DNA of 64,000 nt from NCBI GenBank assembly GCA_015065085.1, contig SVQW01000002.1:196197-260196 (forward strand), given 5' to 3'. The translations under genes and the position numbers were made by a program. The stretch comes from Oscillospiraceae bacterium. GTDB taxonomy: Bacteria; Bacillota; Clostridia; Oscillospirales; SIG627. Below are positions 1 through 64,000 of this stretch, piece by piece. The notes under the pieces are model-generated. The model searched no databases. It was not told where the DNA came from and saw only the letters and a list, made by a program, of their open reading frames with translations. Within the stretch, counting starts at the first letter, position 1, and each line of letters starts with the position of its first letter.

Positions 1-127
1 GCTTTGCCACCTCGGGAGAATCAATTTCGGCAGTTTCCTCGGTTGCTTCTTCTGTTTCGACAGTCTCGGTGGTGTCGGTTTCCTTTTCGGTCTCTTCTGT
101 CATATTGATTTCTTTATTCGCCGCCAT
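1..127 (-). CDS. grpE: GrpE nucleotide exchange factor, N-terminal fragment (runs off the left edge)
   Basis: Only the first 42 codons are in the window. The peptide begins MAANKEINMTEETEKETD and is very rich in Glu and Thr, like the disordered acidic N-terminus of many GrpE proteins. The ATG at 127 has an AAAGGAA ribosome binding site about 6 nt upstream and overlaps the end of hrcA by 14 nt. GrpE releases ADP from DnaK in the cytoplasm. The identification rests on position (hrcA is followed by grpE, dnaK and dnaJ in Bacillota) more than on the fragment, because the conserved GrpE domain lies outside the window. An internal ATG at 103 has no better ribosome binding site. Confidence 0.75.
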   Translation of the reverse strand, partial: MAANKEINMTEETEKETDTTETVETEEATEETAEIDSPEVAK

Positions 128-1184
128 TATTATTTCCTTTCTTTTGGAATTTCATATCTTCATCGGGCTCATTGTGAGCGCCTGTAAGATTTTTTGTAAA
201 ATATTCAAGCTGTGCCATAACCTTGGAATAATCCATGCGCCTGGGACCTATAAGTCCCACAGCACCTACCATACCGCCGTCAATGTCAAAGGTGTGGAAT
301 ACGATGCTGGCGTCATTCATAGAACCCGGCAGGCTGTCATCACCGATGTAAACGTTGATGCCGTCCTTAGCCTGGGCAAGCATGCTTATAAGCTGACGTT
401 TTTCCTCCAGTGCAGACAGTATGCTTCGTGCTTTTATCACATCCGCAAATTCCGGATACCTCAAAAGGTTTGACACACCATCCAAACGCACATCAAAGCG
501 GTCGATTTCGCTTATAACCTCGTATACTGCGCGTACAATGGGTGAAAACACCTGACGGTAAGCACCAAGCTGATTTTCTATATGCATTATCAGCGGAATG
601 TTGATGTTTTCCAGTCTCACGTCCGCAAGACTTTCGTTAAGCACTCTTACAATGAGTGCCAGTGTTGCGGTGTCAATCTCCACATCTGTCTTTATCTGAC
701 GGCTTTTTGTGAGATTGGTGGAGGTTATCATGACAATCAGTATATTGTAGCTGTCGATGAGTATTCCCTCAAAACGCTTTACCGTTCCCCTTTTGGGCTT
801 TGAAGTGATTGAAACCGCTGCATAGTTGGTGGTATCACTGAAAAACCTTGTTGCGTCCTCAATTATATTATTCATTTCCGAAAGCTTGGAGCCCAGAAGT
901 TCATCAATAACCTGAATTTCTTCCATGGTGAGGCGATACCGGTTCATAAGGCTGTCAACGTACATTCTGTAACCGGAGCTGGATGGAATTCTGCCCGCCG
1001 AAGTATGCGGCTGTTCGAGATAGCCCATATGCTCCAGCTCACTCATGTCATTTCTGACAGTGGCGGAAGAAACCGGAATTCCAAGATGTTCGGTAATATA
1101 CTTTGAGCCAACAGGCTCGCCCGAGGAAATATATGTGTCAATAATGGATTTTAAAATCATTTTTTTGCGTTCGTTTATATCCAT
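114..1184 (-). CDS. hrcA: Heat-inducible transcription repressor HrcA
   Basis: This 356-residue protein has the usual HrcA length. Residues 1-75 form the winged-helix DNA-binding domain, with the family's GEPVGSKYI and SSATVRNDM segments and the TSAGRIPS(S/T)GYR turn. The rest is the GAF-like and dimerisation region ending in a short polar tail. HrcA binds CIRCE operators and represses the groE and dnaK operons, with its activity tuned by GroEL. A CIRCE element lies 24 nt upstream of the start codon, so the gene should repress itself. It is the first gene of an operon continuing into grpE, with which it overlaps. Confidence 0.97.
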   Translation of the reverse strand: MDINERKKMILKSIIDTYISSGEPVGSKYITEHLGIPVSSATVRNDMSELEHMGYLEQPHTSAGRIPSSSGYRMYVDSLMNRYRLTMEEIQVIDELLGSKLSEMNNIIEDATRFFSDTTNYAAVSITSKPKRGTVKRFEGILIDSYNILIVMITSTNLTKSRQIKTDVEIDTATLALIVRVLNESLADVRLENINIPLIMHIENQLGAYRQVFSPIVRAVYEVISEIDRFDVRLDGVSNLLRYPEFADVIKARSILSALEEKRQLISMLAQAKDGINVYIGDDSLPGSMNDASIVFHTFDIDGGMVGAVGLIGPRRMDYSKVMAQLEYFTKNLTGAHNEPDEDMKFQKKGNNNGGE

Positions 1185-1207
1185 TAATCTTCACTTCCTT
1201 TCCCGAA

Positions 1208-1234
1208 TTAGCACTTGAGGGTGCCGAGTGCTAA
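1208..1234 (-). promoter_or_regulatory. CIRCE operator (HrcA binding site)
   Basis: On the plus strand the inverted repeat reads TTAGCACTT, a 9-nt spacer, then GAGTGCTAA. The consensus is TTAGCACTC-N9-GAGTGCTAA, so there is one mismatch in the left half. It lies between the hrcA start and the candidate promoter, where a bound repressor would block initiation or early elongation. Confidence 0.95.
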
Positions 1235-1242
1235 CACTATAT

Positions 1243-1270
1243 AATTTACCATTATTTTGTGGATTATCAA
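1243..1270 (-). promoter_or_regulatory. Candidate sigma-A promoter of the hrcA operon
   Basis: Read on the minus strand, TTGATA (1270-1265) and TAAATT (1248-1243) are separated by 16 nt, placing the start of transcription next to CIRCE. The -10 box is weak and alternatives in the AT-rich stretch are possible. Confidence 0.5.
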
Positions 1271-1416
1271 CAGTGTTATTGTAAATATATTGTTAATAAC
1301 GCAAAAACCATCATTGATACCAAAACTCACCGACACATAATTTACAGAAAATACATGATTTCAAGCCTTTTATCTGATATAATTTACGCAGTAAAATAAT
1401 AAGTGAGGAAACCACT

Positions 1417-3111
1417 ATGGACATTTTCAAAAAACCGTACTTTCCATCAGATAAAACCGTAAGATTCCCCTACACCCGCGAACAGCTCTCTCAGCGTCCC
1501 ATATTTCCCACTCTGGTAATGGACGGTGGCGGACACTTTTTTCTCAAGCAGACCTTCGGTGTTTCAAACGGCGATGAGATATTGCAAAAAACTCTTGACG
1601 GAAGTATTTTTGAGTTTTACAAAACCGACGGTGTTTTCGATTGGAAAGCCATTCTTAAACGATTCCGCGAAACGGATTTTCTGCACGAATGGGAAGCGCA
1701 CATCTGGCTGTGCAGGATGTACATTCTTCTTCCCCTGGCGCAAAAATACATGATTACGGGCGACAAAAGGTATTCCGATGCCTGGTATAAAATATTCAGC
1801 CATTTCAAGGCTGAAAATCCCCATTACCGCTTCGACCCGAATGTGCACCGCTTCAACACAAACATGATATGGAGCGACATGCAGATGGTATGGCGCAACA
1901 TAAACCTCATATTCAGCGTGTACATGATGGGCGAAAAGGACGATTGCTTCACCCGTGAACAGTGGTGCGAAATACACGATTTTATAAAGCTTCACGCAGA
2001 ATTGATATTCGATGAAGCAATGTATCATGTAAAAGAGAAGGATCCGGGCAATCACAATCTGCAGATCGGATTATGCATGATAATGGTGGGAGTATTGTAT
2101 CCCGAGTGGAAAAATTCAAGTGTTTGCATAGAAACCGGAAAACAAGTAGTAAAGGACAATATGACCCTTTCGGTATATCCTGACGGGCTTAATCACGAAG
2201 ATGCCATCAGCTATTTTCCGTTCATCGCACGTCTGTATCTGGAGAGCCATCTGTTGCTTTTCAAAAACGGCTATGACGGAATAGAAGGTATAGAAGAAAG
2301 TCTTTCAAAGCAGTACGAATTTTTATTCCAGTTTTCACAGCCCGACGGCACAACTCCACAGTTCGGTGATTCTTACCGTTTTAACGTAATAAACGATATC
2401 GAATTTGTAAAACAGCTTTTCCCCTTGAAAATATCCGATAAAAAAGCGTCGGTACTGTTCCCGGACGGTCACATGGCGGTACTGAGAAACGAGCATTTCG
2501 AGCTGTTTATCGATGCTATGGACATACGCACCTGGCACCAGCATATCGGACGCATGAATTTTGTGCTGTTCCACGACGGTATGCCGGTTGTATGCGACAG
2601 CGGATGCACAAACTATGACCGCTCGGACCTGCGCGATTATCTCAACTCCGCACAGGCGCACAACACACTTTCCCTCGACAGCGGTGAAGAGCCCATGGAA
2701 AAAATAGAAGCATTGAGCTTTTCAGGCGAAGGTGACGTTCAGCACATAACCCTGCGTTCAACCACAGACAGATACACTCACACACGCACATTCACGATGT
2801 ATTCCGACCGTTTTGAAATTGAAGACACCGCACAGCTCAAAGGCGGTGCCACTATGACAAACAACCTGCATCTGCATCCGTACGTGCTGGGCTATACCAC
2901 TCCCGAAGCGAAAAATCAGCCTATAACCCAAGGCAACACTCTTTATACCCACCGCATCGGAAACCGTCTGATGCGTCTGAGCACCACCGACAGCTTCACG
3001 AGAGAAATGGTTCCCTGCGTAAACGAAAAATCCCTGCATGACTACTGTGTGGCTCTGCGTATCCCCGTAAAAAACGAAAAAACACATAAAATTGTAATAA
3101 GCTTTGAGTAA
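1417..3111 (+). CDS. Heparinase II/III family polysaccharide lyase-like protein
   Basis: This 564-residue protein has the two-part structure of heparinase II/III and related uronate lyases: an alpha/alpha toroid (about 1-330) followed by a beta-sandwich. Visible landmarks are GNHNLQIG (about 211-218), YPDGLNHEDAISYFP (about 254-268, with the Tyr and His expected near an active site), and in the sheet domain a DSG...NY segment and AHNTLSLD (about 414-421), typical of Pfam Hepar_II_III. The family cleaves uronic-acid-containing glycans by beta-elimination. No signal peptide is visible, so the protein is probably cytoplasmic and acts on imported oligosaccharides. The start has a GAGG site 8 nt upstream, and a TATAAT at 1378-1383 may be its -10 box. 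Substrate is unknown. It could also be a structural relative without lyase activity. Confidence 0.85.
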   Translation: MDIFKKPYFPSDKTVRFPYTREQLSQRPIFPTLVMDGGGHFFLKQTFGVSNGDEILQKTLDGSIFEFYKTDGVFDWKAILKRFRETDFLHEWEAHIWLCRMYILLPLAQKYMITGDKRYSDAWYKIFSHFKAENPHYRFDPNVHRFNTNMIWSDMQMVWRNINLIFSVYMMGEKDDCFTREQWCEIHDFIKLHAELIFDEAMYHVKEKDPGNHNLQIGLCMIMVGVLYPEWKNSSVCIETGKQVVKDNMTLSVYPDGLNHEDAISYFPFIARLYLESHLLLFKNGYDGIEGIEESLSKQYEFLFQFSQPDGTTPQFGDSYRFNVINDIEFVKQLFPLKISDKKASVLFPDGHMAVLRNEHFELFIDAMDIRTWHQHIGRMNFVLFHDGMPVVCDSGCTNYDRSDLRDYLNSAQAHNTLSLDSGEEPMEKIEALSFSGEGDVQHITLRSTTDRYTHTRTFTMYSDRFEIEDTAQLKGGATMTNNLHLHPYVLGYTTPEAKNQPITQGNTLYTHRIGNRLMRLSTTDSFTREMVPCVNEKSLHDYCVALRIPVKNEKTHKIVISFE

Positions 3112-3226
3112 AAGCACGAAAACGTTGACAAAACAAAGGCTTTCGAAAAGCCAGGGATATTTTGCCGATTAAAGCCCGTCGGCGTACAAAGGTACGATAG
3201 GGCTTGAAGCGGCAAAAAGCGACAAG

Positions 3227-3257
3227 CAGCAGGTGATATTCGATGTATCACCTGCTG
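3227..3257 (+). terminator. Intrinsic terminator after the heparinase-like gene
   Basis: CAGCAGGTGATA (3227-3238) pairs with TATCACCTGCTG (3246-3257) around a 7-nt loop, followed by a T-rich run. A nearly identical hairpin occurs at 62942-62985. Confidence 0.8.
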
Positions 3258-3338
3258 TTAAATTATTTTTTGCTTTATTTGAGTTTTTTGAAATATAATT
3301 TATTTCCGTCGCGGTATCACGGCTTTCTCGACAGTCGG

Positions 3339-3380
3339 ACAAAACAAAGGCTGATGCATAAGCATCAGCCTTTGTTTTGT
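3339..3380. terminator. Bidirectional intrinsic terminator
   Basis: A 19-bp stem (3339-3357 with 3362-3380) with an ATAA loop has A-rich and T-rich outer ends, so it can end transcription in both directions between the lyase-like gene and the minus-strand gene at 3432. Confidence 0.88.
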
Positions 3381-3431
3381 ATCATTATACGAAATCTAGA
3401 CTATAAGGTGATTAAACCTTAAATAAATCGA

Positions 3432-6122
3432 TTAATTGTTGTTCCATTCTCCGCCCATGGCGTTTTCAACCTGAGCTACGGAACGTACAACAGGTGCAAA
3501 GTAGTAGTATGTGCCGTTATAGCAGATGTAGGAACGAGCCACCAGCTCCTGTGGCTTGTCGCCCTCGGGAATATCCCATACAACGGCAGTGTAGGTAGCA
3601 GAGGTTTCAGTGCTGGTGTAAATATTCTCAGCTCTTACATCTGCAAAGCTTTCTGCGGGAACATTTGCATGTGTGAAGTTGCTGGGAGTAACATCATCAG
3701 CAAGCTCGGATACAGGAATTATGATAGTACCTGCATAGAATATATCGCCTGCATTCTCGGTATACTGAATCTGCTCAAGAGCAATACCGTCGGTGAAGTT
3801 AACAGATGTACCGAATCTGAGACCCTGGGGCTCGGTAGTTCTTATCTGTGCACCCAGCATGTCACCGTCGATTTCAACGGGAGCGGCATCCTGCTTGAGC
3901 TTAACGGAAATACTGTCGATGTAGAAGTAGCAGTTGCTGTTGCTTCTTACAGTGAGTGTAAGACCCTTGAAGTAGCCGTTCGCATCTTTAAGCTCGGTAA
4001 ATGAGTGAGAAAGCGAAGCGAGGAACTCTTCGGTAAGCTCAATGTCTACCCACTGGTTCATCTTGTCCAACTTCTGTAAGTCAAATGCATTCAAGTTGCC
4101 ATAGTTTAACCAACTGGTGACATTATATTGACTGAATCTTACCTGAGGGTATTCGGTAGAACTGTTGGCACCATTGGGATTCTCTGCGGGTGCCCACATA
4201 CGAATGGTAACGGATTCAATGTCTTTTGCGGGAATCTGGGAACGCAGGAAGTCAAGGTTTATAGTTGCACCGGAAGAACCTGTGCTTGAGATCTTAAGAA
4301 CAGTGCCGTTGTAAGAGGTGTTTTTAAGCTCGTCGGGGATATTTGCGGAAGTATATTTTACTGCTGTTCCGCCGTAATGAGGCTTATTGCCCGATAATGT
4401 ATTTATAACATCGCAGGGGAATTCGTCGGTTTCCAGCAACTCAACCTTAACGCTGTCAATCAAGAAGTAACGAGTAGTAGCGCTACTGTTGAAAACACTC
4501 AGGTCCAGACCGGTGAGATAACCGTTTTCATCGGCAAGGTTTATGAACTTGTAATTGGTAGATAACATATCATTGGTTATTCTGAAATCAAACCACTGAT
4601 CAAGCTCGGTTTCTGTATTAAGAGTGTAGAACTTTGTGGTGCTGTTATACATTATACGGGTTGTAGTGCCGGTTGCGGTAAGTCTTATCTGTGAAGAAGG
4701 AGAAGGAATATACATTCTCAACACTATCGAATCTACGCGGTTTGCGGGTATCTGCATTCCGCTGAAATCAATGGTAGCCGTTGTACCGGTATCTGCTGTT
4801 CCCTTGAACTGCCATACATAGTCCTCAAATCCGCTTACGCTGGAGGGGGGATTATCCTTGTATATTGCCATAGAGGGCTTGTAGGGGGGATTGTCCTGAA
4901 CCTCTGTCTGAGGTGCGAGCTTAGGCATTTTGGTGTAATCCAAAGTTGATTCGTCAACGCCTCTTGTGTACTTAACACTAATGGTATCGATATAGTAGGG
5001 GTCAGAGGTGTCATTACGACGGCTTATAAGGTTGAAGCGGTCGAGATAGCCATCTCCATTTATATCGAGTGAATTCATGTTCATATCGGTTGATTTGACT
5101 TTTACATCGCACCAGCCCTTTGTCCAGGTATCGGGGAACATGTCAAAGCCGCTCTGACCTGTACTAACACCCCACAGCCATTCGCCCTTTGTAGTACGTG
5201 CAATTCTGAGGTTGGGTCCCCAATCGGTGGAAGCATCCTCAGGTGCATAAACGCGGAAGATAAAGTACTCAATTTCGGAGATTTTGATTTGTTCGTCGAA
5301 TTCTATCATTGCACCGACAGAACCAAGACCGGTAGAACTGGGAGCAACCTTCCAAACGCTTTTGCTGAAGCCTTCGGGGAGTCCTTCTGTTATTGCCTTA
5401 TTAAGACCAAGCTTGGTAATTGTACCGCCAACGTAGAAGTTGTCATCGGTATCATTCTCACCCTTGGTGCCGTCAACGGTAAAGTTAACATTTGTGTCAT
5501 ACTGTTCGGGATAAAGCTCGACAACAACCGAGTCAAAGTATACTGCGCCAGTCTTGTTATTTGTTCTTGTACCTACCTCAAAACGGCCGAGATACTCATT
5601 GGTAGAAAGCATCGCGAAGCTGTCAGAAGCCGCTTCAAAGGTTGAAGAGTCGAGGGTGAATTCAACCCACTGGTCATAACTGGTGGAAGGATAATTCTGC
5701 ATGGTAACCCATTGATCCACATCAGTAGCGTCGTTGATACGGAACTGTGAGGAACCGGCAGCAGTCTCAGAATAAATTCTGAATGTGATGGATTTTACCT
5801 GTTCAATCAGAATCTTTGCTGCGGACATATCGATAACGGGGGAAGCGCCGGAACCGTTAGGTGTAGCCTTCCATACGTCGCCTGTAAAGCCCTCGGGTAC
5901 ACCTGCGGCTTTTGCCTCTTGTTCAGTGTAATGAGTCAGGCTTGCACATCCCAGTCTGTACTCGTACGGGTTACCTTTCGAGGTACTTTTTTCAAAGGTT
6001 ACACTGCTTGTTACATCTACTGTTGTTGTTTCCAGATCGGCTATGCTCAATGCCATAGCGCCGGAAACAGTCAAGAGCATAAGCATTGCAACCATTGCAA
6101 GTATTACAAGGTTTCTTTTCAT
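3432..6122 (-). CDS. Large secreted protein with four beta-sandwich-like repeats and a shared C-terminal domain
   Basis: This 896-residue protein starts with a classic signal peptide (about 1-23, ending AMA). Four divergent repeats of about 175-190 residues follow (roughly 31-205, 206-395, 396-570, 571-755). Each carries a GF...VWK-like segment, a run resembling V.SI.FR.Y, a QW(V/F)-type segment before a loop of the form NGYL, and a closing (Y/F)(Y/F)(I/L)DSV.V strand; these resemble carbohydrate-binding jelly rolls. Residues about 757-896 form a separate domain with GAQIR, LRFGTS and YYFAPVVRSV. That domain recurs at the C-terminus of the protein at 25374-27302. No catalytic motif, SLH domain or sortase signal was seen. 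A glycan-binding or matrix role is inference. The start has GGAG 9 nt upstream, and the leader carries two palindromes. Confidence 0.85.
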   Translation of the reverse strand: MKRNLVILAMVAMLMLLTVSGAMALSIADLETTTVDVTSSVTFEKSTSKGNPYEYRLGCASLTHYTEQEAKAAGVPEGFTGDVWKATPNGSGASPVIDMSAAKILIEQVKSITFRIYSETAAGSSQFRINDATDVDQWVTMQNYPSTSYDQWVEFTLDSSTFEAASDSFAMLSTNEYLGRFEVGTRTNNKTGAVYFDSVVVELYPEQYDTNVNFTVDGTKGENDTDDNFYVGGTITKLGLNKAITEGLPEGFSKSVWKVAPSSTGLGSVGAMIEFDEQIKISEIEYFIFRVYAPEDASTDWGPNLRIARTTKGEWLWGVSTGQSGFDMFPDTWTKGWCDVKVKSTDMNMNSLDINGDGYLDRFNLISRRNDTSDPYYIDTISVKYTRGVDESTLDYTKMPKLAPQTEVQDNPPYKPSMAIYKDNPPSSVSGFEDYVWQFKGTADTGTTATIDFSGMQIPANRVDSIVLRMYIPSPSSQIRLTATGTTTRIMYNSTTKFYTLNTETELDQWFDFRITNDMLSTNYKFINLADENGYLTGLDLSVFNSSATTRYFLIDSVKVELLETDEFPCDVINTLSGNKPHYGGTAVKYTSANIPDELKNTSYNGTVLKISSTGSSGATINLDFLRSQIPAKDIESVTIRMWAPAENPNGANSSTEYPQVRFSQYNVTSWLNYGNLNAFDLQKLDKMNQWVDIELTEEFLASLSHSFTELKDANGYFKGLTLTVRSNSNCYFYIDSISVKLKQDAAPVEIDGDMLGAQIRTTEPQGLRFGTSVNFTDGIALEQIQYTENAGDIFYAGTIIIPVSELADDVTPSNFTHANVPAESFADVRAENIYTSTETSATYTAVVWDIPEGDKPQELVARSYICYNGTYYYFAPVVRSVAQVENAMGGEWNNN

Positions 6123-6200
6123 GATATGTACTCCTTAAAATAATTTTTGTGCGAAGCAAAAAGCCGTTTGGAGACACATAAGACATAATAAAGTGATATT

Positions 6201-6243
6201 GTGTACAGTAGTACTGTACACAAGTAAAGGGTACCCTTTACTT
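6201..6243 (-). promoter_or_regulatory. Two abutting perfect palindromes in the 5' leader of the secreted repeat protein
   Basis: Positions 6222-6243 form a 22-nt perfect palindrome centred on AAAGGGTACCCTTT, with outer AAGT/ACTT arms. Positions 6201-6221 form a second one, with arms GTGTACAGTA and TACTGTACAC around a single G. They abut without a spacer. Both lie downstream of the promoter at 6265-6293, so both would be in the mRNA. The same arrangement, in the same order, precedes the gene at 25374. Confidence 0.85.
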
Positions 6244-6264
6244 CGCAAAATTTATACATTTTCG

Positions 6265-6293
6265 ATTATAGTACAATTTTTACATTTTGTCAA
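6265..6293 (-). promoter_or_regulatory. Consensus sigma-A promoter
   Basis: Read on the minus strand it is TTGACA (6293-6288), 17 nt, then TATAAT (6270-6265), a perfect consensus. Transcription would start near 6258, leaving a leader of about 135 nt. Confidence 0.9.
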
Positions 6294-6375
6294 TAGATTT
6301 TGCGAAAAAATCTATATTTTTCACAAACATTTTAACGATGCTTCAGCTTTGTTGTGCTCAGCGTGGTAATATGAA

Positions 6376-6396
6376 GAAAAACGCTTTGCGTTTTTC
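6376..6396. repeat. Short perfect hairpin
   Basis: GAAAAACGC and GCGTTTTTC flank a 3-nt loop in the gap between the promoter at 6265-6293 and the terminator at 6425-6462. Its role is unknown. The rest of 6294-6424 shows nothing recognisable. Confidence 0.6.
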
Positions 6397-6424
6397 AACC
6401 CCAACTGAGAATTGCAAATTAAAA

Positions 6425-6462
6425 AAATGCGTCCGGCGATGTTTCTATCGCCGGACGCATTT
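6425..6462 (-). terminator. Intrinsic terminator of the lipoprotein gene
   Basis: ATGCGTCCGGCGAT (6427-6440) pairs with ATCGCCGGACGCAT (6447-6460), and extra A/T pairs extend to 6425 and 6462. Read on the minus strand the stem is followed by seven T residues. Confidence 0.92.
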
Positions 6463-6489
6463 CATGTCAGTAAAACAATAAAATAAATA

Positions 6490-6969
6490 TTAATACTCAA
6501 CCTTCATGCCTATGCTTGCCGCCAGGCTGTCAAGGCTTGCATTGTATTCATCCAGAAGCGCAAGACCTGCATTGAGCTTTTCGTTACCCTGATTAAGAGC
6601 CGCCTCGTCTGCATTCTCAAATCCTGCAAGAATATCGTTGAAAGCGTCCTTGTAGCTGTGCATAACACCTATGAACTGCTCTCTTACAGCTTTTACCTCA
6701 TCGGTCTCAAGGCTGATTGCGGAAACAATGCTTATGTTTTCTTCACATTTTGGAATGATGATTTCCTTAAGGCTTGTGATGAACTGTTCGTCGGCTTCGT
6801 AGCTTTCCCAGTTGCCCATCTCAGCGGTAAGTGCGTCATAGTTTGCGTTTGCCTGAACCATTTTAACATTGATAAAATCGGTGAATTCGTCTTCAACGGG
6901 GTTAGCACAGGCAGTAAGTGCAAAAATTCCGATAACCAGTATGAGTGCAAATGTAAGTATTTTTTTCAT
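6490..6969 (-). CDS. Small secreted lipoprotein, function unknown
   Basis: This 159-residue protein has a lipoprotein signal with the lipobox LTAC (Cys21), so it should be lipid-anchored outside the membrane. The mature part is predicted mostly helical, acidic, and has no recognised domain. The length and the helix-rich composition resemble small four-helix-bundle lipoproteins, but that is only an impression. It follows the TIM-barrel gene on the same strand after about 60 nt and is closed by the terminator at 6425-6462. It has an AAGGAG site before the ATG. Confidence 0.8.
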   Translation of the reverse strand: MKKILTFALILVIGIFALTACANPVEDEFTDFINVKMVQANANYDALTAEMGNWESYEADEQFITSLKEIIIPKCEENISIVSAISLETDEVKAVREQFIGVMHSYKDAFNDILAGFENADEAALNQGNEKLNAGLALLDEYNASLDSLAASIGMKVEY

Positions 6970-7030
6970 TGTTGTAATCTCCTTGGTAAAGTAATATATT
7001 CAAGTGAAAAACACTTCATAAATTATAGGC

Positions 7031-8866
7031 TTAACGGTTTATGAATTCTATTGCCAGCTCACAGGGCTCCAGCGTTTTTTCTACGGATTTACCGTGTGCA
7101 CTGATTGTTAAGGTGACGGGGTTGGTAAAATCGGTATTAAGCAGACATATCATATCCTTATCTTCGCCGCGGTAAACCGAAAATTTAAGCTTATCTCCCG
7201 CATTCACCTTTACATCACAATTTCTGTGGGATGCCGTAACAAGCTCGCGGACGATGGTGCGGTAAACGGGATATACACCGTTCTGACCCGGATAATCACG
7301 GCTGAGAAGCACGGTAACAACGCCATCTCCGTATTTATTCTCCAGTACTGCGGGATGAATTTCTCCGCCGTCGGACAAATAGAAGCTGTCGTGCCATATT
7401 GCGGTAGTTTGAGCGGTTGAAATATCCGTTTCCACAGCATTCAGCCGTCCGCCTGCCATAATGGGGTCGCCGTCTCCGTTGGACATTACGGGGAATACAA
7501 CTCCGTCGCGCAAGCTTTCCTTTACAAACTTAACGCCCAGATTCACGGGATAGGTTTCTTTAATATCAAAGCCTGTAAAATCGGACATTTTTCCGTTGTT
7601 TATGGGAAGATACTTTCCGTCACGCTTGGTATTGGTGTTAAAATGCGCCGCCGTGATGAACAGATGTCCTCCGCCCGATACGAATTTTTTGAGATTAGCC
7701 CATATTTCGTCTGTCATGGAGTTCCAGCCTACGAAAATAACGGTATCATATTTTGCCATTTTATCAGCAGGTGTATCGGCGGGAATAACATCGTAAAGAC
7801 CATAGGCAGGTGCAAAGGAAAAGTCCTTTTCACCGTAGTTTTCTATATCCTGCCAGCTTCTCGCATGGTGCATATCCTCAAGTATGCGCCAGCTCCATTC
7901 CGCCTGTCCCCAGCTCCACTCGGGACGGTCATACTGCTCCCAAACGGAAGTACCCATATAACCGGTATATGCATCCAAATTTCCGTACACAAAAGCCACT
8001 TTTGCCTCGGGCTCAGGTGCAATACGGGTATTTTTGCGTATAAAGCTTTCATATTCCTCAAACTGCTTGCGGTATGCACGGCAAACAGGATGGTCGGATT
8101 CGAAATTGTAGCCGTAGCTCTGCACCTTTTCGTCTCCCGATTCAAGGCATATAATGTGAGAGCCCGAAAGATATGTATAGCCGTAAGCCACTTTCAGACG
8201 CTTTTCTTTCAGGGGATCGTCGTTGCGTATACCGCCGTACCATTCCTGTGCCACATATGTGCCCCACAACTCATGGCCGTATGCATGGGCACAGCCTCGG
8301 TTGAGCGAAACGAGAAATTCGGGATCGCCCGGCATCATTTCCAGAAGAATTATATCCCCGCCCGCATCGTAGGTATATTTAAGCATGGCGGTCGCTTCAA
8401 CGGGAACAATATTCGGAACACCCATCTTTTTGTCAATATCGACATATTTTTTTATTTGCGACAGAAAATAATCACGGCAGTCCTTCATATCGTCCAGCAC
8501 GGGCATCTTTGGTCCGTAACCTCTCGGACGTGCGCCGTAGATGGTTCCCACCTCGCCTATCTGGTCACCCATGAAATATTCACCCGCTATTTTCTTCACA
8601 TTTGCGGTTATTTCGGGCGTAAGATGGCTTTCGGTACCATCGAGTGCATTCTGAATGGTATAAAGGTACATGAAGTACACCTTATGCTCCCTGCACCACT
8701 CTGCCCACTGATAAAAATACTCGGGCTCTACACGCTTTCTGCGTGTGCGGATAGTCAGAAAGCTGGTGTTCTGTACACCGCGTGCTTCAAATTCCTTTGT
8801 AAGCTCGGCAGGGATAAAGCTGTGCTCGCCCACATGTATTCCCGAAACAAGAAAATTCTCTTTCAT
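7031..8866 (-). CDS. Putative glycosidase-like protein: TIM barrel plus flavodoxin/amidotransferase-like domain
   Basis: This 611-residue protein has no signal peptide, so it is probably cytoplasmic. About 1-290 read as an (alpha/beta) barrel, with acidic clusters at strand ends (GDQIGEVGT, PVEATAM, ILLEMMPGD). About 350-500 resemble the Rossmann-like domain that follows the barrel in GH42 enzymes (YDTVIFVGWNSMTDE...FVSGGGHLFITAAH). The C-terminus is a small beta-domain (VYRGEDKDMICLLNTDF). That order suggests a clan GH-A type hydrolase, but no catalytic pair could be assigned and the family was not recognised. It is divergent from dnaE and has GGAG upstream of its ATG. Confidence 0.7.
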   Translation of the reverse strand: MKENFLVSGIHVGEHSFIPAELTKEFEARGVQNTSFLTIRTRRKRVEPEYFYQWAEWCREHKVYFMYLYTIQNALDGTESHLTPEITANVKKIAGEYFMGDQIGEVGTIYGARPRGYGPKMPVLDDMKDCRDYFLSQIKKYVDIDKKMGVPNIVPVEATAMLKYTYDAGGDIILLEMMPGDPEFLVSLNRGCAHAYGHELWGTYVAQEWYGGIRNDDPLKEKRLKVAYGYTYLSGSHIICLESGDEKVQSYGYNFESDHPVCRAYRKQFEEYESFIRKNTRIAPEPEAKVAFVYGNLDAYTGYMGTSVWEQYDRPEWSWGQAEWSWRILEDMHHARSWQDIENYGEKDFSFAPAYGLYDVIPADTPADKMAKYDTVIFVGWNSMTDEIWANLKKFVSGGGHLFITAAHFNTNTKRDGKYLPINNGKMSDFTGFDIKETYPVNLGVKFVKESLRDGVVFPVMSNGDGDPIMAGGRLNAVETDISTAQTTAIWHDSFYLSDGGEIHPAVLENKYGDGVVTVLLSRDYPGQNGVYPVYRTIVRELVTASHRNCDVKVNAGDKLKFSVYRGEDKDMICLLNTDFTNPVTLTISAHGKSVEKTLEPCELAIEFINR

Positions 8867-8897
8867 ATGCTTCTCCTTGTAAAAGGTTTATGCTTTT

Positions 8898-8926
8898 ATT
8901 CTACCATAACAACGTGGAAAAATCAA
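8898..8926 (-). promoter_or_regulatory. Sigma-A promoter of the TIM-barrel gene
   Basis: On the minus strand TTGATT (8926-8921) and TAGAAT (8903-8898) are 17 nt apart, about 30 nt upstream of the start codon. Confidence 0.7.
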
Positions 8927-9004
8927 TAGAATCTTATGTTTTATTCAAAAATTTGTAAAAAAGTGTGTATTTGAAAATATCACCGGTCTTTTTTTCTGCG
9001 GATA

Positions 9005-9033
9005 TTTACTTTTTGAGCGGTTTGTGATAGAAT
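9005..9033 (+). promoter_or_regulatory. Sigma-A promoter of dnaE
   Basis: TTTACT (9005-9010) and TAGAAT (9028-9033) are separated by 17 nt, 35 nt upstream of the dnaE start codon. Confidence 0.65.
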
Positions 9034-9068
9034 ATATGTAATTATTATTATTTTGGAAGGAAAAATCA

Positions 9069-12000
9069 ATGTCGGATTTCGTGCATCTGCATCTTCACAC
9101 CGAATACAGTCTCCTTGACGGAGCTTGCCGTATAAACAAAATGTTCGAAAGAATAAATGAATACGGTCAGTCTGCCGTCGCCATAACCGACCACGGTGCC
9201 ATGTTCGGCGCGGTGGAATTTTACCGTGCCGCAAAAGCGGCAGGCGTAAAGCCCATTATCGGATGCGAAGTATATATGGCAGAGCGCTCTATGCATGATA
9301 AGCAGTTTGAGCATGACAAAGAAAACTATCATCTGGTTCTTTTATGCAAAAACGAAACAGGCTATAAAAATCTGTGCAGGCTTGTTTCCGCCGCATATGT
9401 GGAAGGATTTTATTCAAAGCCACGTATAGACATGGAGCTTCTTAAAAACAACTGTGAAGGGCTTATCGCCCTTTCCGCCTGCCTTGCCGGCAGAATACCG
9501 CAGTATCTTCTGAACGGTATGTACGATGAAGCGTTAAAATATACCCTTGAAATGAAACGCATATTCGGCAGAGAGAATTTTTATCTTGAGCTGCAAAACC
9601 ACGGCTACAAAGAGCAGATGCAGGTCAACACACTTCTTGCGAAGCTGGCAAAGGACGCGGATGCAGAGCTTGTTGCAACCAACGATGTGCATTATCTTGA
9701 CAAGCAGGATGCCCAGAGCCAGGCGGTTCTGATGTGCATACAGACAAACTCTCTTATCACCGAGGGACGTCCCATAGGCTTTGAAACGGATGAATTCTAT
9801 TTAAAGAGCACCGACGAAATGAAAGCTCTTTTCAGCTCATATGAAAATGCGATCGAAAACACCGTAAAAATTGCTGATATGTGCAATTTTGACTTTGATT
9901 TTTCACAAACATTTCTTCCTGCCTTTGAAATTCCCAAAGGCTTTACCTCCAGAAGCTATCTTGAAAAGCTGATATTTGAAGGGCTTGAAAGACGGGGGTT
10001 TTCAGATAATGAAAAGTACATCAGCCGTATAAATCACGAAATGGATATAGTTTCCCGAATGGGCTACTGCGAATATTTTCTCATTGTAAACGATTTTGTG
10101 TCCTTCGCAAAGGAAAGCGGTATATTTGTCGGCCCCGGAAGAGGCTCGGGTGCCGGAAGTCTGTGTGCATATTGTCTGGGTATAACCGATATAGACCCAA
10201 TGCGATACGACCTGTTATTTGAGCGTTTTCTCAATCCGGAGCGTGTAAGCATGCCCGACTTTGATATAGATTTTTGTTATGAACGCCGTCACGAGGTCAT
10301 AGAATATGTATCAAGAAAGTACGGTGCGGACCACGTAACCCAGATAGTCACCTTTTCAACCATGGCGGCACGCGCCGTTATACGCGATGTCGGCCGTGCA
10401 CTTGGTATGCCCTATTCCGAGGTTGACCCCGTCGCCAAAAAAATCCCCCGCACTATCGGCATGAGTATTGATACGGCGCTTGAGGCAGTGCCGGAATTGC
10501 GTGAAATGTACCTGTCCTCACCCGATATCGCAAGGCTCATAAATATATCCAAAACCCTTGAGGGTATGCCGAGAAACCTTTCCATTCATGCGGCAGGAGT
10601 GGTTATAACCGACCGTCCCACGCAGGAATATGTTCCGCTGTGCACGGGAAATGACGATGTTATTATCACCCAGTACCCAATGAATACTTTGGCAGATTTG
10701 GGACTTCTTAAAATAGACTTTCTGGGTCTGCGCTATCTCACCATACTCAAGGACACCCAGAACATGATACGCCGCCGTGTGCCGGATTTTGATATACACA
10801 ACATACCCGAAAATGACCCGAAAACCTTTGAAATGCTTTCAAAGGGTCACACGGTGGGTATATTTCAGCTTGAATCTGGCGGTATGCGTAATCTTATCAT
10901 GTCCATGAAGCCACGGTGCCTTGAAGATATTATTGCCGCAATCTCTCTCTACCGACCCGGTCCCATGGATTCAATACCCAAATATCTGGAAAACCGCAAA
11001 AAAGATAAAATCACTTATACCACTCCCCTGCTGGAGGATATTCTTTCCGTTACCCACGGATGCATAGTATACCAGGAGCAGGTAATGCAGATATTCAGAA
11101 AGCTTGCGGGCTATTCATTCGGCAGAGCAGACATTGTACGTCGCGCCATGGCTAAAAAGAAGCTGGATGTAATGCAAAACGAGCGTCAGACATTTCTGTA
11201 CGGAAAAGAGGGTGAATGTCCCGGTGCTCTTGCAAACGGTGTAACAAAAGAAGCGGCGGAAAGAATATTTGACGACATGGCAGAGTTTGCAAAATACGCA
11301 TTCAGCAAATCTCATGCCGCACCGTACAGTCTTATCGCTTATCAGACGGCATATCTCAAATGCCATTATCCCCATGAATACATGGCGGCAATGCTGACCG
11401 CACAGCTGGAGCAAACTGAAAAAATGCCGCTTTACATCAACGAATGCCGCAGAATGGGAATACAGGTTTTGCCCCCCGATATAAACGAAAGCGACACGGT
11501 ATTTACGGTACAGGACGGGAATATACGTTTCGGGCTTCTGGCAGTGAAAAATGTAGGGCTCAGTTTTCTGAGGGATATACTGACTCAGCGCGGAATACAG
11601 CCATTTGTTTCACTGGAGGATTTTATTATCCGCATGAGCCCATATTCCCCCAACAAACGCATGATAGAAAGTCTTATACGCTGCGGAGCATTTGACTGTT
11701 TTGGTTTCTTCCGCACACAGCTGATGGCAGTATACGACATGGCACTGGAAAGCATGGCTCAGATAAACCGCGCCAACGTAGCAGGACAGCTTGACCTTTT
11801 TTCGCAGCCCCAGAACAAGCAAAGCGGCGGCATGCTTTCAATAAAATATCCCGACCTCAAAGAATATATATACAGCGAAAAACTGCTTATGGAAAAAGAG
11901 GCTACCGGACTTTATCTGTCCGGCAACCCCTTGTATGAATACACAGATGAGGCTTCACGCAGAAGAACGGTGTGTATTTCCGATATTCACGACGCACTCG

Positions 12001-12563
12001 AAAACGGCAGAGGCGCCTACGGCGACGGAAGCGTTGTTACGCTTTTGGGAATAATAAGTGACAAAAAACAAAAAATACTTAAAAACAACACTCAGATGTT
12101 CTTTTTGACCTTAGAAGATCTCACCGGCTCTGCCGAAGTAATTGTTTTCCCGAAAACGGCTCAGACATATTCTCATAATATAGTCAAGGACAGTGTAGTT
12201 TTAATTACCGGCGAGGTTTCCCCAAAAGATGACGAGTTAAAAATACTGGCGCGCACGATAATTCCCGCCGAGAAAAACAAAAACGGCTACGATGAAAATG
12301 CAGTGCTGTCTGTGCAAAACCAAGCTTCTCAAAAGAAATACGGTAATAAAAAGCTGTTTTTACGAATCCCATCACGGGACAGCAGTGAATTCAGACGTAC
12401 CAAAGCCTTGCTTGAAATATTTGACGGACAGTGTGAGACGGTATTTTACTGTGCCGACACACAAAGCGCTTTCCAGATAAAGGAGCTTTTGTGCTATCCG
12501 TCCGACTTTGTTATTTCACAATTAAAGGAACTTCTTGGAGAAAAGAACGTCATATTGAAATAA
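9069..12563 (+). CDS. dnaE: DNA polymerase III subunit alpha (DnaE type)
   Basis: This 1164-residue replicative polymerase has the DnaE order of domains. An N-terminal PHP domain (about 3-205) opens with HLHLHTEYSLLDG. The polymerase core has GPGRGSGAGS and the catalytic aspartates in PDFDIDF (about 396-402), followed by the fingers segment with YQEQVMQI and ADIVRRAMAKKK. A helix-hairpin-helix region follows, and a C-terminal OB fold lies at about 985-1060. It lacks the exonuclease insertion that marks PolC. The ATG has a GGAAGG site 8 nt upstream. In Bacillota with PolC, DnaE extends primers; whether PolC exists here cannot be seen. It is single-gene, divergent from the gene at 7031. Confidence 0.97.
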   Translation: MSDFVHLHLHTEYSLLDGACRINKMFERINEYGQSAVAITDHGAMFGAVEFYRAAKAAGVKPIIGCEVYMAERSMHDKQFEHDKENYHLVLLCKNETGYKNLCRLVSAAYVEGFYSKPRIDMELLKNNCEGLIALSACLAGRIPQYLLNGMYDEALKYTLEMKRIFGRENFYLELQNHGYKEQMQVNTLLAKLAKDADAELVATNDVHYLDKQDAQSQAVLMCIQTNSLITEGRPIGFETDEFYLKSTDEMKALFSSYENAIENTVKIADMCNFDFDFSQTFLPAFEIPKGFTSRSYLEKLIFEGLERRGFSDNEKYISRINHEMDIVSRMGYCEYFLIVNDFVSFAKESGIFVGPGRGSGAGSLCAYCLGITDIDPMRYDLLFERFLNPERVSMPDFDIDFCYERRHEVIEYVSRKYGADHVTQIVTFSTMAARAVIRDVGRALGMPYSEVDPVAKKIPRTIGMSIDTALEAVPELREMYLSSPDIARLINISKTLEGMPRNLSIHAAGVVITDRPTQEYVPLCTGNDDVIITQYPMNTLADLGLLKIDFLGLRYLTILKDTQNMIRRRVPDFDIHNIPENDPKTFEMLSKGHTVGIFQLESGGMRNLIMSMKPRCLEDIIAAISLYRPGPMDSIPKYLENRKKDKITYTTPLLEDILSVTHGCIVYQEQVMQIFRKLAGYSFGRADIVRRAMAKKKLDVMQNERQTFLYGKEGECPGALANGVTKEAAERIFDDMAEFAKYAFSKSHAAPYSLIAYQTAYLKCHYPHEYMAAMLTAQLEQTEKMPLYINECRRMGIQVLPPDINESDTVFTVQDGNIRFGLLAVKNVGLSFLRDILTQRGIQPFVSLEDFIIRMSPYSPNKRMIESLIRCGAFDCFGFFRTQLMAVYDMALESMAQINRANVAGQLDLFSQPQNKQSGGMLSIKYPDLKEYIYSEKLLMEKEATGLYLSGNPLYEYTDEASRRRTVCISDIHDALENGRGAYGDGSVVTLLGIISDKKQKILKNNTQMFFLTLEDLTGSAEVIVFPKTAQTYSHNIVKDSVVLITGEVSPKDDELKILARTIIPAEKNKNGYDENAVLSVQNQASQKKYGNKKLFLRIPSRDSSEFRRTKALLEIFDGQCETVFYCADTQSAFQIKELLCYPSDFVISQLKELLGEKNVILK

Positions 12564-12566
12564 GCT

Positions 12567-12779
12567 TCAGTGTTGTGGCAGTATGTTTCTTCTGTTGCGC
12601 AAACCATAATCAGGCATGCCTTCACGGAAGGAATCATAGAAATGATAATCATACGCAACAATGCGTTTTTCCTCTCTTTCAGCCCCCTTCACCGCCGCCA
12701 GAGCGAACATTATGCTTAAAAAGACGGCGAGAATGATTATAAACCATTTAGACCTCAAAACATTTAACAATTTTTTCAT
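12567..12779 (-). CDS. Possible small single-pass membrane protein
   Basis: A reading frame of about 70 codons starts MKKLLNVLRSKW and has one strong hydrophobic segment (FIIILAVFLSIMFALAAV), then a charged tail with HFYDSFREG. It ends 4 nt from the dnaE stop, convergent. A GAGG lies 13 nt upstream of this ATG, and closer to two upstream in-frame ATGs (12788 and 12797). The membrane topology looks real, but no family was recognised, and chance cannot be excluded. Confidence 0.45.
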   Translation of the reverse strand: MKKLLNVLRSKWFIIILAVFLSIMFALAAVKGAEREEKRIVAYDYHFYDSFREGMPDYGLRNRRNILPQH

Positions 12780-12893
12780 AAATGACATATACCTCATTTT
12801 TAAGTTTGTGATAGTATTATTTTGTATATTTTGAAAAATCATATTCAATATGAAGAATAATTGTCATTTATAATTACACGAAAGGTGTCTATG

Positions 12894-15764
12894 ATGAAAA
12901 CGAAAAAACAAAATCGGCACAGCACCTTATTCATCCTCAAAACGGTGTGGAAATATCTTTCAAAGATAATCACAGTTTCTCTGAGCGTGTTTTTTACACT
13001 GTTTATAATTGCCGTAATAACGGGTGTCATAATGGCATCGGCGCTTGCCATATATGTAAAGAATTACATTGACCCCACATTTGATATTCCCGACCTTCAA
13101 AGCAATATAGACCTCTCCACCACACTGTATTATAACGACCGCTCTGACCCAAGCGGTATACCAAGCTGGGTGGAGATGGAGGATGAACAGCTTCATGCTT
13201 CCGAAAACCGCACATGGGTATCCTACGACAAAATACCCGAAAATCTTATAAATGCCTTTATCGCCATTGAAGACAAGCGCTTCAGAACACACAACGGCAT
13301 TGATTACCGCCGTACAATCGGTGCGTTTCTCGAGTTGGCAAAGGGAAATACCTCCTACGGTGGTTCAACCATAACTCAACAGCTTATAAAAAACAACACC
13401 GGTCAGGACCAAACCACCATACAGCGCAAAATTCAGGAAATAATGCAGGCTCTTGACCTTGAAAAACGCCGTTCCAAAGAAGAAATAATGGAAATGTACC
13501 TCAACACCATCTACCTCTCACAAGGTCAGTACGGTGTACAGGCGGCGGCTGATGAATATTTCGGCAAGGATGTCATTGACCTGACCCTTGTTGAATGTGC
13601 CGCCATTGCCTCCATAACCCAATATCCCACCAAGTGGGATCCACGACAGAACCCGGACAACAACAAGGAACGCCGCAGCGTAGTCCTTGACCAGATGCTT
13701 GACCAGGATCTCATAACGCAGGAAGAATATGACGAGGCCTACAATGCCGAGCTTGTACTGGTAAAGAAAGAAGAACACAAGAGAAACGAAAAGATACGCT
13801 CTTATTTCATAGATCAGACCATAACCGATGTGATAAACGACCTGATGAGCGAAAAGGGCTACTCCGAGGAAATGGCAAAGCATCTTGTTTATGCCGGAGG
13901 TCTCAAAATTTACACCACTGTTGACCCGAATGTACAGAGTATTCTTGAAGAAGTATACGAAGAGGAAAACGAACAGTTCTTCCAGCTCAACGGCAACGGA
14001 ATGGAGCCTCAGAGCGCCATGGTTATCATGGATCACACCAACGGCGATATCGTGGCAATGGTAGGCGGACGCGGAGAAAAAGATCTTAATCTGGGTCTCA
14101 ATCGTGCAACCCAGAGTAAGCGTCAGCCGGGTTCGGCAATGAAGCCGATTGCGGTTTATGCCCCGGCAATCGACCTCGGGCTTCTCACCTATGGTTCCTG
14201 CATAGACGACACTCCTCCTCTTTACGTAAACAATTCTCCCTGGCCCAAAAACGCCAATAACACTTACAGCGGACATGTTTCGCTGGCCCGTGCCATTGCA
14301 TACTCCTACAACACAACCGCCATACGTTCCTATTTACAGCTTGGCGATGAATACGTTTTCAACAATCTGCGTGACAAATTCCACATAACCACGCTGGTGG
14401 ATGAGATAACACTGGACAGCGGCAAGGTTCTCACTGACCATACTCCGTCACTGGCTCTGGGCGGTCTTACCTATGGTGTCACTGTTCGCGAAATGGCAGG
14501 TGCATATTCTGTTTTTGCCAACCGAGGCATTTACTCAAAACCCCGAACCTATATAAAAGTACTGGACAAGGACAACAACGTTCTTCTCTCCAACGAGGGT
14601 AAACAGCAGATATCCGTTTCTTCCGACACCGCGGCAATAATGACAAGGCTTTTGCAAAACGTTGTGGATTACGGTACAGGTGCTTCAATCGACCTTAAAA
14701 ACCGAATCAATGTGGCAGGAAAAACAGGTTCTACAACGGACAACAAGGACCTTTATTTCTGCGGATATACCCCCTACTACACCGCCGCAATTTGGGTGGG
14801 CTACGATATTCCCCGCGTGCTTTCCAACACAAAGATTGCCACCGCCGCATGGAACACCGTAATGAAAAAAATACACGAGCCCATTATAGAAAAATCCAAG
14901 GCTGATGGAACGGCACTTAAAAGCTTTGATGAGAATTGTTCAAATCTGGTTCAGGCTCAATTCTGTATAGACTCCGGTATGAAGCCGGGTCCCAATTGTG
15001 CCCTCGACCCTCGCGGAAGCCGCACATCTGTGGGATGGTTTTCCAGGGACAATCTTCCCACGCGTACCTGTACGGCTCACGTGGCGACACGCTGGGACGT
15101 AACAACAGGTGCAGTGGCAGGTCCCGGATGTCCCGATGACTACTGTGTCAATATTTCGCTGGTGCGTGAAAACGGACGTTCTTTCAATTCCAAGCTTTCC
15201 AATGTGTATATCACGGATGCTCAGTATATCTGGAGAGATGTTCCGACAGGCTATGTGTACCCCACCGTACCTTCGGTTCCTTTCTTTTCAAATGCACTGC
15301 CCGACGGCATAAACGCAGGCTTTGCTGCTGAAGCACGTCCAAAAAACAGCTATTGCTTTGAGCATAACGACCCGAATATAAAAATCGAGGACATCATCCC
15401 CGATGCTCCGTCGGACGGATACGAGGACGAAGTGATATCGCCCGATGATGTATTGCCGGATAACGGCGAGGGTACTATACCCGACACGGGCGAAACACCA
15501 GATATACAGCCCGACGCAACAGATGACCAAGTTCAGACACCCGTTCCGGATGACACTCAGCCCCCATCGGATGTGGATACTCCGGAGGATTTGCCTGCCG
15601 TACCGGACAGTGTCGAAGACCCCGAAGCAACACCGCCCGAAACAACTGACACACCTGCTGTGGACGAAACCCCATCAGAAGCACAGACCTCTTCGGAAGA
15701 CAGCACAAAAACTCCCGATGTTCCATTTCCCGATGAGCTGCCTGTGATAGACAACGCCCAATAA
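12894..15764 (+). CDS. Class A penicillin-binding protein (transglycosylase/transpeptidase)
   Basis: This bifunctional peptidoglycan synthase of about 956 residues is anchored by one N-terminal membrane segment (about 25-50). The GT51 transglycosylase domain shows AIEDKRF (about 123-129), GGSTITQQL and the RKIQEI...MYLNTIYL block. The transpeptidase has SAMK (active Ser about 413), SYN and KTGS (about 609). The last 130 residues are a disordered tail rich in Pro, Asp, Glu and Thr, common in clostridial PBPs. Start choice: AAAGGTG (12881-12887) lies 6 nt before the ATG at 12894; the preceding ATG at 12891 is also possible. It polymerises and cross-links the wall outside the membrane. Its terminator has been invaded by the element at 15769-16061. 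Confidence 0.95.
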   Translation: MKTKKQNRHSTLFILKTVWKYLSKIITVSLSVFFTLFIIAVITGVIMASALAIYVKNYIDPTFDIPDLQSNIDLSTTLYYNDRSDPSGIPSWVEMEDEQLHASENRTWVSYDKIPENLINAFIAIEDKRFRTHNGIDYRRTIGAFLELAKGNTSYGGSTITQQLIKNNTGQDQTTIQRKIQEIMQALDLEKRRSKEEIMEMYLNTIYLSQGQYGVQAAADEYFGKDVIDLTLVECAAIASITQYPTKWDPRQNPDNNKERRSVVLDQMLDQDLITQEEYDEAYNAELVLVKKEEHKRNEKIRSYFIDQTITDVINDLMSEKGYSEEMAKHLVYAGGLKIYTTVDPNVQSILEEVYEEENEQFFQLNGNGMEPQSAMVIMDHTNGDIVAMVGGRGEKDLNLGLNRATQSKRQPGSAMKPIAVYAPAIDLGLLTYGSCIDDTPPLYVNNSPWPKNANNTYSGHVSLARAIAYSYNTTAIRSYLQLGDEYVFNNLRDKFHITTLVDEITLDSGKVLTDHTPSLALGGLTYGVTVREMAGAYSVFANRGIYSKPRTYIKVLDKDNNVLLSNEGKQQISVSSDTAAIMTRLLQNVVDYGTGASIDLKNRINVAGKTGSTTDNKDLYFCGYTPYYTAAIWVGYDIPRVLSNTKIATAAWNTVMKKIHEPIIEKSKADGTALKSFDENCSNLVQAQFCIDSGMKPGPNCALDPRGSRTSVGWFSRDNLPTRTCTAHVATRWDVTTGAVAGPGCPDDYCVNISLVRENGRSFNSKLSNVYITDAQYIWRDVPTGYVYPTVPSVPFFSNALPDGINAGFAAEARPKNSYCFEHNDPNIKIEDIIPDAPSDGYEDEVISPDDVLPDNGEGTIPDTGETPDIQPDATDDQVQTPVPDDTQPPSDVDTPEDLPAVPDSVEDPEATPPETTDTPAVDETPSEAQTSSEDSTKTPDVPFPDELPVIDNAQ

Positions 15765-15768
15765 ATAC

Positions 15769-16061
15769 AAATGGCTGAGCGATAATGTATTGTGTTATAA
15801 AGGATAGTTAAATAAGAAAAAACCTCTGAAAACGGCATGAAAAGCCAAATTCAGAGGTTTTATTTATCCGGTGATATGTTGTCTTGCGACAACGCGATAT
15901 ATTTGCTTACGCAAATTCGGATATAATATAAATTCTCGTCACGAAGTGACATATCGCGCCGCTTGCGGCATATCGAGTGCGAAGCATATATATCAAATTC
16001 CGCAGGAATTTATATCGCTGCGCAGTGTCCCCCCGGACACTGCGCTAATGCTCAGCCATTT
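15769..16061. repeat. Hairpin-array element inside a terminator loop, copy A
   Basis: This is the first of two related non-coding elements (the other is at 45329-45596). The outer arms AAATGGCTGAGC (15769-15780) and GCTCAGCCATTT (16050-16061) pair perfectly and are followed by a T run, so they look like a split intrinsic terminator. Between them is a string of hairpins: a 12-bp stem (15819-15830 with 15850-15861), GTTGTC/GACAAC, ATTTGC/GCAAAT, GTCAC/GTGAC, GCCGC/GCGGC, AAATTCC/GGAATTT and GCGCAGTGTCC/GGACACTGCGC. GATAT or ATATC links most of them. No reading frame of note is present. It lies between two convergent genes. Confidence 0.85.
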
Positions 16062-16063
16062 TT

Positions 16064-16264
16064 TTAAAACTCTATTTCGTGATTAGCCAGCTGCTGTACA
16101 AGAGCTTTCATTTCCTTTTTTGAATTAACGCTATGCGCTCTGTCAATTACATTCTGTTTCTGTTCAGCGGTGAGACCCGCAAAATACTCCATTGCAGGCA
16201 TATTCTGCGCGAATGCCATTCCGAGTCCCAAAGGTATCTGACTGTTATTCGTCAAATCGTTCAT
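16064..16264 (-). CDS. Conserved small clostridial protein, function unknown
   Basis: This 66-residue protein has the pattern NNSQIPLGLGMAFAQN, then LTAEQKQNVI and a closing SKKEMKALV helix. To my recollection this is a widespread small protein of Clostridia with no known function. It is soluble with no signal peptide and is predicted largely helical. GGGGGTG lies 6 nt before the ATG. Its stop codon is 2 nt from the terminator arm of element A, so the element separates it from the PBP gene. Confidence 0.85.
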   Translation of the reverse strand: MNDLTNNSQIPLGLGMAFAQNMPAMEYFAGLTAEQKQNVIDRAHSVNSKKEMKALVQQLANHEIEF

Positions 16265-16351
16265 TTTTTCACCCCCGGAAATAGTATTACTCGCCGAGAA
16301 TGAATTATTATGTAATATTATTGACGCACAAGCATTAATTTTCCCGCAATT

Positions 16352-17095
16352 TTAAAATGTTGAATTTTCGGGAATAACATATGCGGCGTTGACATAACCT
16401 CCGCTCTGCAAACGGTACCAAAGACCGCATTTGCATGTAATTTCCAAAATACTGCCATTGGCGGCACGCCCGATAACAGCCGCCGAAGAATCCGGGGCAT
16501 TTCGTATATTGACTCCTGTGCCATCGGTGGTAACAATCCCCCGCACAAATGGCGGCGGTGTGAAAAACGGAACTCCCACAAATTCTGCCGTCGCACGAGC
16601 AAGTACACGGGCGATATTCTCAATGTTTGCCTTTATCCATGCCTCGTCCTGAGGATTATCATGATAGCCCGTCTCCACAAGAATTGCCGGAGCACGTGTC
16701 TTATTAAGCTCTATGAGCGTGTCCAGAGGTACAATGTTTACCCTTGAAGGAATGGGGTATATTGTACGATAATATCGTGCTGTTATCTGAGCGTATCTTC
16801 GACCCGAAGCACTTGTAGGATAATAGTAAATGTCACACCCTCTCAAAAGACCCGAAAGCTCGGGCGGTGCGGAATTGGAATGGATGGCAAGATATGCGTC
16901 AAAATTGAAAACATTGGCATTATCTGCAGACTGCTGCGCCGTCATCCAGGGTCTGTTACGCTCATAGCATATATCGGACGCATTAAGATAAGGAACAATC
17001 GCATCTGCGATCAGATTGGCATAATATTCCTCTGTTCCACCGCTCAAAAACGGATTAAACTCCTGACCGGACGGACTCAAATATATACAAGCCAT
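16352..17095 (-). CDS. N-acetylmuramoyl-L-alanine amidase (amidase_3) with SH3 domain, atypical zinc site
   Basis: This 247-residue protein has an amidase_3 domain (about 1-175) and a bacterial SH3 domain (about 185-242, VNIRNAPDSSAAVIG...). The zinc Glu is visible in GGTEEYYANLIA, the second zinc His in AIHSNSAP and the catalytic Glu in LVETGYHDN. The first zinc His, normally in a PGHGG motif, is missing: the segment reads LSPSGQEFN. I recall this SPS.QE.N variant from clostridial amidases, so it is probably a subfamily trait. There is no signal peptide, so release would need lysis or a special route. It is divergent from pdaA, across a 99-nt gap. Confidence 0.85.
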   Translation of the reverse strand: MACIYLSPSGQEFNPFLSGGTEEYYANLIADAIVPYLNASDICYERNRPWMTAQQSADNANVFNFDAYLAIHSNSAPPELSGLLRGCDIYYYPTSASGRRYAQITARYYRTIYPIPSRVNIVPLDTLIELNKTRAPAILVETGYHDNPQDEAWIKANIENIARVLARATAEFVGVPFFTPPPFVRGIVTTDGTGVNIRNAPDSSAAVIGRAANGSILEITCKCGLWYRLQSGGYVNAAYVIPENSTF

Positions 17096-17194
17096 GCTTA
17101 AATCACCTCGGTATCATTATATTACCCCGACATTTTTTGTGACACAAAGAACATAATATTTAGGGGCAAAAGTCCCGAAACGAGGTGTATTAAA

Positions 17195-17929
17195 ATGAAA
17201 AAATTTCTTGCAGCCGTAATTACGGTTATTTTTATATCATCAGTATTCGGAGTATCGGCAAAAAGCTGGTACACTCAAATCACCAAAGAACATGCCCGTC
17301 CCACAGTGCCGGATGAAGCAATTCTTAAAAAATACGATGCTATTGCGCTGGGGCCCGATCAAAAAAAGGTATATCTTACCTTTGATGCGGGATATGAAAA
17401 CGGTAATGTAAAACGCATTGCGGATATTTTGAAAAAAAATAATGTTCGCGGCGCATTTTTTATTCTGTCCAACATTGTCGAAACTCATCCCCAGCTGATA
17501 AAACAGCTGATTTCTGACGGTAATCTTGTTTGCAACCACACAAGAAAACATCCTGATATGTCGGCTAAAAGTGAACAGAATTTCAAAAATGAGCTCACTT
17601 CAATGGAGGAGTATTTCAAGGGCAAAACCGGTCACGAAATAGCAAAATTTTATCGTCCGCCGGAAGGAAAATATACGTCGGAAAATCTCAAATGGGCAAA
17701 AGAAATGGGTTACAAAACGGTTTTTTGGTCGGTGGCATATCATGACTGGGACAACAACAAGCAAATGCCACGGGACAAAGCGCTGAACATTCTTCTCGGG
17801 CGTGCACACAACGGTGCGGTGTATCTGCTTCATCCTACCTCAAAAACCAATGCCGAGGTACTGGATGAATTCATAAAAAAGCTGAAATCCGAAGGGTATG
17901 AATTCGGGCTTATAAGCGAGATGGAGTGA
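17195..17929 (+). CDS. pdaA: Delta-lactam-type polysaccharide deacetylase PdaA
   Basis: This 244-residue protein has a signal peptide (about 1-22) and one NodB-like deacetylase domain. The first motif is TFDAGYENG (about 62-70) rather than TFDDG, and the metal site reads NHTRKHPDMS. Both are typical of PdaA, which removes the acetyl group from muramic acid during formation of the muramic delta-lactam of spore cortex. RPPEGKYT and the closing LLHPTSKTN complete the domain. GAGGTG lies 7 nt upstream of the ATG. A second deacetylase follows directly, so the two are probably co-transcribed. Confidence 0.9.
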   Translation: MKKFLAAVITVIFISSVFGVSAKSWYTQITKEHARPTVPDEAILKKYDAIALGPDQKKVYLTFDAGYENGNVKRIADILKKNNVRGAFFILSNIVETHPQLIKQLISDGNLVCNHTRKHPDMSAKSEQNFKNELTSMEEYFKGKTGHEIAKFYRPPEGKYTSENLKWAKEMGYKTVFWSVAYHDWDNNKQMPRDKALNILLGRAHNGAVYLLHPTSKTNAEVLDEFIKKLKSEGYEFGLISEME

Positions 17930-17937
17930 GGCACAAG

Positions 17938-18612
17938 GTGAAAAAAATCTTTATACTGACACTTACTGTTTTCTTTCTTGCAATAAATGCCATTGCCACT
18001 CCCGAGATATATGCCAACAACTCTGCCGCTTCAAAAAAAATAGCACTCACCTTTGATGACGGTCCACATCCTACCCACACCGAGGAAATACTCGACATTC
18101 TCAAAGAGTATAATGTAAAAGCAACTTTTTTCATTGTCGGTGTAAACGCCGAACGCTATCCGTCCATCGTAAAGCGCACCTTTGACGAAGGTCACGAGCT
18201 GGGAAACCACACCTATAACCATGTTTTTATCAACCGTGTTTCGGATGAAGAGGTGCTGAAGGAAATACGAATGACAGACGAGGTCATAAAGCGCATAACA
18301 GGAACTACACCTGTCATATTCCGTCCGCCGGGCGGAGCATACAACGACAGCAAGGTGGAGGTTATTTCCTCTGCCGGTCACAAGTGCATTCTGTGGTCCT
18401 GGTGGCAGGACACACGGGATTGGTCCTGTCCCGCAGTCGATAAGGTGGTGTCTACCGTTATGAACAATCTGCACGACGGCGACATAGTTCTTTTTCACGA
18501 TTTCAACAGCGGAAATACTCCTACTGCCGCGGCACTGAAAATAATAATACCTCAGCTTATCGAAAAAGGGTACGAATTTGTAAGTGTGTCGGAGCTCATT
18601 GATACAGTGTAA
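17938..18612 (+). CDS. Secreted polysaccharide (peptidoglycan or chitin) deacetylase
   Basis: A 224-residue NodB-family deacetylase follows a signal peptide (about 1-26). Motifs seen are ALTFDDGPHPTHT (catalytic Asp and first metal Asp), HTYNH (metal His pair), RPPGGAYN and LFHDFN. Deacetylases of this type act on N-acetyl groups of extracellular glycans, here probably peptidoglycan. The GTG start at 17938 is preferred because GAGG lies 6 nt upstream. An upstream GTG at 17926 overlaps the pdaA stop. It ends at the terminator at 18625-18664. Confidence 0.9.
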   Translation: MKKIFILTLTVFFLAINAIATPEIYANNSAASKKIALTFDDGPHPTHTEEILDILKEYNVKATFFIVGVNAERYPSIVKRTFDEGHELGNHTYNHVFINRVSDEEVLKEIRMTDEVIKRITGTTPVIFRPPGGAYNDSKVEVISSAGHKCILWSWWQDTRDWSCPAVDKVVSTVMNNLHDGDIVLFHDFNSGNTPTAAALKIIIPQLIEKGYEFVSVSELIDTV

Positions 18613-18624
18613 TACCACAATAAT

Positions 18625-18664
18625 AAGACTACCCGAAAAAGTGGAATCTTTTTCGGGTAGTCTT
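18625..18664. terminator. Bidirectional intrinsic terminator
   Basis: A 16-bp stem pairs 18625-18640 with 18649-18664 around an 8-nt loop, and A and T runs are part of the stem. It separates the convergent deacetylase and nitroreductase genes. Confidence 0.9.
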
Positions 18665-18677
18665 TTCGCAGAACGAA

Positions 18678-19211
18678 TTAAGTGAGTATTGTCACCATGT
18701 CGCTTATATCCTTGCGCTTTTTGGGGCGCAGTTCATCTGTTGCGGCATAGCCCAATGCGATTATCAAGCGTATTCGCTTATCGTGAGATATTCCCACCGC
18801 ATCCGCAAGCTGTTTTTCGTTAAACCAGCCCAGAATACAGGTTGAAAGACCTAAATCACGTGCCGCCAGAACGATATGCGCGGCAGCTATTCCTATATCC
18901 ATCTGTGCATATTCCTGCTTTTTGACAGCACCGCCCAGTCGTGCGGAAAGAGCGGCTTCCTCTTCGTTTATTATTATAAACGCAGGACAATTATCGGTGA
19001 ATTTATTCATGCCCAATTCATGAGTGCACGATGCCGTCTTTTTGGCATTCTCGCCCGTTGCAACAGTGAAATGCCAGGGCTGTGAGTTACATGCCGAGGG
19101 AGAAAGAAGCGCTGTTTTAAGAATACTTGTTATTTTTTCAATTTCAACCGGTCTGTCGGAAAAATCACGGCAGCTTTCGCGGTTCATAACCAGTTTTTCA
19201 AAGCTTTCCAT
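18678..19211 (-). CDS. Nitroreductase family FMN protein
   Basis: This 177-residue protein shows the nitroreductase fold pattern: NRESCRDFSDRPV at the N-terminus, PSACNSQPWHF for FMN binding, and a C-terminal GWFNEKQL...LIIALGYA segment. Members reduce nitro groups, quinones or flavins with NAD(P)H in the cytoplasm. The substrate is unknown. It begins 12 nt after the ftsK stop and is probably co-transcribed with it. GGAG lies 7 nt before the ATG. Confidence 0.92.
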   Translation of the reverse strand: MESFEKLVMNRESCRDFSDRPVEIEKITSILKTALLSPSACNSQPWHFTVATGENAKKTASCTHELGMNKFTDNCPAFIIINEEEAALSARLGGAVKKQEYAQMDIGIAAAHIVLAARDLGLSTCILGWFNEKQLADAVGISHDKRIRLIIALGYAATDELRPKKRKDISDMVTILT

Positions 19212-19223
19212 ATGTGATCTCCT

Positions 19224-21806
19224 TTATTCGGAATCGGAATTCATAAGCATCTCACTGTATCTTTCTCTGGATATTATGACCTGACGTGGTTTTGCTCCTG
19301 AGAAAGGACCAATGATACCAAGCTCGTACATATAGTCTACCAGACGCGCCGAGCGAGCATAGCCCAGCGACAGTCTGCGCTGAATGAGAGATGCGGAAAT
19401 AGAGCCCATTTCAAAGGCTATTTCAATGGCGGGCTTGAGCATTTCATCACTGTCAAGAGTTATACCGCTTTCGCTCTTACCGCCTGCGGCACCCGCTTTA
19501 CCCTTTTTGTCACCGCATTTTTCCGCTTCGGCTTCTATGCTGCGGATAACCTCATCGCTGTATTCTGCCTTGAGGCTGTCCTTTATAAAGCTTGTTACTG
19601 CCTCAACCTCGCCCTCGCTCACAAAAGAGCCCTGAACACGTAAAGGCTTAGAAAATCCAACAGGCGCATACAGCATATCACCGCGTCCTATAAGCTTTTC
19701 GGCACCCGAAATATCAATAATGGTTCGGGAGTCAACCTGGGAAGCAACAGTAAATGCTATACGTGAAGGAATATTTGCCTTGATAAGACCTGTGATGACG
19801 TCAACCGAAGGACGCTGTGTACCTATAATAAGGTGCATACCTGCGGCACGGGCTTTTTGCGCCAGACGACAGATAGAGCTTTCAACGTCATCTCTTGCCA
19901 TCATCATAAGGTCGGCAAGCTCGTCGATAATTATGACGATATGCGGCAATGCCTCGCGTTCTTCGTAATATTTTATGGCTTCGTTATAGGATTTTATATC
20001 TCTTACGCCAACCTCTTCGATAAGCGCAAAACGGCGTTCCATCTCACCCACAGCCCAACACAGAGAACCTGCGGCTCGCTTGGGATCGCTTACCACGGGA
20101 ACAAGAAGATGAGGAATACCGTTATATATACTCAATTCAACCTTTTTGGGGTCAATGAGAATCAGCTTAAGCTCATCGGGAGTCGCTTTATAAAGCATAC
20201 TTACAATAAGGCTGTTGATACACACCGACTTACCCATACCGGTAGCACCTGCGATAAGAAGATGGGGCATTTTGGCAATGTCGCAGTAAATCGGCTTACC
20301 CGCCACGTCCATGCCGAGACAAGTGGTAAGCTTGCTCTTGCTGTCGGAAAATCCGCTGTTTTCAATAAGCTCGCGGACATATACTGTTGAAACAGTTTTA
20401 TTTGGTATTTCAACACCCACCGCCTCCTGACCGGGAATGGGAGCTTCGATACGTACACCCGTAGCCGCAAGGTTAAGAGCAATGTCATCCGCAAGATTTA
20501 TAATAGATTTTACCTTTATTCCTCTTTCGGGCTTAAGCTCGTAACGAGTTATGGTAGGTCCCTTTGAAATGTTTATTATCTCGGTATTTACTCGGAAGCT
20601 TTTGAGTGTTTCCACCAGCTTCTGACCAACCTGACGGTACATTTCCTCGGAATTGTAGGAAGCGTGCTCCTCCTTTTTGAGAAGCGATATGGGCGGAAAT
20701 CTGTACTCCTGTACAGCAGGATCTGCAGGAGTGTCGGTTATGAGACTTTCTTTTTCTTCCTCTATTTCAGCTTCATCGTCTGCCGTAACCTCGGGAACAG
20801 GCTCGTCCTCAAGCTCACAGGAAACACTCTGTCCGTCGCTCTGACCAACCGTTGCCTCGCCCTCCATAGCTTCGGGGTATATGGTTTCGTCCGAAGGTAT
20901 CAGCTGAGCATTATTCTTTTCATCCTTGCTCGGGTCATATGCAAAAATATTTACGAGCGTATCATTTATATCGCGTTCAACCTCGGGGTCGCATGCCTCC
21001 TTGGGCATACGGTCGCCCTTATTTTCAAGCTCCGTAAGTGGTTCATCCAGCTCTATTTCGGGGGCAGGAACATCGTCAATAGGAATATCCACCTCGTAAT
21101 TTGTGCCTTTTTTCTTTTGCTTTTTAACCATTTCAAGCTGTCTCGGCTGTACGGGCTGAATATCCTGCTCCTCGTCCTCGTCATCTTCCACATCAATTTC
21201 GCGCTGAGAAATCTGCTTCACTGTATCTGCCGTGCTGACAAAAAAGCTTTTCACTCCGCGGACGATTTTACCGAAAATGTAAGCGGGGGTTTTACCGAAT
21301 ACCAGTGTCACAAAAACCAGTATTCCCACCGCCGCAAGTATTCCCACACCGAAAGGTCCTATGCACAACTCAAGTATGTTATAAACATACCCGCCCACAA
21401 CACCGCCGCCATGAAGCTTTGTGCCTTGTGTATAGTGGTCAGAAAAGCCGTAGCCTCCGACGGGTGAAATAAGCGAGCAAATAACAGATATAAATACGAT
21501 TGAGACTATCATGAACACCCACTTCTGACGGTGGACGTTATTTTTTATATTTGCATGATGGTAAATTGCCAGATACATGAGAAATACAGGTATAAAATAC
21601 GCACCCCAGGAGAACATTCCAAGCAGGAACACTCCTATATATTTGGCAAATCCAACATAATCCCTTATGAACAAAGAAGCTGCCAGGAATATGGCGATAA
21701 AGCCCGTGATATAAGGTGCAAGCTGTTCGGACAACGTCGATTTATTTGCTGTTTTGAGATTTTTGGAGTTTTTCGCCGTTGGCTTTTTTCTTTTGGTTTC
21801 AGCCAC
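19224..21806 (-). CDS. DNA translocase FtsK/SpoIIIE
   Basis: This protein of about 860 residues has an N-terminal membrane domain with four or more helices (about 25-190), a variable acidic linker (about 200-390) and the ATPase motor. The Walker A motif is GATGMGKSV (about 519) and Walker B is IIIDELADL (about 622). The C-terminal winged-helix gamma domain (about 792-850, with [17 protein letters not shown]) reads KOPS/SRS sequences. It pumps chromosomal DNA through the division or sporulation septum. The GTG at 21806 is preferred because AAGGG lies 8 nt upstream and a charged tail follows. A longer TTG start at 21869 would run through the hairpin at 21836-21860. Confidence 0.95.
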
Positions 21807-21835
21807 TTTATCATCCCTTTTCAATAAGATAACTG

Positions 21836-21860
21836 CGGCGACTCGGTAACCGAGCCGCCG
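21836..21860 (-). terminator. Hairpin between the lipoprotein and ftsK
   Basis: CGGCGACTCGGT and ACCGAGCCGCCG pair with one mismatch, which becomes a G-U pair in minus-strand RNA. There is only a weak T-rich stretch after it, so it may be an attenuating rather than a full terminator. Confidence 0.5.
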
Positions 21861-21887
21861 GAAAAGCACTAATTTTTTACTGTTTTA

Positions 21888-22337
21888 TCAGCCTACGATA
21901 CCGGGAACAAGAGAAACAAGCTGCTTCTTCATATCGTCAATCTGATCTGCGGCATCCTTTATAAACTCTTCAAACTGAGAGTAATCGGGATTTGCGATCT
22001 TGTTGTTTATGAGGTCAACAATCTGTGTGCCCAGCGATTTTACAGCTTCCTTAACCTCGCCTTCAGTCTTGGCTACGGTATCAACAGCAAGGTTAAACAG
22101 TGACTGAAGCTCTTTATACTTTTCTTCCAGCTCGGTTCTGGACTCCTCAGTGGACATTTCTGCGCCCTCAACGTCATATTCGTTTACGGGAACATCCTCT
22201 TCAACAGCCTCATCGTCACTCTGCTCTATCTGAGCATCGTCGGCGGGGTCAACAACCTCATCCTTATTGCAGGAAATAAGAGCGAACATAGAAGCCAGTA
22301 CCAGTAAAGCCGCTATAATAAAAAGTTTTGTTTTCAT
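21888..22337 (-). CDS. Acidic lipoprotein, function unknown
   Basis: This 149-residue protein has a lipoprotein signal with Cys23 in LISC. A very acidic stretch follows (about 25-65), then two or three amphipathic helices (about 70-145). No family was recognised. The start at 22337 is chosen because GGAG lies 6 nt upstream and the signal peptide begins there; upstream in-frame starts lack a ribosome binding site. It precedes ftsK on the same strand. The style resembles the lipoprotein at 6490-6969, but similarity could not be shown by eye. Confidence 0.8.
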   Translation of the reverse strand: MKTKLFIIAALLVLASMFALISCNKDEVVDPADDAQIEQSDDEAVEEDVPVNEYDVEGAEMSTEESRTELEEKYKELQSLFNLAVDTVAKTEGEVKEAVKSLGTQIVDLINNKIANPDYSQFEEFIKDAADQIDDMKKQLVSLVPGIVG

Positions 22338-22380
22338 GATTTTCTCCTTCGTATGTAGTAGTTTTTGATTACACATCTTT

Positions 22381-22409
22381 ATTATACAACATATTTTCAA
22401 AAAATGCAA
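22381..22409 (-). promoter_or_regulatory. Sigma-A promoter of the acidic lipoprotein
   Basis: On the minus strand TTGCAT (22409-22404) and TATAAT (22386-22381) are 17 nt apart, about 44 nt before the start codon. Confidence 0.75.
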
Positions 22410-22490
22410 GTATTATACAAAAAAATATACCCTTGTAATAGTAAGTTCACAAAAAGGTGATAGAATTACATTTAGAAAGGATGATGAAAA

Positions 22491-23459
22491 ATGGATAATA
22501 ATTCCAATATCAATTTCAAAAACTATCGGCCTCCGGTAAAAATCAAAGGTTTTATCATTACCGCAATCGTGATAGTGCTGGCAATACTCATCGGCTCCAC
22601 CTGCTGGTACACCGTCAACGACAAGCAGGAAGCTATTGTCACCACCTTCGGTAAGGTAACCGACGTTACTCAGGCGGGAATCCACTTTAAGCTCCCCTTC
22701 GGAATACAAAAGGTAGAGCTTGTGGATGTTAATATTATTCAGAAAATCGAGCTTGGATACCGCTCCGACTCCGGCAATAAGCCTGTCGAGAGTGAAAGCA
22801 AAATGATTTCGGGCGACTACAATATAGTAAATGTAGACTTTTTTATAGGCTACAAAATATCCGATCCGGTAAAATACCGCTATGCATCCCGTCAGCCCGC
22901 CGAGATACTGCGCAATCTCGCACAAAGCCAGATACGCAACGTAATCGGTTCCTTTGATGTGGACAGCATCCTCACCACCCACAAGGGCGAAATACAAAAC
23001 CAGGTAAAAGAGCTTATAGTAGCGGAGCTTGCGGAATATGACATCGGACTCATGCTTACCGACATCAAAATTCAGGATGCCGAGCCGCCTACCGAAGCAG
23101 TCAATGAAGCGTTCAAAAACGTAGAAACCGCCAAGCAGGGCAAGGACACGGCAATAAATCAAGCATACGCCTACAAAAACGAGCAGATTCCTGCCGCAAA
23201 TGCCCAGGCAGACAAGCTTCTTCAGAATGCGGAATATCTCAAGCAAAACCGTATCAACGAAGCCAACAAGCAGGTTGCCATGTTCAATGCCATGTTTAAC
23301 GAATACACTCTCAACCCCGAAATAACAAAAATGAGAATGTACTACGAAGCCATTGAAAGCGTATTCCCGAATGTTAAAATTATTATCGACCAGACAGGCT
23401 CGGGCACACAGAAGCTTTTGCCCATTGACAGCTTTTTAACAGGAGGTGACGTGCAGTGA
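22491..23459 (+). CDS. hflK: HflK-like SPFH/band 7 membrane protein
   Basis: This 322-residue protein has one N-terminal membrane helix (about 20-42) and an SPFH domain (about 45-230), with the family pattern DKQEAIVTTFGKVTDV...GIHFKLPFGIQKV. An Ala/Gln/Asn-rich coiled coil follows (about 205-260). In Proteobacteria HflK and HflC form a cage around FtsH and limit its proteolysis; the role in Clostridia is less clear. AAAGG lies 10 nt before the ATG. The gene overlaps hflC by 4 nt, so the two should be translationally coupled. Confidence 0.92.
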   Translation: MDNNSNINFKNYRPPVKIKGFIITAIVIVLAILIGSTCWYTVNDKQEAIVTTFGKVTDVTQAGIHFKLPFGIQKVELVDVNIIQKIELGYRSDSGNKPVESESKMISGDYNIVNVDFFIGYKISDPVKYRYASRQPAEILRNLAQSQIRNVIGSFDVDSILTTHKGEIQNQVKELIVAELAEYDIGLMLTDIKIQDAEPPTEAVNEAFKNVETAKQGKDTAINQAYAYKNEQIPAANAQADKLLQNAEYLKQNRINEANKQVAMFNAMFNEYTLNPEITKMRMYYEAIESVFPNVKIIIDQTGSGTQKLLPIDSFLTGGDVQ

Positions 23460-24331
23460 AAAAGTTTATTATAATCGCAATTGTTATGCTAATTATCATA
23501 GGTGCGGTAGCTCTTTCATGTCTGTACACCGTCGCCGAAAATCAGTACGCCTGCCTCGTAAGATTTTCTAAAATAATCGATGTTCAGGATACCGCAGGGC
23601 TTCACTTCAAGCTTCCCTTTGTGGATACTGTCAGATATTTTCCAAAAACCATCATGATATACGACATTGCTCCGTCGGAGGTTCTTACAAAGGACAAAAA
23701 GAGCATGACGGTGGACAGCTATGTACTGTGGAAAATAAGCGATCCGCTCACCTTCTACAAAACCCTTGGCACCACAAACGAAGCGGAAAACCGTCTTGAC
23801 GTAACCACTTACACTGCCTTCAAAATCACTCTCGGCGCCATCGACCAGCAGGAAATAATCAATCAGGAAGAGGGCGCAAAGCGTAACCAGATATACAATG
23901 ACATCACCAATCAGGTTACCCAGAGCATCAATTCCTACGGCATCGAGGTGGTGGACGTAAAGCTTAAACGCCTTGACCTGCCCGCAGACAACGAGCAGGC
24001 GGTGTACACTCGTATGATTTCCGAACGCAATCAGATGGCGGCAAGCTTCACCGCCGAGGGTAACGAGGAAGCCACCAAAATACGAAATGAAGTTGACCGC
24101 ACGGTTAACATCATGATTTCCGATGCACAGCTTGAAGCAGAGCGCATAATAGCCGAGGGCGAAGCGGAATACATGCGTATCCTCGCTCAGACTTACAGCT
24201 CACCCGAAAAACAGGAGTTCTACAACTTTATCCGTGCACTGGATGCACTGAAAATCTCTCTTTCAGGCGGCGACAAAACGGTTATACTGGGCGCCGACTC
24301 TCCCCTTGCAAAGGTAATCAACAATAAATAA
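23456..24331 (+). CDS. hflC: HflC-like SPFH/band 7 membrane protein
   Basis: This 291-residue protein has a membrane segment (about 3-25) and an SPFH domain with ENQYACLVRF...GLHFKLPF and the HflC-like DVKLKRLDLPADNEQAVY...RMISERNQMA block. A coiled coil and an LAQTYSSPEKQEFYNFIRALDA segment follow. The GTG start at 23456 overlaps the hflK stop (GTGA), with AGGAGG 9 nt upstream. It should form a hetero-oligomer with HflK. The next gene follows after a hairpin. Confidence 0.93.
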   Translation: MKKFIIIAIVMLIIIGAVALSCLYTVAENQYACLVRFSKIIDVQDTAGLHFKLPFVDTVRYFPKTIMIYDIAPSEVLTKDKKSMTVDSYVLWKISDPLTFYKTLGTTNEAENRLDVTTYTAFKITLGAIDQQEIINQEEGAKRNQIYNDITNQVTQSINSYGIEVVDVKLKRLDLPADNEQAVYTRMISERNQMAASFTAEGNEEATKIRNEVDRTVNIMISDAQLEAERIIAEGEAEYMRILAQTYSSPEKQEFYNFIRALDALKISLSGGDKTVILGADSPLAKVINNK

Positions 24332-24332
24332 C

Positions 24333-24377
24333 GGAAAGAGCGCGGGCGGACATTATGTTCGCCCGCAATTAAATATT
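24333..24377 (+). promoter_or_regulatory. Shine-Dalgarno separated from the start codon by a hairpin
   Basis: GGAAAGAG (24333-24340) is followed by a hairpin of 24342-24366 (stem GCGGGCGGACA with TGTTCGCCCGC, one G-U pair), then 11 AT-rich nt and the ATG at 24378. There is no Shine-Dalgarno in those 11 nt. Folding would bring GGAAAGAG close to the ATG. The same layout occurs at 53882-53923. Confidence 0.65.
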
Positions 24378-24950
24378 ATGTTTAAAAATCTGTTTTGGCA
24401 GTTACGCGATTTTCCTGTTCTGGAAACTCCCCGCCTCACTCTGCGTCAGCTTCTCCCGCGTGATAAGGACGATATGTTTGAATACGCGCAGAATCCCGAA
24501 ATCACAAAATACCTTTTGTGGTACGAGCACGAGAACGTGCAATTCACCGCAAAATATTTAAAGTATCTCCAGCCCCGCTACCGCCGCGGCGAATATCACG
24601 ATTGGGCTATTGTAAATAATGAGGAAAACAAAATGATAGGAACCGCGGGCTTTGTCACCTTTGATACCGAAAACAATGCCGCCGAAATCGGATATGTCAT
24701 TTCACATAAGTACCATAATCTCGGCTACGCCACCGAAGCGGTCAAGCGTATTATAAATTTCGGCTTTGAAGAGCTGGCGCTCAACCGCATTTTCGCACGC
24801 CATATAGCGGGCAATGATGCCTCGGGCAGAGTAATGCAGAAATGCGGCATGACCTTCGAGGGAATTCAGCGAAGCTCCATGTACATTAAAGAACGCTATC
24901 GCGATATCGCCCTGTATGCCATCACACGTGAGGATTATTTCGGCAACTGA
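24378..24950 (+). CDS. GNAT acetyltransferase, RimJ/RimL type
   Basis: This 190-residue protein matches the acetyltransf_3 group: LETPRLTLRQLLPRD near the start, then IGTAGFVTFD, AEIGYVISHKYHNLGYATEAV (acetyl-CoA site) and LNRIFARHIAGNDASGRVMQKCGM. Members acetylate N-termini of ribosomal proteins or small molecules. No start codon occurs in frame upstream before a stop, and none lies between 24378 and the conserved block, so the start is well fixed even though it lacks an adjacent Shine-Dalgarno. It lies 46 nt after hflC. Confidence 0.9.
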   Translation: MFKNLFWQLRDFPVLETPRLTLRQLLPRDKDDMFEYAQNPEITKYLLWYEHENVQFTAKYLKYLQPRYRRGEYHDWAIVNNEENKMIGTAGFVTFDTENNAAEIGYVISHKYHNLGYATEAVKRIINFGFEELALNRIFARHIAGNDASGRVMQKCGMTFEGIQRSSMYIKERYRDIALYAITREDYFGN

Positions 24951-25129
24951 ACTCCGGCGACAAACAGTAAATATCCGCGTACAACAATTCCGATAAATCC
25001 ATTTCGGAATAAACTTTATAAAGCTCCGTAAAACATTACAAAATATGTTAAATCAGAGAGAACTGAACAAAAAATATCAAAAAGTATAACAAAATTCATG
25101 AAAAAACTTCAAAATTCTGAATATTGATA

Positions 25130-25158
25130 TTGAAAAACATAAAAATGTGTGATATACT
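25130..25158 (+). promoter_or_regulatory. Sigma-A promoter of the secreted repeat protein
   Basis: TTGAAA (25130-25135) and TATACT (25153-25158) are 17 nt apart. Transcription from about 25165 gives a leader of about 210 nt that contains both palindromes. Confidence 0.8.
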
Positions 25159-25223
25159 TATATCATCAATATATGTCATTTTTGAGCGCTTAAGGCGGAA
25201 TTGTTAAACCCAATAGTATTCAT

Positions 25224-25268
25224 TAAACCAAAGGGTACCCTTTGGTTTATGTGCAATGTATTGCACAT
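25224..25268 (+). promoter_or_regulatory. Tandem palindromes in the 5' leader
   Basis: Positions 25224-25249 form a 26-nt perfect palindrome with AAAGGGTACCCTTT at its centre and TAAACC/GGTTTA arms. Positions 25249-25268 form a second one, with arms ATGTGCAAT and ATTGCACAT around GT. In gene orientation the order is the same as at 6201-6243: the GGGTACCC palindrome first, then one that opens with GTG and closes with CAC. Confidence 0.85.
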
Positions 25269-25373
25269 CGTTTTTCCGATGTAACATCCGGGCGGATTTT
25301 ACATAAAATTTGGGACAAGTGTTTCTGATACAAAACACAATCCAAACTAAAAAATTATCAAGGAGAGACAAAA

Positions 25374-27302
25374 ATGAAAGCAAAAAATCTTTTCAGACTT
25401 TCACTCTTAGTTGCAGTTCTTTGCGCGTTGCTTGCCATCACCACACTGGCAGCAGACCCCGCATACCCTGCAAAAGTCATCACTTTTGACGGTACAAACA
25501 CTGCCGGCTTCGGTTTGCCCGTTGTTTACAGCACTTCCAGATCTAATGCCAGCTTTTTCGTAAACGATAACGGCAATTTCGTAAACCGATTTGAAATAAC
25601 CGGTTACGGTGATGACACCGACTTTGCATACGGTGTAAGTACAGGTTTCAGTCTTAACGATTACCCCTATATGAAAATCAAGTCAAGCACAACTTTTACA
25701 GTACCTGTTGTTATTTATCTTAACGGCTGGAGCATCAACTCAGTTCTGTATAACTGGACTACCGGAGACAAGGTTACAACCTTTAACTTCTTCAACGGTG
25801 ACGGGTATACCGCTTGCGACGCATCTTTCAATCAGTCGGATGCAACAAGTTTAAATTTTTCAACCATAGACTTCAGAGTGCTCGGAAACGCATCAAGCGA
25901 CCAGTCAAAGAGCATTGGTACACTTGATTTTGAGTATATCGCTTTCTTCCATACTTATGATGAAATGATGGCTTACAACGGTCCCGAAGCAAAAATCGGT
26001 GAAAACGAAAAATTCAACGAAGATAATTTCAGCATTGCAACTTATGCAAACTCCTTCGTAGGCGGTGCAACAGTTTCCGACGTTGTAATAGCTGACGGCA
26101 AGCTCAGCGGTAAAATCAACAACTTCAATGTTACCGTTCCTTATGAAGTGAAGTACCCCACAAAGGTTATCGCTTTTGACGGAAACGAAGATAATGTTCA
26201 AATCAACCTGCCTGTTCTTTATAATTTTGCAAACACCGATGCAAGCATTTATGTAAAAGAAGGTAAATTTATCAACAGATTCACCAACGATGTTGACGTG
26301 GCTACTGATTTTGCATTAGGTGTTACCGAAAGCATCAAGCTTAACGATTATCCTTACATCAAGGTTAAATCCAACACCGACATGACTGCGGCAATACAGT
26401 TTTACGTTAATGGAACCAATTATGTTACCACTTTAAGAAACTGGGATCAGCAAGGCGAAAAAGTACAGACCTTCAATTTCTTCAGTGGCGAAGGATACAC
26501 ACCTTGCAGCGCAAGCTTCTCCGGCAACGGTGGTAGCTTTGAAGGTGATATCTACTTCACAAGCGCTCAATTCCATGTATTGGATAACTACAATATCTCT
26601 AATGGTTTCCTTGATATCGAGTACATCGCATTCTTCCACAGCTACGACCAGATGATGGCTTACGAAGGTCCCGAGGCTAATACCGATCCTTTCAACGAGG
26701 CGACTTTCTCACTTGAAAAATACACAAAGGGATCTTTTACAAATGGTAAAGATGCTGCCATCTCTACAATGACCATCGGCGACGGAGTTGCAACCGGCAG
26801 AATCGGCGCAAGCAATTATGACATTGCAGTAACCATTCCTTTTGAGGCGAATGATTACGGCATGACAGTTGAAAATCTGGGCGCACAGATTCGTGTTGAT
26901 GACGTTGACGATGAAGCCATCAGCGAAAAGGCTCTGCGTTTCGGTACAAAGCTTAACTATGACACTGCAAACACAGCTCTTGAAGATGTTGTTTACGGTG
27001 CGATAGTAGGCACTCCCGGCTCCACTCCCAAGAAGGAATACGGTGCAAACAATGCTCCTCTCAACTTCCACAATGCGAAGAATTTCGAGACTAAAGAGGA
27101 CGGAATTTACTTCAACACTGTTGTAACAGGTATTCCTGCCGATCAGATCACAACTCAGGTTAAGGTAACTCCTTTCATTACCTACACTGTTAACGGCGGC
27201 AACTACACCCGTTACTTTGCACCCATCATACGCAGTGTACAGAATGTATTGGATGCACTTGCCGACAACGCTGAAACCGAGTGGGATGTCGAAGAAATCT
27301 AA
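25374..27302 (+). CDS. Secreted protein with two beta-rich repeats and the shared C-terminal domain
   Basis: This 642-residue protein has a signal peptide ending near TTLA (about 27). Two repeats of about 230 residues follow (about 30-255 and 256-495). Both open YP(A/T)KVI(T/A)FDG, share LNDYPY(M/I)K(I/V)KS and contain an EYIAFFHSYDQMMAY-like segment. The C-terminal domain (about 499-642) carries LGAQIR, LRFGT and YFAPIIRSV and matches that of the protein at 3432-6122. No enzyme motif, SLH or sortase signal was seen. The repeats look like carbohydrate-binding sandwiches, so a glycan-binding or matrix role is possible but unproven. GGAG lies 9 nt before the ATG. Confidence 0.85.
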   Translation: MKAKNLFRLSLLVAVLCALLAITTLAADPAYPAKVITFDGTNTAGFGLPVVYSTSRSNASFFVNDNGNFVNRFEITGYGDDTDFAYGVSTGFSLNDYPYMKIKSSTTFTVPVVIYLNGWSINSVLYNWTTGDKVTTFNFFNGDGYTACDASFNQSDATSLNFSTIDFRVLGNASSDQSKSIGTLDFEYIAFFHTYDEMMAYNGPEAKIGENEKFNEDNFSIATYANSFVGGATVSDVVIADGKLSGKINNFNVTVPYEVKYPTKVIAFDGNEDNVQINLPVLYNFANTDASIYVKEGKFINRFTNDVDVATDFALGVTESIKLNDYPYIKVKSNTDMTAAIQFYVNGTNYVTTLRNWDQQGEKVQTFNFFSGEGYTPCSASFSGNGGSFEGDIYFTSAQFHVLDNYNISNGFLDIEYIAFFHSYDQMMAYEGPEANTDPFNEATFSLEKYTKGSFTNGKDAAISTMTIGDGVATGRIGASNYDIAVTIPFEANDYGMTVENLGAQIRVDDVDDEAISEKALRFGTKLNYDTANTALEDVVYGAIVGTPGSTPKKEYGANNAPLNFHNAKNFETKEDGIYFNTVVTGIPADQITTQVKVTPFITYTVNGGNYTRYFAPIIRSVQNVLDALADNAETEWDVEEI

Positions 27303-27350
27303 GCCAACCCAAGTATCACTTTGAGAATTGACAGCTCAGTATTTATACAA

Positions 27351-27384
27351 ACAAAAAGTCGTGGGGAAACCCACGGCTTTTTGT
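27351..27384 (+). terminator. Intrinsic terminator
   Basis: ACAAAAAGTCGTGGG (27351-27365) pairs with CCCACGGCTTTTTGT (27370-27384) with one G-U pair, followed by more T residues. Confidence 0.88.
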
Positions 27385-27560
27385 TTGTTGTCATGTGAAA
27401 CAACAACGTAGGACGGTAAAGCCTCCTTGCCTAAAGGGAGCGGAGGGATTCAAACTCTCCCTGTTCAAGACAATAAACGGGAGATTCATGAATCTCCCCT
27501 ACATGTCATTCTGAGCGAAACAACAAAGTATGGCAAAGTGCGAAGAAGCGCAAAACAGCT
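27385..27560. repeat. Non-coding stretch with repeat fragments
   Basis: No gene is present. It holds a perfect 20-nt palindrome at 27479-27498 (arms GGGAGATTCA and TGAATCTCCC). Two related strings, TGTCATGTGAAACAAC (near 27390) and TGTCATTCTGAGCGAAACAAC-like sequence (near 27504), look like decayed copies of one dispersed repeat. Strings such as TGTCATTCTGAGCGAA are, to my recollection, common between genes in gut Clostridia. Confidence 0.5.
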
Positions 27561-27561
27561 A

Positions 27562-27590
27562 TTGAAAAAACTCGAAATATGGTGTATAAT
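27562..27590 (+). promoter_or_regulatory. Sigma-A promoter of the DgoK gene
   Basis: TTGAAA (27562-27567) and TATAAT (27585-27590) are 17 nt apart, 31 nt before the start codon. Confidence 0.85.
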
Positions 27591-27621
27591 ACGGTTATGA
27601 TATTATTAAAAGAGGTACGAC

Positions 27622-28554
27622 ATGAAAACTTACATCACAATCGATGGCGGAACCACGAATACAAGAGTAAACCTCGTACAGGACAAAAAGCTTATAAAGA
27701 GTGAAAAAATATCCATGGGCGCAAAAGACTGCATCGGCGGAAACGGAGAATTGAAAAAAAGAATAGAAGAAAAAATCATTTTTCTTTTATCTTTTGGAAA
27801 AATAGAAAAGTCCGATATAACAGCGGTCATCGCCTCCGGCATGATAACCTCGGAATACGGCTTATGCGAATTAAAGCATCTCGATGCTCCCGCGGGAATG
27901 AAAGAGCTGCATGACGGTATAAAAAAGGTGTTTTTTCCCGAAATATGCGGGCTTGAAATAAACTTTATCCCGGGTGTAAAGGTGGGTGCAGATTCGCCCG
28001 AAACCGCCGACATGATGCGCGGTGAGGAAACGGAGCTTTACGGTCTTTACGACGGAAGCGACGGTGTATATGTACTGCCCGGCTCACACTCAAAGCTTAT
28101 TGCAACAGACAAAAACGGGCGTATCTCTGATTTTAAAACAATGCTTACGGGTGAAATGATAGCGGCTTTAAGCGGAAACACCATTCTCAAAGATGCGGTT
28201 GATCTGTCGGTTTCGGAATACGACAGGGAGTATCTTATAATGGGCTACAATTACTGCATGGCACAGGGAATAAACAATGCGCTGTTCAAAACCAGGATAT
28301 TGAAAAATCTTTTTAAGAAAAACACGGTTCAGACATACAGCTATTTCATGGGAGTTGTGCTGACTGCCGAAATTGAGGCATTGAAAAAATACGGCAAGGA
28401 CAATATTATTATCGGCGGAAAAAGCCAGATAAAATATGCCATGAGTGATATTATAAAAGCAGTATGCAGTCTCAATGTCACCTGCGTTTCGGACGAAGCG
28501 GTAGACAGTGCGGTTGCGCTGGGTGCGGTAAAGGTATTTGAATACGGAGAATGA
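27622..28554 (+). CDS. dgoK: 2-dehydro-3-deoxygalactonokinase-like sugar kinase
   Basis: This 310-residue protein matches the DgoK family (ASKHA fold): DGGTTNTRV (about 8-16) as phosphate loop, ASGMITSEYGL, DMMRGEETE, LPGSHSK (about 150-156) and FKTMLTGEM. DgoK phosphorylates 2-keto-3-deoxygalactonate in the De Ley-Doudoroff route; the product is cleaved by a KDPGal aldolase, which is not in this window. The gene has its own promoter, and GAGG lies 7 nt before the ATG. It is followed by oxidoreductase and isomerase genes that also have their own promoters. Substrate by family only. Confidence 0.88.
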   Translation: MKTYITIDGGTTNTRVNLVQDKKLIKSEKISMGAKDCIGGNGELKKRIEEKIIFLLSFGKIEKSDITAVIASGMITSEYGLCELKHLDAPAGMKELHDGIKKVFFPEICGLEINFIPGVKVGADSPETADMMRGEETELYGLYDGSDGVYVLPGSHSKLIATDKNGRISDFKTMLTGEMIAALSGNTILKDAVDLSVSEYDREYLIMGYNYCMAQGINNALFKTRILKNLFKKNTVQTYSYFMGVVLTAEIEALKKYGKDNIIIGGKSQIKYAMSDIIKAVCSLNVTCVSDEAVDSAVALGAVKVFEYGE

Positions 28555-28677
28555 ATTTTACCATAAATTTAAAATTACACCCGGTATATAGTATTTTGTT
28601 ATTTACTTTTCGGAAATTTTTGTTATAATATCAACGTAAATCAATTTTAAAAATAAATAATCTGAAAGGAATAAAAA

Positions 28678-29709
28678 ATGAAAAAGCCCATCAGACTTGG
28701 AACAATCGGTCTCGGACGTGCCGGATATTCAATGCACCTGAAAGAACTCAAAGGTAAAGAGGATATGTTCACCTTTGCCGCGGTGTGCGACCTCGAAGAA
28801 GACCGTCGAGAAAACATGAAAAATCTTTACGGATGCAAGACATACGTAAATGCCGAGGATCTGGTAGAAGACCCCGATGTTGATGTTGTTGTGGTTGCTA
28901 CACGCTCCTGTGACCATTTCAGACATGCTAAAACTGCGCTCGAAGCAGGAAAGATCGTATTCCTGGAAAAGCCCATCTGTACCAATTATGCCGATGCAAA
29001 GGCTCTTATGGAGCTGGATGCAAAAAACGGCGAACAGAAGCTTTTTATACGCCATAACCGCCGTTTTGAAGCAAAGTTCATGCAACTGAACAAAATAATC
29101 GACTCCGGCATTCTGGGCGATGTATATTTGGTACGCCGCAACACCTCCAACTATGAATTGAGACACGACTGGCAGACACTCAGTCAGTACGGCGGCGGAC
29201 AGCTTCTCAACTGGGGTCCGCACATCGTTGACCAGGCGCTGAGATTCTGTGGCGGCGACTACAAGAGTCTGCACTCTATTACACGTCAGATTGCGGCATC
29301 CGGCGACTGTGAAGACTATGTACGCGCTGTATTTACAGGCATAAACGACCGAATCGTTGAAATTGAAATCGGCGGTGGAACAGCACTTCGTATGCCGGAG
29401 TACATAGTATACGGTACAAGAGGTGCGCTGGTTGACAAGGGTGCCACCTATACCATCAAGCACCTGCCTGCAGATTACGAAATCCCCCACCCCGTTTCCA
29501 GTGCACACACTCCCAAGGATGCAAAATTTGGACCTGCTATCCAGTTACCCTTCGTTACCGAAGAACTGACCTGGGATACCAACGACCTGGATCACACCTG
29601 GGTTTATCTGTACGAAACACTGTGTGAGGGCAAGCCTTACCCCATCAAGAACGAGGAAGCGTTGATGGTTATGAAGGCAATTCAGGAAATCAAAGATCAG
29701 AACGCATAG
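28678..29709 (+). CDS. Gfo/Idh/MocA family NAD(P)-dependent oxidoreductase
   Basis: This 343-residue protein begins with a Rossmann fold (GLGRAG, 11-16) and has the signature EKP (about 98-100) with the catalytic-type Lys. The second domain contains LNWGPHIVDQALRF, which supplies the His that usually takes part in catalysis. Members oxidise or epimerise sugars, inositols and sugar acids in the cytoplasm. The substrate is unknown. TTTACT...TATAAT (-10 at about 28623-28628) could be its promoter, and AAAGG lies 9 nt before the ATG. A sugar isomerase-like gene follows in the same orientation. Confidence 0.93.
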   Translation: MKKPIRLGTIGLGRAGYSMHLKELKGKEDMFTFAAVCDLEEDRRENMKNLYGCKTYVNAEDLVEDPDVDVVVVATRSCDHFRHAKTALEAGKIVFLEKPICTNYADAKALMELDAKNGEQKLFIRHNRRFEAKFMQLNKIIDSGILGDVYLVRRNTSNYELRHDWQTLSQYGGGQLLNWGPHIVDQALRFCGGDYKSLHSITRQIAASGDCEDYVRAVFTGINDRIVEIEIGGGTALRMPEYIVYGTRGALVDKGATYTIKHLPADYEIPHPVSSAHTPKDAKFGPAIQLPFVTEELTWDTNDLDHTWVYLYETLCEGKPYPIKNEEALMVMKAIQEIKDQNA

Positions 29710-29738
29710 TTTTTGCAATGTTTTGTGTAGAAAACACA

Positions 29739-29767
29739 TTGACTTCAACATTGCGATACAGTATAAT
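29739..29767 (+). promoter_or_regulatory. Sigma-A promoter of the sugar isomerase-like gene
   Basis: TTGACT (29739-29744) and TATAAT (29762-29767) are 17 nt apart, 41 nt before the start codon. Confidence 0.88.
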
Positions 29768-29808
29768 TCACATATTGTGTTATATTAATTATTCAAAGGA
29801 GTACTAAA

Positions 29809-30573
29809 ATGAAAATAGGCGCACAACTTTACACGGTTCATGACTATACAAAAACTCTTGAGGATTTTGCTGACGCACTTGCAAAGGTTGCCGATATGGG
29901 TTATACCTCCGTTCAGGTTTCCGGTACATGTGCATATGAGCCCGAATGGCTGGCGGCAGAGCTTAAGAAAAACGGTCTTACCTGTGACCTTACTCACACT
30001 GACTTTAACGTTCTTAAGGCTGATCCCAAAAAAGCTGTTGAAAATCACAATATATTCGGCTGTAAGTATATTGGTGTAGGCGGATACGGCCCTTTCTATC
30101 ATGAAGGTGTTGCCGGTGTGGAAAAATTTATGGCTGAAGCACCTGCCGTTGCAAAAACCATAAAGGATATGGGTAAAAAATTTTTCTATCACAACCACGC
30201 ACACGAATTCAAGCCCGAAAACGGTACTTATGTTTTTGAACAGCTTGTAAAGAATTTCGGAGCCGATGAATTGGGCTTCACTCTGGATGTGTATTGGGTT
30301 GCGGAAGGTAAGCACGACCCCTGCGAGTGGCTTAGAACACTTAAGGGACGTGTTCAGTGTATCCACTTTAAGGATATGGCCTGCGACAGCGAGGGTAAGC
30401 ACATTTTCGCCCCCGTTGGAAGCGGTATTCTTGATTTTGACAAAATCATTCAGGCTTCTTACGATGCACAAGTTGAATATGCCTTTGTTGAGCAGGATAA
30501 CTGTTACGGCGAGGATCCATTTGAATGTCTTAAAAAGAGCTACGAGTTCCTTAAATCAAAAGGACTTAACTGA
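29809..30573 (+). CDS. Sugar phosphate isomerase/epimerase-like TIM-barrel protein
   Basis: This 254-residue protein has the AP-endonuclease-2 (xylose isomerase-like) barrel. Metal-ligand segments are visible in order: YHNHAHEF, LDVYWV, IHFKDM and VEQDNC near the C-terminus. Such enzymes isomerise or epimerise keto sugars or inositols with a divalent metal in the cytoplasm. Together with the preceding Gfo/Idh/MocA gene it resembles the common pair used in sugar or inositol breakdown. It has its own promoter, AAAGGAG before the ATG, and a strong terminator. Confidence 0.92.
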   Translation: MKIGAQLYTVHDYTKTLEDFADALAKVADMGYTSVQVSGTCAYEPEWLAAELKKNGLTCDLTHTDFNVLKADPKKAVENHNIFGCKYIGVGGYGPFYHEGVAGVEKFMAEAPAVAKTIKDMGKKFFYHNHAHEFKPENGTYVFEQLVKNFGADELGFTLDVYWVAEGKHDPCEWLRTLKGRVQCIHFKDMACDSEGKHIFAPVGSGILDFDKIIQASYDAQVEYAFVEQDNCYGEDPFECLKKSYEFLKSKGLN

Positions 30574-30581
30574 TAGTTGCA

Positions 30582-30618
30582 AAAAAGCGGTGTACCGAAT
30601 TTCGGTACACCGCTTTTT
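30582..30618 (+). terminator. Strong intrinsic terminator
   Basis: An 18-bp perfect stem (30582-30599 with 30601-30618) contains GCGGTGTACCGAA and its complement, with A and T runs at the base. The next promoter starts 6 nt later. Confidence 0.93.
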
Positions 30619-30623
30619 GTATA

Positions 30624-30652
30624 TTGACAAATAGAGTATAATGTGGTATAAT
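30624..30652 (+). promoter_or_regulatory. Consensus sigma-A promoter of SLH glycosidase 1
   Basis: TTGACA (30624-30629), 17 nt, then TATAAT (30647-30652), a perfect consensus. Confidence 0.92.
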
Positions 30653-30702
30653 TATAATGTTATAGTGTGTGTTTGATTATTATTTCGAACAATGGGGTAA
30701 TT

Positions 30703-33243
30703 ATGAAGAAGGTTATTTTATATACAGCTCTCATATTTGTGATGCTTACTTGCGTATCGGCGATTGAGTATTCATCAGACGGCTTTTACTGGGATTTCAG
30801 TGATGAAGCGCAAAGCAAAGAATGGCTGGCAAGCGGTGGATTTTCAAGTTTTGAGACGGGTATTTACATTTTCACTTCCACTTCGACAGACCCACAGCTG
30901 AAGTATCACTTTATCGAAAACAGCTTTGAGGCATTGGAATATCCGTATTTCGCTTACCGATACAAGGCGCACACCTCCAAAAAAAGCAGTGCCCTCTTCT
31001 GGACAAATGAAACATATACCGTTTTTACTGATGTGGCGGATGCCAACAGACTTCCCATAGTGCCGGACGGTGCTTGGCATAGTGAGATTGCAGACCTGCG
31101 CGAAGCAGAAAAAAACGACGGTACCTGGAGCGGAACGATAACCTCTGTCCGTTTTGACCCTATAAACCTGTGCAATGAAAATGATTATATATACCTGTCT
31201 TGTGTGGGCTTTTTCAAAACTGAGGAGGCGGCAAAGCAATTTTTGAACGGTGTGAAGGAAACATATAAATTTGATGTTCTCACCACTTTCAGAGATAATA
31301 TGCAGTGTTCCTATGTCCCTGCGGGAGTTTTGAAGGATGGATATGACAGAACCGATTATCTCATTCTCGATACTTCGGCTGAGGGTAATGTGGTAATGTA
31401 TACCGATGAAAACGGTGAACAAAGGGTTGTTCCGCTGTCCCACATCAACAAGGGGGGCTTTATCAGCTTTTCGCCTAACCGCAAGGCTGATTATGTGCTT
31501 GGAACAAGCAGTGTTCAGTTTTCTGATATTGATACTCACTGGGCGAAGGAATCAATAGAATATGTCTCTCAGAGAAAGATTTTCGGCGGAACGGCTGCCA
31601 ATATATTCAGCCCCGATATGCCTTTGACCAACGGAATGTTTGTTACGGTTATGGGCAGGCTTGACGGAGCGGACGGCACAACAACCGGGATGTATTTTGA
31701 ACCGTATCTTGACCATGTAATGCAAAAAGGATATTATGATGGTACCGTAACAGACTTTTGCCCCGAAGAGGCAGTTACCCGTCTTGAAGTGGCAAAAATG
31801 TTGGATAAATTCATATCCTGTGCAGGATATAATATTTTAAATAACTATACCTGCAATTTTTCCGATATTTCAGCTTTGAGTAACAGTGACCAGGCGGCAG
31901 TGAACAGTATTTGTGCGTACGGCATAATGAACGGACGTGACAAGGATAATTTTGACCCATACGGCATTATGACCCGCGGCGAAGCGGCAGAGCTTGTAGA
32001 AAATCTTATAAAATCCGTTCTGAATGTTAAAATCGATTCGCCATATACTGACGAATATTTCCGCCGTGACCGCATCAAGCTGGGTACAAAGGGAAGCTTT
32101 GAGCCGTATTTTGTTATGGACACCGAATATATGAACCGTGTCAAGGACTGTGGATTTGACTGGATAATTGCAACGGGAGCCGTTTCGGGCGGTGAAATAG
32201 GCAGTGCGCTTTTGAATTTTGCGGATAAAAACGGCATAGAGGTATACCTTACTGATAATGCCCACAAGGATTATTCAAACTCATTGGAATTTTGCGAGCG
32301 CCCCAGCTACACGGGAACATATGTTTTTGATGAGCCGGGTGTTGATGAAATGGCACAGCTTGCCGAAATTGCCAATGATTATCTGGAAAATACAGGCAGA
32401 GACCCTCATGTCAATTTGCTTCCGCTGTACGCAAGCGACGCACAGCTTAAATACGGAGCAAATACCGATAAAACGTATACTTCCGACGACCACTATCAGT
32501 TCTACTATGAATATGCCAAGAACTGGGGCGAGCTGGCGGATGCAGACTTTATGTGCGTGGATATATACCCTCTCAAAACCTCGGGCACGTATAAAGATTA
32601 TGTGGAAAGCATAAATCTTTTCGCCCGTGCCGCACGCGATACAGAAAAAGAGTTTTATGCGTATATTCAGTCATACGGTTGGACTGATGGTAAGCGTAAT
32701 GCCAATTTGCGTGATTTCAGATTTCAGGTTTACAGCATGCTGTCCTTTGGCTGTAAGGGACTTATCTACTGGTCGTACACATCTCAGGGAAATTATGACA
32801 TCTATTCACTGGTAGACAAGGACGGCGAGCCTACCGAAATCTACTACGCGGCGCAGACCTCGTTGCAGGAGCTTAAAAAGCTTTCAGACATTTACTGCTC
32901 CTACGATAATATAGGCGCCTTCAATCATAATTGCACAGATGCTACGCCATATCTGAAAATGACAAATCCCGTTTCTTTCCCCGCGATAAGCAAAATCAAC
33001 AGTCAAAGCCCGCTTCTTATCGGTTGCTTTGAAGCTAAAGAAGGCGACGGAAAGGCATTTACACTTGTGAACATGAACGAGCTTCTGGAAAACAAGAGTG
33101 CTGATGTAAGCTTCAAAATCAGCGGATACACCAAAGTCACAGCATATCTCAAGGGCGAGCCCGCGGTGCTGACAGCAAATGATGGTATGTACAGCATCAG
33201 CCTTGAGCCCGGCGAAGGCGTTTTCATAACATTGGATAAATAA
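30703..33243 (+). CDS. S-layer-anchored putative glycosidase 1 (CBM-like, 3 SLH, TIM-barrel-like)
   Basis: This protein of about 846 residues has a signal peptide (about 1-20). A CBM-like sandwich (about 22-190) opens with WDFSDEAQSKEW. Three SLH modules follow (about 275-445; FSDIDTHWAKESIEYVSQ, NIFSPDMPLTNGMFV, DNFDPYGIMTRGEAAELV), which bind pyruvylated wall polymer. The C-terminal half (about 450-770) is barrel-like, with DCGFDWIIA, FDEPGVDE, VNLLPLYAS, CVDIYPL and SFGCKGLIYWSY, then a beta-domain. DEPG and DIYPL are candidate acidic catalytic sites. The family was not recognised. The start at 30703 is preferred over an upstream one because the signal peptide begins there. A paralog lies at 46544-50218. 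Confidence 0.85.
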   Translation: MKKVILYTALIFVMLTCVSAIEYSSDGFYWDFSDEAQSKEWLASGGFSSFETGIYIFTSTSTDPQLKYHFIENSFEALEYPYFAYRYKAHTSKKSSALFWTNETYTVFTDVADANRLPIVPDGAWHSEIADLREAEKNDGTWSGTITSVRFDPINLCNENDYIYLSCVGFFKTEEAAKQFLNGVKETYKFDVLTTFRDNMQCSYVPAGVLKDGYDRTDYLILDTSAEGNVVMYTDENGEQRVVPLSHINKGGFISFSPNRKADYVLGTSSVQFSDIDTHWAKESIEYVSQRKIFGGTAANIFSPDMPLTNGMFVTVMGRLDGADGTTTGMYFEPYLDHVMQKGYYDGTVTDFCPEEAVTRLEVAKMLDKFISCAGYNILNNYTCNFSDISALSNSDQAAVNSICAYGIMNGRDKDNFDPYGIMTRGEAAELVENLIKSVLNVKIDSPYTDEYFRRDRIKLGTKGSFEPYFVMDTEYMNRVKDCGFDWIIATGAVSGGEIGSALLNFADKNGIEVYLTDNAHKDYSNSLEFCERPSYTGTYVFDEPGVDEMAQLAEIANDYLENTGRDPHVNLLPLYASDAQLKYGANTDKTYTSDDHYQFYYEYAKNWGELADADFMCVDIYPLKTSGTYKDYVESINLFARAARDTEKEFYAYIQSYGWTDGKRNANLRDFRFQVYSMLSFGCKGLIYWSYTSQGNYDIYSLVDKDGEPTEIYYAAQTSLQELKKLSDIYCSYDNIGAFNHNCTDATPYLKMTNPVSFPAISKINSQSPLLIGCFEAKEGDGKAFTLVNMNELLENKSADVSFKISGYTKVTAYLKGEPAVLTANDGMYSISLEPGEGVFITLDK

Positions 33244-33253
33244 CATCATAAAT

Positions 33254-33289
33254 AAAAGTCTCCGTTTGGAAAACCAAACGGAGACTTTT
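33254..33289. terminator. Bidirectional intrinsic terminator
   Basis: AAAAGTCTCCGTTTGG (33254-33269) pairs perfectly with CCAAACGGAGACTTTT (33274-33289) around AAAA, between convergent genes. Confidence 0.93.
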
Positions 33290-33300
33290 ATTTACACGAT

Positions 33301-33792
33301 TTATGTTACTATCTCAAACTGTTCATCTGTTTTGAGGTCAATAACCGTGCAGTCGTTAGCGTAGGTGCATTCGGGAAGAATTATCATGGCGGTCAGAATG
33401 TCCTTTGTTGCGGGCAGGGGGGCAAGATGCCATATTGCCGCATTCATTTTGATAAGGGTATTCTTTGGCACGATAAATGCTTTAACATGGTCGGTCACCA
33501 CAGCACCTGCCGAAGCGGGTGCACAGTGCAAGATCATGTCATCATCAAGAGGAAGAATCATTTCCCACGTGGTAGTGTGATACTCCTGCTGAGTTATAAC
33601 CATTTTTTCGGGCTTTTTTACGGTAATAGGAGAAAATCCCACACGGTGATTGCTGTCTGCTGTTACGCGGTCAGGGTAAAACTTATGAAGTTCTCCGCAA
33701 AGTGCGTATCCATCGGGAGTGTCCATGCGGTAAAACTGACCGAACGGTGCAAAATTTTCATGAGTTAGCGGAACCGCTTTTATCTTTTTCAT
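33301..33792 (-). CDS. Ureidoglycolate lyase-like (AllA family) cupin protein
   Basis: This 163-residue protein starts IKAVPLTHENFAPFGQF, like the opening of AllA proteins, and has the length and beta-rich pattern of that cupin-like family (HTTTWEMILPLDDDMIL, KAFIVPKNTLIKMNAAIWH, CTYANDCTVIDL). AllA releases glyoxylate from ureidoglycolate in allantoin breakdown, but no other purine-degradation gene is here. A different role in sugar metabolism is likely. It is the last gene of the minus-strand set ADH, SGNH esterase and this one, 17 nt after the esterase. Confidence 0.65.
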   Translation of the reverse strand: MKKIKAVPLTHENFAPFGQFYRMDTPDGYALCGELHKFYPDRVTADSNHRVGFSPITVKKPEKMVITQQEYHTTTWEMILPLDDDMILHCAPASAGAVVTDHVKAFIVPKNTLIKMNAAIWHLAPLPATKDILTAMIILPECTYANDCTVIDLKTDEQFEIVT

Positions 33793-33809
33793 TTTTATTA
33801 CCTTTCAAA

Positions 33810-34430
33810 TTATAAAGTCTTAAATGCCTTTATCCATTCGTTTTTGATGTATTCATGTCCCATAGGAGTGGGGTGAACACCATCATGAAGCCAGTAGCTT
33901 GGTTCAACATTTTTGCATCTCTCGTCGAAGCCCTTCTGGAGTCTGACAAAGGGAAGGTTATATTTCTGTGCTATTTTTTCGGCCATCTGAGAACGCTTCT
34001 TGACCTGAAGGTCGAATTCTTCCCAGTTATCCTGAGTGCCGGAGCCCTTGAGAACAAACGGCTCAAGTATCATGATTTTTATGTCGGGAAGAGCCGCTTT
34101 CACCTCTTCAATAAGCATATCATATATTCTGAAATACTTTTCGGCATCTACACCGTTGGGGGATTCAGCAAATTCATGCCATACATCGTTCACACCGATA
34201 AGTATGCTCATCACATCCGGCTTAAGGTTTATAATATCGTTTTTTATACGTGCGTAAAGGTCAACAATACGGTTTCCGCTGATACCGCGGTTAAAAAATT
34301 CATACTTGCCGGGTGCCTCAAATCCAAGTGCTGACTTTACAAGCAAAGGATATCCAACTCCCACATAACCATCGCTGTCGCGTGCACGTCCTGCATCTGT
34401 GATGGAATCTCCCTGAAATAAAATTCTCAT
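33810..34430 (-). CDS. SGNH/GDSL-type esterase
   Basis: This 206-residue cytoplasmic protein has the four SGNH blocks: GDSITDAG (Ser9), the Gly block NRGISGNR, GVNDVWHEF (Asn) and DGVHPTPMGH (Asp and His). Members remove acetyl groups from sugars or polysaccharides or hydrolyse other esters. No signal peptide is present, so it would act on imported oligosaccharides. It lies between the ADH and the AllA-like gene, 33 nt after the ADH. Confidence 0.92.
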   Translation of the reverse strand: MRILFQGDSITDAGRARDSDGYVGVGYPLLVKSALGFEAPGKYEFFNRGISGNRIVDLYARIKNDIINLKPDVMSILIGVNDVWHEFAESPNGVDAEKYFRIYDMLIEEVKAALPDIKIMILEPFVLKGSGTQDNWEEFDLQVKKRSQMAEKIAQKYNLPFVRLQKGFDERCKNVEPSYWLHDGVHPTPMGHEYIKNEWIKAFKTL

Positions 34431-34463
34431 AATCGTTCTCCTTTTATGTTTAAATCTAAGTTT

Positions 34464-35567
34464 TTATTGGAACAGTTTTTTGTATATTGCGCGTATTTCG
34501 TCGGTGTTTATTTTATAAAAGCTGTTGGTGTAATTCTTTGCTTTTCCGGTAAGTTCAATAAATTTCTCTATCTCCGCATCGTCAAATTTCATATCCACGC
34601 ATGACATGAGGGGGATTTCATGCTTCAAGGTCTCGCCATCGGTTCCTATATAGTCATACAGTATGCGGCAACGCTGAGGGTTTGCCATTTCGTTATAACT
34701 CAGATATTCGCCCGTGAAAGCGGCACAAGCCATACCATGAGGAACACCATGCAGAAGTGTAAGGTTATAACCCATTGGATGCGGGAAGCCGGTACCTGTT
34801 GTATTTATGGCAATACCTGCCGCACAGGAAGCATCAAGAAGCTCCTGCTTGAGCTGAACATCCACATCTCCGCCTATATATATCTCGTTCAGATTTCTCC
34901 AGATAGCTCTTGCGGCATAAAGGGCAAACAGCTCGGAAGCATCCGTAGACTTTGGAGAAAGGAAGGATTCCACCGCATGACAGAAAGCATCCAGCGCAGT
35001 ACTGAGTGTATATCGCGGAGACAGCGACATAGTATAGCGAACATCCAGAAAGGCGTGTTTGGGATAAGACATGGGGTTATTGAAGGTTTGTTTTTTGACA
35101 CCGCCCTGCAATGTAAGCACCGCATAGGGGTTAACCTCGCTTCCCGTCCCTGCAGTGGTAGGCACAGCAATTATGGGAAGAGAGTTATTTGTCAGCTTTG
35201 AAGCATCGAAAATATCCTCCATTTCACTTAACTGCCTGTTTGCTGCATAAGCACTTACCGCCTTGCAAGCATCCAGTGCGGAGCCGCCGCCTATTCCGAT
35301 TACAAATTCTGCTCCAAACTCAGCGGCGAGCCTTCCGCCCTCAAAGCAATCGGAAATTGCGGGATTTTCACTTATTTTATCAAAATGCAGATACTGAGTG
35401 CCGTTTTGGTCCAGCACTTCGCATATATCTGCCAGTGCACCGCTGGCACGGGCGGAGTTCTTTCCGCTGACTATTATGCACTTTTTGCCTAGTCCGAAAG
35501 CATCGGCGTTATTTTTTACGCATCCGATTCCGGAGTGAATTTTTGTGGGCATATAGAAATTAAACAT
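34464..35567 (-). CDS. Iron-containing alcohol dehydrogenase (type III)
   Basis: This 367-residue protein has the Fe-ADH pattern: GGGSALDACKAV for NAD binding, VPTTAGTGSEV, DAFCHAVESF and HGVPHGMACA, which supply the His ligands. The family interconverts alcohols and aldehydes or lactaldehyde with NAD(P)H. The substrate is unknown; 1,2-propanediol formation from deoxy sugars is one option. It begins a probable three-gene operon with the SGNH esterase and the AllA-like gene. A terminator-like hairpin lies just upstream. Confidence 0.92.
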   Translation of the reverse strand: MFNFYMPTKIHSGIGCVKNNADAFGLGKKCIIVSGKNSARASGALADICEVLDQNGTQYLHFDKISENPAISDCFEGGRLAAEFGAEFVIGIGGGSALDACKAVSAYAANRQLSEMEDIFDASKLTNNSLPIIAVPTTAGTGSEVNPYAVLTLQGGVKKQTFNNPMSYPKHAFLDVRYTMSLSPRYTLSTALDAFCHAVESFLSPKSTDASELFALYAARAIWRNLNEIYIGGDVDVQLKQELLDASCAAGIAINTTGTGFPHPMGYNLTLLHGVPHGMACAAFTGEYLSYNEMANPQRCRILYDYIGTDGETLKHEIPLMSCVDMKFDDAEIEKFIELTGKAKNYTNSFYKINTDEIRAIYKKLFQ

Positions 35568-35587
35568 ACATTTCTCCTCGGAAACTT

Positions 35588-35622
35588 AAAAGAGGTGCTG
35601 TAAAACTACAACACCTCCTTTT
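35588..35622 (-). terminator. Intrinsic terminator of the solute-binding lipoprotein gene
   Basis: The arms at 35588-35602 and 35608-35622 contain AGGTGCTGT and ACAACACCT and pair with one mismatch. Read on the minus strand the stem ends in TTTT. Confidence 0.75.
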
Positions 35623-35634
35623 GAATGTAAAATA

Positions 35635-37449
35635 TTACTTATTCTTGTTGCTTACTATATATGAAGTAAGGTCTTTTTCCTCGATGGTTACATTCGCAGG
35701 AATTGTTGTCTTGTAAGCATCAAACTGCATTGCCCATTCGGAAGGAATATCGTCCTCTCCGTTGAGGAATGCTTTAATTCCCGGAACATTGTCATTTATG
35801 TATCCGCGGTTAAGTCTGCTGGCAACACGAGAATATGTCAAATCGGGGTTAGGCACACCCTGTCTGAGGGTTTCAAAAACACCGTCGGAATATTCCGTAT
35901 AGTAGTCAATCGCATTCTGTCCTGCCTCGTCAAGTTCTACCTGGAATGCCAGGAAGCCGTGACGCTTAACACCGAAGTTCTTGGCTACTGCCTTTGCAAC
36001 ATAGTCGGGATCCATGCCCTCATCCAGGAGACCGATAAAGGTGTTACCGGATTTCATGAAGTCCATCATATACTCGTCATTAAGACGAGTGATGGTATTA
36101 TCGGGATTTACACTGTAGTTAACACCTTCAACACCAAAGGTGAAAATGTTTTTGAAGGATGCATCGGTATACAGCATCTCCAGTATTTCCATGCAACGCG
36201 CGGGGTACTTGGAATAAGCACTTATAGCATACATAGCGCCGAGAGTATTTTCGGTGGTCGCTCTTGCAGTCTTATAAACCTCAACGATGTAGCCTTCCTC
36301 TTCCCATCTCTTAACGTCCTGCTCGTTACCCTTGCGGATATCGGCAGCAAAACGCATTCCGGTGGTGTCTGCACCTTCATCGGGCAAGAAGCCGTATTCG
36401 CGGAAGTCGGACATTATTTCAAAGAAGTTTGTTACAACGAATTCACCGTAAGTGCTACGGCAGTTAACAGGAACGTATTCACCGAATTCGGGGTTGGTTA
36501 TACCAATGGGATGACCGATGATATTATCGTAAAAATCATAACCCTGAACTTCCTCGGGTGCCTTGAGAAGCGGAATTACATCCGGCTCATTTGCCTTGAC
36601 ATCTGCCAGGAAGGATTCAATATTCGCGAAGTTCATAATCTGGGTGGTATCGAACTGATACTTTTCAACCAGCTCTCTGTCCAGCAGGCAGTAAGTTGTA
36701 TCTGCATCAATACCTTTGTTAATGGGAAGTCCGTAGGTGGAACCGCCTATCTTCGCTGCGGAAAGCAAAGTGGGATGTATGTAATCGGTAAGGATCTTTG
36801 AATCAAGCTTAAGGTACTCATCCAAAGGAACAATAACAGGTTCGGGCTGTGCGTTAATGCTTGCCATGTAATGAGTGAAGTCGGAAATCAATACGATATC
36901 CACCTGATCCTCATCAACAGGTTCTGCTACCGCTTCGCCTGCCTCTATTGCCGCAGCCAGCTTTGCCGCTGCCTTAGCCTCTGCCTCAGCCTTTTCCTTT
37001 GCTGCTTTTTCTGCAGCCGCGCTCTTTGCGCTCTGCTCAGCTTCGGTAAGAAGCTTGTTCATCTTCTTATCAACTCTGTCGCCGATTTTCTTTGCGCCCT
37101 CGCAGAATTTAGCAACATCCGCATCGTGCTGAAGCTTTACATACTTAGCCTCAAGAATGTCTCTGTACTCGGATTCGTCGTACAGCTTAAGCTCCAGAGT
37201 TGTGGCATATTCGCTTTCAGAAAAACGGTTGAGACGCTTTTCCACCTCATCAATTGCCTCGGGAGTTGTAGTTTTGCCCGTGATACCGTAAACGGTAAGA
37301 GTGATGGGCTTTCTGGTGGACAAGGTTTCTCCGATGTCTGCTGTTATTTCTTTGTCATCGGAGCATGAAGTAAACATCATGCACACTGCGGAAAGCATCA
37401 TTACTGCCGCAAGCAGCATGGTGACTGTTCTCTTTAAATTGCTTTTCAT
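35635..37449 (-). CDS. Extracellular solute-binding lipoprotein with an Ala/Glu/Lys insertion
   Basis: This 604-residue protein has a lipoprotein signal with Cys29 (FTSC) and reads as a type 1 sugar-binding protein of an ABC importer: ITLTVYGITG at the start, DIVLISDF, TYGLPINKGIDADTTYC, and AISAYSKYPARCMEILEMLY, which is typical of the LplA-like group. An unusual stretch at about 125-175 is almost entirely Ala, Glu and Lys and should be a long charged helix. No permease or ATPase gene is near. The start has AGGAGG 9 nt upstream and a promoter at 37500-37528. Confidence 0.88.
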   Translation of the reverse strand: MKSNLKRTVTMLLAAVMMLSAVCMMFTSCSDDKEITADIGETLSTRKPITLTVYGITGKTTTPEAIDEVEKRLNRFSESEYATTLELKLYDESEYRDILEAKYVKLQHDADVAKFCEGAKKIGDRVDKKMNKLLTEAEQSAKSAAAEKAAKEKAEAEAKAAAKLAAAIEAGEAVAEPVDEDQVDIVLISDFTHYMASINAQPEPVIVPLDEYLKLDSKILTDYIHPTLLSAAKIGGSTYGLPINKGIDADTTYCLLDRELVEKYQFDTTQIMNFANIESFLADVKANEPDVIPLLKAPEEVQGYDFYDNIIGHPIGITNPEFGEYVPVNCRSTYGEFVVTNFFEIMSDFREYGFLPDEGADTTGMRFAADIRKGNEQDVKRWEEEGYIVEVYKTARATTENTLGAMYAISAYSKYPARCMEILEMLYTDASFKNIFTFGVEGVNYSVNPDNTITRLNDEYMMDFMKSGNTFIGLLDEGMDPDYVAKAVAKNFGVKRHGFLAFQVELDEAGQNAIDYYTEYSDGVFETLRQGVPNPDLTYSRVASRLNRGYINDNVPGIKAFLNGEDDIPSEWAMQFDAYKTTIPANVTIEEKDLTSYIVSNKNK

Positions 37450-37499
37450 TAAAAGATCCTCCTAACAGATTGAAAAACGTATATTAATTTACACCCTAT

Positions 37500-37528
37500 A
37501 TTTTACACCAAAAGCTGAAATATGTCAA
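37500..37528 (-). promoter_or_regulatory. Sigma-A promoter of the solute-binding lipoprotein
   Basis: On the minus strand TTGACA (37528-37523) and TAAAAT (37505-37500) are 17 nt apart. Confidence 0.85.
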
Positions 37529-37637
37529 GTTACTTTTTTATTAATAGCCTTGGGCATTTTATCCGAATAAATGGGTACTTTTTCGTCATTAAGTACAAAT
37601 TCAATGCTTTTTTCAAAGCTCGACAAATTTCGCGCCG

Positions 37638-38771
37638 TTAATCCAGAAAATCCTTGAGCTTTCTCGAGCGGGTATACTGTCGCAGTTTTCGCAGTGCCTT
37701 TGCCTCTATCTGACGGATACGCTCACGTGTTATGTTGAATATAAGACCCACCTCTTCAAGCGTGTATGCTCTGCCGGTGTCAATTCCGAAGCGAAGCTTT
37801 AATATCTGTTCTTCACGCGGTGTAAGAGTGTGAAGTGCATTGTTGAGCTGCTCACGCAAAAGATTGAAGCTGGCGGATTCGGAGGGCGACATAGCATCGC
37901 TGTCGGGGATGAAATCACCCAGATGGCTGTCATTTTCCTCGCCTATCGGCATTTCAAGCGAAACGGGCTCCTGAGCAATTTTCATTATATCGCGCACTTT
38001 GGTGGAGGACATGCTGAGCGCCTCACCTATTTCGTCATATGTAGGCTCTCTGCCGTTTTCCTGCATAAGCTGACGCGATGTACGCAGTATTTTATTGATA
38101 GTCTCCGACATATGTACGGGAACACGTATGGTTCTGGACTGGTCGGAAATCGCACGCGTTATGCTCTGACGTATCCACCAGGTTGCATACGTGGAAAATC
38201 TGAAGCCCTTGGTATAATCAAACTTTTCCACAGCCTTTATAAGGCCCAGGTTTCCCTCCTGAATAAGATCGAGAAGATTTATACCGCGTCCCATATAACG
38301 CTTGGCTATGCTTACGACAAGACGCAGGTTTGCTTCCACAAGTATCTGTTTCGCCTGCTCATCCCCATCAAGTATGCGCTCAGAAAGATCATTTTCAGCC
38401 TCAATGGACAAAAGCGGTATTTTACCTATATCCTTAAGATACAGTCTGATATGATTATCTGCAGCAGGATCATCCATCTGATTTTCCACATCTGCCATAT
38501 CCACGTCCACATCATCCATAACACCATCTGAAACGCCATCAATCTCGTCAATAAGTGCGTCGTCATTTATCAGGTCGGTAAAATCCTCGGTATCGCTTAT
38601 TTCAATACCCAGTTCTTCAAGTGTTTCATAGATTTTTTCGATTTGCTCCACTTCAAAGCCTGCGGTTTCAATAAGCTCCGCTATGGCGCCGTTGGTTACA
38701 TATCCCGCTGCTTTTGCTTTTGCTATAAGCTTTGCAACTGCCGGGTTCTTTAAATCCTCTGTATTTGACAT
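37638..38771 (-). CDS. Second RpoD-like sigma-70 factor
   Basis: This 377-residue protein is a full group 1/2 sigma factor. It has a sigma-1.1-like helical N-terminus, an acidic linker, region 1.2 ([15 protein letters not shown]), region 2 with [19 protein letters not shown], region 3 and the region 4.2 helix-turn-helix ([20 protein letters not shown]). It is clearly a paralog of its neighbour at 38815-39981: the helix-turn-helix differs at one or two positions, while region 2.4 is more divergent ([11 protein letters not shown] against [11 protein letters not shown]). It follows that gene after 43 nt and is likely co-transcribed. Its role, housekeeping or alternative, cannot be told from sequence. 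Confidence 0.93.
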
Positions 38772-38814
38772 AATTTTTATTGCATATCAAAAGATATGCC
38801 GTCCTTTCGTTGGA

Positions 38815-39981
38815 TTAGGAATTAAGGTAGCCTTTAAGACGATTGGCGCGCCTGGGATGGCGCAGCTTTCTGAGCGCCTTCGCCTCTATCTGTCTGATTC
38901 TTTCACGTGTAATGTTGAATACAACACCCACTTCCTCGAGGGTGTGAGACTTTCCGTCCTCCAGGCCGAAGCGCAGACGCAATACATCTGCCTCACGCTT
39001 GGTAAGTGTGTTAAGAACTTCCTCCAGCTCGTCGTGAAGCATGGAGCTGTTGGCAGCATCCGCAGGTGCCAATGCATCATCATCAGGTATAAAATCTCCC
39101 AAGTGGCTGTCTTCCTCTTCACCTATGGGTGTTTCCAGCGAAACAGGCTCCTGAGCTATTTTCATTATCTCACGTATTTTATCTGCAGGCTTGTTGAGTA
39201 CTCCGGCAATTTCATCAATGGATGGTTCTCTGCCCAATTCCTGCATAAGTTGTCGGGAAACACGCAGTACTCTGTTTATAGTCTCCACCATGTGCACAGG
39301 TACACGTATGGTTCTCGCCTGGTCTGCTATGGAACGTGTTATTGCCTGGCGTATCCACCAGGTGGCATAGGTGGAAAATTTGAATCCCTTCTGGAAATCG
39401 AACTTTTCAACCGCCTTCATAAGTCCGAGATTTCCTTCCTGTATAAGGTCAAGGAAATACATTCCGCGTCCCACATATCTCTTGGCGATGCTTACTACCA
39501 GTCTGAGGTTGGCTTCCACAAGTATCTGCTTTGCCTGCTCATCTCCGCCCGACATACGCTCCGCCAACTCCTGTTCATATGCCGAATCCAGAAGCGGCAC
39601 CTTTCCTATTTCCTTGAGGTACATTCTGACGTGGTCCTCGACCATTATGCCGTCTGCTGAAGCATCGTACTCGGAATCTCCCTGTTCCATGGTAATATGC
39701 ATATCATCCGCGGACATTTCATTGTAGTTAAGGTCGTCGATATTTTCAAGGTGTGAAAGGTCGTCGTCAATATAGCTTATTACCTCGACCCCTGCCGCCT
39801 CCAGTGCGGAATACAGCTTTTCAATCTGCTCGACGTCATCGTAGCCCACATGCTCCAGAGCATCCAGTATTTCCTCATTGGAAATAGTTCCCTTGGCTTT
39901 GGCTTTTTCTATAAGCTCACGAAACTCATATTTTTCTGTTGTCTTTACTTCCTCTGCTGTCGTCTGTTTTTTCTGTGCCAT
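38815..39981 (-). CDS. rpoD: Primary RNA polymerase sigma factor RpoD (sigma-A)
   Basis: This protein of 388 residues has the sigma-70 order: sigma-1.1-like N-terminus, region 1.2 ([14 protein letters not shown]), region 2 ([31 protein letters not shown]), region 3 and region 4.2 ending [19 protein letters not shown], close to the usual RpoD C-terminus. It directs polymerase to TTGACA/TATAAT promoters, which are frequent here. It is taken as the primary factor because it follows dnaG directly, as in the classic dnaG-rpoD operon. The ATG at 39981 is chosen since AAAAGG lies 9 nt upstream; the ATG at 39990 would sit right against that site. Confidence 0.95.
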
Positions 39982-40018
39982 TGTGACCATCCTTTTTATT
40001 TATGTAAATATATATTTA

Positions 40019-41773
40019 TCAACTTAATTTGTTTTTGAGCGATTGCAGGTATTCTTCCAGGGACATTTCACCCGCATTTTTCTTATTGTTTTGCTCAACA
40101 AGTCGCTCTATAAGCTCGTCCAGCACATCGGGAGAGTTGTTGGAAAGCCTGGAGCGATTCACCTGCATTTTCATTATTGCGCCCATCTCCTCGGGAGTAA
40201 AAAACTGCCCCAGTTCTCCTATGTCGAAGCTTCCCTCATTTTGAGCCGAGATCTCCAGAATACCGCTAAATACCCGACGATTGAATTCGCAGATGAAAAG
40301 CTCGGGCTTTATGCGGCTCATTATTTTTTCATCCCGCAGATAATCGCTTCTCAGCATTATAATACCGAGAATATTTTCTTCTATACTCGCACACGCCTTG
40401 TATTTCTGGCGGTCGGGATTTATACGGTCACCGTATCCCATGGATTTTTGTATTTGTTCGTCAAGCGCTTTTTCCCTGAACTGCTTTTCTCGCTTTCGGC
40501 GACGCTTTTCAACCTCGTTTTTAAGTGTTGAAAGCTCTACCCCGGTAAGCTCCTTCAATTTAAGGAGAAAAACATCCAGCTCCACTGCCGAGTACACGTC
40601 ACACAGCATATCGCAGGATTTATTAATAAAATCAAGCTTTTCCTCCGGCACGTCAAGGTTGTAGTTACCCATAAGCGTGCGGAATTTAAAGTCAATTTTG
40701 CCCTCCGAGCCGTTGATAAGTGCCGCAAAGGATGCCTTGCCGAATTTTTTTATGTACTCGTCGGGGTCCTTGGCGTTTTTGACGGTAATAACTTTTACCG
40801 AAAGCCCTGCCTCGCCGAGAAGTGCTATTGCTTTGTCGGTTGCCTTCTGCCCTGCGGCATCCGAATCGTAGCATATGTACACCTTTGAAGCATATCTTGC
40901 CATCACACGCGCCTGTTCGGGCGTGATGGCAGTGCCCAGTGTCGCCACCGCGTTAAAAAATCCTGCCTGATGCAGTGCGACAACATCCATATACCCCTCA
41001 CAAAGTATGAGCGATGAATCAGTAGTCGCCTTGGCGTAATTAAGCGCGTACAAATTACGGCGTTTATTGAACACGGGCGTATCGGAGGAATTGAGATACT
41101 TGGGCATACCGTCGCCTATAATACGTCCGCCGAAGGCAATCACCTCACCCGAGGTGTCTATAATCGGAAAAATTATTCTGCCTCTGAACATATCAAATGG
41201 CTTATTATACTTGCTTATTCCGCACAAAAACGCTTCTTTAAGCTCCTCCGGCTTGTACCCCTCGCTTATGAGATAACCGCTGAGTGAATCAAATCCGGTG
41301 TCGGCGTAACCGATGCCGAAGTGCTTTATGGTTCGCAGTGTCAGCCCGCGGTCGGTTATATATCTCAGTGCGTCGGAATTCTTGGGATCCATGAGAGCAT
41401 TATGGAAAAAACGCGCAGCTTTTTTGTTCAACTCAAAAATGCGCTTGCGGTCAATCCTTTTTGCGCCGTAAACCGGGTTATCCTCCGGCATTGCCATTCC
41501 CGCCATGTTGGCCAATTTTTCCACTGCCGCCATGTAATCCAGGTTTTCCATACGCATAACAAAGGTTATAACGTCTCCACCCGCACCACATCCGAAGCAA
41601 TAAAAGCTCTGGGTATTGCGGAAAACGGTAAAAGATGGTGTTTTTTCGCTATGAAAAGGGCAATTTCCCACGGAATTGGTACCCGTCCTTTTCAGGCGGA
41701 CGTATGTACCGATTATTGTTTCAATATCGCATCTTGCTTTTAATTCGGTTAAAAACGCGCCCGGTAATGGCAT
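40019..41773 (-). CDS. dnaG: DNA primase DnaG
   Basis: This 584-residue primase has a CHC2 zinc finger (Cys38, His41, Cys59, Cys62), the RNA polymerase domain with a TOPRIM segment containing CEGYMDVVAL (about 257-266) and YDSDAAGQKA, and a C-terminal helicase-interaction region. It makes RNA primers at the replication fork with DnaB. It sits between dgt (26 nt upstream) and rpoD (37 nt downstream), forming the macromolecular synthesis operon. GGAAC lies 4 nt before the ATG. Confidence 0.97.
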   Translation of the reverse strand: MPLPGAFLTELKARCDIETIIGTYVRLKRTGTNSVGNCPFHSEKTPSFTVFRNTQSFYCFGCGAGGDVITFVMRMENLDYMAAVEKLANMAGMAMPEDNPVYGAKRIDRKRIFELNKKAARFFHNALMDPKNSDALRYITDRGLTLRTIKHFGIGYADTGFDSLSGYLISEGYKPEELKEAFLCGISKYNKPFDMFRGRIIFPIIDTSGEVIAFGGRIIGDGMPKYLNSSDTPVFNKRRNLYALNYAKATTDSSLILCEGYMDVVALHQAGFFNAVATLGTAITPEQARVMARYASKVYICYDSDAAGQKATDKAIALLGEAGLSVKVITVKNAKDPDEYIKKFGKASFAALINGSEGKIDFKFRTLMGNYNLDVPEEKLDFINKSCDMLCDVYSAVELDVFLLKLKELTGVELSTLKNEVEKRRRKREKQFREKALDEQIQKSMGYGDRINPDRQKYKACASIEENILGIIMLRSDYLRDEKIMSRIKPELFICEFNRRVFSGILEISAQNEGSFDIGELGQFFTPEEMGAIMKMQVNRSRLSNNSPDVLDELIERLVEQNNKKNAGEMSLEEYLQSLKNKLS

Positions 41774-41799
41774 AATGTTCCTTTCTTTGATACGTTTTT

Positions 41800-42810
41800 C
41801 TAAACTCTGCGCCAGACCTTCGGAACAAACAGCTCGTTGAAGGTACGCACTGCGTATCTGTCGGTCATGGACGAAATATAATCACAAACAACCCGTCCCT
41901 TTGGGAAACGGTCAAGATAATTACGGTATTCGGGCGGAAGCTTTTCGGGATAGCGGTAGAAGTGCTCATAAAGATGAGTCAGCATAACATTCGCTTTTTC
42001 TTCCTCCCCCTTTGCAACGGGGTTTTTGTAAACCGCCTCGAACATAAATTCCCGCAATCTGTTCATTGCATCGTCGATTTCCGGAGACATGCGTATTTCG
42101 GCGCCCTTGCTGTTGAATATTGTATCCCGTACCAGCGTATTGATACGCACACCGTGAGTATCACCCAGAATCTGACGTAAATCGCGTGGGATATCATCGC
42201 TTTTCATGATGCCTGCACGTATGGCATCGTCAATATCGTGATTTATGTAGGCAATGCGGTCAGCAAATTTTATTATTCTGCCCTCGGGAGTAATGGCGCG
42301 GTTGGAGCCGGAATGATTGCGGATGGCATCCCTCACCTCATAAGTAAGGTTGAGCCCCATGCCGTTGTTTTCCAGAAGGTCAGCTACTCTGAGACTCTGT
42401 TCGTAATGCGCAAAGCCGCCCTCGTAAACACTGTTAAGCAGTCTTTCTCCTGCGTGCCCGAAAGGAGTATGGCCCAAATCATGTCCAAGCGCCGCCGCTT
42501 CGGTAAGGTCCTCATTAAGACCGAGTGCACGGGCTATAACACGGGCAATTTGTGTCACCTCGAAGGTGTGCGTCAGACGTGTGCGGTAATGGTCGCCCTC
42601 GGGAGTCAGAAAGACCTGGGTTTTATGCATAAGACGGCGAAAAGCCTTTGAATGAGTTATCCGGTCCCGGTCACGCGAAAAAGGCGTGCGTATATCACAC
42701 TCCTGCATGGGGCGCAGGCGCCCCTTGGTGTTGCGAGACAACGTAGCAAACTCGCTCAGCCTTTGCGCCTCAAAGCCGAAAACGCTGTCGGCATCATTGA
42801 CTTTATACAT
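41800..42810 (-). CDS. dgt: Deoxyguanosinetriphosphate triphosphohydrolase-like protein (HD domain)
   Basis: This 336-residue protein has the dGTPase opening (RDRDRITHSKAFRRLMHKTQVF) and an HD metal site: His81 (RLTHTFEV), His110-Asp111 (GHDLGHTPFGH) and a downstream Asp in FADRIAYINHDIDD. It cleaves dNTPs to nucleoside and triphosphate. The gene is commonly placed before dnaG in Clostridia, as here. AAGGCGG lies 9 nt upstream of the ATG. Confidence 0.95.
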   Translation of the reverse strand: MYKVNDADSVFGFEAQRLSEFATLSRNTKGRLRPMQECDIRTPFSRDRDRITHSKAFRRLMHKTQVFLTPEGDHYRTRLTHTFEVTQIARVIARALGLNEDLTEAAALGHDLGHTPFGHAGERLLNSVYEGGFAHYEQSLRVADLLENNGMGLNLTYEVRDAIRNHSGSNRAITPEGRIIKFADRIAYINHDIDDAIRAGIMKSDDIPRDLRQILGDTHGVRINTLVRDTIFNSKGAEIRMSPEIDDAMNRLREFMFEAVYKNPVAKGEEEKANVMLTHLYEHFYRYPEKLPPEYRNYLDRFPKGRVVCDYISSMTDRYAVRTFNELFVPKVWRRV

Positions 42811-42897
42811 TTCTGTTGCCGCCTTTCATTTCCTTTATACTATATTATACGAGATTTTTTTCAAAATCCCTTTTATTTTTCGTAATTTTTTTATTTT

Positions 42898-43476
42898 TTA
42901 CAAATTCATAAAAAGATATACCACCACAAACAGCAGAGAAAAATTATTCCCGCCCGAATATAAAACCCACAAAGATGCAAAAAACAGCAAAATAATACAC
43001 ACAAACGATACTTTATCCACCACTTTCCACACCTTTTCCACCTCAAAGCGCATAAGAAGCAGGGATTCGGCAAAATTGCCGCCGTCAAGTCCTCTGATGG
43101 GTAACATATTGAATACGGCGTAAAAAATGTTGGCAAAAAACAAAAACATTATTTCGGTAAGCGGTACATAAAGATACGCAAAGTAAGCACACACCGCACC
43201 CGCAAGGTTAGCCGCCGCACCCGATGAATATATCAGTGCATCAGCACCGTAGCTGCACAATCTGCCGTCTGTCTGTATGTGTGCCCCGAAAAGCATCACA
43301 TCTATACAGCAAACACTTTTTCCCACTGCTTTTACAGCTATAAGGTGTCCCGCTTCATGAAGAAGTGCACAAAAAAGCATGGCACCAACGTACTCCGGCG
43401 GATTGAACAGCGATAAAAAAACAAGTGGTATCAATGCCGATAAATTCACACGTACCTTTCCCAGCTTCAACGTCAT
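42898..43476 (-). CDS. Membrane site-2 metalloprotease, M50 family (SpoIVFB-like)
   Basis: This 192-residue membrane protein has the zinc motif HEAGH (40-44) in the second hydrophobic segment and NMLPIRGLDGGN (123-134), which gives the third ligand Asp. It has about five to six membrane helices and no CBS domain. In Bacillus SpoIVFB cuts pro-sigma-K in the mother cell. The short length and the small partner gene just upstream, overlapping by 4 nt, fit a SpoIVF-type pair. The substrate here is unknown. Confidence 0.88.
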   Translation of the reverse strand: MTLKLGKVRVNLSALIPLVFLSLFNPPEYVGAMLFCALLHEAGHLIAVKAVGKSVCCIDVMLFGAHIQTDGRLCSYGADALIYSSGAAANLAGAVCAYFAYLYVPLTEIMFLFFANIFYAVFNMLPIRGLDGGNFAESLLLMRFEVEKVWKVVDKVSFVCIILLFFASLWVLYSGGNNFSLLFVVVYLFMNL

Positions 43477-43700
43477 TGTTCACTCTCCGCACCGGCAAAA
43501 ACCTGTACTGCACCGCCTGTATCCATACCAAACACCATAGCGGCGACGGGATTTTCGGATATGGAAACCTCTATACTGCGTGAAAGGTCATCAAAGCCTA
43601 CGTTTTGGCGGAACACGCCTATTACCTTATCACGTGTGCCTCTTTGAAGCATAAACACCACCGCGGCAAGGACTGTAATAATTAAAAATATTTTTTTCAT
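43473..43700 (-). CDS. Small membrane-anchored protein coupled to the M50 protease
   Basis: This 75-residue protein begins with one membrane helix (about 3-18) and a short outer domain (VGFDDLSRSIEVSISENPVAAMVFG). Its stop overlaps the protease start (ATGA), so translation is coupled. In Bacillus SpoIVFA, the partner of SpoIVFB, is about 260 residues with a LytM domain; this could be a minimal counterpart, but there is no clear sequence match. GGAGG lies 7 nt before the ATG at 43700. A longer frame from 43742 has no such site. Confidence 0.65.
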   Translation of the reverse strand: MKKIFLIITVLAAVVFMLQRGTRDKVIGVFRQNVGFDDLSRSIEVSISENPVAAMVFGMDTGGAVQVFAGAESEQ

Positions 43701-43810
43701 GTTTTTCCTCCGTCGGCACAATATTATGCGTGAAAAACACAAAAAAGAACAGCATATTTACTATTTTTCCTTCATATGATTTAACAAAACCTAAGAAAGG
43801 AACTGTTTCT

Positions 43811-45331
43811 ATGAATTCAATCGTCAACCAGATGTACACTCCCATTGCCCATGGTGGCAGGATACATATTGAAAACGAAGTAATTCTTCCCGACTACTGT
43901 CCCGATGTAGCAAAGGTTGTAAAAGCCGATATTGTTCCCAGAGTCACTTCAAAAAACATATATTCCGATGACAGCGGTCTTAATATCGCCGCCGACGGCA
44001 CCGTGCTTTTCAAAGTGATTTATCTTGCGGAGGGTTCACCAAAGCTGTACAGCACATTCTTTACCGAAAACTTTTCCCACACATTCAAGGTGCAGGCAGA
44101 TAAAAGCTCGGATTTTGAAAATGTATTTGCGTATATAAATCTTACTCCCGAAAATGTATCCTGCCGTCCCTGTGCCTCGCGCCGCATGACAATAAAATGC
44201 GATATAAGCGTCTGTCCCGAAATACGCCTTAACCGTCCCGTGGAATACTTTACCGAGGATGAAAGCGAATGTGAACTGCTCACACAAAAGCTGTCGCTTT
44301 GCAGTATGTGCGGTATGAACGAGGCGGACTATAATGTGAGCGAAAAAATAATTCTCCCCCGCGAGCTGCCGCCCGTCGGTGAAATAACCGACTGCGACAT
44401 ACGCTATGTTACCGAAAGCCTGAAGATTGCAAATTGCAAGGCAGTTTTCAATGCCACTGCGTACTTCACCTGTTTTTACGATTCACCCGAAGGCAGCATA
44501 AGCTTTTGCCAGCCGATTGAGCTTTCTCAAATAATCGACGTTCCCGACGCCGAGGACGGCACAGACGGCGAATTACGCTTCACTCCGACCTCTCTTCGTG
44601 CAGACACAGATGTTGACAACTACGGCGAAAACCGGGTTATAACGCTGGATTTTTCATACACCGCCCATGCAGTAGTTTTTACCAACCGCGAATTTGATGC
44701 CGCCGCCGATGTTTTTTCACCCACCCGCGAAATAACTGCCGAAACAGGTGACTGCAATTTAAGACGTTATTGTCAGTCCGTATATGAAAAGGTTCAGATA
44801 CCCGCCTCGCTCAGACTGAAAAACCCCGACATAACCTCCTTTGAGGATATACGTCCCACCGCATATATACGCGGATGGGTGGCAGAAAACGGTGTTCTTA
44901 CCGCCGACTGCCGTATGAATATCAAAATGATAGGCTCGTATGACGGCGGTTTTGACGGAATTGAAGAAAATATCGATTTTTCGGTCCACACAAAGCTCAA
45001 CGACATTCCCTCTCCGCAATGTGACCTGTCCATTGCAGTGCGCGAGGTAGACTGCGTACCGTCGGGAAGCTCCATAGAGGTGCGTGCCGATGCGGTTCTT
45101 ACCGGAAGCATATTTTCCCAAAGCAGTGCCCGTTTTGTAAAAACGCTGAGTGTGGGAGAAAAAAAGAAGGACGAATGCCGTCCGCCCATAATTCTGTATT
45201 ATCCGTCCGAACGTGAAACTCTGTGGGAAATTGCAAAAAAGTATTCTCTTTCACAAAGCTCGCTTCGTGATTTCAACGGTATGGAAAGCGACAAAATAAC
45301 TGAAAAGGTGCTCAAAATTCCCATGAAATAA
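43811..45331 (+). CDS. SPOCS (DUF3794) and LysM domain protein, spore-coat type
   Basis: This protein of about 506 residues holds repeated SPOCS/DUF3794 domains, recognised by VNQMYTPIAHGGRIHIENEV and LPDYCPDVAKVVKADI at the start, and a C-terminal LysM domain (about 462-503, ETLWEIAKKYSLSQSSLRDFNG). Proteins of this type are linked with the spore coat or envelope in Clostridia. There is no signal peptide, which fits assembly from the mother cell. The ATG at 43811 is chosen because AAAGGA lies 9-10 nt upstream. Its stop codon (45329-45331) forms part of the terminator arm that holds element B. Confidence 0.88.
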   Translation: MNSIVNQMYTPIAHGGRIHIENEVILPDYCPDVAKVVKADIVPRVTSKNIYSDDSGLNIAADGTVLFKVIYLAEGSPKLYSTFFTENFSHTFKVQADKSSDFENVFAYINLTPENVSCRPCASRRMTIKCDISVCPEIRLNRPVEYFTEDESECELLTQKLSLCSMCGMNEADYNVSEKIILPRELPPVGEITDCDIRYVTESLKIANCKAVFNATAYFTCFYDSPEGSISFCQPIELSQIIDVPDAEDGTDGELRFTPTSLRADTDVDNYGENRVITLDFSYTAHAVVFTNREFDAAADVFSPTREITAETGDCNLRRYCQSVYEKVQIPASLRLKNPDITSFEDIRPTAYIRGWVAENGVLTADCRMNIKMIGSYDGGFDGIEENIDFSVHTKLNDIPSPQCDLSIAVREVDCVPSGSSIEVRADAVLTGSIFSQSSARFVKTLSVGEKKKDECRPPIILYYPSERETLWEIAKKYSLSQSSLRDFNGMESDKITEKVLKIPMK

Positions 45332-45596
45332 TTAAAAGTCCGTGAGTGAAAATGTTGTGAAGGGACAGTAAAAATAAAAAAACCTCTGAAAGCGGCATCA
45401 AAAGTCGAATTCAGAGGTTTTGTTTGTTGAGCAATTATATGTTGTCTTACAACGCGATATATTTACCTACGCAAATGCGATATATTCGGTTTTTAAAAAG
45501 CCGAATGCGGTATGATATAAATTCTCGTCACGAAGTGACATATCGCTGCGCAGTGTCCTTTGGGACACTGCGCTAAAACTCACGGATTTTTAATTA
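45329..45596. repeat. Hairpin-array element inside a terminator loop, copy B
   Basis: This is the partner of the element at 15769-16061. Its outer arms TAATTAAAAGTCCGTGAGT (45329-45347) and ACTCACGGATTTTTAATTA (45578-45596) pair over 19 bp with one G-U. They include the stop codons of both convergent genes and are unrelated in sequence to the arms of copy A. The body matches copy A: the same CCTCTGAA/TTCAGAGG hairpin, GTTGTC, GTCAC/GTGAC and GCGCAGTGTCC/GGACACTGCGC units. It lacks the GCCGC and AAATTCC units of copy A and has its own CGGTTTTT/AAAAAGCCG unit. Confidence 0.85.
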
Positions 45597-46412
45597 AAGA
45601 TACGTGTAATAGCACAAATACTCAAACCACACGTCATAGGCTCGTTGGGTCAGATGTATGCCGTCACCGCAGTCATAAATGTCTTTTAAATTTCCGTTCT
45701 TGTCGGAAAGAAGAGCTGCAACATCCAGCCAGATAAAACCGTTGTTTTCGGCATATTCAAGAAGTGCGGCGTTAAAATCGGCAGTATTTTTACTGTTTAT
45801 ATAATCACTTTCATCGGATTTCCATTTTGCCGGCGGTATTATGGACTGGATTATTATTCTTGCATCGGGATTTGTTTCGAGTGCCGCCTTGACAATACTG
45901 TCATACCTTTCAATAAATTCCTCCGCTCCGCCGGGGCTCAGCTCGTTGACGCCCAGCATTATGTACACTTTGGTAAAATTCCTGTTTTGCTCTATGGCAT
46001 CAATTCCTGTCACATATTTTCCGTCCGACAAAAATTTTTCATTATTCAGAATATCAAGCGTTGTAAAGCCGCGGTATGCATAAGGAACAGCACCTGTCGT
46101 ATTTATATCCGAGTACAAAAAAAGACCTTCCGTACGGGAATCTCCCACAAAAACAGCGTCCTGAAAATACTGCATTGCAGGTTGCATGGATGCTGTGTGC
46201 TCGTGCTCGGTTAGTATATGCTCAAACTGAGAAAGCGCAGGCTCGTATTGCTCGCTTTCCGCAATGTGTTGTACATTTCCCTCTTTATCCGCCGTATTCG
46301 CAGCATTTACGGCGCTGTAATACCTTATTGCGGACAAAATCGCAAAAGCGGATGAAAACACAACAAGCACCGAAAGTGCCGCAACGGCAATGTATTTCGG
46401 TTTATCCGACAA
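45594..46412 (-). CDS. Membrane-anchored SGNH hydrolase
   Basis: This protein of about 272 residues has one N-terminal membrane helix (about 9-30), a polar linker and an SGNH domain with VFVGDSRTEGL (Ser nucleophile about 90), MLGVNELSPGG and GDGIHLTQRAYD (catalytic Asp and His). The domain should face the outside, where it may deacylate wall or exopolysaccharide sugars. The TTG start at 46412 is preferred because AGGGGG lies 8 nt upstream; the GTG at 46421 is directly against that site. It is divergent from the SLH glycosidase 2 gene, with facing consensus promoters. Confidence 0.85.
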   Translation of the reverse strand: MSDKPKYIAVAALSVLVVFSSAFAILSAIRYYSAVNAANTADKEGNVQHIAESEQYEPALSQFEHILTEHEHTASMQPAMQYFQDAVFVGDSRTEGLFLYSDINTTGAVPYAYRGFTTLDILNNEKFLSDGKYVTGIDAIEQNRNFTKVYIMLGVNELSPGGAEEFIERYDSIVKAALETNPDARIIIQSIIPPAKWKSDESDYINSKNTADFNAALLEYAENNGFIWLDVAALLSDKNGNLKDIYDCGDGIHLTQRAYDVWFEYLCYYTYL

Positions 46413-46436
46413 GCTTGCCACCCCCTTTTTTGTGAA

Positions 46437-46465
46437 ATTATACTACAAAAGAACTTTTTTGTCAA
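46437..46465 (-). promoter_or_regulatory. Consensus sigma-A promoter of the SGNH gene
   Basis: On the minus strand TTGACA (46465-46460), 17 nt, then TATAAT (46442-46437). Confidence 0.9.
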
Positions 46466-46482
46466 CATTAATATATTTTGTG

Positions 46483-46511
46483 TTGACATATATTCAAAAA
46501 TAGTATATAAT
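46483..46511 (+). promoter_or_regulatory. Consensus sigma-A promoter of SLH glycosidase 2
   Basis: TTGACA (46483-46488), 17 nt, then TATAAT (46506-46511). The -35 boxes of the two divergent promoters form a GTCAACA/TGTTGAC inverted repeat 13 nt apart. Confidence 0.9.
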
Positions 46512-46543
46512 TTTACAAAATGCCTTTATATTTAGGAGATAAC

Positions 46544-49500
46544 ATGAAGAAAGCTTTTGTACTGATAATACTCACTTTAATACTTTTGCTGCCTGTATGT
46601 GCCGCCCCCGAAGGGTATTTCAACCGTGTACCGCACTGGTGTTTCAATGAAATGGCAGTTATAGAGCAGTGGGACTTTGTGCCCGAATGCCAAACGGGTG
46701 ACACATTTATCACCTGTTTCTCGGGTAATGCATCGTTTGCGCTTGAGCCGTCACAGCGATTTGAAGCGCAAAATACACCTTATGCCGCTGTCCGCGTACG
46801 TTGCCGAAACGGCGGAAACTTCGGGCTTTACACAACCGACAAAACCGAAAAAGCCGTAATACAGCTTCCCGCAAGCAGTGAATGGTCAGAGTACATCATT
46901 GATATGTCACAATATCCCTCTTGGCGCGATACCTCAGAAAAGGTATTTATTGAATACGACACCGAAATTGATATTGAACGCTTGGGATTTTTCCGTACCG
47001 CTCCCGAGGCAAAAGCGTTTCTCGCGGAGAAAAACGGTGTGAACAAAGGCATACTTCCGCCAAAGTGGGATTTTAAAAATCCCGAAACACTTTCTATGTG
47101 GAGAGTAAACGGCTCCACGCTCACCTACGAAAAGGGAATTGCAAAATTCACATCTCTGGGAACCGACCCTCAGATAATAGCCGACCTTGCGGAGGATCGT
47201 TACTTTGATGCAAAATCATTTCCGATTTTCGCCTTTCGCGCAAATGTCAAATCAGACAATTCCACGGCGACACTGTTTTTCAAGACAACCACCCAGTCAA
47301 GCTGGAAACACGTTAATATACAGTACAGCTCCACTGACGGCTGGCAAGAATGTATCGCCGATATGAGAACTTCGACATCTTGGGACGGAAATGTTACGGA
47401 TGTGCGTTTTGACGTTTCAAACAATACGGGTTCAAACGATATTGATGCACTGGTTTATCTGGACAAAGCGGGCTTTTTTGCCACCGTTGAGGAAGCACGT
47501 GCATTTCTGAGAGAGGATACTGCAAACGACGGCGACGGTGATATACATATCTGGAATTTTAAAAACCCGAGTGATATCGAAGAATGGTCAACCAACGGTT
47601 GCAGCTTCACCTGCACTCAAAATGCAGGTTACTTGGTACCCGGATCAAGCGACCCATATATCAGTTACACTGCCAATGCGGAAAAAGGAGGTTTCATTGA
47701 CGCTGATAAGTTCAAATGGGCGGCAGTGCGCATGGCTCTGAAAAGTGCGTCCGATAAACAGCTTATCGGTGAATGGTTTTACGAGGACCTTGCCGATCCG
47801 GATATTATAGCGCCAAGCCATTCCAAATTTACAATTCCGTCGGAAAATATCACCTCAAACGACTGGTTTGTTTACAAAATCGACCTTTCGGACCCTGCCT
47901 CCGACAGCTCCGAGCGTTATGAACAGTATAAGGGCAACGACTACGACGATCAGCTTTGGCAGGGGCTTATGACAAAATTCCGTCTGGACCCCATAAATTC
48001 TTCATACACCAATTATACCGAAGAAATCTTTATTGATACCATCGCACTGTTTGAAACCGAAGAACAGCTTGACAGCTATTTCGCATCCCATCCTGCACCG
48101 CCCAAGCCCGATTTTAAGGCGGCAAACAGTAATATTACACACCGTACCGATTTTTACCGCAAGGCTATTATGGCAAATGGCTTGAGCTGGCAGAATTTTA
48201 TGCTTTCCGAAAATTCCGCCTTTAACGATTACACTACCATTAATACACAGCCTTCATCGGAAAGCTCACGTCTTGTTGTTATGTTCAAAGCTGAAGATGA
48301 AGACCTCTTTAAGCCTATTCCGCTGTCTTATGTGACCAAATCCGATAAATATCCGCACTTTGCCGCAAGTGACAAGAAAGGGGCATACTATCTGGGCTAT
48401 GCCGACGCGTTTTTTGAAGACACTGTACAGCATCATGCCGAGGAATACATAACCGATATAGCCTGCCGAGGTATAATGCAAGGTACAGATGCGAACATTT
48501 TTTCACCCGATATGCCATTTACCCGCGGAATGCTTATTACAGCTCTGGGACGTATGCACAACACAGATACCTCGCTTTACGACGGCATTACCTCCTACAA
48601 GGACACAGCAGAAAACGAATATTATGCTCCCTACCTTGATTGGGCTGAAGAAAACGGCATAAACGTTGCTTTTACAGATGAAAGCTTCCTGAGCGAAAAG
48701 CCCGTGACGCGCAGTGATGTTGCTCTCACACTGAAAAAATATCTTGAAGTCTACAATTACGGAATACGGGAATATTCAAATATCTCTCCTGTTTCTGATA
48801 TTGCTTCGCTTTCCGACGCTGCCGAAATTGCAATAGTAAAAATGCTGGATCTGGGAGTAATGAGCGAGCAGGATGAAAAGCTGTTTGACCACTCCGCAAT
48901 AATGACACGTGCCGACGGTGCACAAATATTCGCGCGCCTTATACGCGTTATTCTGGGCGTTGAAGGCTACGACGGATATGACAGTGAGTATTACTCAAAG
49001 CCCCGTATAAAAATTGCCGCCTGGAGCGGTATAAACGACTTTGAATTCACGGAGGATTTTTTCCGAAGCTACGCAGATTGCGGTTTCAACTGGCTTATTG
49101 CCGGAATGGGATGGGACAAAGGCTTTCTGTTTAACATGGCTGACAAATACGGCGTACAGATAATTGCCCGTGATATTCCGGTATTCAACACATCAAAAGG
49201 AACGGTAGACTACAACCGTATCCGTTCTTACACCGACCGCGACTCGTGGTTCGGAAATTACATTACCGACGAGCCGGGTACAGATAATTACGACGCTCTT
49301 GCAACGGTTGCAAACATGTACTACGAAGAAACCGGAAAAATCCCCTTTGTAAACCTTTTACCAATGTATGCCTCCAAAGCACAGCTGAAATACGGTGCGG
49401 GAACAGACCTCAGTCTCGGCAGCTACAGTGGTCTTGAAGAACGAACCGAAATATACCGAGACTACTGTCAGCAGTTTGTTGATAAATTCAACGCGCCCTA

Positions 49501-50218
49501 TATCTGCACCGACATCTACCCTCTCAGCTGGTCAGACGGTCAGAAAACCACAATGAACAATTATCTTGAATACATCAATATAATTGCCGATGTGGCAAGA
49601 GACAGCGAGTGTGAATTTTACTGCTGTTTCCAGACCTTCGGATGGAATGAAGCAAAGCGTACACCAAACTCTCAGGAATACCGCTGGCAGATATATTCTC
49701 TGTTAAGCTTCGGCTGTACGGGGCTTATGGCATGGAACTATGCCGGCTATACTGACTTTCCCTCCATTGTTAATGTCAAAAACTACACCAACACTCAGGC
49801 ATATTACGACCTTAAACCCGTTCTCAAAGAGGTCAATATGATTTCAGACATATTCATGCAATACAAAAACCTGGGTGCCTTCAACCACAATTACGGCAAA
49901 GTTCAAAGCACTGAAAATTCCCACTATCTTTACATTTCCGACCAATACACTGATTTTGACGCAATAACCGATATAACCTGCGACGACCTTTTACTGTTTG
50001 GTTGCTTTGAAAAGAAAATCGGTGCGGGAAAAGCCTTTACGGTAGTTAATATGTCCGAGATTGCAGATGAAAAAACAGTTACACTCACCTTCCGCGCGGA
50101 CAACTATAATACCGTCACGGCATACCCCATGGGAGTAAAAACCGTACTTACACCGCAAAGTGGCGTGTATACACTCACTCTGGAATGCGGTCAGGGTGTA
50201 TTTGTGACACTTGATTAG
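46544..50218 (+). CDS. S-layer-anchored putative glycosidase 2 (3 CBM-like, 3 SLH, TIM-barrel-like)
   Basis: This protein of about 1224 residues has a signal peptide (about 1-20), then three CBM-like sandwiches (about 25-165, 170-330, 335-520), each opening with W(D/N/C)F and ending FFxTxxEAxAF-like. Three SLH modules (about 610-800; NIFSPDMPFTRGMLITALG, YKDTAENEYYAPYLDWAEENG) and a barrel-like domain (about 820-1130) follow. The last region matches glycosidase 1: DCGFNWLIA, ITDEPGTDN, FVNLLPMYASKAQLKYGAGTD, CTDIYPL, FGWNEAKRT and LLSFGCTGLMAWNYAG. GGAG lies 6 nt before the ATG at 46544. The family was not recognised. The protein should be held on the S-layer by wall polymer. Confidence 0.87.
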   Translation: MKKAFVLIILTLILLLPVCAAPEGYFNRVPHWCFNEMAVIEQWDFVPECQTGDTFITCFSGNASFALEPSQRFEAQNTPYAAVRVRCRNGGNFGLYTTDKTEKAVIQLPASSEWSEYIIDMSQYPSWRDTSEKVFIEYDTEIDIERLGFFRTAPEAKAFLAEKNGVNKGILPPKWDFKNPETLSMWRVNGSTLTYEKGIAKFTSLGTDPQIIADLAEDRYFDAKSFPIFAFRANVKSDNSTATLFFKTTTQSSWKHVNIQYSSTDGWQECIADMRTSTSWDGNVTDVRFDVSNNTGSNDIDALVYLDKAGFFATVEEARAFLREDTANDGDGDIHIWNFKNPSDIEEWSTNGCSFTCTQNAGYLVPGSSDPYISYTANAEKGGFIDADKFKWAAVRMALKSASDKQLIGEWFYEDLADPDIIAPSHSKFTIPSENITSNDWFVYKIDLSDPASDSSERYEQYKGNDYDDQLWQGLMTKFRLDPINSSYTNYTEEIFIDTIALFETEEQLDSYFASHPAPPKPDFKAANSNITHRTDFYRKAIMANGLSWQNFMLSENSAFNDYTTINTQPSSESSRLVVMFKAEDEDLFKPIPLSYVTKSDKYPHFAASDKKGAYYLGYADAFFEDTVQHHAEEYITDIACRGIMQGTDANIFSPDMPFTRGMLITALGRMHNTDTSLYDGITSYKDTAENEYYAPYLDWAEENGINVAFTDESFLSEKPVTRSDVALTLKKYLEVYNYGIREYSNISPVSDIASLSDAAEIAIVKMLDLGVMSEQDEKLFDHSAIMTRADGAQIFARLIRVILGVEGYDGYDSEYYSKPRIKIAAWSGINDFEFTEDFFRSYADCGFNWLIAGMGWDKGFLFNMADKYGVQIIARDIPVFNTSKGTVDYNRIRSYTDRDSWFGNYITDEPGTDNYDALATVANMYYEETGKIPFVNLLPMYASKAQLKYGAGTDLSLGSYSGLEERTEIYRDYCQQFVDKFNAPYICTDIYPLSWSDGQKTTMNNYLEYINIIADVARDSECEFYCCFQTFGWNEAKRTPNSQEYRWQIYSLLSFGCTGLMAWNYAGYTDFPSIVNVKNYTNTQAYYDLKPVLKEVNMISDIFMQYKNLGAFNHNYGKVQSTENSHYLYISDQYTDFDAITDITCDDLLLFGCFEKKIGAGKAFTVVNMSEIADEKTVTLTFRADNYNTVTAYPMGVKTVLTPQSGVYTLTLECGQGVFVTLD

Positions 50219-50224
50219 TTTTAT

Positions 50225-50260
50225 AAAATACGGCAGAATCAATGGATTCTGCCGTATTTT
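50225..50260 (+). terminator. Intrinsic terminator
   Basis: AAAATACGGCAGAATC pairs with GATTCTGCCGTATTTT around AATG, followed by T. Confidence 0.92.
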
Positions 50261-50298
50261 TAATATATTTTCAAGTGCAGGAGAGCATAAAATTTCTA

Positions 50299-50327
50299 TT
50301 GACAGTTATATTTTTTGTTGGTATACT
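50299..50327 (+). promoter_or_regulatory. Sigma-A promoter of the alpha-mannosidase gene
   Basis: TTGACA (50299-50304), 17 nt, then TATACT (50322-50327). Confidence 0.9.
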
Positions 50328-50371
50328 AAGACAAAGAAAACGAATTCTCTAAACAAAAAGGAGATACAAAA

Positions 50372-52867
50372 ATGGAAAAAAGACTTCATCTTATATGTAA
50401 CGCTCATCTTGACCCTGTATGGCTGTGGAGATGGCAGGAGGGTGCAGCGGCAGGAATATCCACTTTCAGATGTGCCGCAGATTTTTGCGATGAATTTGAC
50501 GGATTTGTTTTCAACCACAATGAAGCGTTGCTCTATAAATGGGTAGAGGAGCATGAGCCTCAGCTTTTCGAGCGCATAAAAAAGCATGTAAAAAACGGAA
50601 AGTGGAAAATAGTGGGCGGTTGGTACAATCAGCCCGACTGTAATATTCCCTCCGGCGAAAGCTTTGCGCGTCAGATACTTTACGGCAAGAATTATTTTAT
50701 TGAAAAGTTCGGTATTGAGCCCGACGTTGCTCTGAATTATGATTCCTTCGGACACACCCGCGGACTTGTTCAGATACTCAAAAAAAGCGGGTACAAGAGC
50801 TACATCTTAGCGCGTATTCTCGCTCCCGGTGACTACAAATGGGTCGGCTTTGACAGCAGTGAAATAATCGCACACAAGACCTTTGAGGGCTACGGCTCGG
50901 TTTACGGCGATATGGAAAATAAAATCAACCGCTTTATTCAGTTCCATAAAGGCGATATTCCGCAGGATGCCATGCTTCTGTGGGGTGTGGGTGACCACGG
51001 TGGCGGAGCTTCCAGACGCGACCTTAATGACATTGCGGAAATAGCAAAAAAGCTTAAGAATCAAAATATCAATCTTATCCATTCCAACCCCAATGCGCAC
51101 CTGGACACATTGGACATTGAAAAGCTCCCGGTTCTGGAGGAATCCATACGTCCCTTCGCCACCGGCTGTTACACAACTATGGCGCGCATAAAAAAGGCGA
51201 ACAGACAGCTTGAAAACATATTGTACATGAGCGAAAAAATGCTGGCGCACGCAAATCTTATGTATGGCACGGAGTATGACTCCGACGCAATAAGACAGGC
51301 GCAGGAAGATTTAATGTTCTGTGAATTTCATGACATTCTTCCCGGAACAATGATTGAACCGGGCGAAATTGATTCTCTCAACCGTCTGGGTCACGGCATT
51401 TACAACATGGAAAACCTGCAGTCACGTGCTTTCTTCGCACTTGCGGGAGGCCAGCCCAAGGCAAAAGAAAACACTATTCCCGTGCTGGTATATAATCCGC
51501 ATCCTTATCCTGTTGATACACAGATTTCCTGCGAATTCCAGCTTTCCGACCAGAACTGGCACTACGGTGATTTCACTGGAGGTACAGTCTACCAAAACGG
51601 TGTAAAGGTGCCTTCTCAGTTTGAAAAGGAAACCAGCAATCTTAACCTTGACTGGCGTAAAAATCTTATCATAGATGCACACCTTGAGCCCATGACCATG
51701 AACCGCTTCGATTGTGTGCTTGAAAAACAAACAGACTGTATCAACTGGGATATAAAGAAGTTCGGCAAAAAGTTTGATTTTGACAACGGCTGTATGCAGA
51801 TAAGCTTTGACCCTGACACCGGTCTTATAAACAGCTACACCGTGGATGGCAAAAAGCTGCTGGATAAAAATTCCGCAAAACTTCTTGTTATAAATGACTA
51901 CGCGGACCCATGGGGCTTCTACCTCGACAAGTACCGTGAGATTGCGGGCGAATTCAAGCTCCTCACAAAAGAGCAGGCAGCAGATTTTCTGGGCTATCCC
52001 GATGGAGACGTATGTCCGTTCCAGATAATCGAGGACGGCGATGTACGTACTGTTATTGAGGGGTTGTACGGCTATAAAACCTCTTTTGCAAGTGTAAGAT
52101 TCTTTATTCCCAAAAAAGGCAATGCCGTAAAGGTTGACGTTGTACTTCATATGAATGAAGCCAACAAGATGGTGCGCCTTGCATTCAACACAATAGACGG
52201 CGAATTTATGGGGCAGACGGCTTTCGGCACTGAAAATCTGCCTACCGACGGCTCTCCCGCAGTATTCCAGAAGTTCTGTGCTGTAAAGAACAGTGACGGT
52301 GCGTTTATAATTTCCAACGACGGCTCATATTCGGGAAGCTACGAAAACGGAGCTCTTACCCAGACGCTTGTACGTACTCCCATATATTCCGCACATCCCA
52401 TTTCACTCAGATCCTATGAAGAAGACCCCAATTGCACCGAGCTGCGCCGTTTAGCTCCCAATGACAGATACATGAAGCATATCGACATGGGCGTAAGAGA
52501 ATTTTCCTTTGAATTCTGCGGCGACAAGGATATAAGCCTTGCAGACTTCAACGCGGCTGTATTCAACGAAAAGCCATACGCGCTGTGCTTCTTCCCCTGC
52601 GGAGACGGTGAAAAATGCAGCAGCTTCATCACAATAGACAACAAAGCCGTAACGCTTTCCGCTTTCAAAAAAGCTTATGACAGCAACGGTTATATCATCC
52701 GTCTTTACAACTCGTCGGATAAGGCTCAAAAGGTATCTGTCAAGATATCCTGCATCGGTACGGACAAGGACATTACCTTCGGCAAATTCGAAGTAAAGAC
52801 CTTCCGTGTTGACACCGCTACGGGAAGCTTTGAAGAAACCGACATGATAGAAAGACCTGTCAAATAA
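50372..52867 (+). CDS. Alpha-mannosidase, GH38 family
   Basis: This 831-residue protein has the GH38 opening NAHLDPVWLWRW (10-21; His12 and Asp14 bind zinc) and NYDSFGHT, whose Asp (about 123-124) is the likely nucleophile. The C-terminal all-beta domains are normal for the family. It has no signal peptide, so it should act on imported alpha-mannosides (N-glycan fragments or mannan) in the cytoplasm. It is close in length to other bacterial GH38 enzymes of 800-1000 residues. AAAGGAG lies 9 nt upstream of the ATG. It stands alone between its promoter and the terminator at 52878-52915. Confidence 0.95.
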   Translation: MEKRLHLICNAHLDPVWLWRWQEGAAAGISTFRCAADFCDEFDGFVFNHNEALLYKWVEEHEPQLFERIKKHVKNGKWKIVGGWYNQPDCNIPSGESFARQILYGKNYFIEKFGIEPDVALNYDSFGHTRGLVQILKKSGYKSYILARILAPGDYKWVGFDSSEIIAHKTFEGYGSVYGDMENKINRFIQFHKGDIPQDAMLLWGVGDHGGGASRRDLNDIAEIAKKLKNQNINLIHSNPNAHLDTLDIEKLPVLEESIRPFATGCYTTMARIKKANRQLENILYMSEKMLAHANLMYGTEYDSDAIRQAQEDLMFCEFHDILPGTMIEPGEIDSLNRLGHGIYNMENLQSRAFFALAGGQPKAKENTIPVLVYNPHPYPVDTQISCEFQLSDQNWHYGDFTGGTVYQNGVKVPSQFEKETSNLNLDWRKNLIIDAHLEPMTMNRFDCVLEKQTDCINWDIKKFGKKFDFDNGCMQISFDPDTGLINSYTVDGKKLLDKNSAKLLVINDYADPWGFYLDKYREIAGEFKLLTKEQAADFLGYPDGDVCPFQIIEDGDVRTVIEGLYGYKTSFASVRFFIPKKGNAVKVDVVLHMNEANKMVRLAFNTIDGEFMGQTAFGTENLPTDGSPAVFQKFCAVKNSDGAFIISNDGSYSGSYENGALTQTLVRTPIYSAHPISLRSYEEDPNCTELRRLAPNDRYMKHIDMGVREFSFEFCGDKDISLADFNAAVFNEKPYALCFFPCGDGEKCSSFITIDNKAVTLSAFKKAYDSNGYIIRLYNSSDKAQKVSVKISCIGTDKDITFGKFEVKTFRVDTATGSFEETDMIERPVK

Positions 52868-52877
52868 CACACAGATA

Positions 52878-52915
52878 AAAAGAGCAAATACGCAAGAATG
52901 CGAATTTGCTCTTTT
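52878..52915 (+). terminator. Intrinsic terminator
   Basis: AAAAGAGCAAAT and ATTTGCTCTTTT form the stem, extended past an A-A mismatch by CGCA/TGCG around an AGAA loop. Confidence 0.85.
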
Positions 52916-52929
52916 GTTCATAATCACTA

Positions 52930-52958
52930 TTGACATTATGCTAAAAAAGTGATAAAAT
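52930..52958 (+). promoter_or_regulatory. Sigma-A promoter of the epimerase-like gene
   Basis: TTGACA (52930-52935), 17 nt, then TAAAAT (52953-52958). Confidence 0.85.
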
Positions 52959-52987
52959 ACCCTTATAATAAATAGGAGAGAACTGTT

Positions 52988-53875
52988 ATGAAGATATTGG
53001 TTATCGGCGGAACGGGGCACATGGGTACGTTTTTATGCCGTATTCTCGCCGAAAGAGGACACAATGTCACTGTTGCCACACGACGCGGTATTGCGCCCGA
53101 CGGTTTTGAGGCTATAACTCTGAACGCCAACTCACCCGAAGAGCTTTTTCCGCTCAAGAGCCGTGAATTCGATACGGTAATTGATTTTCCCGGTGCAGCC
53201 CGGAATGTGTACGATGTGTTGGGTGACAGTGTAGGTCATATTATCGGTTGCGGTTCGCTGTGGATGTACGGTGCTCCCAAAAACGTCCCCACTCCCGAAA
53301 AGAAGCAAAGTGACTGTCCCTTTAAGGGATATGCCGCAAGATTTGAAAAAATAATGGACATGATTGAAGACAAAAAATGTCCTTTTACGGCAATTATGAT
53401 TCCCAACGTCTGCGGACCGGGAAAAATTCCGCTGGACTATATGGGCGGAAGAAGTATTGATGTTCACAAGGCTCATAAAAACGGTGCCAAGATATATCTT
53501 CCCGACGGTGCCGAGCCTCTCATTTCCCCCTGCGATGCGCAGGACCTTGCCATGCTGTTTGCGTTGGCGGCGGAAAATCCCGAAAAATCCGGCAACAATC
53601 TGTTCAATGCAGGGCCCGTGAATGCTCTTACAATCACCGAATTTGTGAATACATACAGCCGTATTTACGGCAGTAACAACGAAATCGAGTATGTTTCATG
53701 GGAAAAATATACAACAGAAATTTCTCCCTCGGTGGATTACTGGTGGCATTTTTACTCCCACATGTGCGCAGACACCTCCAAGGCAAGAAGTGTTTTGGGA
53801 TACAATCCGCAATTCACCTGCGAAGAAACCATGGAACGTGCCGTGAAGTGGATGTTCGACAAGGGTCTTATGTAA
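52988..53875 (+). CDS. NAD-dependent epimerase/dehydratase (extended SDR-like)
   Basis: This 295-residue protein starts with the NAD-binding VIGGTGHMGTFL (5-16). The segment GCGSLWMYGAP stands where SDRs carry the catalytic Ser/Thr-Tyr, followed by a substrate domain with TAIMIPNVCGPG. It probably modifies a nucleotide-linked or free sugar; the exact reaction is unknown. AGGAG precedes the ATG. A hairpin and the atp operon follow after 24 nt, so some read-through into atp is possible. Confidence 0.88.
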   Translation: MKILVIGGTGHMGTFLCRILAERGHNVTVATRRGIAPDGFEAITLNANSPEELFPLKSREFDTVIDFPGAARNVYDVLGDSVGHIIGCGSLWMYGAPKNVPTPEKKQSDCPFKGYAARFEKIMDMIEDKKCPFTAIMIPNVCGPGKIPLDYMGGRSIDVHKAHKNGAKIYLPDGAEPLISPCDAQDLAMLFALAAENPEKSGNNLFNAGPVNALTITEFVNTYSRIYGSNNEIEYVSWEKYTTEISPSVDYWWHFYSHMCADTSKARSVLGYNPQFTCEETMERAVKWMFDKGLM

Positions 53876-53881
53876 AAATAT

Positions 53882-53923
53882 AAAGGATAATGCGGTGCAA
53901 TGCACCGCATTAAGTACGTAAAA
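53882..53923 (+). promoter_or_regulatory. Shine-Dalgarno, perfect hairpin and start region of the atpI-like gene
   Basis: AAAGGA (53882-53887) abuts a perfect 12-bp inverted repeat (53888-53899 with 53901-53912; TAATGCGGTGCA and its complement around one A). Then follow 11 nt and the ATG at 53924, with no other Shine-Dalgarno. An ATG lies in the hairpin centre (53900) and could be an alternative start. The layout matches 24333-24377. Confidence 0.6.
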
Positions 53924-54175
53924 ATGATTCAGGCTTTATTTTTAATTGCAGGGCTTATCATAGGCGTTGTGCAATTTCTGCTTCTTGGCAGAATAACCGC
54001 CGCTCTGCTTGAGAAAAAAAGACATATGGCAGTGTATATTGCGGCTAAGCTCGCTTTATATATAATTTTTATTCTCTTAATTTTCTTTTTTATGCCGTAT
54101 TTTCTCTATACGGCGGCGGGCTACGGTGTGGGTATAATAGCCGGCTCGTTTTTAAACTTTGCAATAAGGAGATGA
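53924..54175 (+). CDS. ATP synthase subunit I-like membrane protein
   Basis: This protein of about 83 residues is almost wholly hydrophobic, with two to three membrane helices and a short KKRH loop (ALLEKKRHMAVY). Its place directly before atpB and its size fit AtpI, an assembly factor for the c-ring. Sequence similarity by eye is weak, so the name rests on context. The start is either 53924 (after the hairpin) or 53900 (inside it, adding MHRIKYVK). The stop overlaps the Shine-Dalgarno of atpB. Confidence 0.7.
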   Translation: MIQALFLIAGLIIGVVQFLLLGRITAALLEKKRHMAVYIAAKLALYIIFILLIFFFMPYFLYTAAGYGVGIIAGSFLNFAIRR

Positions 54176-54179
54176 TTTT

Positions 54180-55067
54180 TTGGGTTTCGTTATAAATATC
54201 GGTGCTTCGGCGCTGGTATTCGTGTTACTTCTGATTCTCAAAGCCTCGCTTGCCCACAAGCGCCGCGAAGAGCCGGGTAACAAAAAGCTTAAAACCAAGA
54301 ACCGGTTGTATTTCTGGGGCATGGTAATTGCGGCATGGTATTTTGTCGCCTGTGTCATCAATGAAATACGCGGAGGGCTTACGGGAATTCACGTGGAAGT
54401 GGAGCTGTTCGCTCCCAGAGTGGAATTGTTCGGAATATCCTTTTCCGAGTCTAACATCACCATGTGGATAATCACAGCGGCAATACTTGTGCTTTGCCTG
54501 CTATTCCGCTTTATTGTGTTCCCGAAATTTACCGAAAATCCCAAGGGCTTGCAAAACATTGCAGAAATAGCCGTTGAGGAAGCGGACAAGTTCGTAAAGG
54601 GTGTTGTCGGTGAGCATTTGCCGGGCGATATTTCCGCTTACATGGTTTCCATTGCACTGTTCATGATAGGCAGTGCGTTGAGCGAATTATTCGGAAAGCG
54701 TCCACCAACTGCCGACCTTATCGTTACGGCATCGATGGGACTTTGCACGTTCTTTCTGATCAACTATTACGGTATCCGCGTCAAAGGTATCGGCGGAAGA
54801 TTGAAGTCTCTTGCCTCACCTTCGCCTGTTATCTTTCCCATGAAGGTGCTCAGCGATGTGGCTGTGCCCGTATCACTTGCATGCCGTCTGTTCGGTAACA
54901 TGCTGGGCGGTATGATAGTCATGCATCTTCTGCAAAACTCACTGGGCGGATATTCTGTTGGTGTGACTTCCCTTGCAGGGCTTTATTTCAACCTTTTCCA
55001 CCCATTAATACAAACTTATATTTTTATTACACTGTCGCTTACGTTTATTAACGAAGCCGCAGAATAG
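54180..55067 (+). CDS. atpB: ATP synthase F0 subunit a
   Basis: This 295-residue membrane protein has the subunit a signature: the essential Arg in CRLFGNMLGG (about 235), and a last helix with NLFHPLIQTYIF...SLTFINEA. Subunit a forms the ion half-channels next to the c-ring. It uses a TTG start at 54180, with AAGGAG 8 nt upstream. N-terminal helices are typical in number. It is the second gene of the atp operon. Confidence 0.95.
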   Translation: MGFVINIGASALVFVLLLILKASLAHKRREEPGNKKLKTKNRLYFWGMVIAAWYFVACVINEIRGGLTGIHVEVELFAPRVELFGISFSESNITMWIITAAILVLCLLFRFIVFPKFTENPKGLQNIAEIAVEEADKFVKGVVGEHLPGDISAYMVSIALFMIGSALSELFGKRPPTADLIVTASMGLCTFFLINYYGIRVKGIGGRLKSLASPSPVIFPMKVLSDVAVPVSLACRLFGNMLGGMIVMHLLQNSLGGYSVGVTSLAGLYFNLFHPLIQTYIFITLSLTFINEAAE

Positions 55068-55079
55068 GAGGATTTTATT

Positions 55080-55292
55080 ATGAACGCATTCGCATCCGCA
55101 CTCGCACTTCTCCCCTGTCTGGGCGCAGGTATTATGATGGGCTTTGCGACAAGCAAGGCAGTAGACGCCGTTGCACGTCAGCCCGAAGCATCCGGTAAGA
55201 TTAACTCCATTCTTCTCATGGGTCTTGCACTTACCGAGTCCACCGCGATATACGGCTTTGTTATGTCGCTTATACTTTTCACCAAAATCTGA
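55080..55292 (+). CDS. atpE: ATP synthase F0 subunit c
   Basis: This 70-residue hairpin protein has two membrane helices joined by RQPEASG (33-39). The ion-binding carboxylate is Glu53, followed by Ser54, Thr55 and Tyr58 (LTESTAIY), which resembles Na+-type c subunits. The Gln of helix 1 that completes the Na+ site in Ilyobacter and Propionigenium appears to be Met20 here, so ion specificity (H+ or Na+) is unclear. GGAGG lies 9 nt upstream. Confidence 0.96.
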   Translation: MNAFASALALLPCLGAGIMMGFATSKAVDAVARQPEASGKINSILLMGLALTESTAIYGFVMSLILFTKI

Positions 55293-55310
55293 GAATAAGA
55301 GGTAGTTTCA

Positions 55311-55814
55311 ATGCCGGGACTTGATTTTTCAAAAATTCCCATGGATCTTATCCTGAATATTATCAACATTATCCTTATATTTGTCATTGTGAAAACTCTT
55401 TTATACAAGCCTGTAAAGAATTTTCTTGATGCACGCGCCAAGAAAACCGCCGATGCAATAAAAGAGGCACAGGACGCCAAGGACGCTGCACATAAGCTGA
55501 AAAGTGACTACGACTCTCTCCTTGCAGACAGCGAAGTTGAAGTAAAAAAGCTTATTAAAGACGGCGAAATAAAGGCTGCCGAGAAGTCTGCCGCAATTAT
55601 TGAAAATGCCCGTAAACAGGCTGAGGAGATTATTGCCGAGGCTCACAAGCAGATTGAGGAAGACCGCCGCGAAGCGCAGGAGGATATCAAAAAGGAAATC
55701 GTCCGCACAGCGCTCATTATTTCCGAAAAAGTACTGGAACGTGAGATAAAGGACACCGACGTGAGAAAGGTAGCCGAAGAGTACTTTGTCAACCCCAAGG
55801 GTAAAATAGTATGA
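55311..55814 (+). CDS. atpF: ATP synthase F0 subunit b
   Basis: This 167-residue protein has one N-terminal membrane helix (about 10-28, LILNIINIILIFVIVKTLL) and a long charged coiled coil (AKKTADAIKEAQDAKDAAHKLK...), as expected for the peripheral stalk. It overlaps the next gene by 4 nt (ATGA), so translation is coupled. It is not fused to delta. Confidence 0.95.
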   Translation: MPGLDFSKIPMDLILNIINIILIFVIVKTLLYKPVKNFLDARAKKTADAIKEAQDAKDAAHKLKSDYDSLLADSEVEVKKLIKDGEIKAAEKSAAIIENARKQAEEIIAEAHKQIEEDRREAQEDIKKEIVRTALIISEKVLEREIKDTDVRKVAEEYFVNPKGKIV

Positions 55815-56029
55815 AGCGCGTTATCATAACCGCAACACCCGCAATGTCGGAAGAGACATACAAGATCATATGCGGCAAGATCGAAAATAAGTACGGCGAA
55901 AGCTTTGAGTTTTCCCGTGTTGACGATGCTTCCATCATTGGCGGTTTTATACTTAACATCGAAAACAAAATTTACGACCTGAGCACCAGAACACGCCTTG
56001 ACGAAATAGGCAACCATATTCTCAACTAA
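55811..56029 (+). CDS. atpH: ATP synthase delta (OSCP) subunit, C-terminal domain only
   Basis: This 72-residue protein contains only what matches the C-terminal part of delta: VIITATPAMSEE, KYGESFEFSRVDDASIIGGFILNIENKIYDLSTRTRLDEI. Normal delta is about 175-185 residues, and its N-terminal six-helix domain, which binds the top of F1, is missing. There is no room for it, because the start overlaps the atpF stop (ATGA). It is followed by atpA after 12 nt, with AAGGAGG. The frame is intact and in the normal operon position, so it is probably a real short subunit. Confidence 0.85.
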   Translation: MKRVIITATPAMSEETYKIICGKIENKYGESFEFSRVDDASIIGGFILNIENKIYDLSTRTRLDEIGNHILN

Positions 56030-56041
56030 GGAGGCAATGCC

Positions 56042-57550
56042 ATGTCCCAGATAAAATTGGATGATATCAGCGCGTTTCTCAAAAAACGTGTGGACGGCTT
56101 TGAGCCCAAGCCGCTGATATACCGCTACGGCAGAGTGAAAAGCGTTGCCGACGGCGTTGTCAGAATTGAGGGTCTGCCCCACCGTTCCTACGGTGAGCTT
56201 CTTGAATTCAATTCCAACGTTTACGGTATGGCGCTTGACCTGGAAGAGGACGGTGTAGGTGCCGTACTGCTCAACACCACCGATAATGTGGCAGTGGGCG
56301 ACCAGGTACGCGGTATCGGACGTGTAACCGAGGTTCCGGTAGGCGAAGAGCTTATAGGCAGAGTTATCGACCCCATCGGCAGACCGCTGGACGGTATGCC
56401 ACTGAGCACCAAGAACTATCTGCCTGCCGAGCGTCCGGCTCCCCCTCTTATACAGCGCAGACCCGTAGATACTCCCCTTGAAACGGGTATACTTGCCATC
56501 GACAGCATGATTCCCATAGGACGCGGTCAGCGCGAGCTTATTATAGGCGACAGACAGACGGGTAAAACCTCTATCGCCGTAGATACGATTATTCATCAGA
56601 AAAATACCGACGTTATCTGCATTTACTGCGCCATCGGTCAGAAGGCATCCAACGTAGCGCAAATAATAAAAACTCTTACCGACGCAGGTGCAATGGAATA
56701 TTCCGTTATTGTTGCCGCAACAGCAGGCGACAGCCCCGCAATGCAATATCTTGCACCCTACTCAGCCTGCTCGGTGGCTGAATATTTCATGTCCAAGGGG
56801 AAAGATGTTCTTGTAGTATACGACGACCTTTCCAAGCATGCAGTGGCGTACAGAACGATTTCTCTGCTTCTGCACCGTCCGCCGGGACGTGAAGCTTATC
56901 CCGGTGACGTATTCTACCTTCACTCACGTCTTCTTGAACGTGCGGCATGTCTGTCACACGAATTCGGGGGCGGAAGTATAACCGCACTGCCCATAATCGA
57001 AACAGCGGCCGGAAATATCTCTGCTTATATTCCCACCAATGTTATTTCCATTACTGACGGTCAGATATATCTGGAAAGCGAGCTGTTCCACAGCGGTATA
57101 CGCCCTGCGGTAAACACAGGTCTTTCGGTATCCCGTGTAGGACGAAGTGCACAGCACAAGGCTATGCGAAAGGTTTCGGGATCACTGCGTATACAGCTTG
57201 CCCAGTACCGCGAAATGGCGGTTTTCGCCCGTTTCGGCTCGGATATTGACTCTTCCACCAAAAAGATGCTGGACAACGGTGAACGACTTACTGCACTGTT
57301 CAAACAGGGCAGAGGCCAGACCTTCGATTTGGTTGACGAAGTAATAACTCTTGCGGCGTTCGGTAAAAACGCTTTTGACAGCGTTAAGGTTTCTGACATA
57401 AACAATGCCCGTACCGCCCTTATAAACGAAATACGCTCTTCCTATTCCAATATTGTCAACCGCATCACCGACACGCACGACCTTGACGAGGAAACCGCAA
57501 ACGAATTGGGTATTGCGGTAAAAGAGTTTATGAAGGGAATGGGTGACTGA
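56042..57550 (+). CDS. atpA: ATP synthase F1 subunit alpha
   Basis: This 502-residue protein has the alpha subunit P-loop GDRQTGKTS (about 170), the non-catalytic nucleotide site, PGREAYPGDVFYLHSRLLERAA and a C-terminal helical domain. With beta it forms the alpha3beta3 head. Length and order are normal. AAGGAGG lies 7 nt upstream of the ATG. Confidence 0.97.
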   Translation: MSQIKLDDISAFLKKRVDGFEPKPLIYRYGRVKSVADGVVRIEGLPHRSYGELLEFNSNVYGMALDLEEDGVGAVLLNTTDNVAVGDQVRGIGRVTEVPVGEELIGRVIDPIGRPLDGMPLSTKNYLPAERPAPPLIQRRPVDTPLETGILAIDSMIPIGRGQRELIIGDRQTGKTSIAVDTIIHQKNTDVICIYCAIGQKASNVAQIIKTLTDAGAMEYSVIVAATAGDSPAMQYLAPYSACSVAEYFMSKGKDVLVVYDDLSKHAVAYRTISLLLHRPPGREAYPGDVFYLHSRLLERAACLSHEFGGGSITALPIIETAAGNISAYIPTNVISITDGQIYLESELFHSGIRPAVNTGLSVSRVGRSAQHKAMRKVSGSLRIQLAQYREMAVFARFGSDIDSSTKKMLDNGERLTALFKQGRGQTFDLVDEVITLAAFGKNAFDSVKVSDINNARTALINEIRSSYSNIVNRITDTHDLDEETANELGIAVKEFMKGMGD

Positions 57551-57552
57551 GT

Positions 57553-60211
<2,659 letters not shown>

Positions 60212-60213
60212 GC

Positions 60214-60249
60214 AAAAAACATAGCTGTGTTTTCACGGCTATGTTTTTT
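60214..60249 (+). terminator. Intrinsic terminator of the atp operon
   Basis: AAAAAACATAGC pairs with GCTATGTTTTTT, and CACGG with CTGTG-like sequence inside, followed by further T residues. Confidence 0.9.
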
Positions 60250-60260
60250 TTGAAAAAATG

Positions 60261-60289
60261 TTGATTTTTTTTAAAAATTGGTATATACT
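60261..60289 (+). promoter_or_regulatory. Sigma-A promoter of rubrerythrin
   Basis: TTGATT (60261-60266), 17 nt, then TATACT (60284-60289), 32 nt before the start codon. Confidence 0.75.
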
Positions 60290-60321
60290 AATACCATACT
60301 TATATTTTTGGGAGGTATATT

Positions 60322-60864
60322 ATGGAAAACATCAAGGGTACAAAAACCGAGGCTAATCTCTGGGCTGCGTTTGCAGGCGAATCTCAGGCAAGAAATAAAT
60401 ACACCTACTACGCATCCAAGGCAAAGAAAGACGGCTATGAGCAGATAGCTTCTCTCTTTGAAGACACTGCAAACAACGAAAAGGAACACGCAAAGATTTG
60501 GTTCAAGCTGCTCATGGGCGGCGAAATCCCCTCTACCATCGACAATCTTGCAGATGCTGCAAGCGGCGAAAACTATGAATGGACCGAAATGTACGCAGAA
60601 TTTGCAAAAACTGCACGTGAGGAAGGCTTTACCACCATCGCTCTGCTGTTTGAAAAGGTAGCGGCAATCGAGAAAACCCACGAGGAAAGATATCGCAAGC
60701 TGGCAGCCAACATTGAGGGCGGAGTTGTATTCTCCAAGGATGGCGATGCAATCTGGGAATGCCGTAACTGCGGTCATATCCATATCGGACCCAAGGCTCC
60801 CGGCATGTGTCCGGTATGTGCACATCCTCAGGCATATTTCGAGGTTCGCAAGGAAAACTATTAA
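60322..60864 (+). CDS. Rubrerythrin
   Basis: This 180-residue protein has a ferritin-like four-helix domain (about 1-135) with Glu ligands in [11 protein letters not shown] and NNEKEHAK and in the second ExxH pair ([11 protein letters not shown]), and a C-terminal rubredoxin-like domain with ECRNCGH and [11 protein letters not shown]. It reduces hydrogen peroxide in the cytoplasm of anaerobes. GGGAGG precedes the ATG. It stands alone between its promoter and terminator. Confidence 0.97.
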
Positions 60865-60876
60865 TCGGTACTTTAC

Positions 60877-60904
60877 GGGCGGACACAATGTCCGCCCTAT
60901 TTTT
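60877..60904 (+). terminator. Intrinsic terminator of rubrerythrin
   Basis: GGGCGGACA (60877-60885) pairs with TGTCCGCCC (60889-60897), then TATTTTTG. It resembles the hairpin at 24342-24366. Confidence 0.88.
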
Positions 60905-60921
60905 GTGTACAGGAGATTGTT

Positions 60922-61581
60922 ATGAACGTACAGCCTAAAGCACAGGAAAATACAATTAAAAACGGTACAAAAGGTAAATTCATTGTTTTTGAAGGCATTG
61001 ACGGCTCGGGAAAAAGCACTCAAATTGCTTTGCTTGAAAAACGTCTTAAAGAAAAGGGAATAAATGTGGCACGCACTGCCGAACCGACAGCTTCCGGACT
61101 TGGTGGGCTTATACGTGATGCACTCAACGGCACCACCCCAAGAACACCCTACGAATTGGCGTCGATGTTTCTTGCTGACCGCATCAGCCATAACGAAAAC
61201 CCTGTTTACGGCATAAAAAAGATGCTGGACGAAGGTACATATGTCATTTGCGACAGATATTATTATTCTTCCTTTGCATATCAGGGCATAGACGCTGACC
61301 TTAACTGGGTGATGGATATAAATCTCAGCTGTCCTCAAATTACCCGACCGGACGTTTGCATATTTCTTGATCTTGACCCGGAAAAAAGCGCTCAACGCAT
61401 AAGTGAAAGCCGTGCCTTTGCCGAGATTTTTGAGAACACTGACACTCTGAGAAAAATACGCTCCCGTTTTTACGACGTTTTTGAGCTTATCCACCAGCGT
61501 GAGAACATTCGCATAATCGATGCGGGACGTACAGTAGAGGAAATCGCCGACGATGTTTATGCGGCGGTTTTTGAAGAATAG
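60922..61581 (+). CDS. tmk: Thymidylate kinase
   Basis: This 219-residue protein has the P-loop FEGIDGSGKST (23-33), the DR(Y/F) motif in CDRYYYSSFAYQG, and a lid region. It phosphorylates dTMP for DNA synthesis. About 16 residues precede the usual start of the domain. The ATG at 60922 has AGGAG 6 nt upstream. It lies 57 nt after rubrerythrin, past a terminator. Confidence 0.95.
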   Translation: MNVQPKAQENTIKNGTKGKFIVFEGIDGSGKSTQIALLEKRLKEKGINVARTAEPTASGLGGLIRDALNGTTPRTPYELASMFLADRISHNENPVYGIKKMLDEGTYVICDRYYYSSFAYQGIDADLNWVMDINLSCPQITRPDVCIFLDLDPEKSAQRISESRAFAEIFENTDTLRKIRSRFYDVFELIHQRENIRIIDAGRTVEEIADDVYAAVFEE

Positions 61582-61614
61582 TACATCTTTTTGAGGAGTT
61601 TTCGCATTCACATT

Positions 61615-62943
61615 ATGACTATTCAGCTTTCAGACCATTTTACATATAAAAAGCTTTTACGCTTTACATTCCCATCAATAATAATGATGATATTTTCGTC
61701 GGTATATGGTGTGGTGGACGGTTTTTTCGTTTCAAACTTTGTAGGTAAAACACCTTTTGCCGCCGTCAATTTCATAATGCCCTTCCTCATGATTCTGGGT
61801 ACACTGGGTTTTATGTTCGGAGCGGGCGGAAGCGCGCTGGTATCAAAAACCTTAGGTGAGGGTGACAATGCTCTTGCAAACAAATATTTTTCCATGCTGG
61901 TTTATATTTCCATCGCATGCGGTATAGTTCTGAGCGCGCTGGGTATAGTTTTTCTGCGTCCCATTTCTGCACTTCTGGGGGCGGACGGTCAGCTTCTTGA
62001 GGACTGTGTAACCTACGGCAGAACAGTTCTTATCGCTCTTCCCGCATTCATGCTTCAGATGGAATTTCAGACCTTTTTCATAACAGCCGAGAAGCCTCAG
62101 CTCGGGCTTTATGTGACGGTTGCATCAGGTGTTGCGAACATGGTACTGGACGCACTTTTTGTAGGAGTTTTCCGATGGGGGCTTGTAGGTGCAGCCGCCG
62201 CCACGGGTATAAGCCAGGCAATAGGCGGATTTTGTCCGGTTTTATTTTTTGCTCTGCCAAACAGCAGTATTCTGCGTCTCACACGAACGAAATTCTACGG
62301 TAAAGCCTTTTTTAAGACCTGCACCAACGGCTCATCCGAGCTGATGTCCAACATATCCATGTCACTTGTAGGTATGCTTTACAACATTCAGCTGATGAAA
62401 TACGCAGGAGAAAACGGTGTTGCGGCTTACGGCGTGCTAATGTATGTCAACATGATATTCATTTCTGCTTTTATCGGTTATTCCATAGGAACGGCTCCCA
62501 TCGTAGGCTTTCATTACGGTGCCGAGAACCACAGCGAACTTAAAAGCCTTGTAAAAAAGAGTCTTACAATAATAGGTGTGCTTTCTCTGGCTATGCTTCT
62601 TATGGGATTATTATTGGCAGTTCCTCTGTCTGAAATATTTGTGGGCTACGATGTTCAGCTTCTCGCCATGACGGTAAAAGGGTTTTATGTTTTTTCGTTC
62701 TCCTTCCTGTTTGCGGGAGTGTGTATATACGGCTCATCATTCTTCACCGCACTCAACAACGGGCTTGTATCGGCAATCGTATCATTTTTGAGAACGCTGG
62801 TTTTCCAGATAGCCGCAGTTATGCTTTTGCCCATAATATGGGGTATCGACGGAATATGGTTTTCTATCGTGGTTGCAGAGCTTATGGCTTTCATTGTTAC
62901 TATACTGTTCCTTTACGGGATGAAAAATAAATATCATTATTAA
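61615..62943 (+). CDS. MATE family multidrug/Na+ antiporter-like membrane protein
   Basis: This protein of about 442 residues has twelve membrane helices in two MatE halves, opening LLRFTFPSIIMMIFSSVYGVVDGFFVS and with FGAGGSALVSKTLGEGD after helix 2. MATE proteins export cationic drugs or metabolites with Na+ or H+. The ATG at 61615 is chosen; GAGGAG lies about 16 nt upstream, which is long, and a TTG at 61591 is an alternative. It ends at a bidirectional terminator. Confidence 0.93.
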   Translation: MTIQLSDHFTYKKLLRFTFPSIIMMIFSSVYGVVDGFFVSNFVGKTPFAAVNFIMPFLMILGTLGFMFGAGGSALVSKTLGEGDNALANKYFSMLVYISIACGIVLSALGIVFLRPISALLGADGQLLEDCVTYGRTVLIALPAFMLQMEFQTFFITAEKPQLGLYVTVASGVANMVLDALFVGVFRWGLVGAAAATGISQAIGGFCPVLFFALPNSSILRLTRTKFYGKAFFKTCTNGSSELMSNISMSLVGMLYNIQLMKYAGENGVAAYGVLMYVNMIFISAFIGYSIGTAPIVGFHYGAENHSELKSLVKKSLTIIGVLSLAMLLMGLLLAVPLSEIFVGYDVQLLAMTVKGFYVFSFSFLFAGVCIYGSSFFTALNNGLVSAIVSFLRTLVFQIAAVMLLPIIWGIDGIWFSIVVAELMAFIVTILFLYGMKNKYHY

Positions 62944-62985
62944 ACAATCAGCAGGTGATAATCGTGTATCACCTGCTGATTGTTT
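62942..62985. terminator. Bidirectional intrinsic terminator
   Basis: A 19-bp perfect stem joins 62942-62960 and 62967-62985 around ATCGTG. The core matches the terminator at 3227-3257. Confidence 0.93.
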
Positions 62986-62999
62986 ATTTTCAAATGTTA

Positions 63000-63938
63000 T
63001 TATACGGTCATGGGCTGTTTTACTTCGGACGGTACAACAAAATTGAATGCTCCGGGGCAGATTTCAAACTCAGTTCTTCCGGCATTTACAATTTCGCCGT
63101 CTATGCAAAGGCGCATTTTACCGTTAAGGGGTGTAACTGCGATTTTCCTGCAATTTGTGCTCAGAATTATCTTATCTATATTACTGATACTCATAAACGT
63201 GCCTTTCATATACGCGGGCAACAACCTCAAAAATTTCAGTCTCGGAACATTTTTTATTATATTTATATTAATGGTTCCGTCGCAAACGGATGCCAGCGGA
63301 TTACTCTTTATACCGCCGCCGCAATAACAGCCGTTCGCTATGGACGTCAGAAGCAATTTGCCGCTGTACATTGCTTCGCCATCAATTTCAATATCAAGAT
63401 TTGCTCCTTTTTTGCCTATAAGGTTAATAAGTATAGACACAAAGTATGCCACCGAGCCTGAAATAAACGGGCTCTTCTTAATTCTTGCCGTCATATCGGC
63501 AACATTGCAGTCAAAACCGATATTAAACATATTGGCACAATATCCCGTAACGGCTTCACCGTCTGTTTGGATGGTGTATCTGATGGCGTCGCATTTTACG
63601 GTACCTGCATTAATCTGTTTTGTAATATCATCAAATAAACCGGAAAAATTACGGCGAAAATCATTTCCGGTTCCGATGGGAATCACACCTGCTTCAGCGG
63701 CATCGCAATCCTTAATGCCGTTCAGAACCTCGTTGAATGTACCGTCACCGCCACAAGCAATAAATCTGGCAGGTCCATGATTATTAATGTACTCGCGAAT
63801 ATACCGCGTAGCATCTCCAACAGCTTTGGTCAAATATATTTCGGTTTCAATGCTGCATAATTCATTTATCTCATCGATCAGCATTTGTGCCTTATTTTGC
63901 CGACCTGCGTGAGGATTTACTATAAAAACTGTTTTCAT
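63000..63938 (-). CDS. Diacylglycerol kinase-like lipid kinase (YegS/DgkB family)
   Basis: This 312-residue protein has the DAGK catalytic motif GGDGTFNEVL (63-72) and GTGNDFRR (89-96). The C-terminal lobe is beta-rich and contains a glycine-rich CYCGGGIKSNP segment. It phosphorylates diacylglycerol or a related lipid at the membrane surface. Its usual length is about 300 residues. It is convergent with the MATE gene. Confidence 0.93.
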   Translation of the reverse strand: MKTVFIVNPHAGRQNKAQMLIDEINELCSIETEIYLTKAVGDATRYIREYINNHGPARFIACGGDGTFNEVLNGIKDCDAAEAGVIPIGTGNDFRRNFSGLFDDITKQINAGTVKCDAIRYTIQTDGEAVTGYCANMFNIGFDCNVADMTARIKKSPFISGSVAYFVSILINLIGKKGANLDIEIDGEAMYSGKLLLTSIANGCYCGGGIKSNPLASVCDGTININIIKNVPRLKFLRLLPAYMKGTFMSISNIDKIILSTNCRKIAVTPLNGKMRLCIDGEIVNAGRTEFEICPGAFNFVVPSEVKQPMTV

Positions 63939-63964
63939 TTATTCTCACTCTGTTATAAAAAATA

Positions 63965-63990
63965 AAGCTGCAACAAAAACTGTTACAGCT
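63965..63990 (-). terminator. Terminator of a gene beyond the right edge
   Basis: AGCTGCAACA and TGTTACAGCT form a stem (with a G-U pair in minus-strand RNA), followed on the minus strand by a T-rich run. The gene it would serve lies outside the window. Confidence 0.7.
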
Positions 63991-64000
63991 CATATGTACA

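Follow-up and report, generated by a model that had tools for sequence, protein, structure and literature searches.

Tandem hairpins in the leaders of secreted-protein genes

In the 64-kb stretch of DNA analysed here (the window) two genes for secreted proteins carry in their leaders two perfect hairpins in direct succession, of which the promoter-proximal one (P1) has a GTAC loop and the second one (P2) follows without an unpaired base. The same double hairpin recurs in further leaders of the source genome and in other Bacillota, mostly ahead of genes for exported proteins. The hairpin structure is well supported. As to its function, we infer that the element may help to control the production of surface proteins.

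A preliminary description of the window had reported tandem palindromes between near-consensus promoters and two secreted proteins with a common domain, and all of these points were confirmed (Table 1). In both leaders P1 precedes P2, and both promoters are good matches to the sigma-70 type. By eye, each protein has an N-terminal signal peptide, and the two have the C-terminal domain, here called LGAQIR, in common (BLASTP E 1e-8). A scan for abutting perfect hairpins, with stems of at least 7 bp each and at least 16 bp in sum, returns exactly these two sites in the 64 kb (at 25224 and 6243), whereas 60 order-1 random 64-kb sequences contain no such pair. The 14-mer core of P1, with up to two mismatches, is observed twice in the window versus 0.31 times expected, a count of two being reached by 2 of 100 shuffles. 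The RNA folding z values of the two elements are -5.5 and -5.1.

Table 1. Positions of the leader elements, promoters and genes within the window
Feature	Position	Strand	Remarks
Promoter TTGAAA-17-TATACT of gene 25374	25130..25158	+	10/12 consensus matches
P1 hairpin TAAACCAAAGG-GTAC-CCTTTGGTTTA	25224..25249	+	11 bp; upstream of gene 25374-27302
P2 hairpin ATGTGCAA-TGTA-TTGCACAT	25249..25268	+	one base common with P1
P3 hairpin ATGTAA-C-ATCC-GGGC-GGAT-T-TTACAT	25279..25304	+	counterparts in four other genome leaders (by eye and alignment)
P4 hairpin GTGTTT-CTGATAC(A)-AAACAC	25319..25338	+	carries 11-mer TTCTGATACAA (25323-25333)
Shine-Dalgarno AAGGAG	25360..25365	+	outside hairpins; read directly
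Secreted protein, 642 aa	25374..27302	+	C-terminal LGAQIR domain
Promoter TTGACA-17-TATAAT of gene 3432-6122	6265..6293	-	12/12 consensus matches
P1 hairpin AAGTAAAGG-GTAC-CCTTTACTT	6222..6243	-	9 bp; upstream of gene 3432-6122
P2 hairpin TTGTGTACAGT-ACT-ACTGTACACAA	6199..6223	-	11 bp; two bases common with P1
Possible enclosing stem TGCG(AAG) 6247-6241 / (CTT)CGCA 6156-6150	6150..6247	-	by eye
Secreted protein, 896 aa	3432..6122	-	C-terminal LGAQIR domain

Copies in the source genome

The genome was searched by pattern, and the loci described in detail come from stretches of it. The core pattern AAAGGGTACCCTTT has five matches in the 2.45-Mb genome and the reversed control pattern none. With AAGNGTACNCTT, in which N is complementary, eight matches are found. 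All eight are leaders of genes for secreted proteins with a C-terminal LGAQIR domain, and in each the element lies between promoter and gene with P1 proximal to the promoter, which agrees with the proposed location in the mRNA leader. Occurrence of the core at random positions had been named as the observation that would speak against the element; all eight cores with complementary inner bases are in leaders of the family. Six copies have G-C as the inner pair, C20:18905 has A-T and C18:14870 has T-A. Of the identical 14-nt core that had been described, a conserved core thus remains, but the 14-mer itself varies and the invariant part is AG-n-GTAC-n'-CT with covarying n and n'. Octamers of the type GGGTACCC occur only 10 times in the genome, six times within the element. 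When tandem hairpins were collected from 146 kb of own-genome DNA chosen without the motif, all five had GTAC in hairpin 1.

The LGAQIR domain is present in 26 copies in the genome. Most of those outside the eight are without the element, as are the longest genes of the family (open frames of more than 2200 aa); C12:19892 resembles a decayed element copy. The suggestion that a family of surface proteins is controlled therefore has to be loosened: the link to surface proteins stands, but it is not specific for the family: the majority of the 26 domain genes do not have the element, and the copies in other Bacillota precede other, mostly exported proteins. The domain, which is unnamed, is a lineage-specific expansion with 26 copies here versus 0 to 4 in the 57 relatives searched. 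Its structure model has a beta-rich fold and the matches to CBM21-like domains are weak.

As a proxy for expression we used codon usage relative to rpsB and tsf, a reference of two genes only, with means of -0.134 for the element genes, -0.239 for the other family genes and -0.420 for the window genes. The element genes are nearer to the codon usage of rpsB/tsf than the window genes (p 7e-7) and than the other family genes (p 0.02). Judged by this sequence measure, the element appears to mark the highly expressed family members.

Architecture and covariation

Hairpin 1 can be written as AAAG-n-GTAC-n'-CTTT, extended by outer arms of arbitrary sequence which are perfectly paired. Hairpin 2 is fully variable in sequence and again perfectly paired. 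The P1 loop is GTAC in 19 of 19 elements, while the P2 loops vary; these loop statistics come from a separate scoring of each element. We aligned 10 sequences without gaps, namely the eight own copies and single representatives of a second genus and a second family. To arrive at this alignment, several loops were cut back to 4 nt, and at the P1/P2 boundary a small number of bases was omitted or entered twice. In the alignment 98.8% of the cells are paired, with changes on both sides in 15 of 17 pairs. Its covariation score is 0.98 versus 0.21 for shuffled and at most 0.24 for slid controls. The flanks around the core are indeed compensating, as had been claimed; the outer arms vary and stay paired. 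Because the arms are arbitrary but symmetric, we conclude that the structure and not the sequence is selected, and that sequence is read at the P1 apex only. Of the earlier alternatives, an RNA structure or a protein-binding site, a simple dimeric operator is disfavoured by arms that are arbitrary yet symmetric. The fixed half-site of an operator for a dimeric DNA-binding protein is absent: P2 throughout and the outer arms change without constraint, and the symmetry is retained.

The two hairpins have 1 to 8 junction bases in common, so that there is no unpaired base between P1 and P2 and the junction should be able to migrate. In 15 of the 17 elements without gap the last base or bases of the P1 3' arm are also able to pair with bases after P2. 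The summed junction overlap amounts to 42 nt versus 12.6 after the downstream sequences were exchanged at random between elements, and none of 20,000 permutations is as high (p < 5e-5). For L173, which was excluded from the overlap script, about 8 nt of common junction bases are seen by eye. For L138 and L173, the P2 stem can form at the expense of most of P1, and in the minimum-energy fold of L138 P1 is lost.

G-U pairs are rare in P1 and P2, at most one or two in about 400 versus 4.9% in terminator-like stems of at least 9 bp, a contrast which is indicative rather than exact because either set was scored with a penalty on G-U. One-sided changes are almost absent from P1 and P2; of the terminator-like hairpins collected by a similar rule from the same genomes' DNA 57% are perfect. 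The distance between the centres of P1 and P2 ranges from 17.5 to 26 between species.

Occurrence in other Bacillota

A covariance model and a search of relatives had been proposed in the preliminary description. They yield two leaders in G017 (same family, another genus), one ahead of a secreted protein of 1577 aa and the other ahead of a protein with Big_2 repeats, and one leader in G262, from a different family of the order, ahead of a signal-peptide protein. The single-genome E-values of these matches (1.8e-4, 0.12 and 0.048) are not decisive alone, and we accept the leaders because of their leader context, the GGTACC apex and the abutting P2. The models R1 and R2 match on both strands because P1 is palindromic, and minus-strand matches were ignored. 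Low-scoring matches (L056-L058, L109-L116, L119-L120, L124, L126, L136, L137) were rejected as they either have no leader context or resemble terminators or coding DNA. We also discarded most matches of AAGGGTACCCTT in 394 genomes of the order: outside the source genome, among the loci examined, a second hairpin is found only in G262, and the rest, mostly coding, look like chance. CTTCTGATACAA is found among the relatives at 57 places among the matches listed, over 196 genomes. A search using the window protein alone gave no match.

The pattern TATAAT N12-42 AAAGGGTACCCTTT was scanned against 84,980 species and gave 18 loci. By one fixed rule an abutting P2 of at least 9 bp is present at 8 of 17 scored places, all of them in Bacillota MAGs or isolates with two Streptococcaceae among them, and the same rule finds none at the promoter-plus-core matches of Bacteroidota, cyanobacteria and Patescibacteria. 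Corresponding, slightly looser queries of viral contigs gave 61 promoter-plus-core matches, none with a second hairpin. Four of the eight other-Bacillota loci have a lipoprotein gene; one of these lipoproteins carries collagen repeats and Big_3, and another is an ABC solute-binding protein. The other four genes code for a BspA-type LRR protein that has a signal peptide, a Sel1-like protein, an EcoRI-type methyltransferase and one protein without assignment. Exported proteins account for about 16 of the 19 element genes; those of L165, L171 and L180 are not evidently exported.

At L165:7311-7400 the P1-P2 unit is tandemly duplicated ahead of the Sel1-like gene. At L171:7681-7998, in a Streptococcaceae MAG, the element stands before the EcoRI-type adenine methyltransferase gene (PF13651). 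In G016 a lipoprotein gene is immediately preceded by a single hairpin, TCGAAAAGA-GTAG-TCTTTTCGA (L108:1501-1545), which is possibly a one-hairpin cousin of the element.

Possible function and relation to known systems

No Rfam 15 family overlaps the element in the window and 14 loci, even at E<=1, which is in keeping with the earlier suggestion that it may be undescribed. The literature matches listed contain no mention of the core in a relevant context.

We suggest that the element acts as a 5' leader RNA with a defined structure, about 45 nt long and usually located 10-25 nt past the transcription start as placed from the promoter. Its two hairpins have perfect stems, adjoin without any unpaired base and have a common boundary which can slide. 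P1 displays the invariant apex AG-n-GUAC-n'-CU, and P2 provides a strong, sequence-free helix; the stacked pair could fix the geometry of the P1 apex near the mRNA 5' end. There a trans-acting factor, be it an RNA-binding protein or the transcription or decay machinery, might recognise the apex, and the outcome would be a higher yield of mRNAs for abundant exported proteins. The simplest routes would be protection of the 5' end from decay or a transcript that is kept productive. We regard it as an evenly balanced matter whether the element is such a 5'-leader RNA, recognised through its GUAC apex and raising the output of exported-protein mRNAs. The RNA as active form, the factor that reads the apex and the positive effect are all three what we infer. 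Nascent or mature mRNA is favoured as the active form because of position, polarity, variable spacing and G-U-bearing neighbours, and a positive role because of the exported-protein targets and the codon bias. More tentatively, and with some doubt, we propose a Bacillota-wide, uncatalogued RNA signal, a sliding-junction double hairpin whose GUAC apex might be read by a dedicated RNA-binding factor or RNA polymerase and which would mark exported-protein mRNAs for coordinated high expression.

The hairpins could also be a plain stabiliser that only blocks 5'-end-dependent decay by RNase J/Y, the GUAC apex being incidental. Hairpins near the 5' end of the ompA and aprE leaders stabilise the mRNAs of abundant exported proteins (reviewed in PMC7509114). 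Our element resembles these precedents in having two hairpins early in the leaders of exported-protein mRNAs, a free Shine-Dalgarno sequence and genes whose codon usage suggests high expression. A pure stabiliser, however, needs neither a fixed loop nor a seamless overlapping junction, and the GTAC loop is conserved while all else is free, also in the five motif-independent tandem hairpins; we therefore consider this explanation rather unlikely. We know of no fixed GUAC apex or seamless junction in the ompA and aprE leaders. Processive antitermination appears improbable to us. In that case the nascent double hairpin would bind RNA polymerase, as HK022 put does, or a NusG paralog such as LoaP, and would carry the polymerase through long genes. 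The put RNA of this enterobacterial phage contacts the zinc-binding domain of the RNAP beta' subunit, has antitermination activity and likewise forms two adjoining stem-loops in the nascent transcript directly past a promoter (putL; PMC9378689), the transcript start of our element being taken from the promoter. But put comprises about 70 nt with a triplex and non-canonical pairs, whereas the element has about 45 nt and almost purely Watson-Crick stems, and the promoter-plus-core sites of viral contigs are without second hairpin. LoaP also uses a small leader hairpin in Bacillota, where a trans-acting factor reads it, as we assume for the element. Its site, however, is a single hairpin with a UNCG tetraloop at biosynthetic operons (PMC12691694), and neither the constant GTAC loop of P1 nor the varying P2 loops are of the UNCG type. 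Moreover, most leaders have no terminator-like site past P2, an exception being P2 at 25224 with CGTTTTT, and the longest family genes are without the element. Attenuation or an intrinsic terminator as general mechanism was rejected, as T5 directly after P2 is found only at 25224 (scan) and in L026 (by eye).

A role at the DNA level would mean tandem palindromic binding sites, a sequence able to form a cruciform, or palindromes that template-switch mutation keeps perfect. It stays in play because P1 and P2 have almost no G-U pairs, as would befit a palindrome at the DNA level but is not usual in RNA; one-sided changes are nearly missing as well, unlike in the terminators of the same genomes. 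Against this, no sequence-reading dimer accounts for arms of arbitrary sequence, the varying P1-P2 spacing provides no fixed helical phase, the polarity relative to promoter and gene is fixed, and P3 and the possible enclosing stem do carry G-U pairs. We thus hold a DNA-level role to be very improbable.

The GUAC-loop hairpin with a seamless second hairpin just past the -10 box is a short, recognisable signature common to otherwise unrelated genes for exported proteins across Bacillota. Should it be functional, it would point to a new reader factor and could serve as a portable leader for controlling surface-protein expression. Its symmetry almost without G-U pairs also makes it a clean test case for selection at the RNA versus the DNA level.

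Other parts of the leader

Two leader types are found in the genome, both with P1-P2. For type one, GCGAAG/CTTCGC is a possible enclosing stem; it recurs in the L006 and L035 leaders, in L035 with G-U. Type two adds P3 and P4. The pattern of P3 is ATGTRA, a one-base mismatch on each side, a variable inner stem and TTACAT, with G-U pairs present. The Shine-Dalgarno sequence is in no leader inside P1-P2. Sub-threshold matches to Gut-1 (RF01706) lie outside the element beside two family genes (L035:3506-3577, minus strand, and L026:3611-3683, plus strand).

The 11-mer TTCTGATACAA occurs 11 times in the genome, always at LGAQIR-family genes, and 0 times in the control. It is also seen at L034 (about 2495-2530) and in the C12, C15, C18 and C20 leaders. 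In most cases it forms the loop of a covarying hairpin ahead of the Shine-Dalgarno sequence. Two copies lie directly 3' of a family gene, before the terminator.
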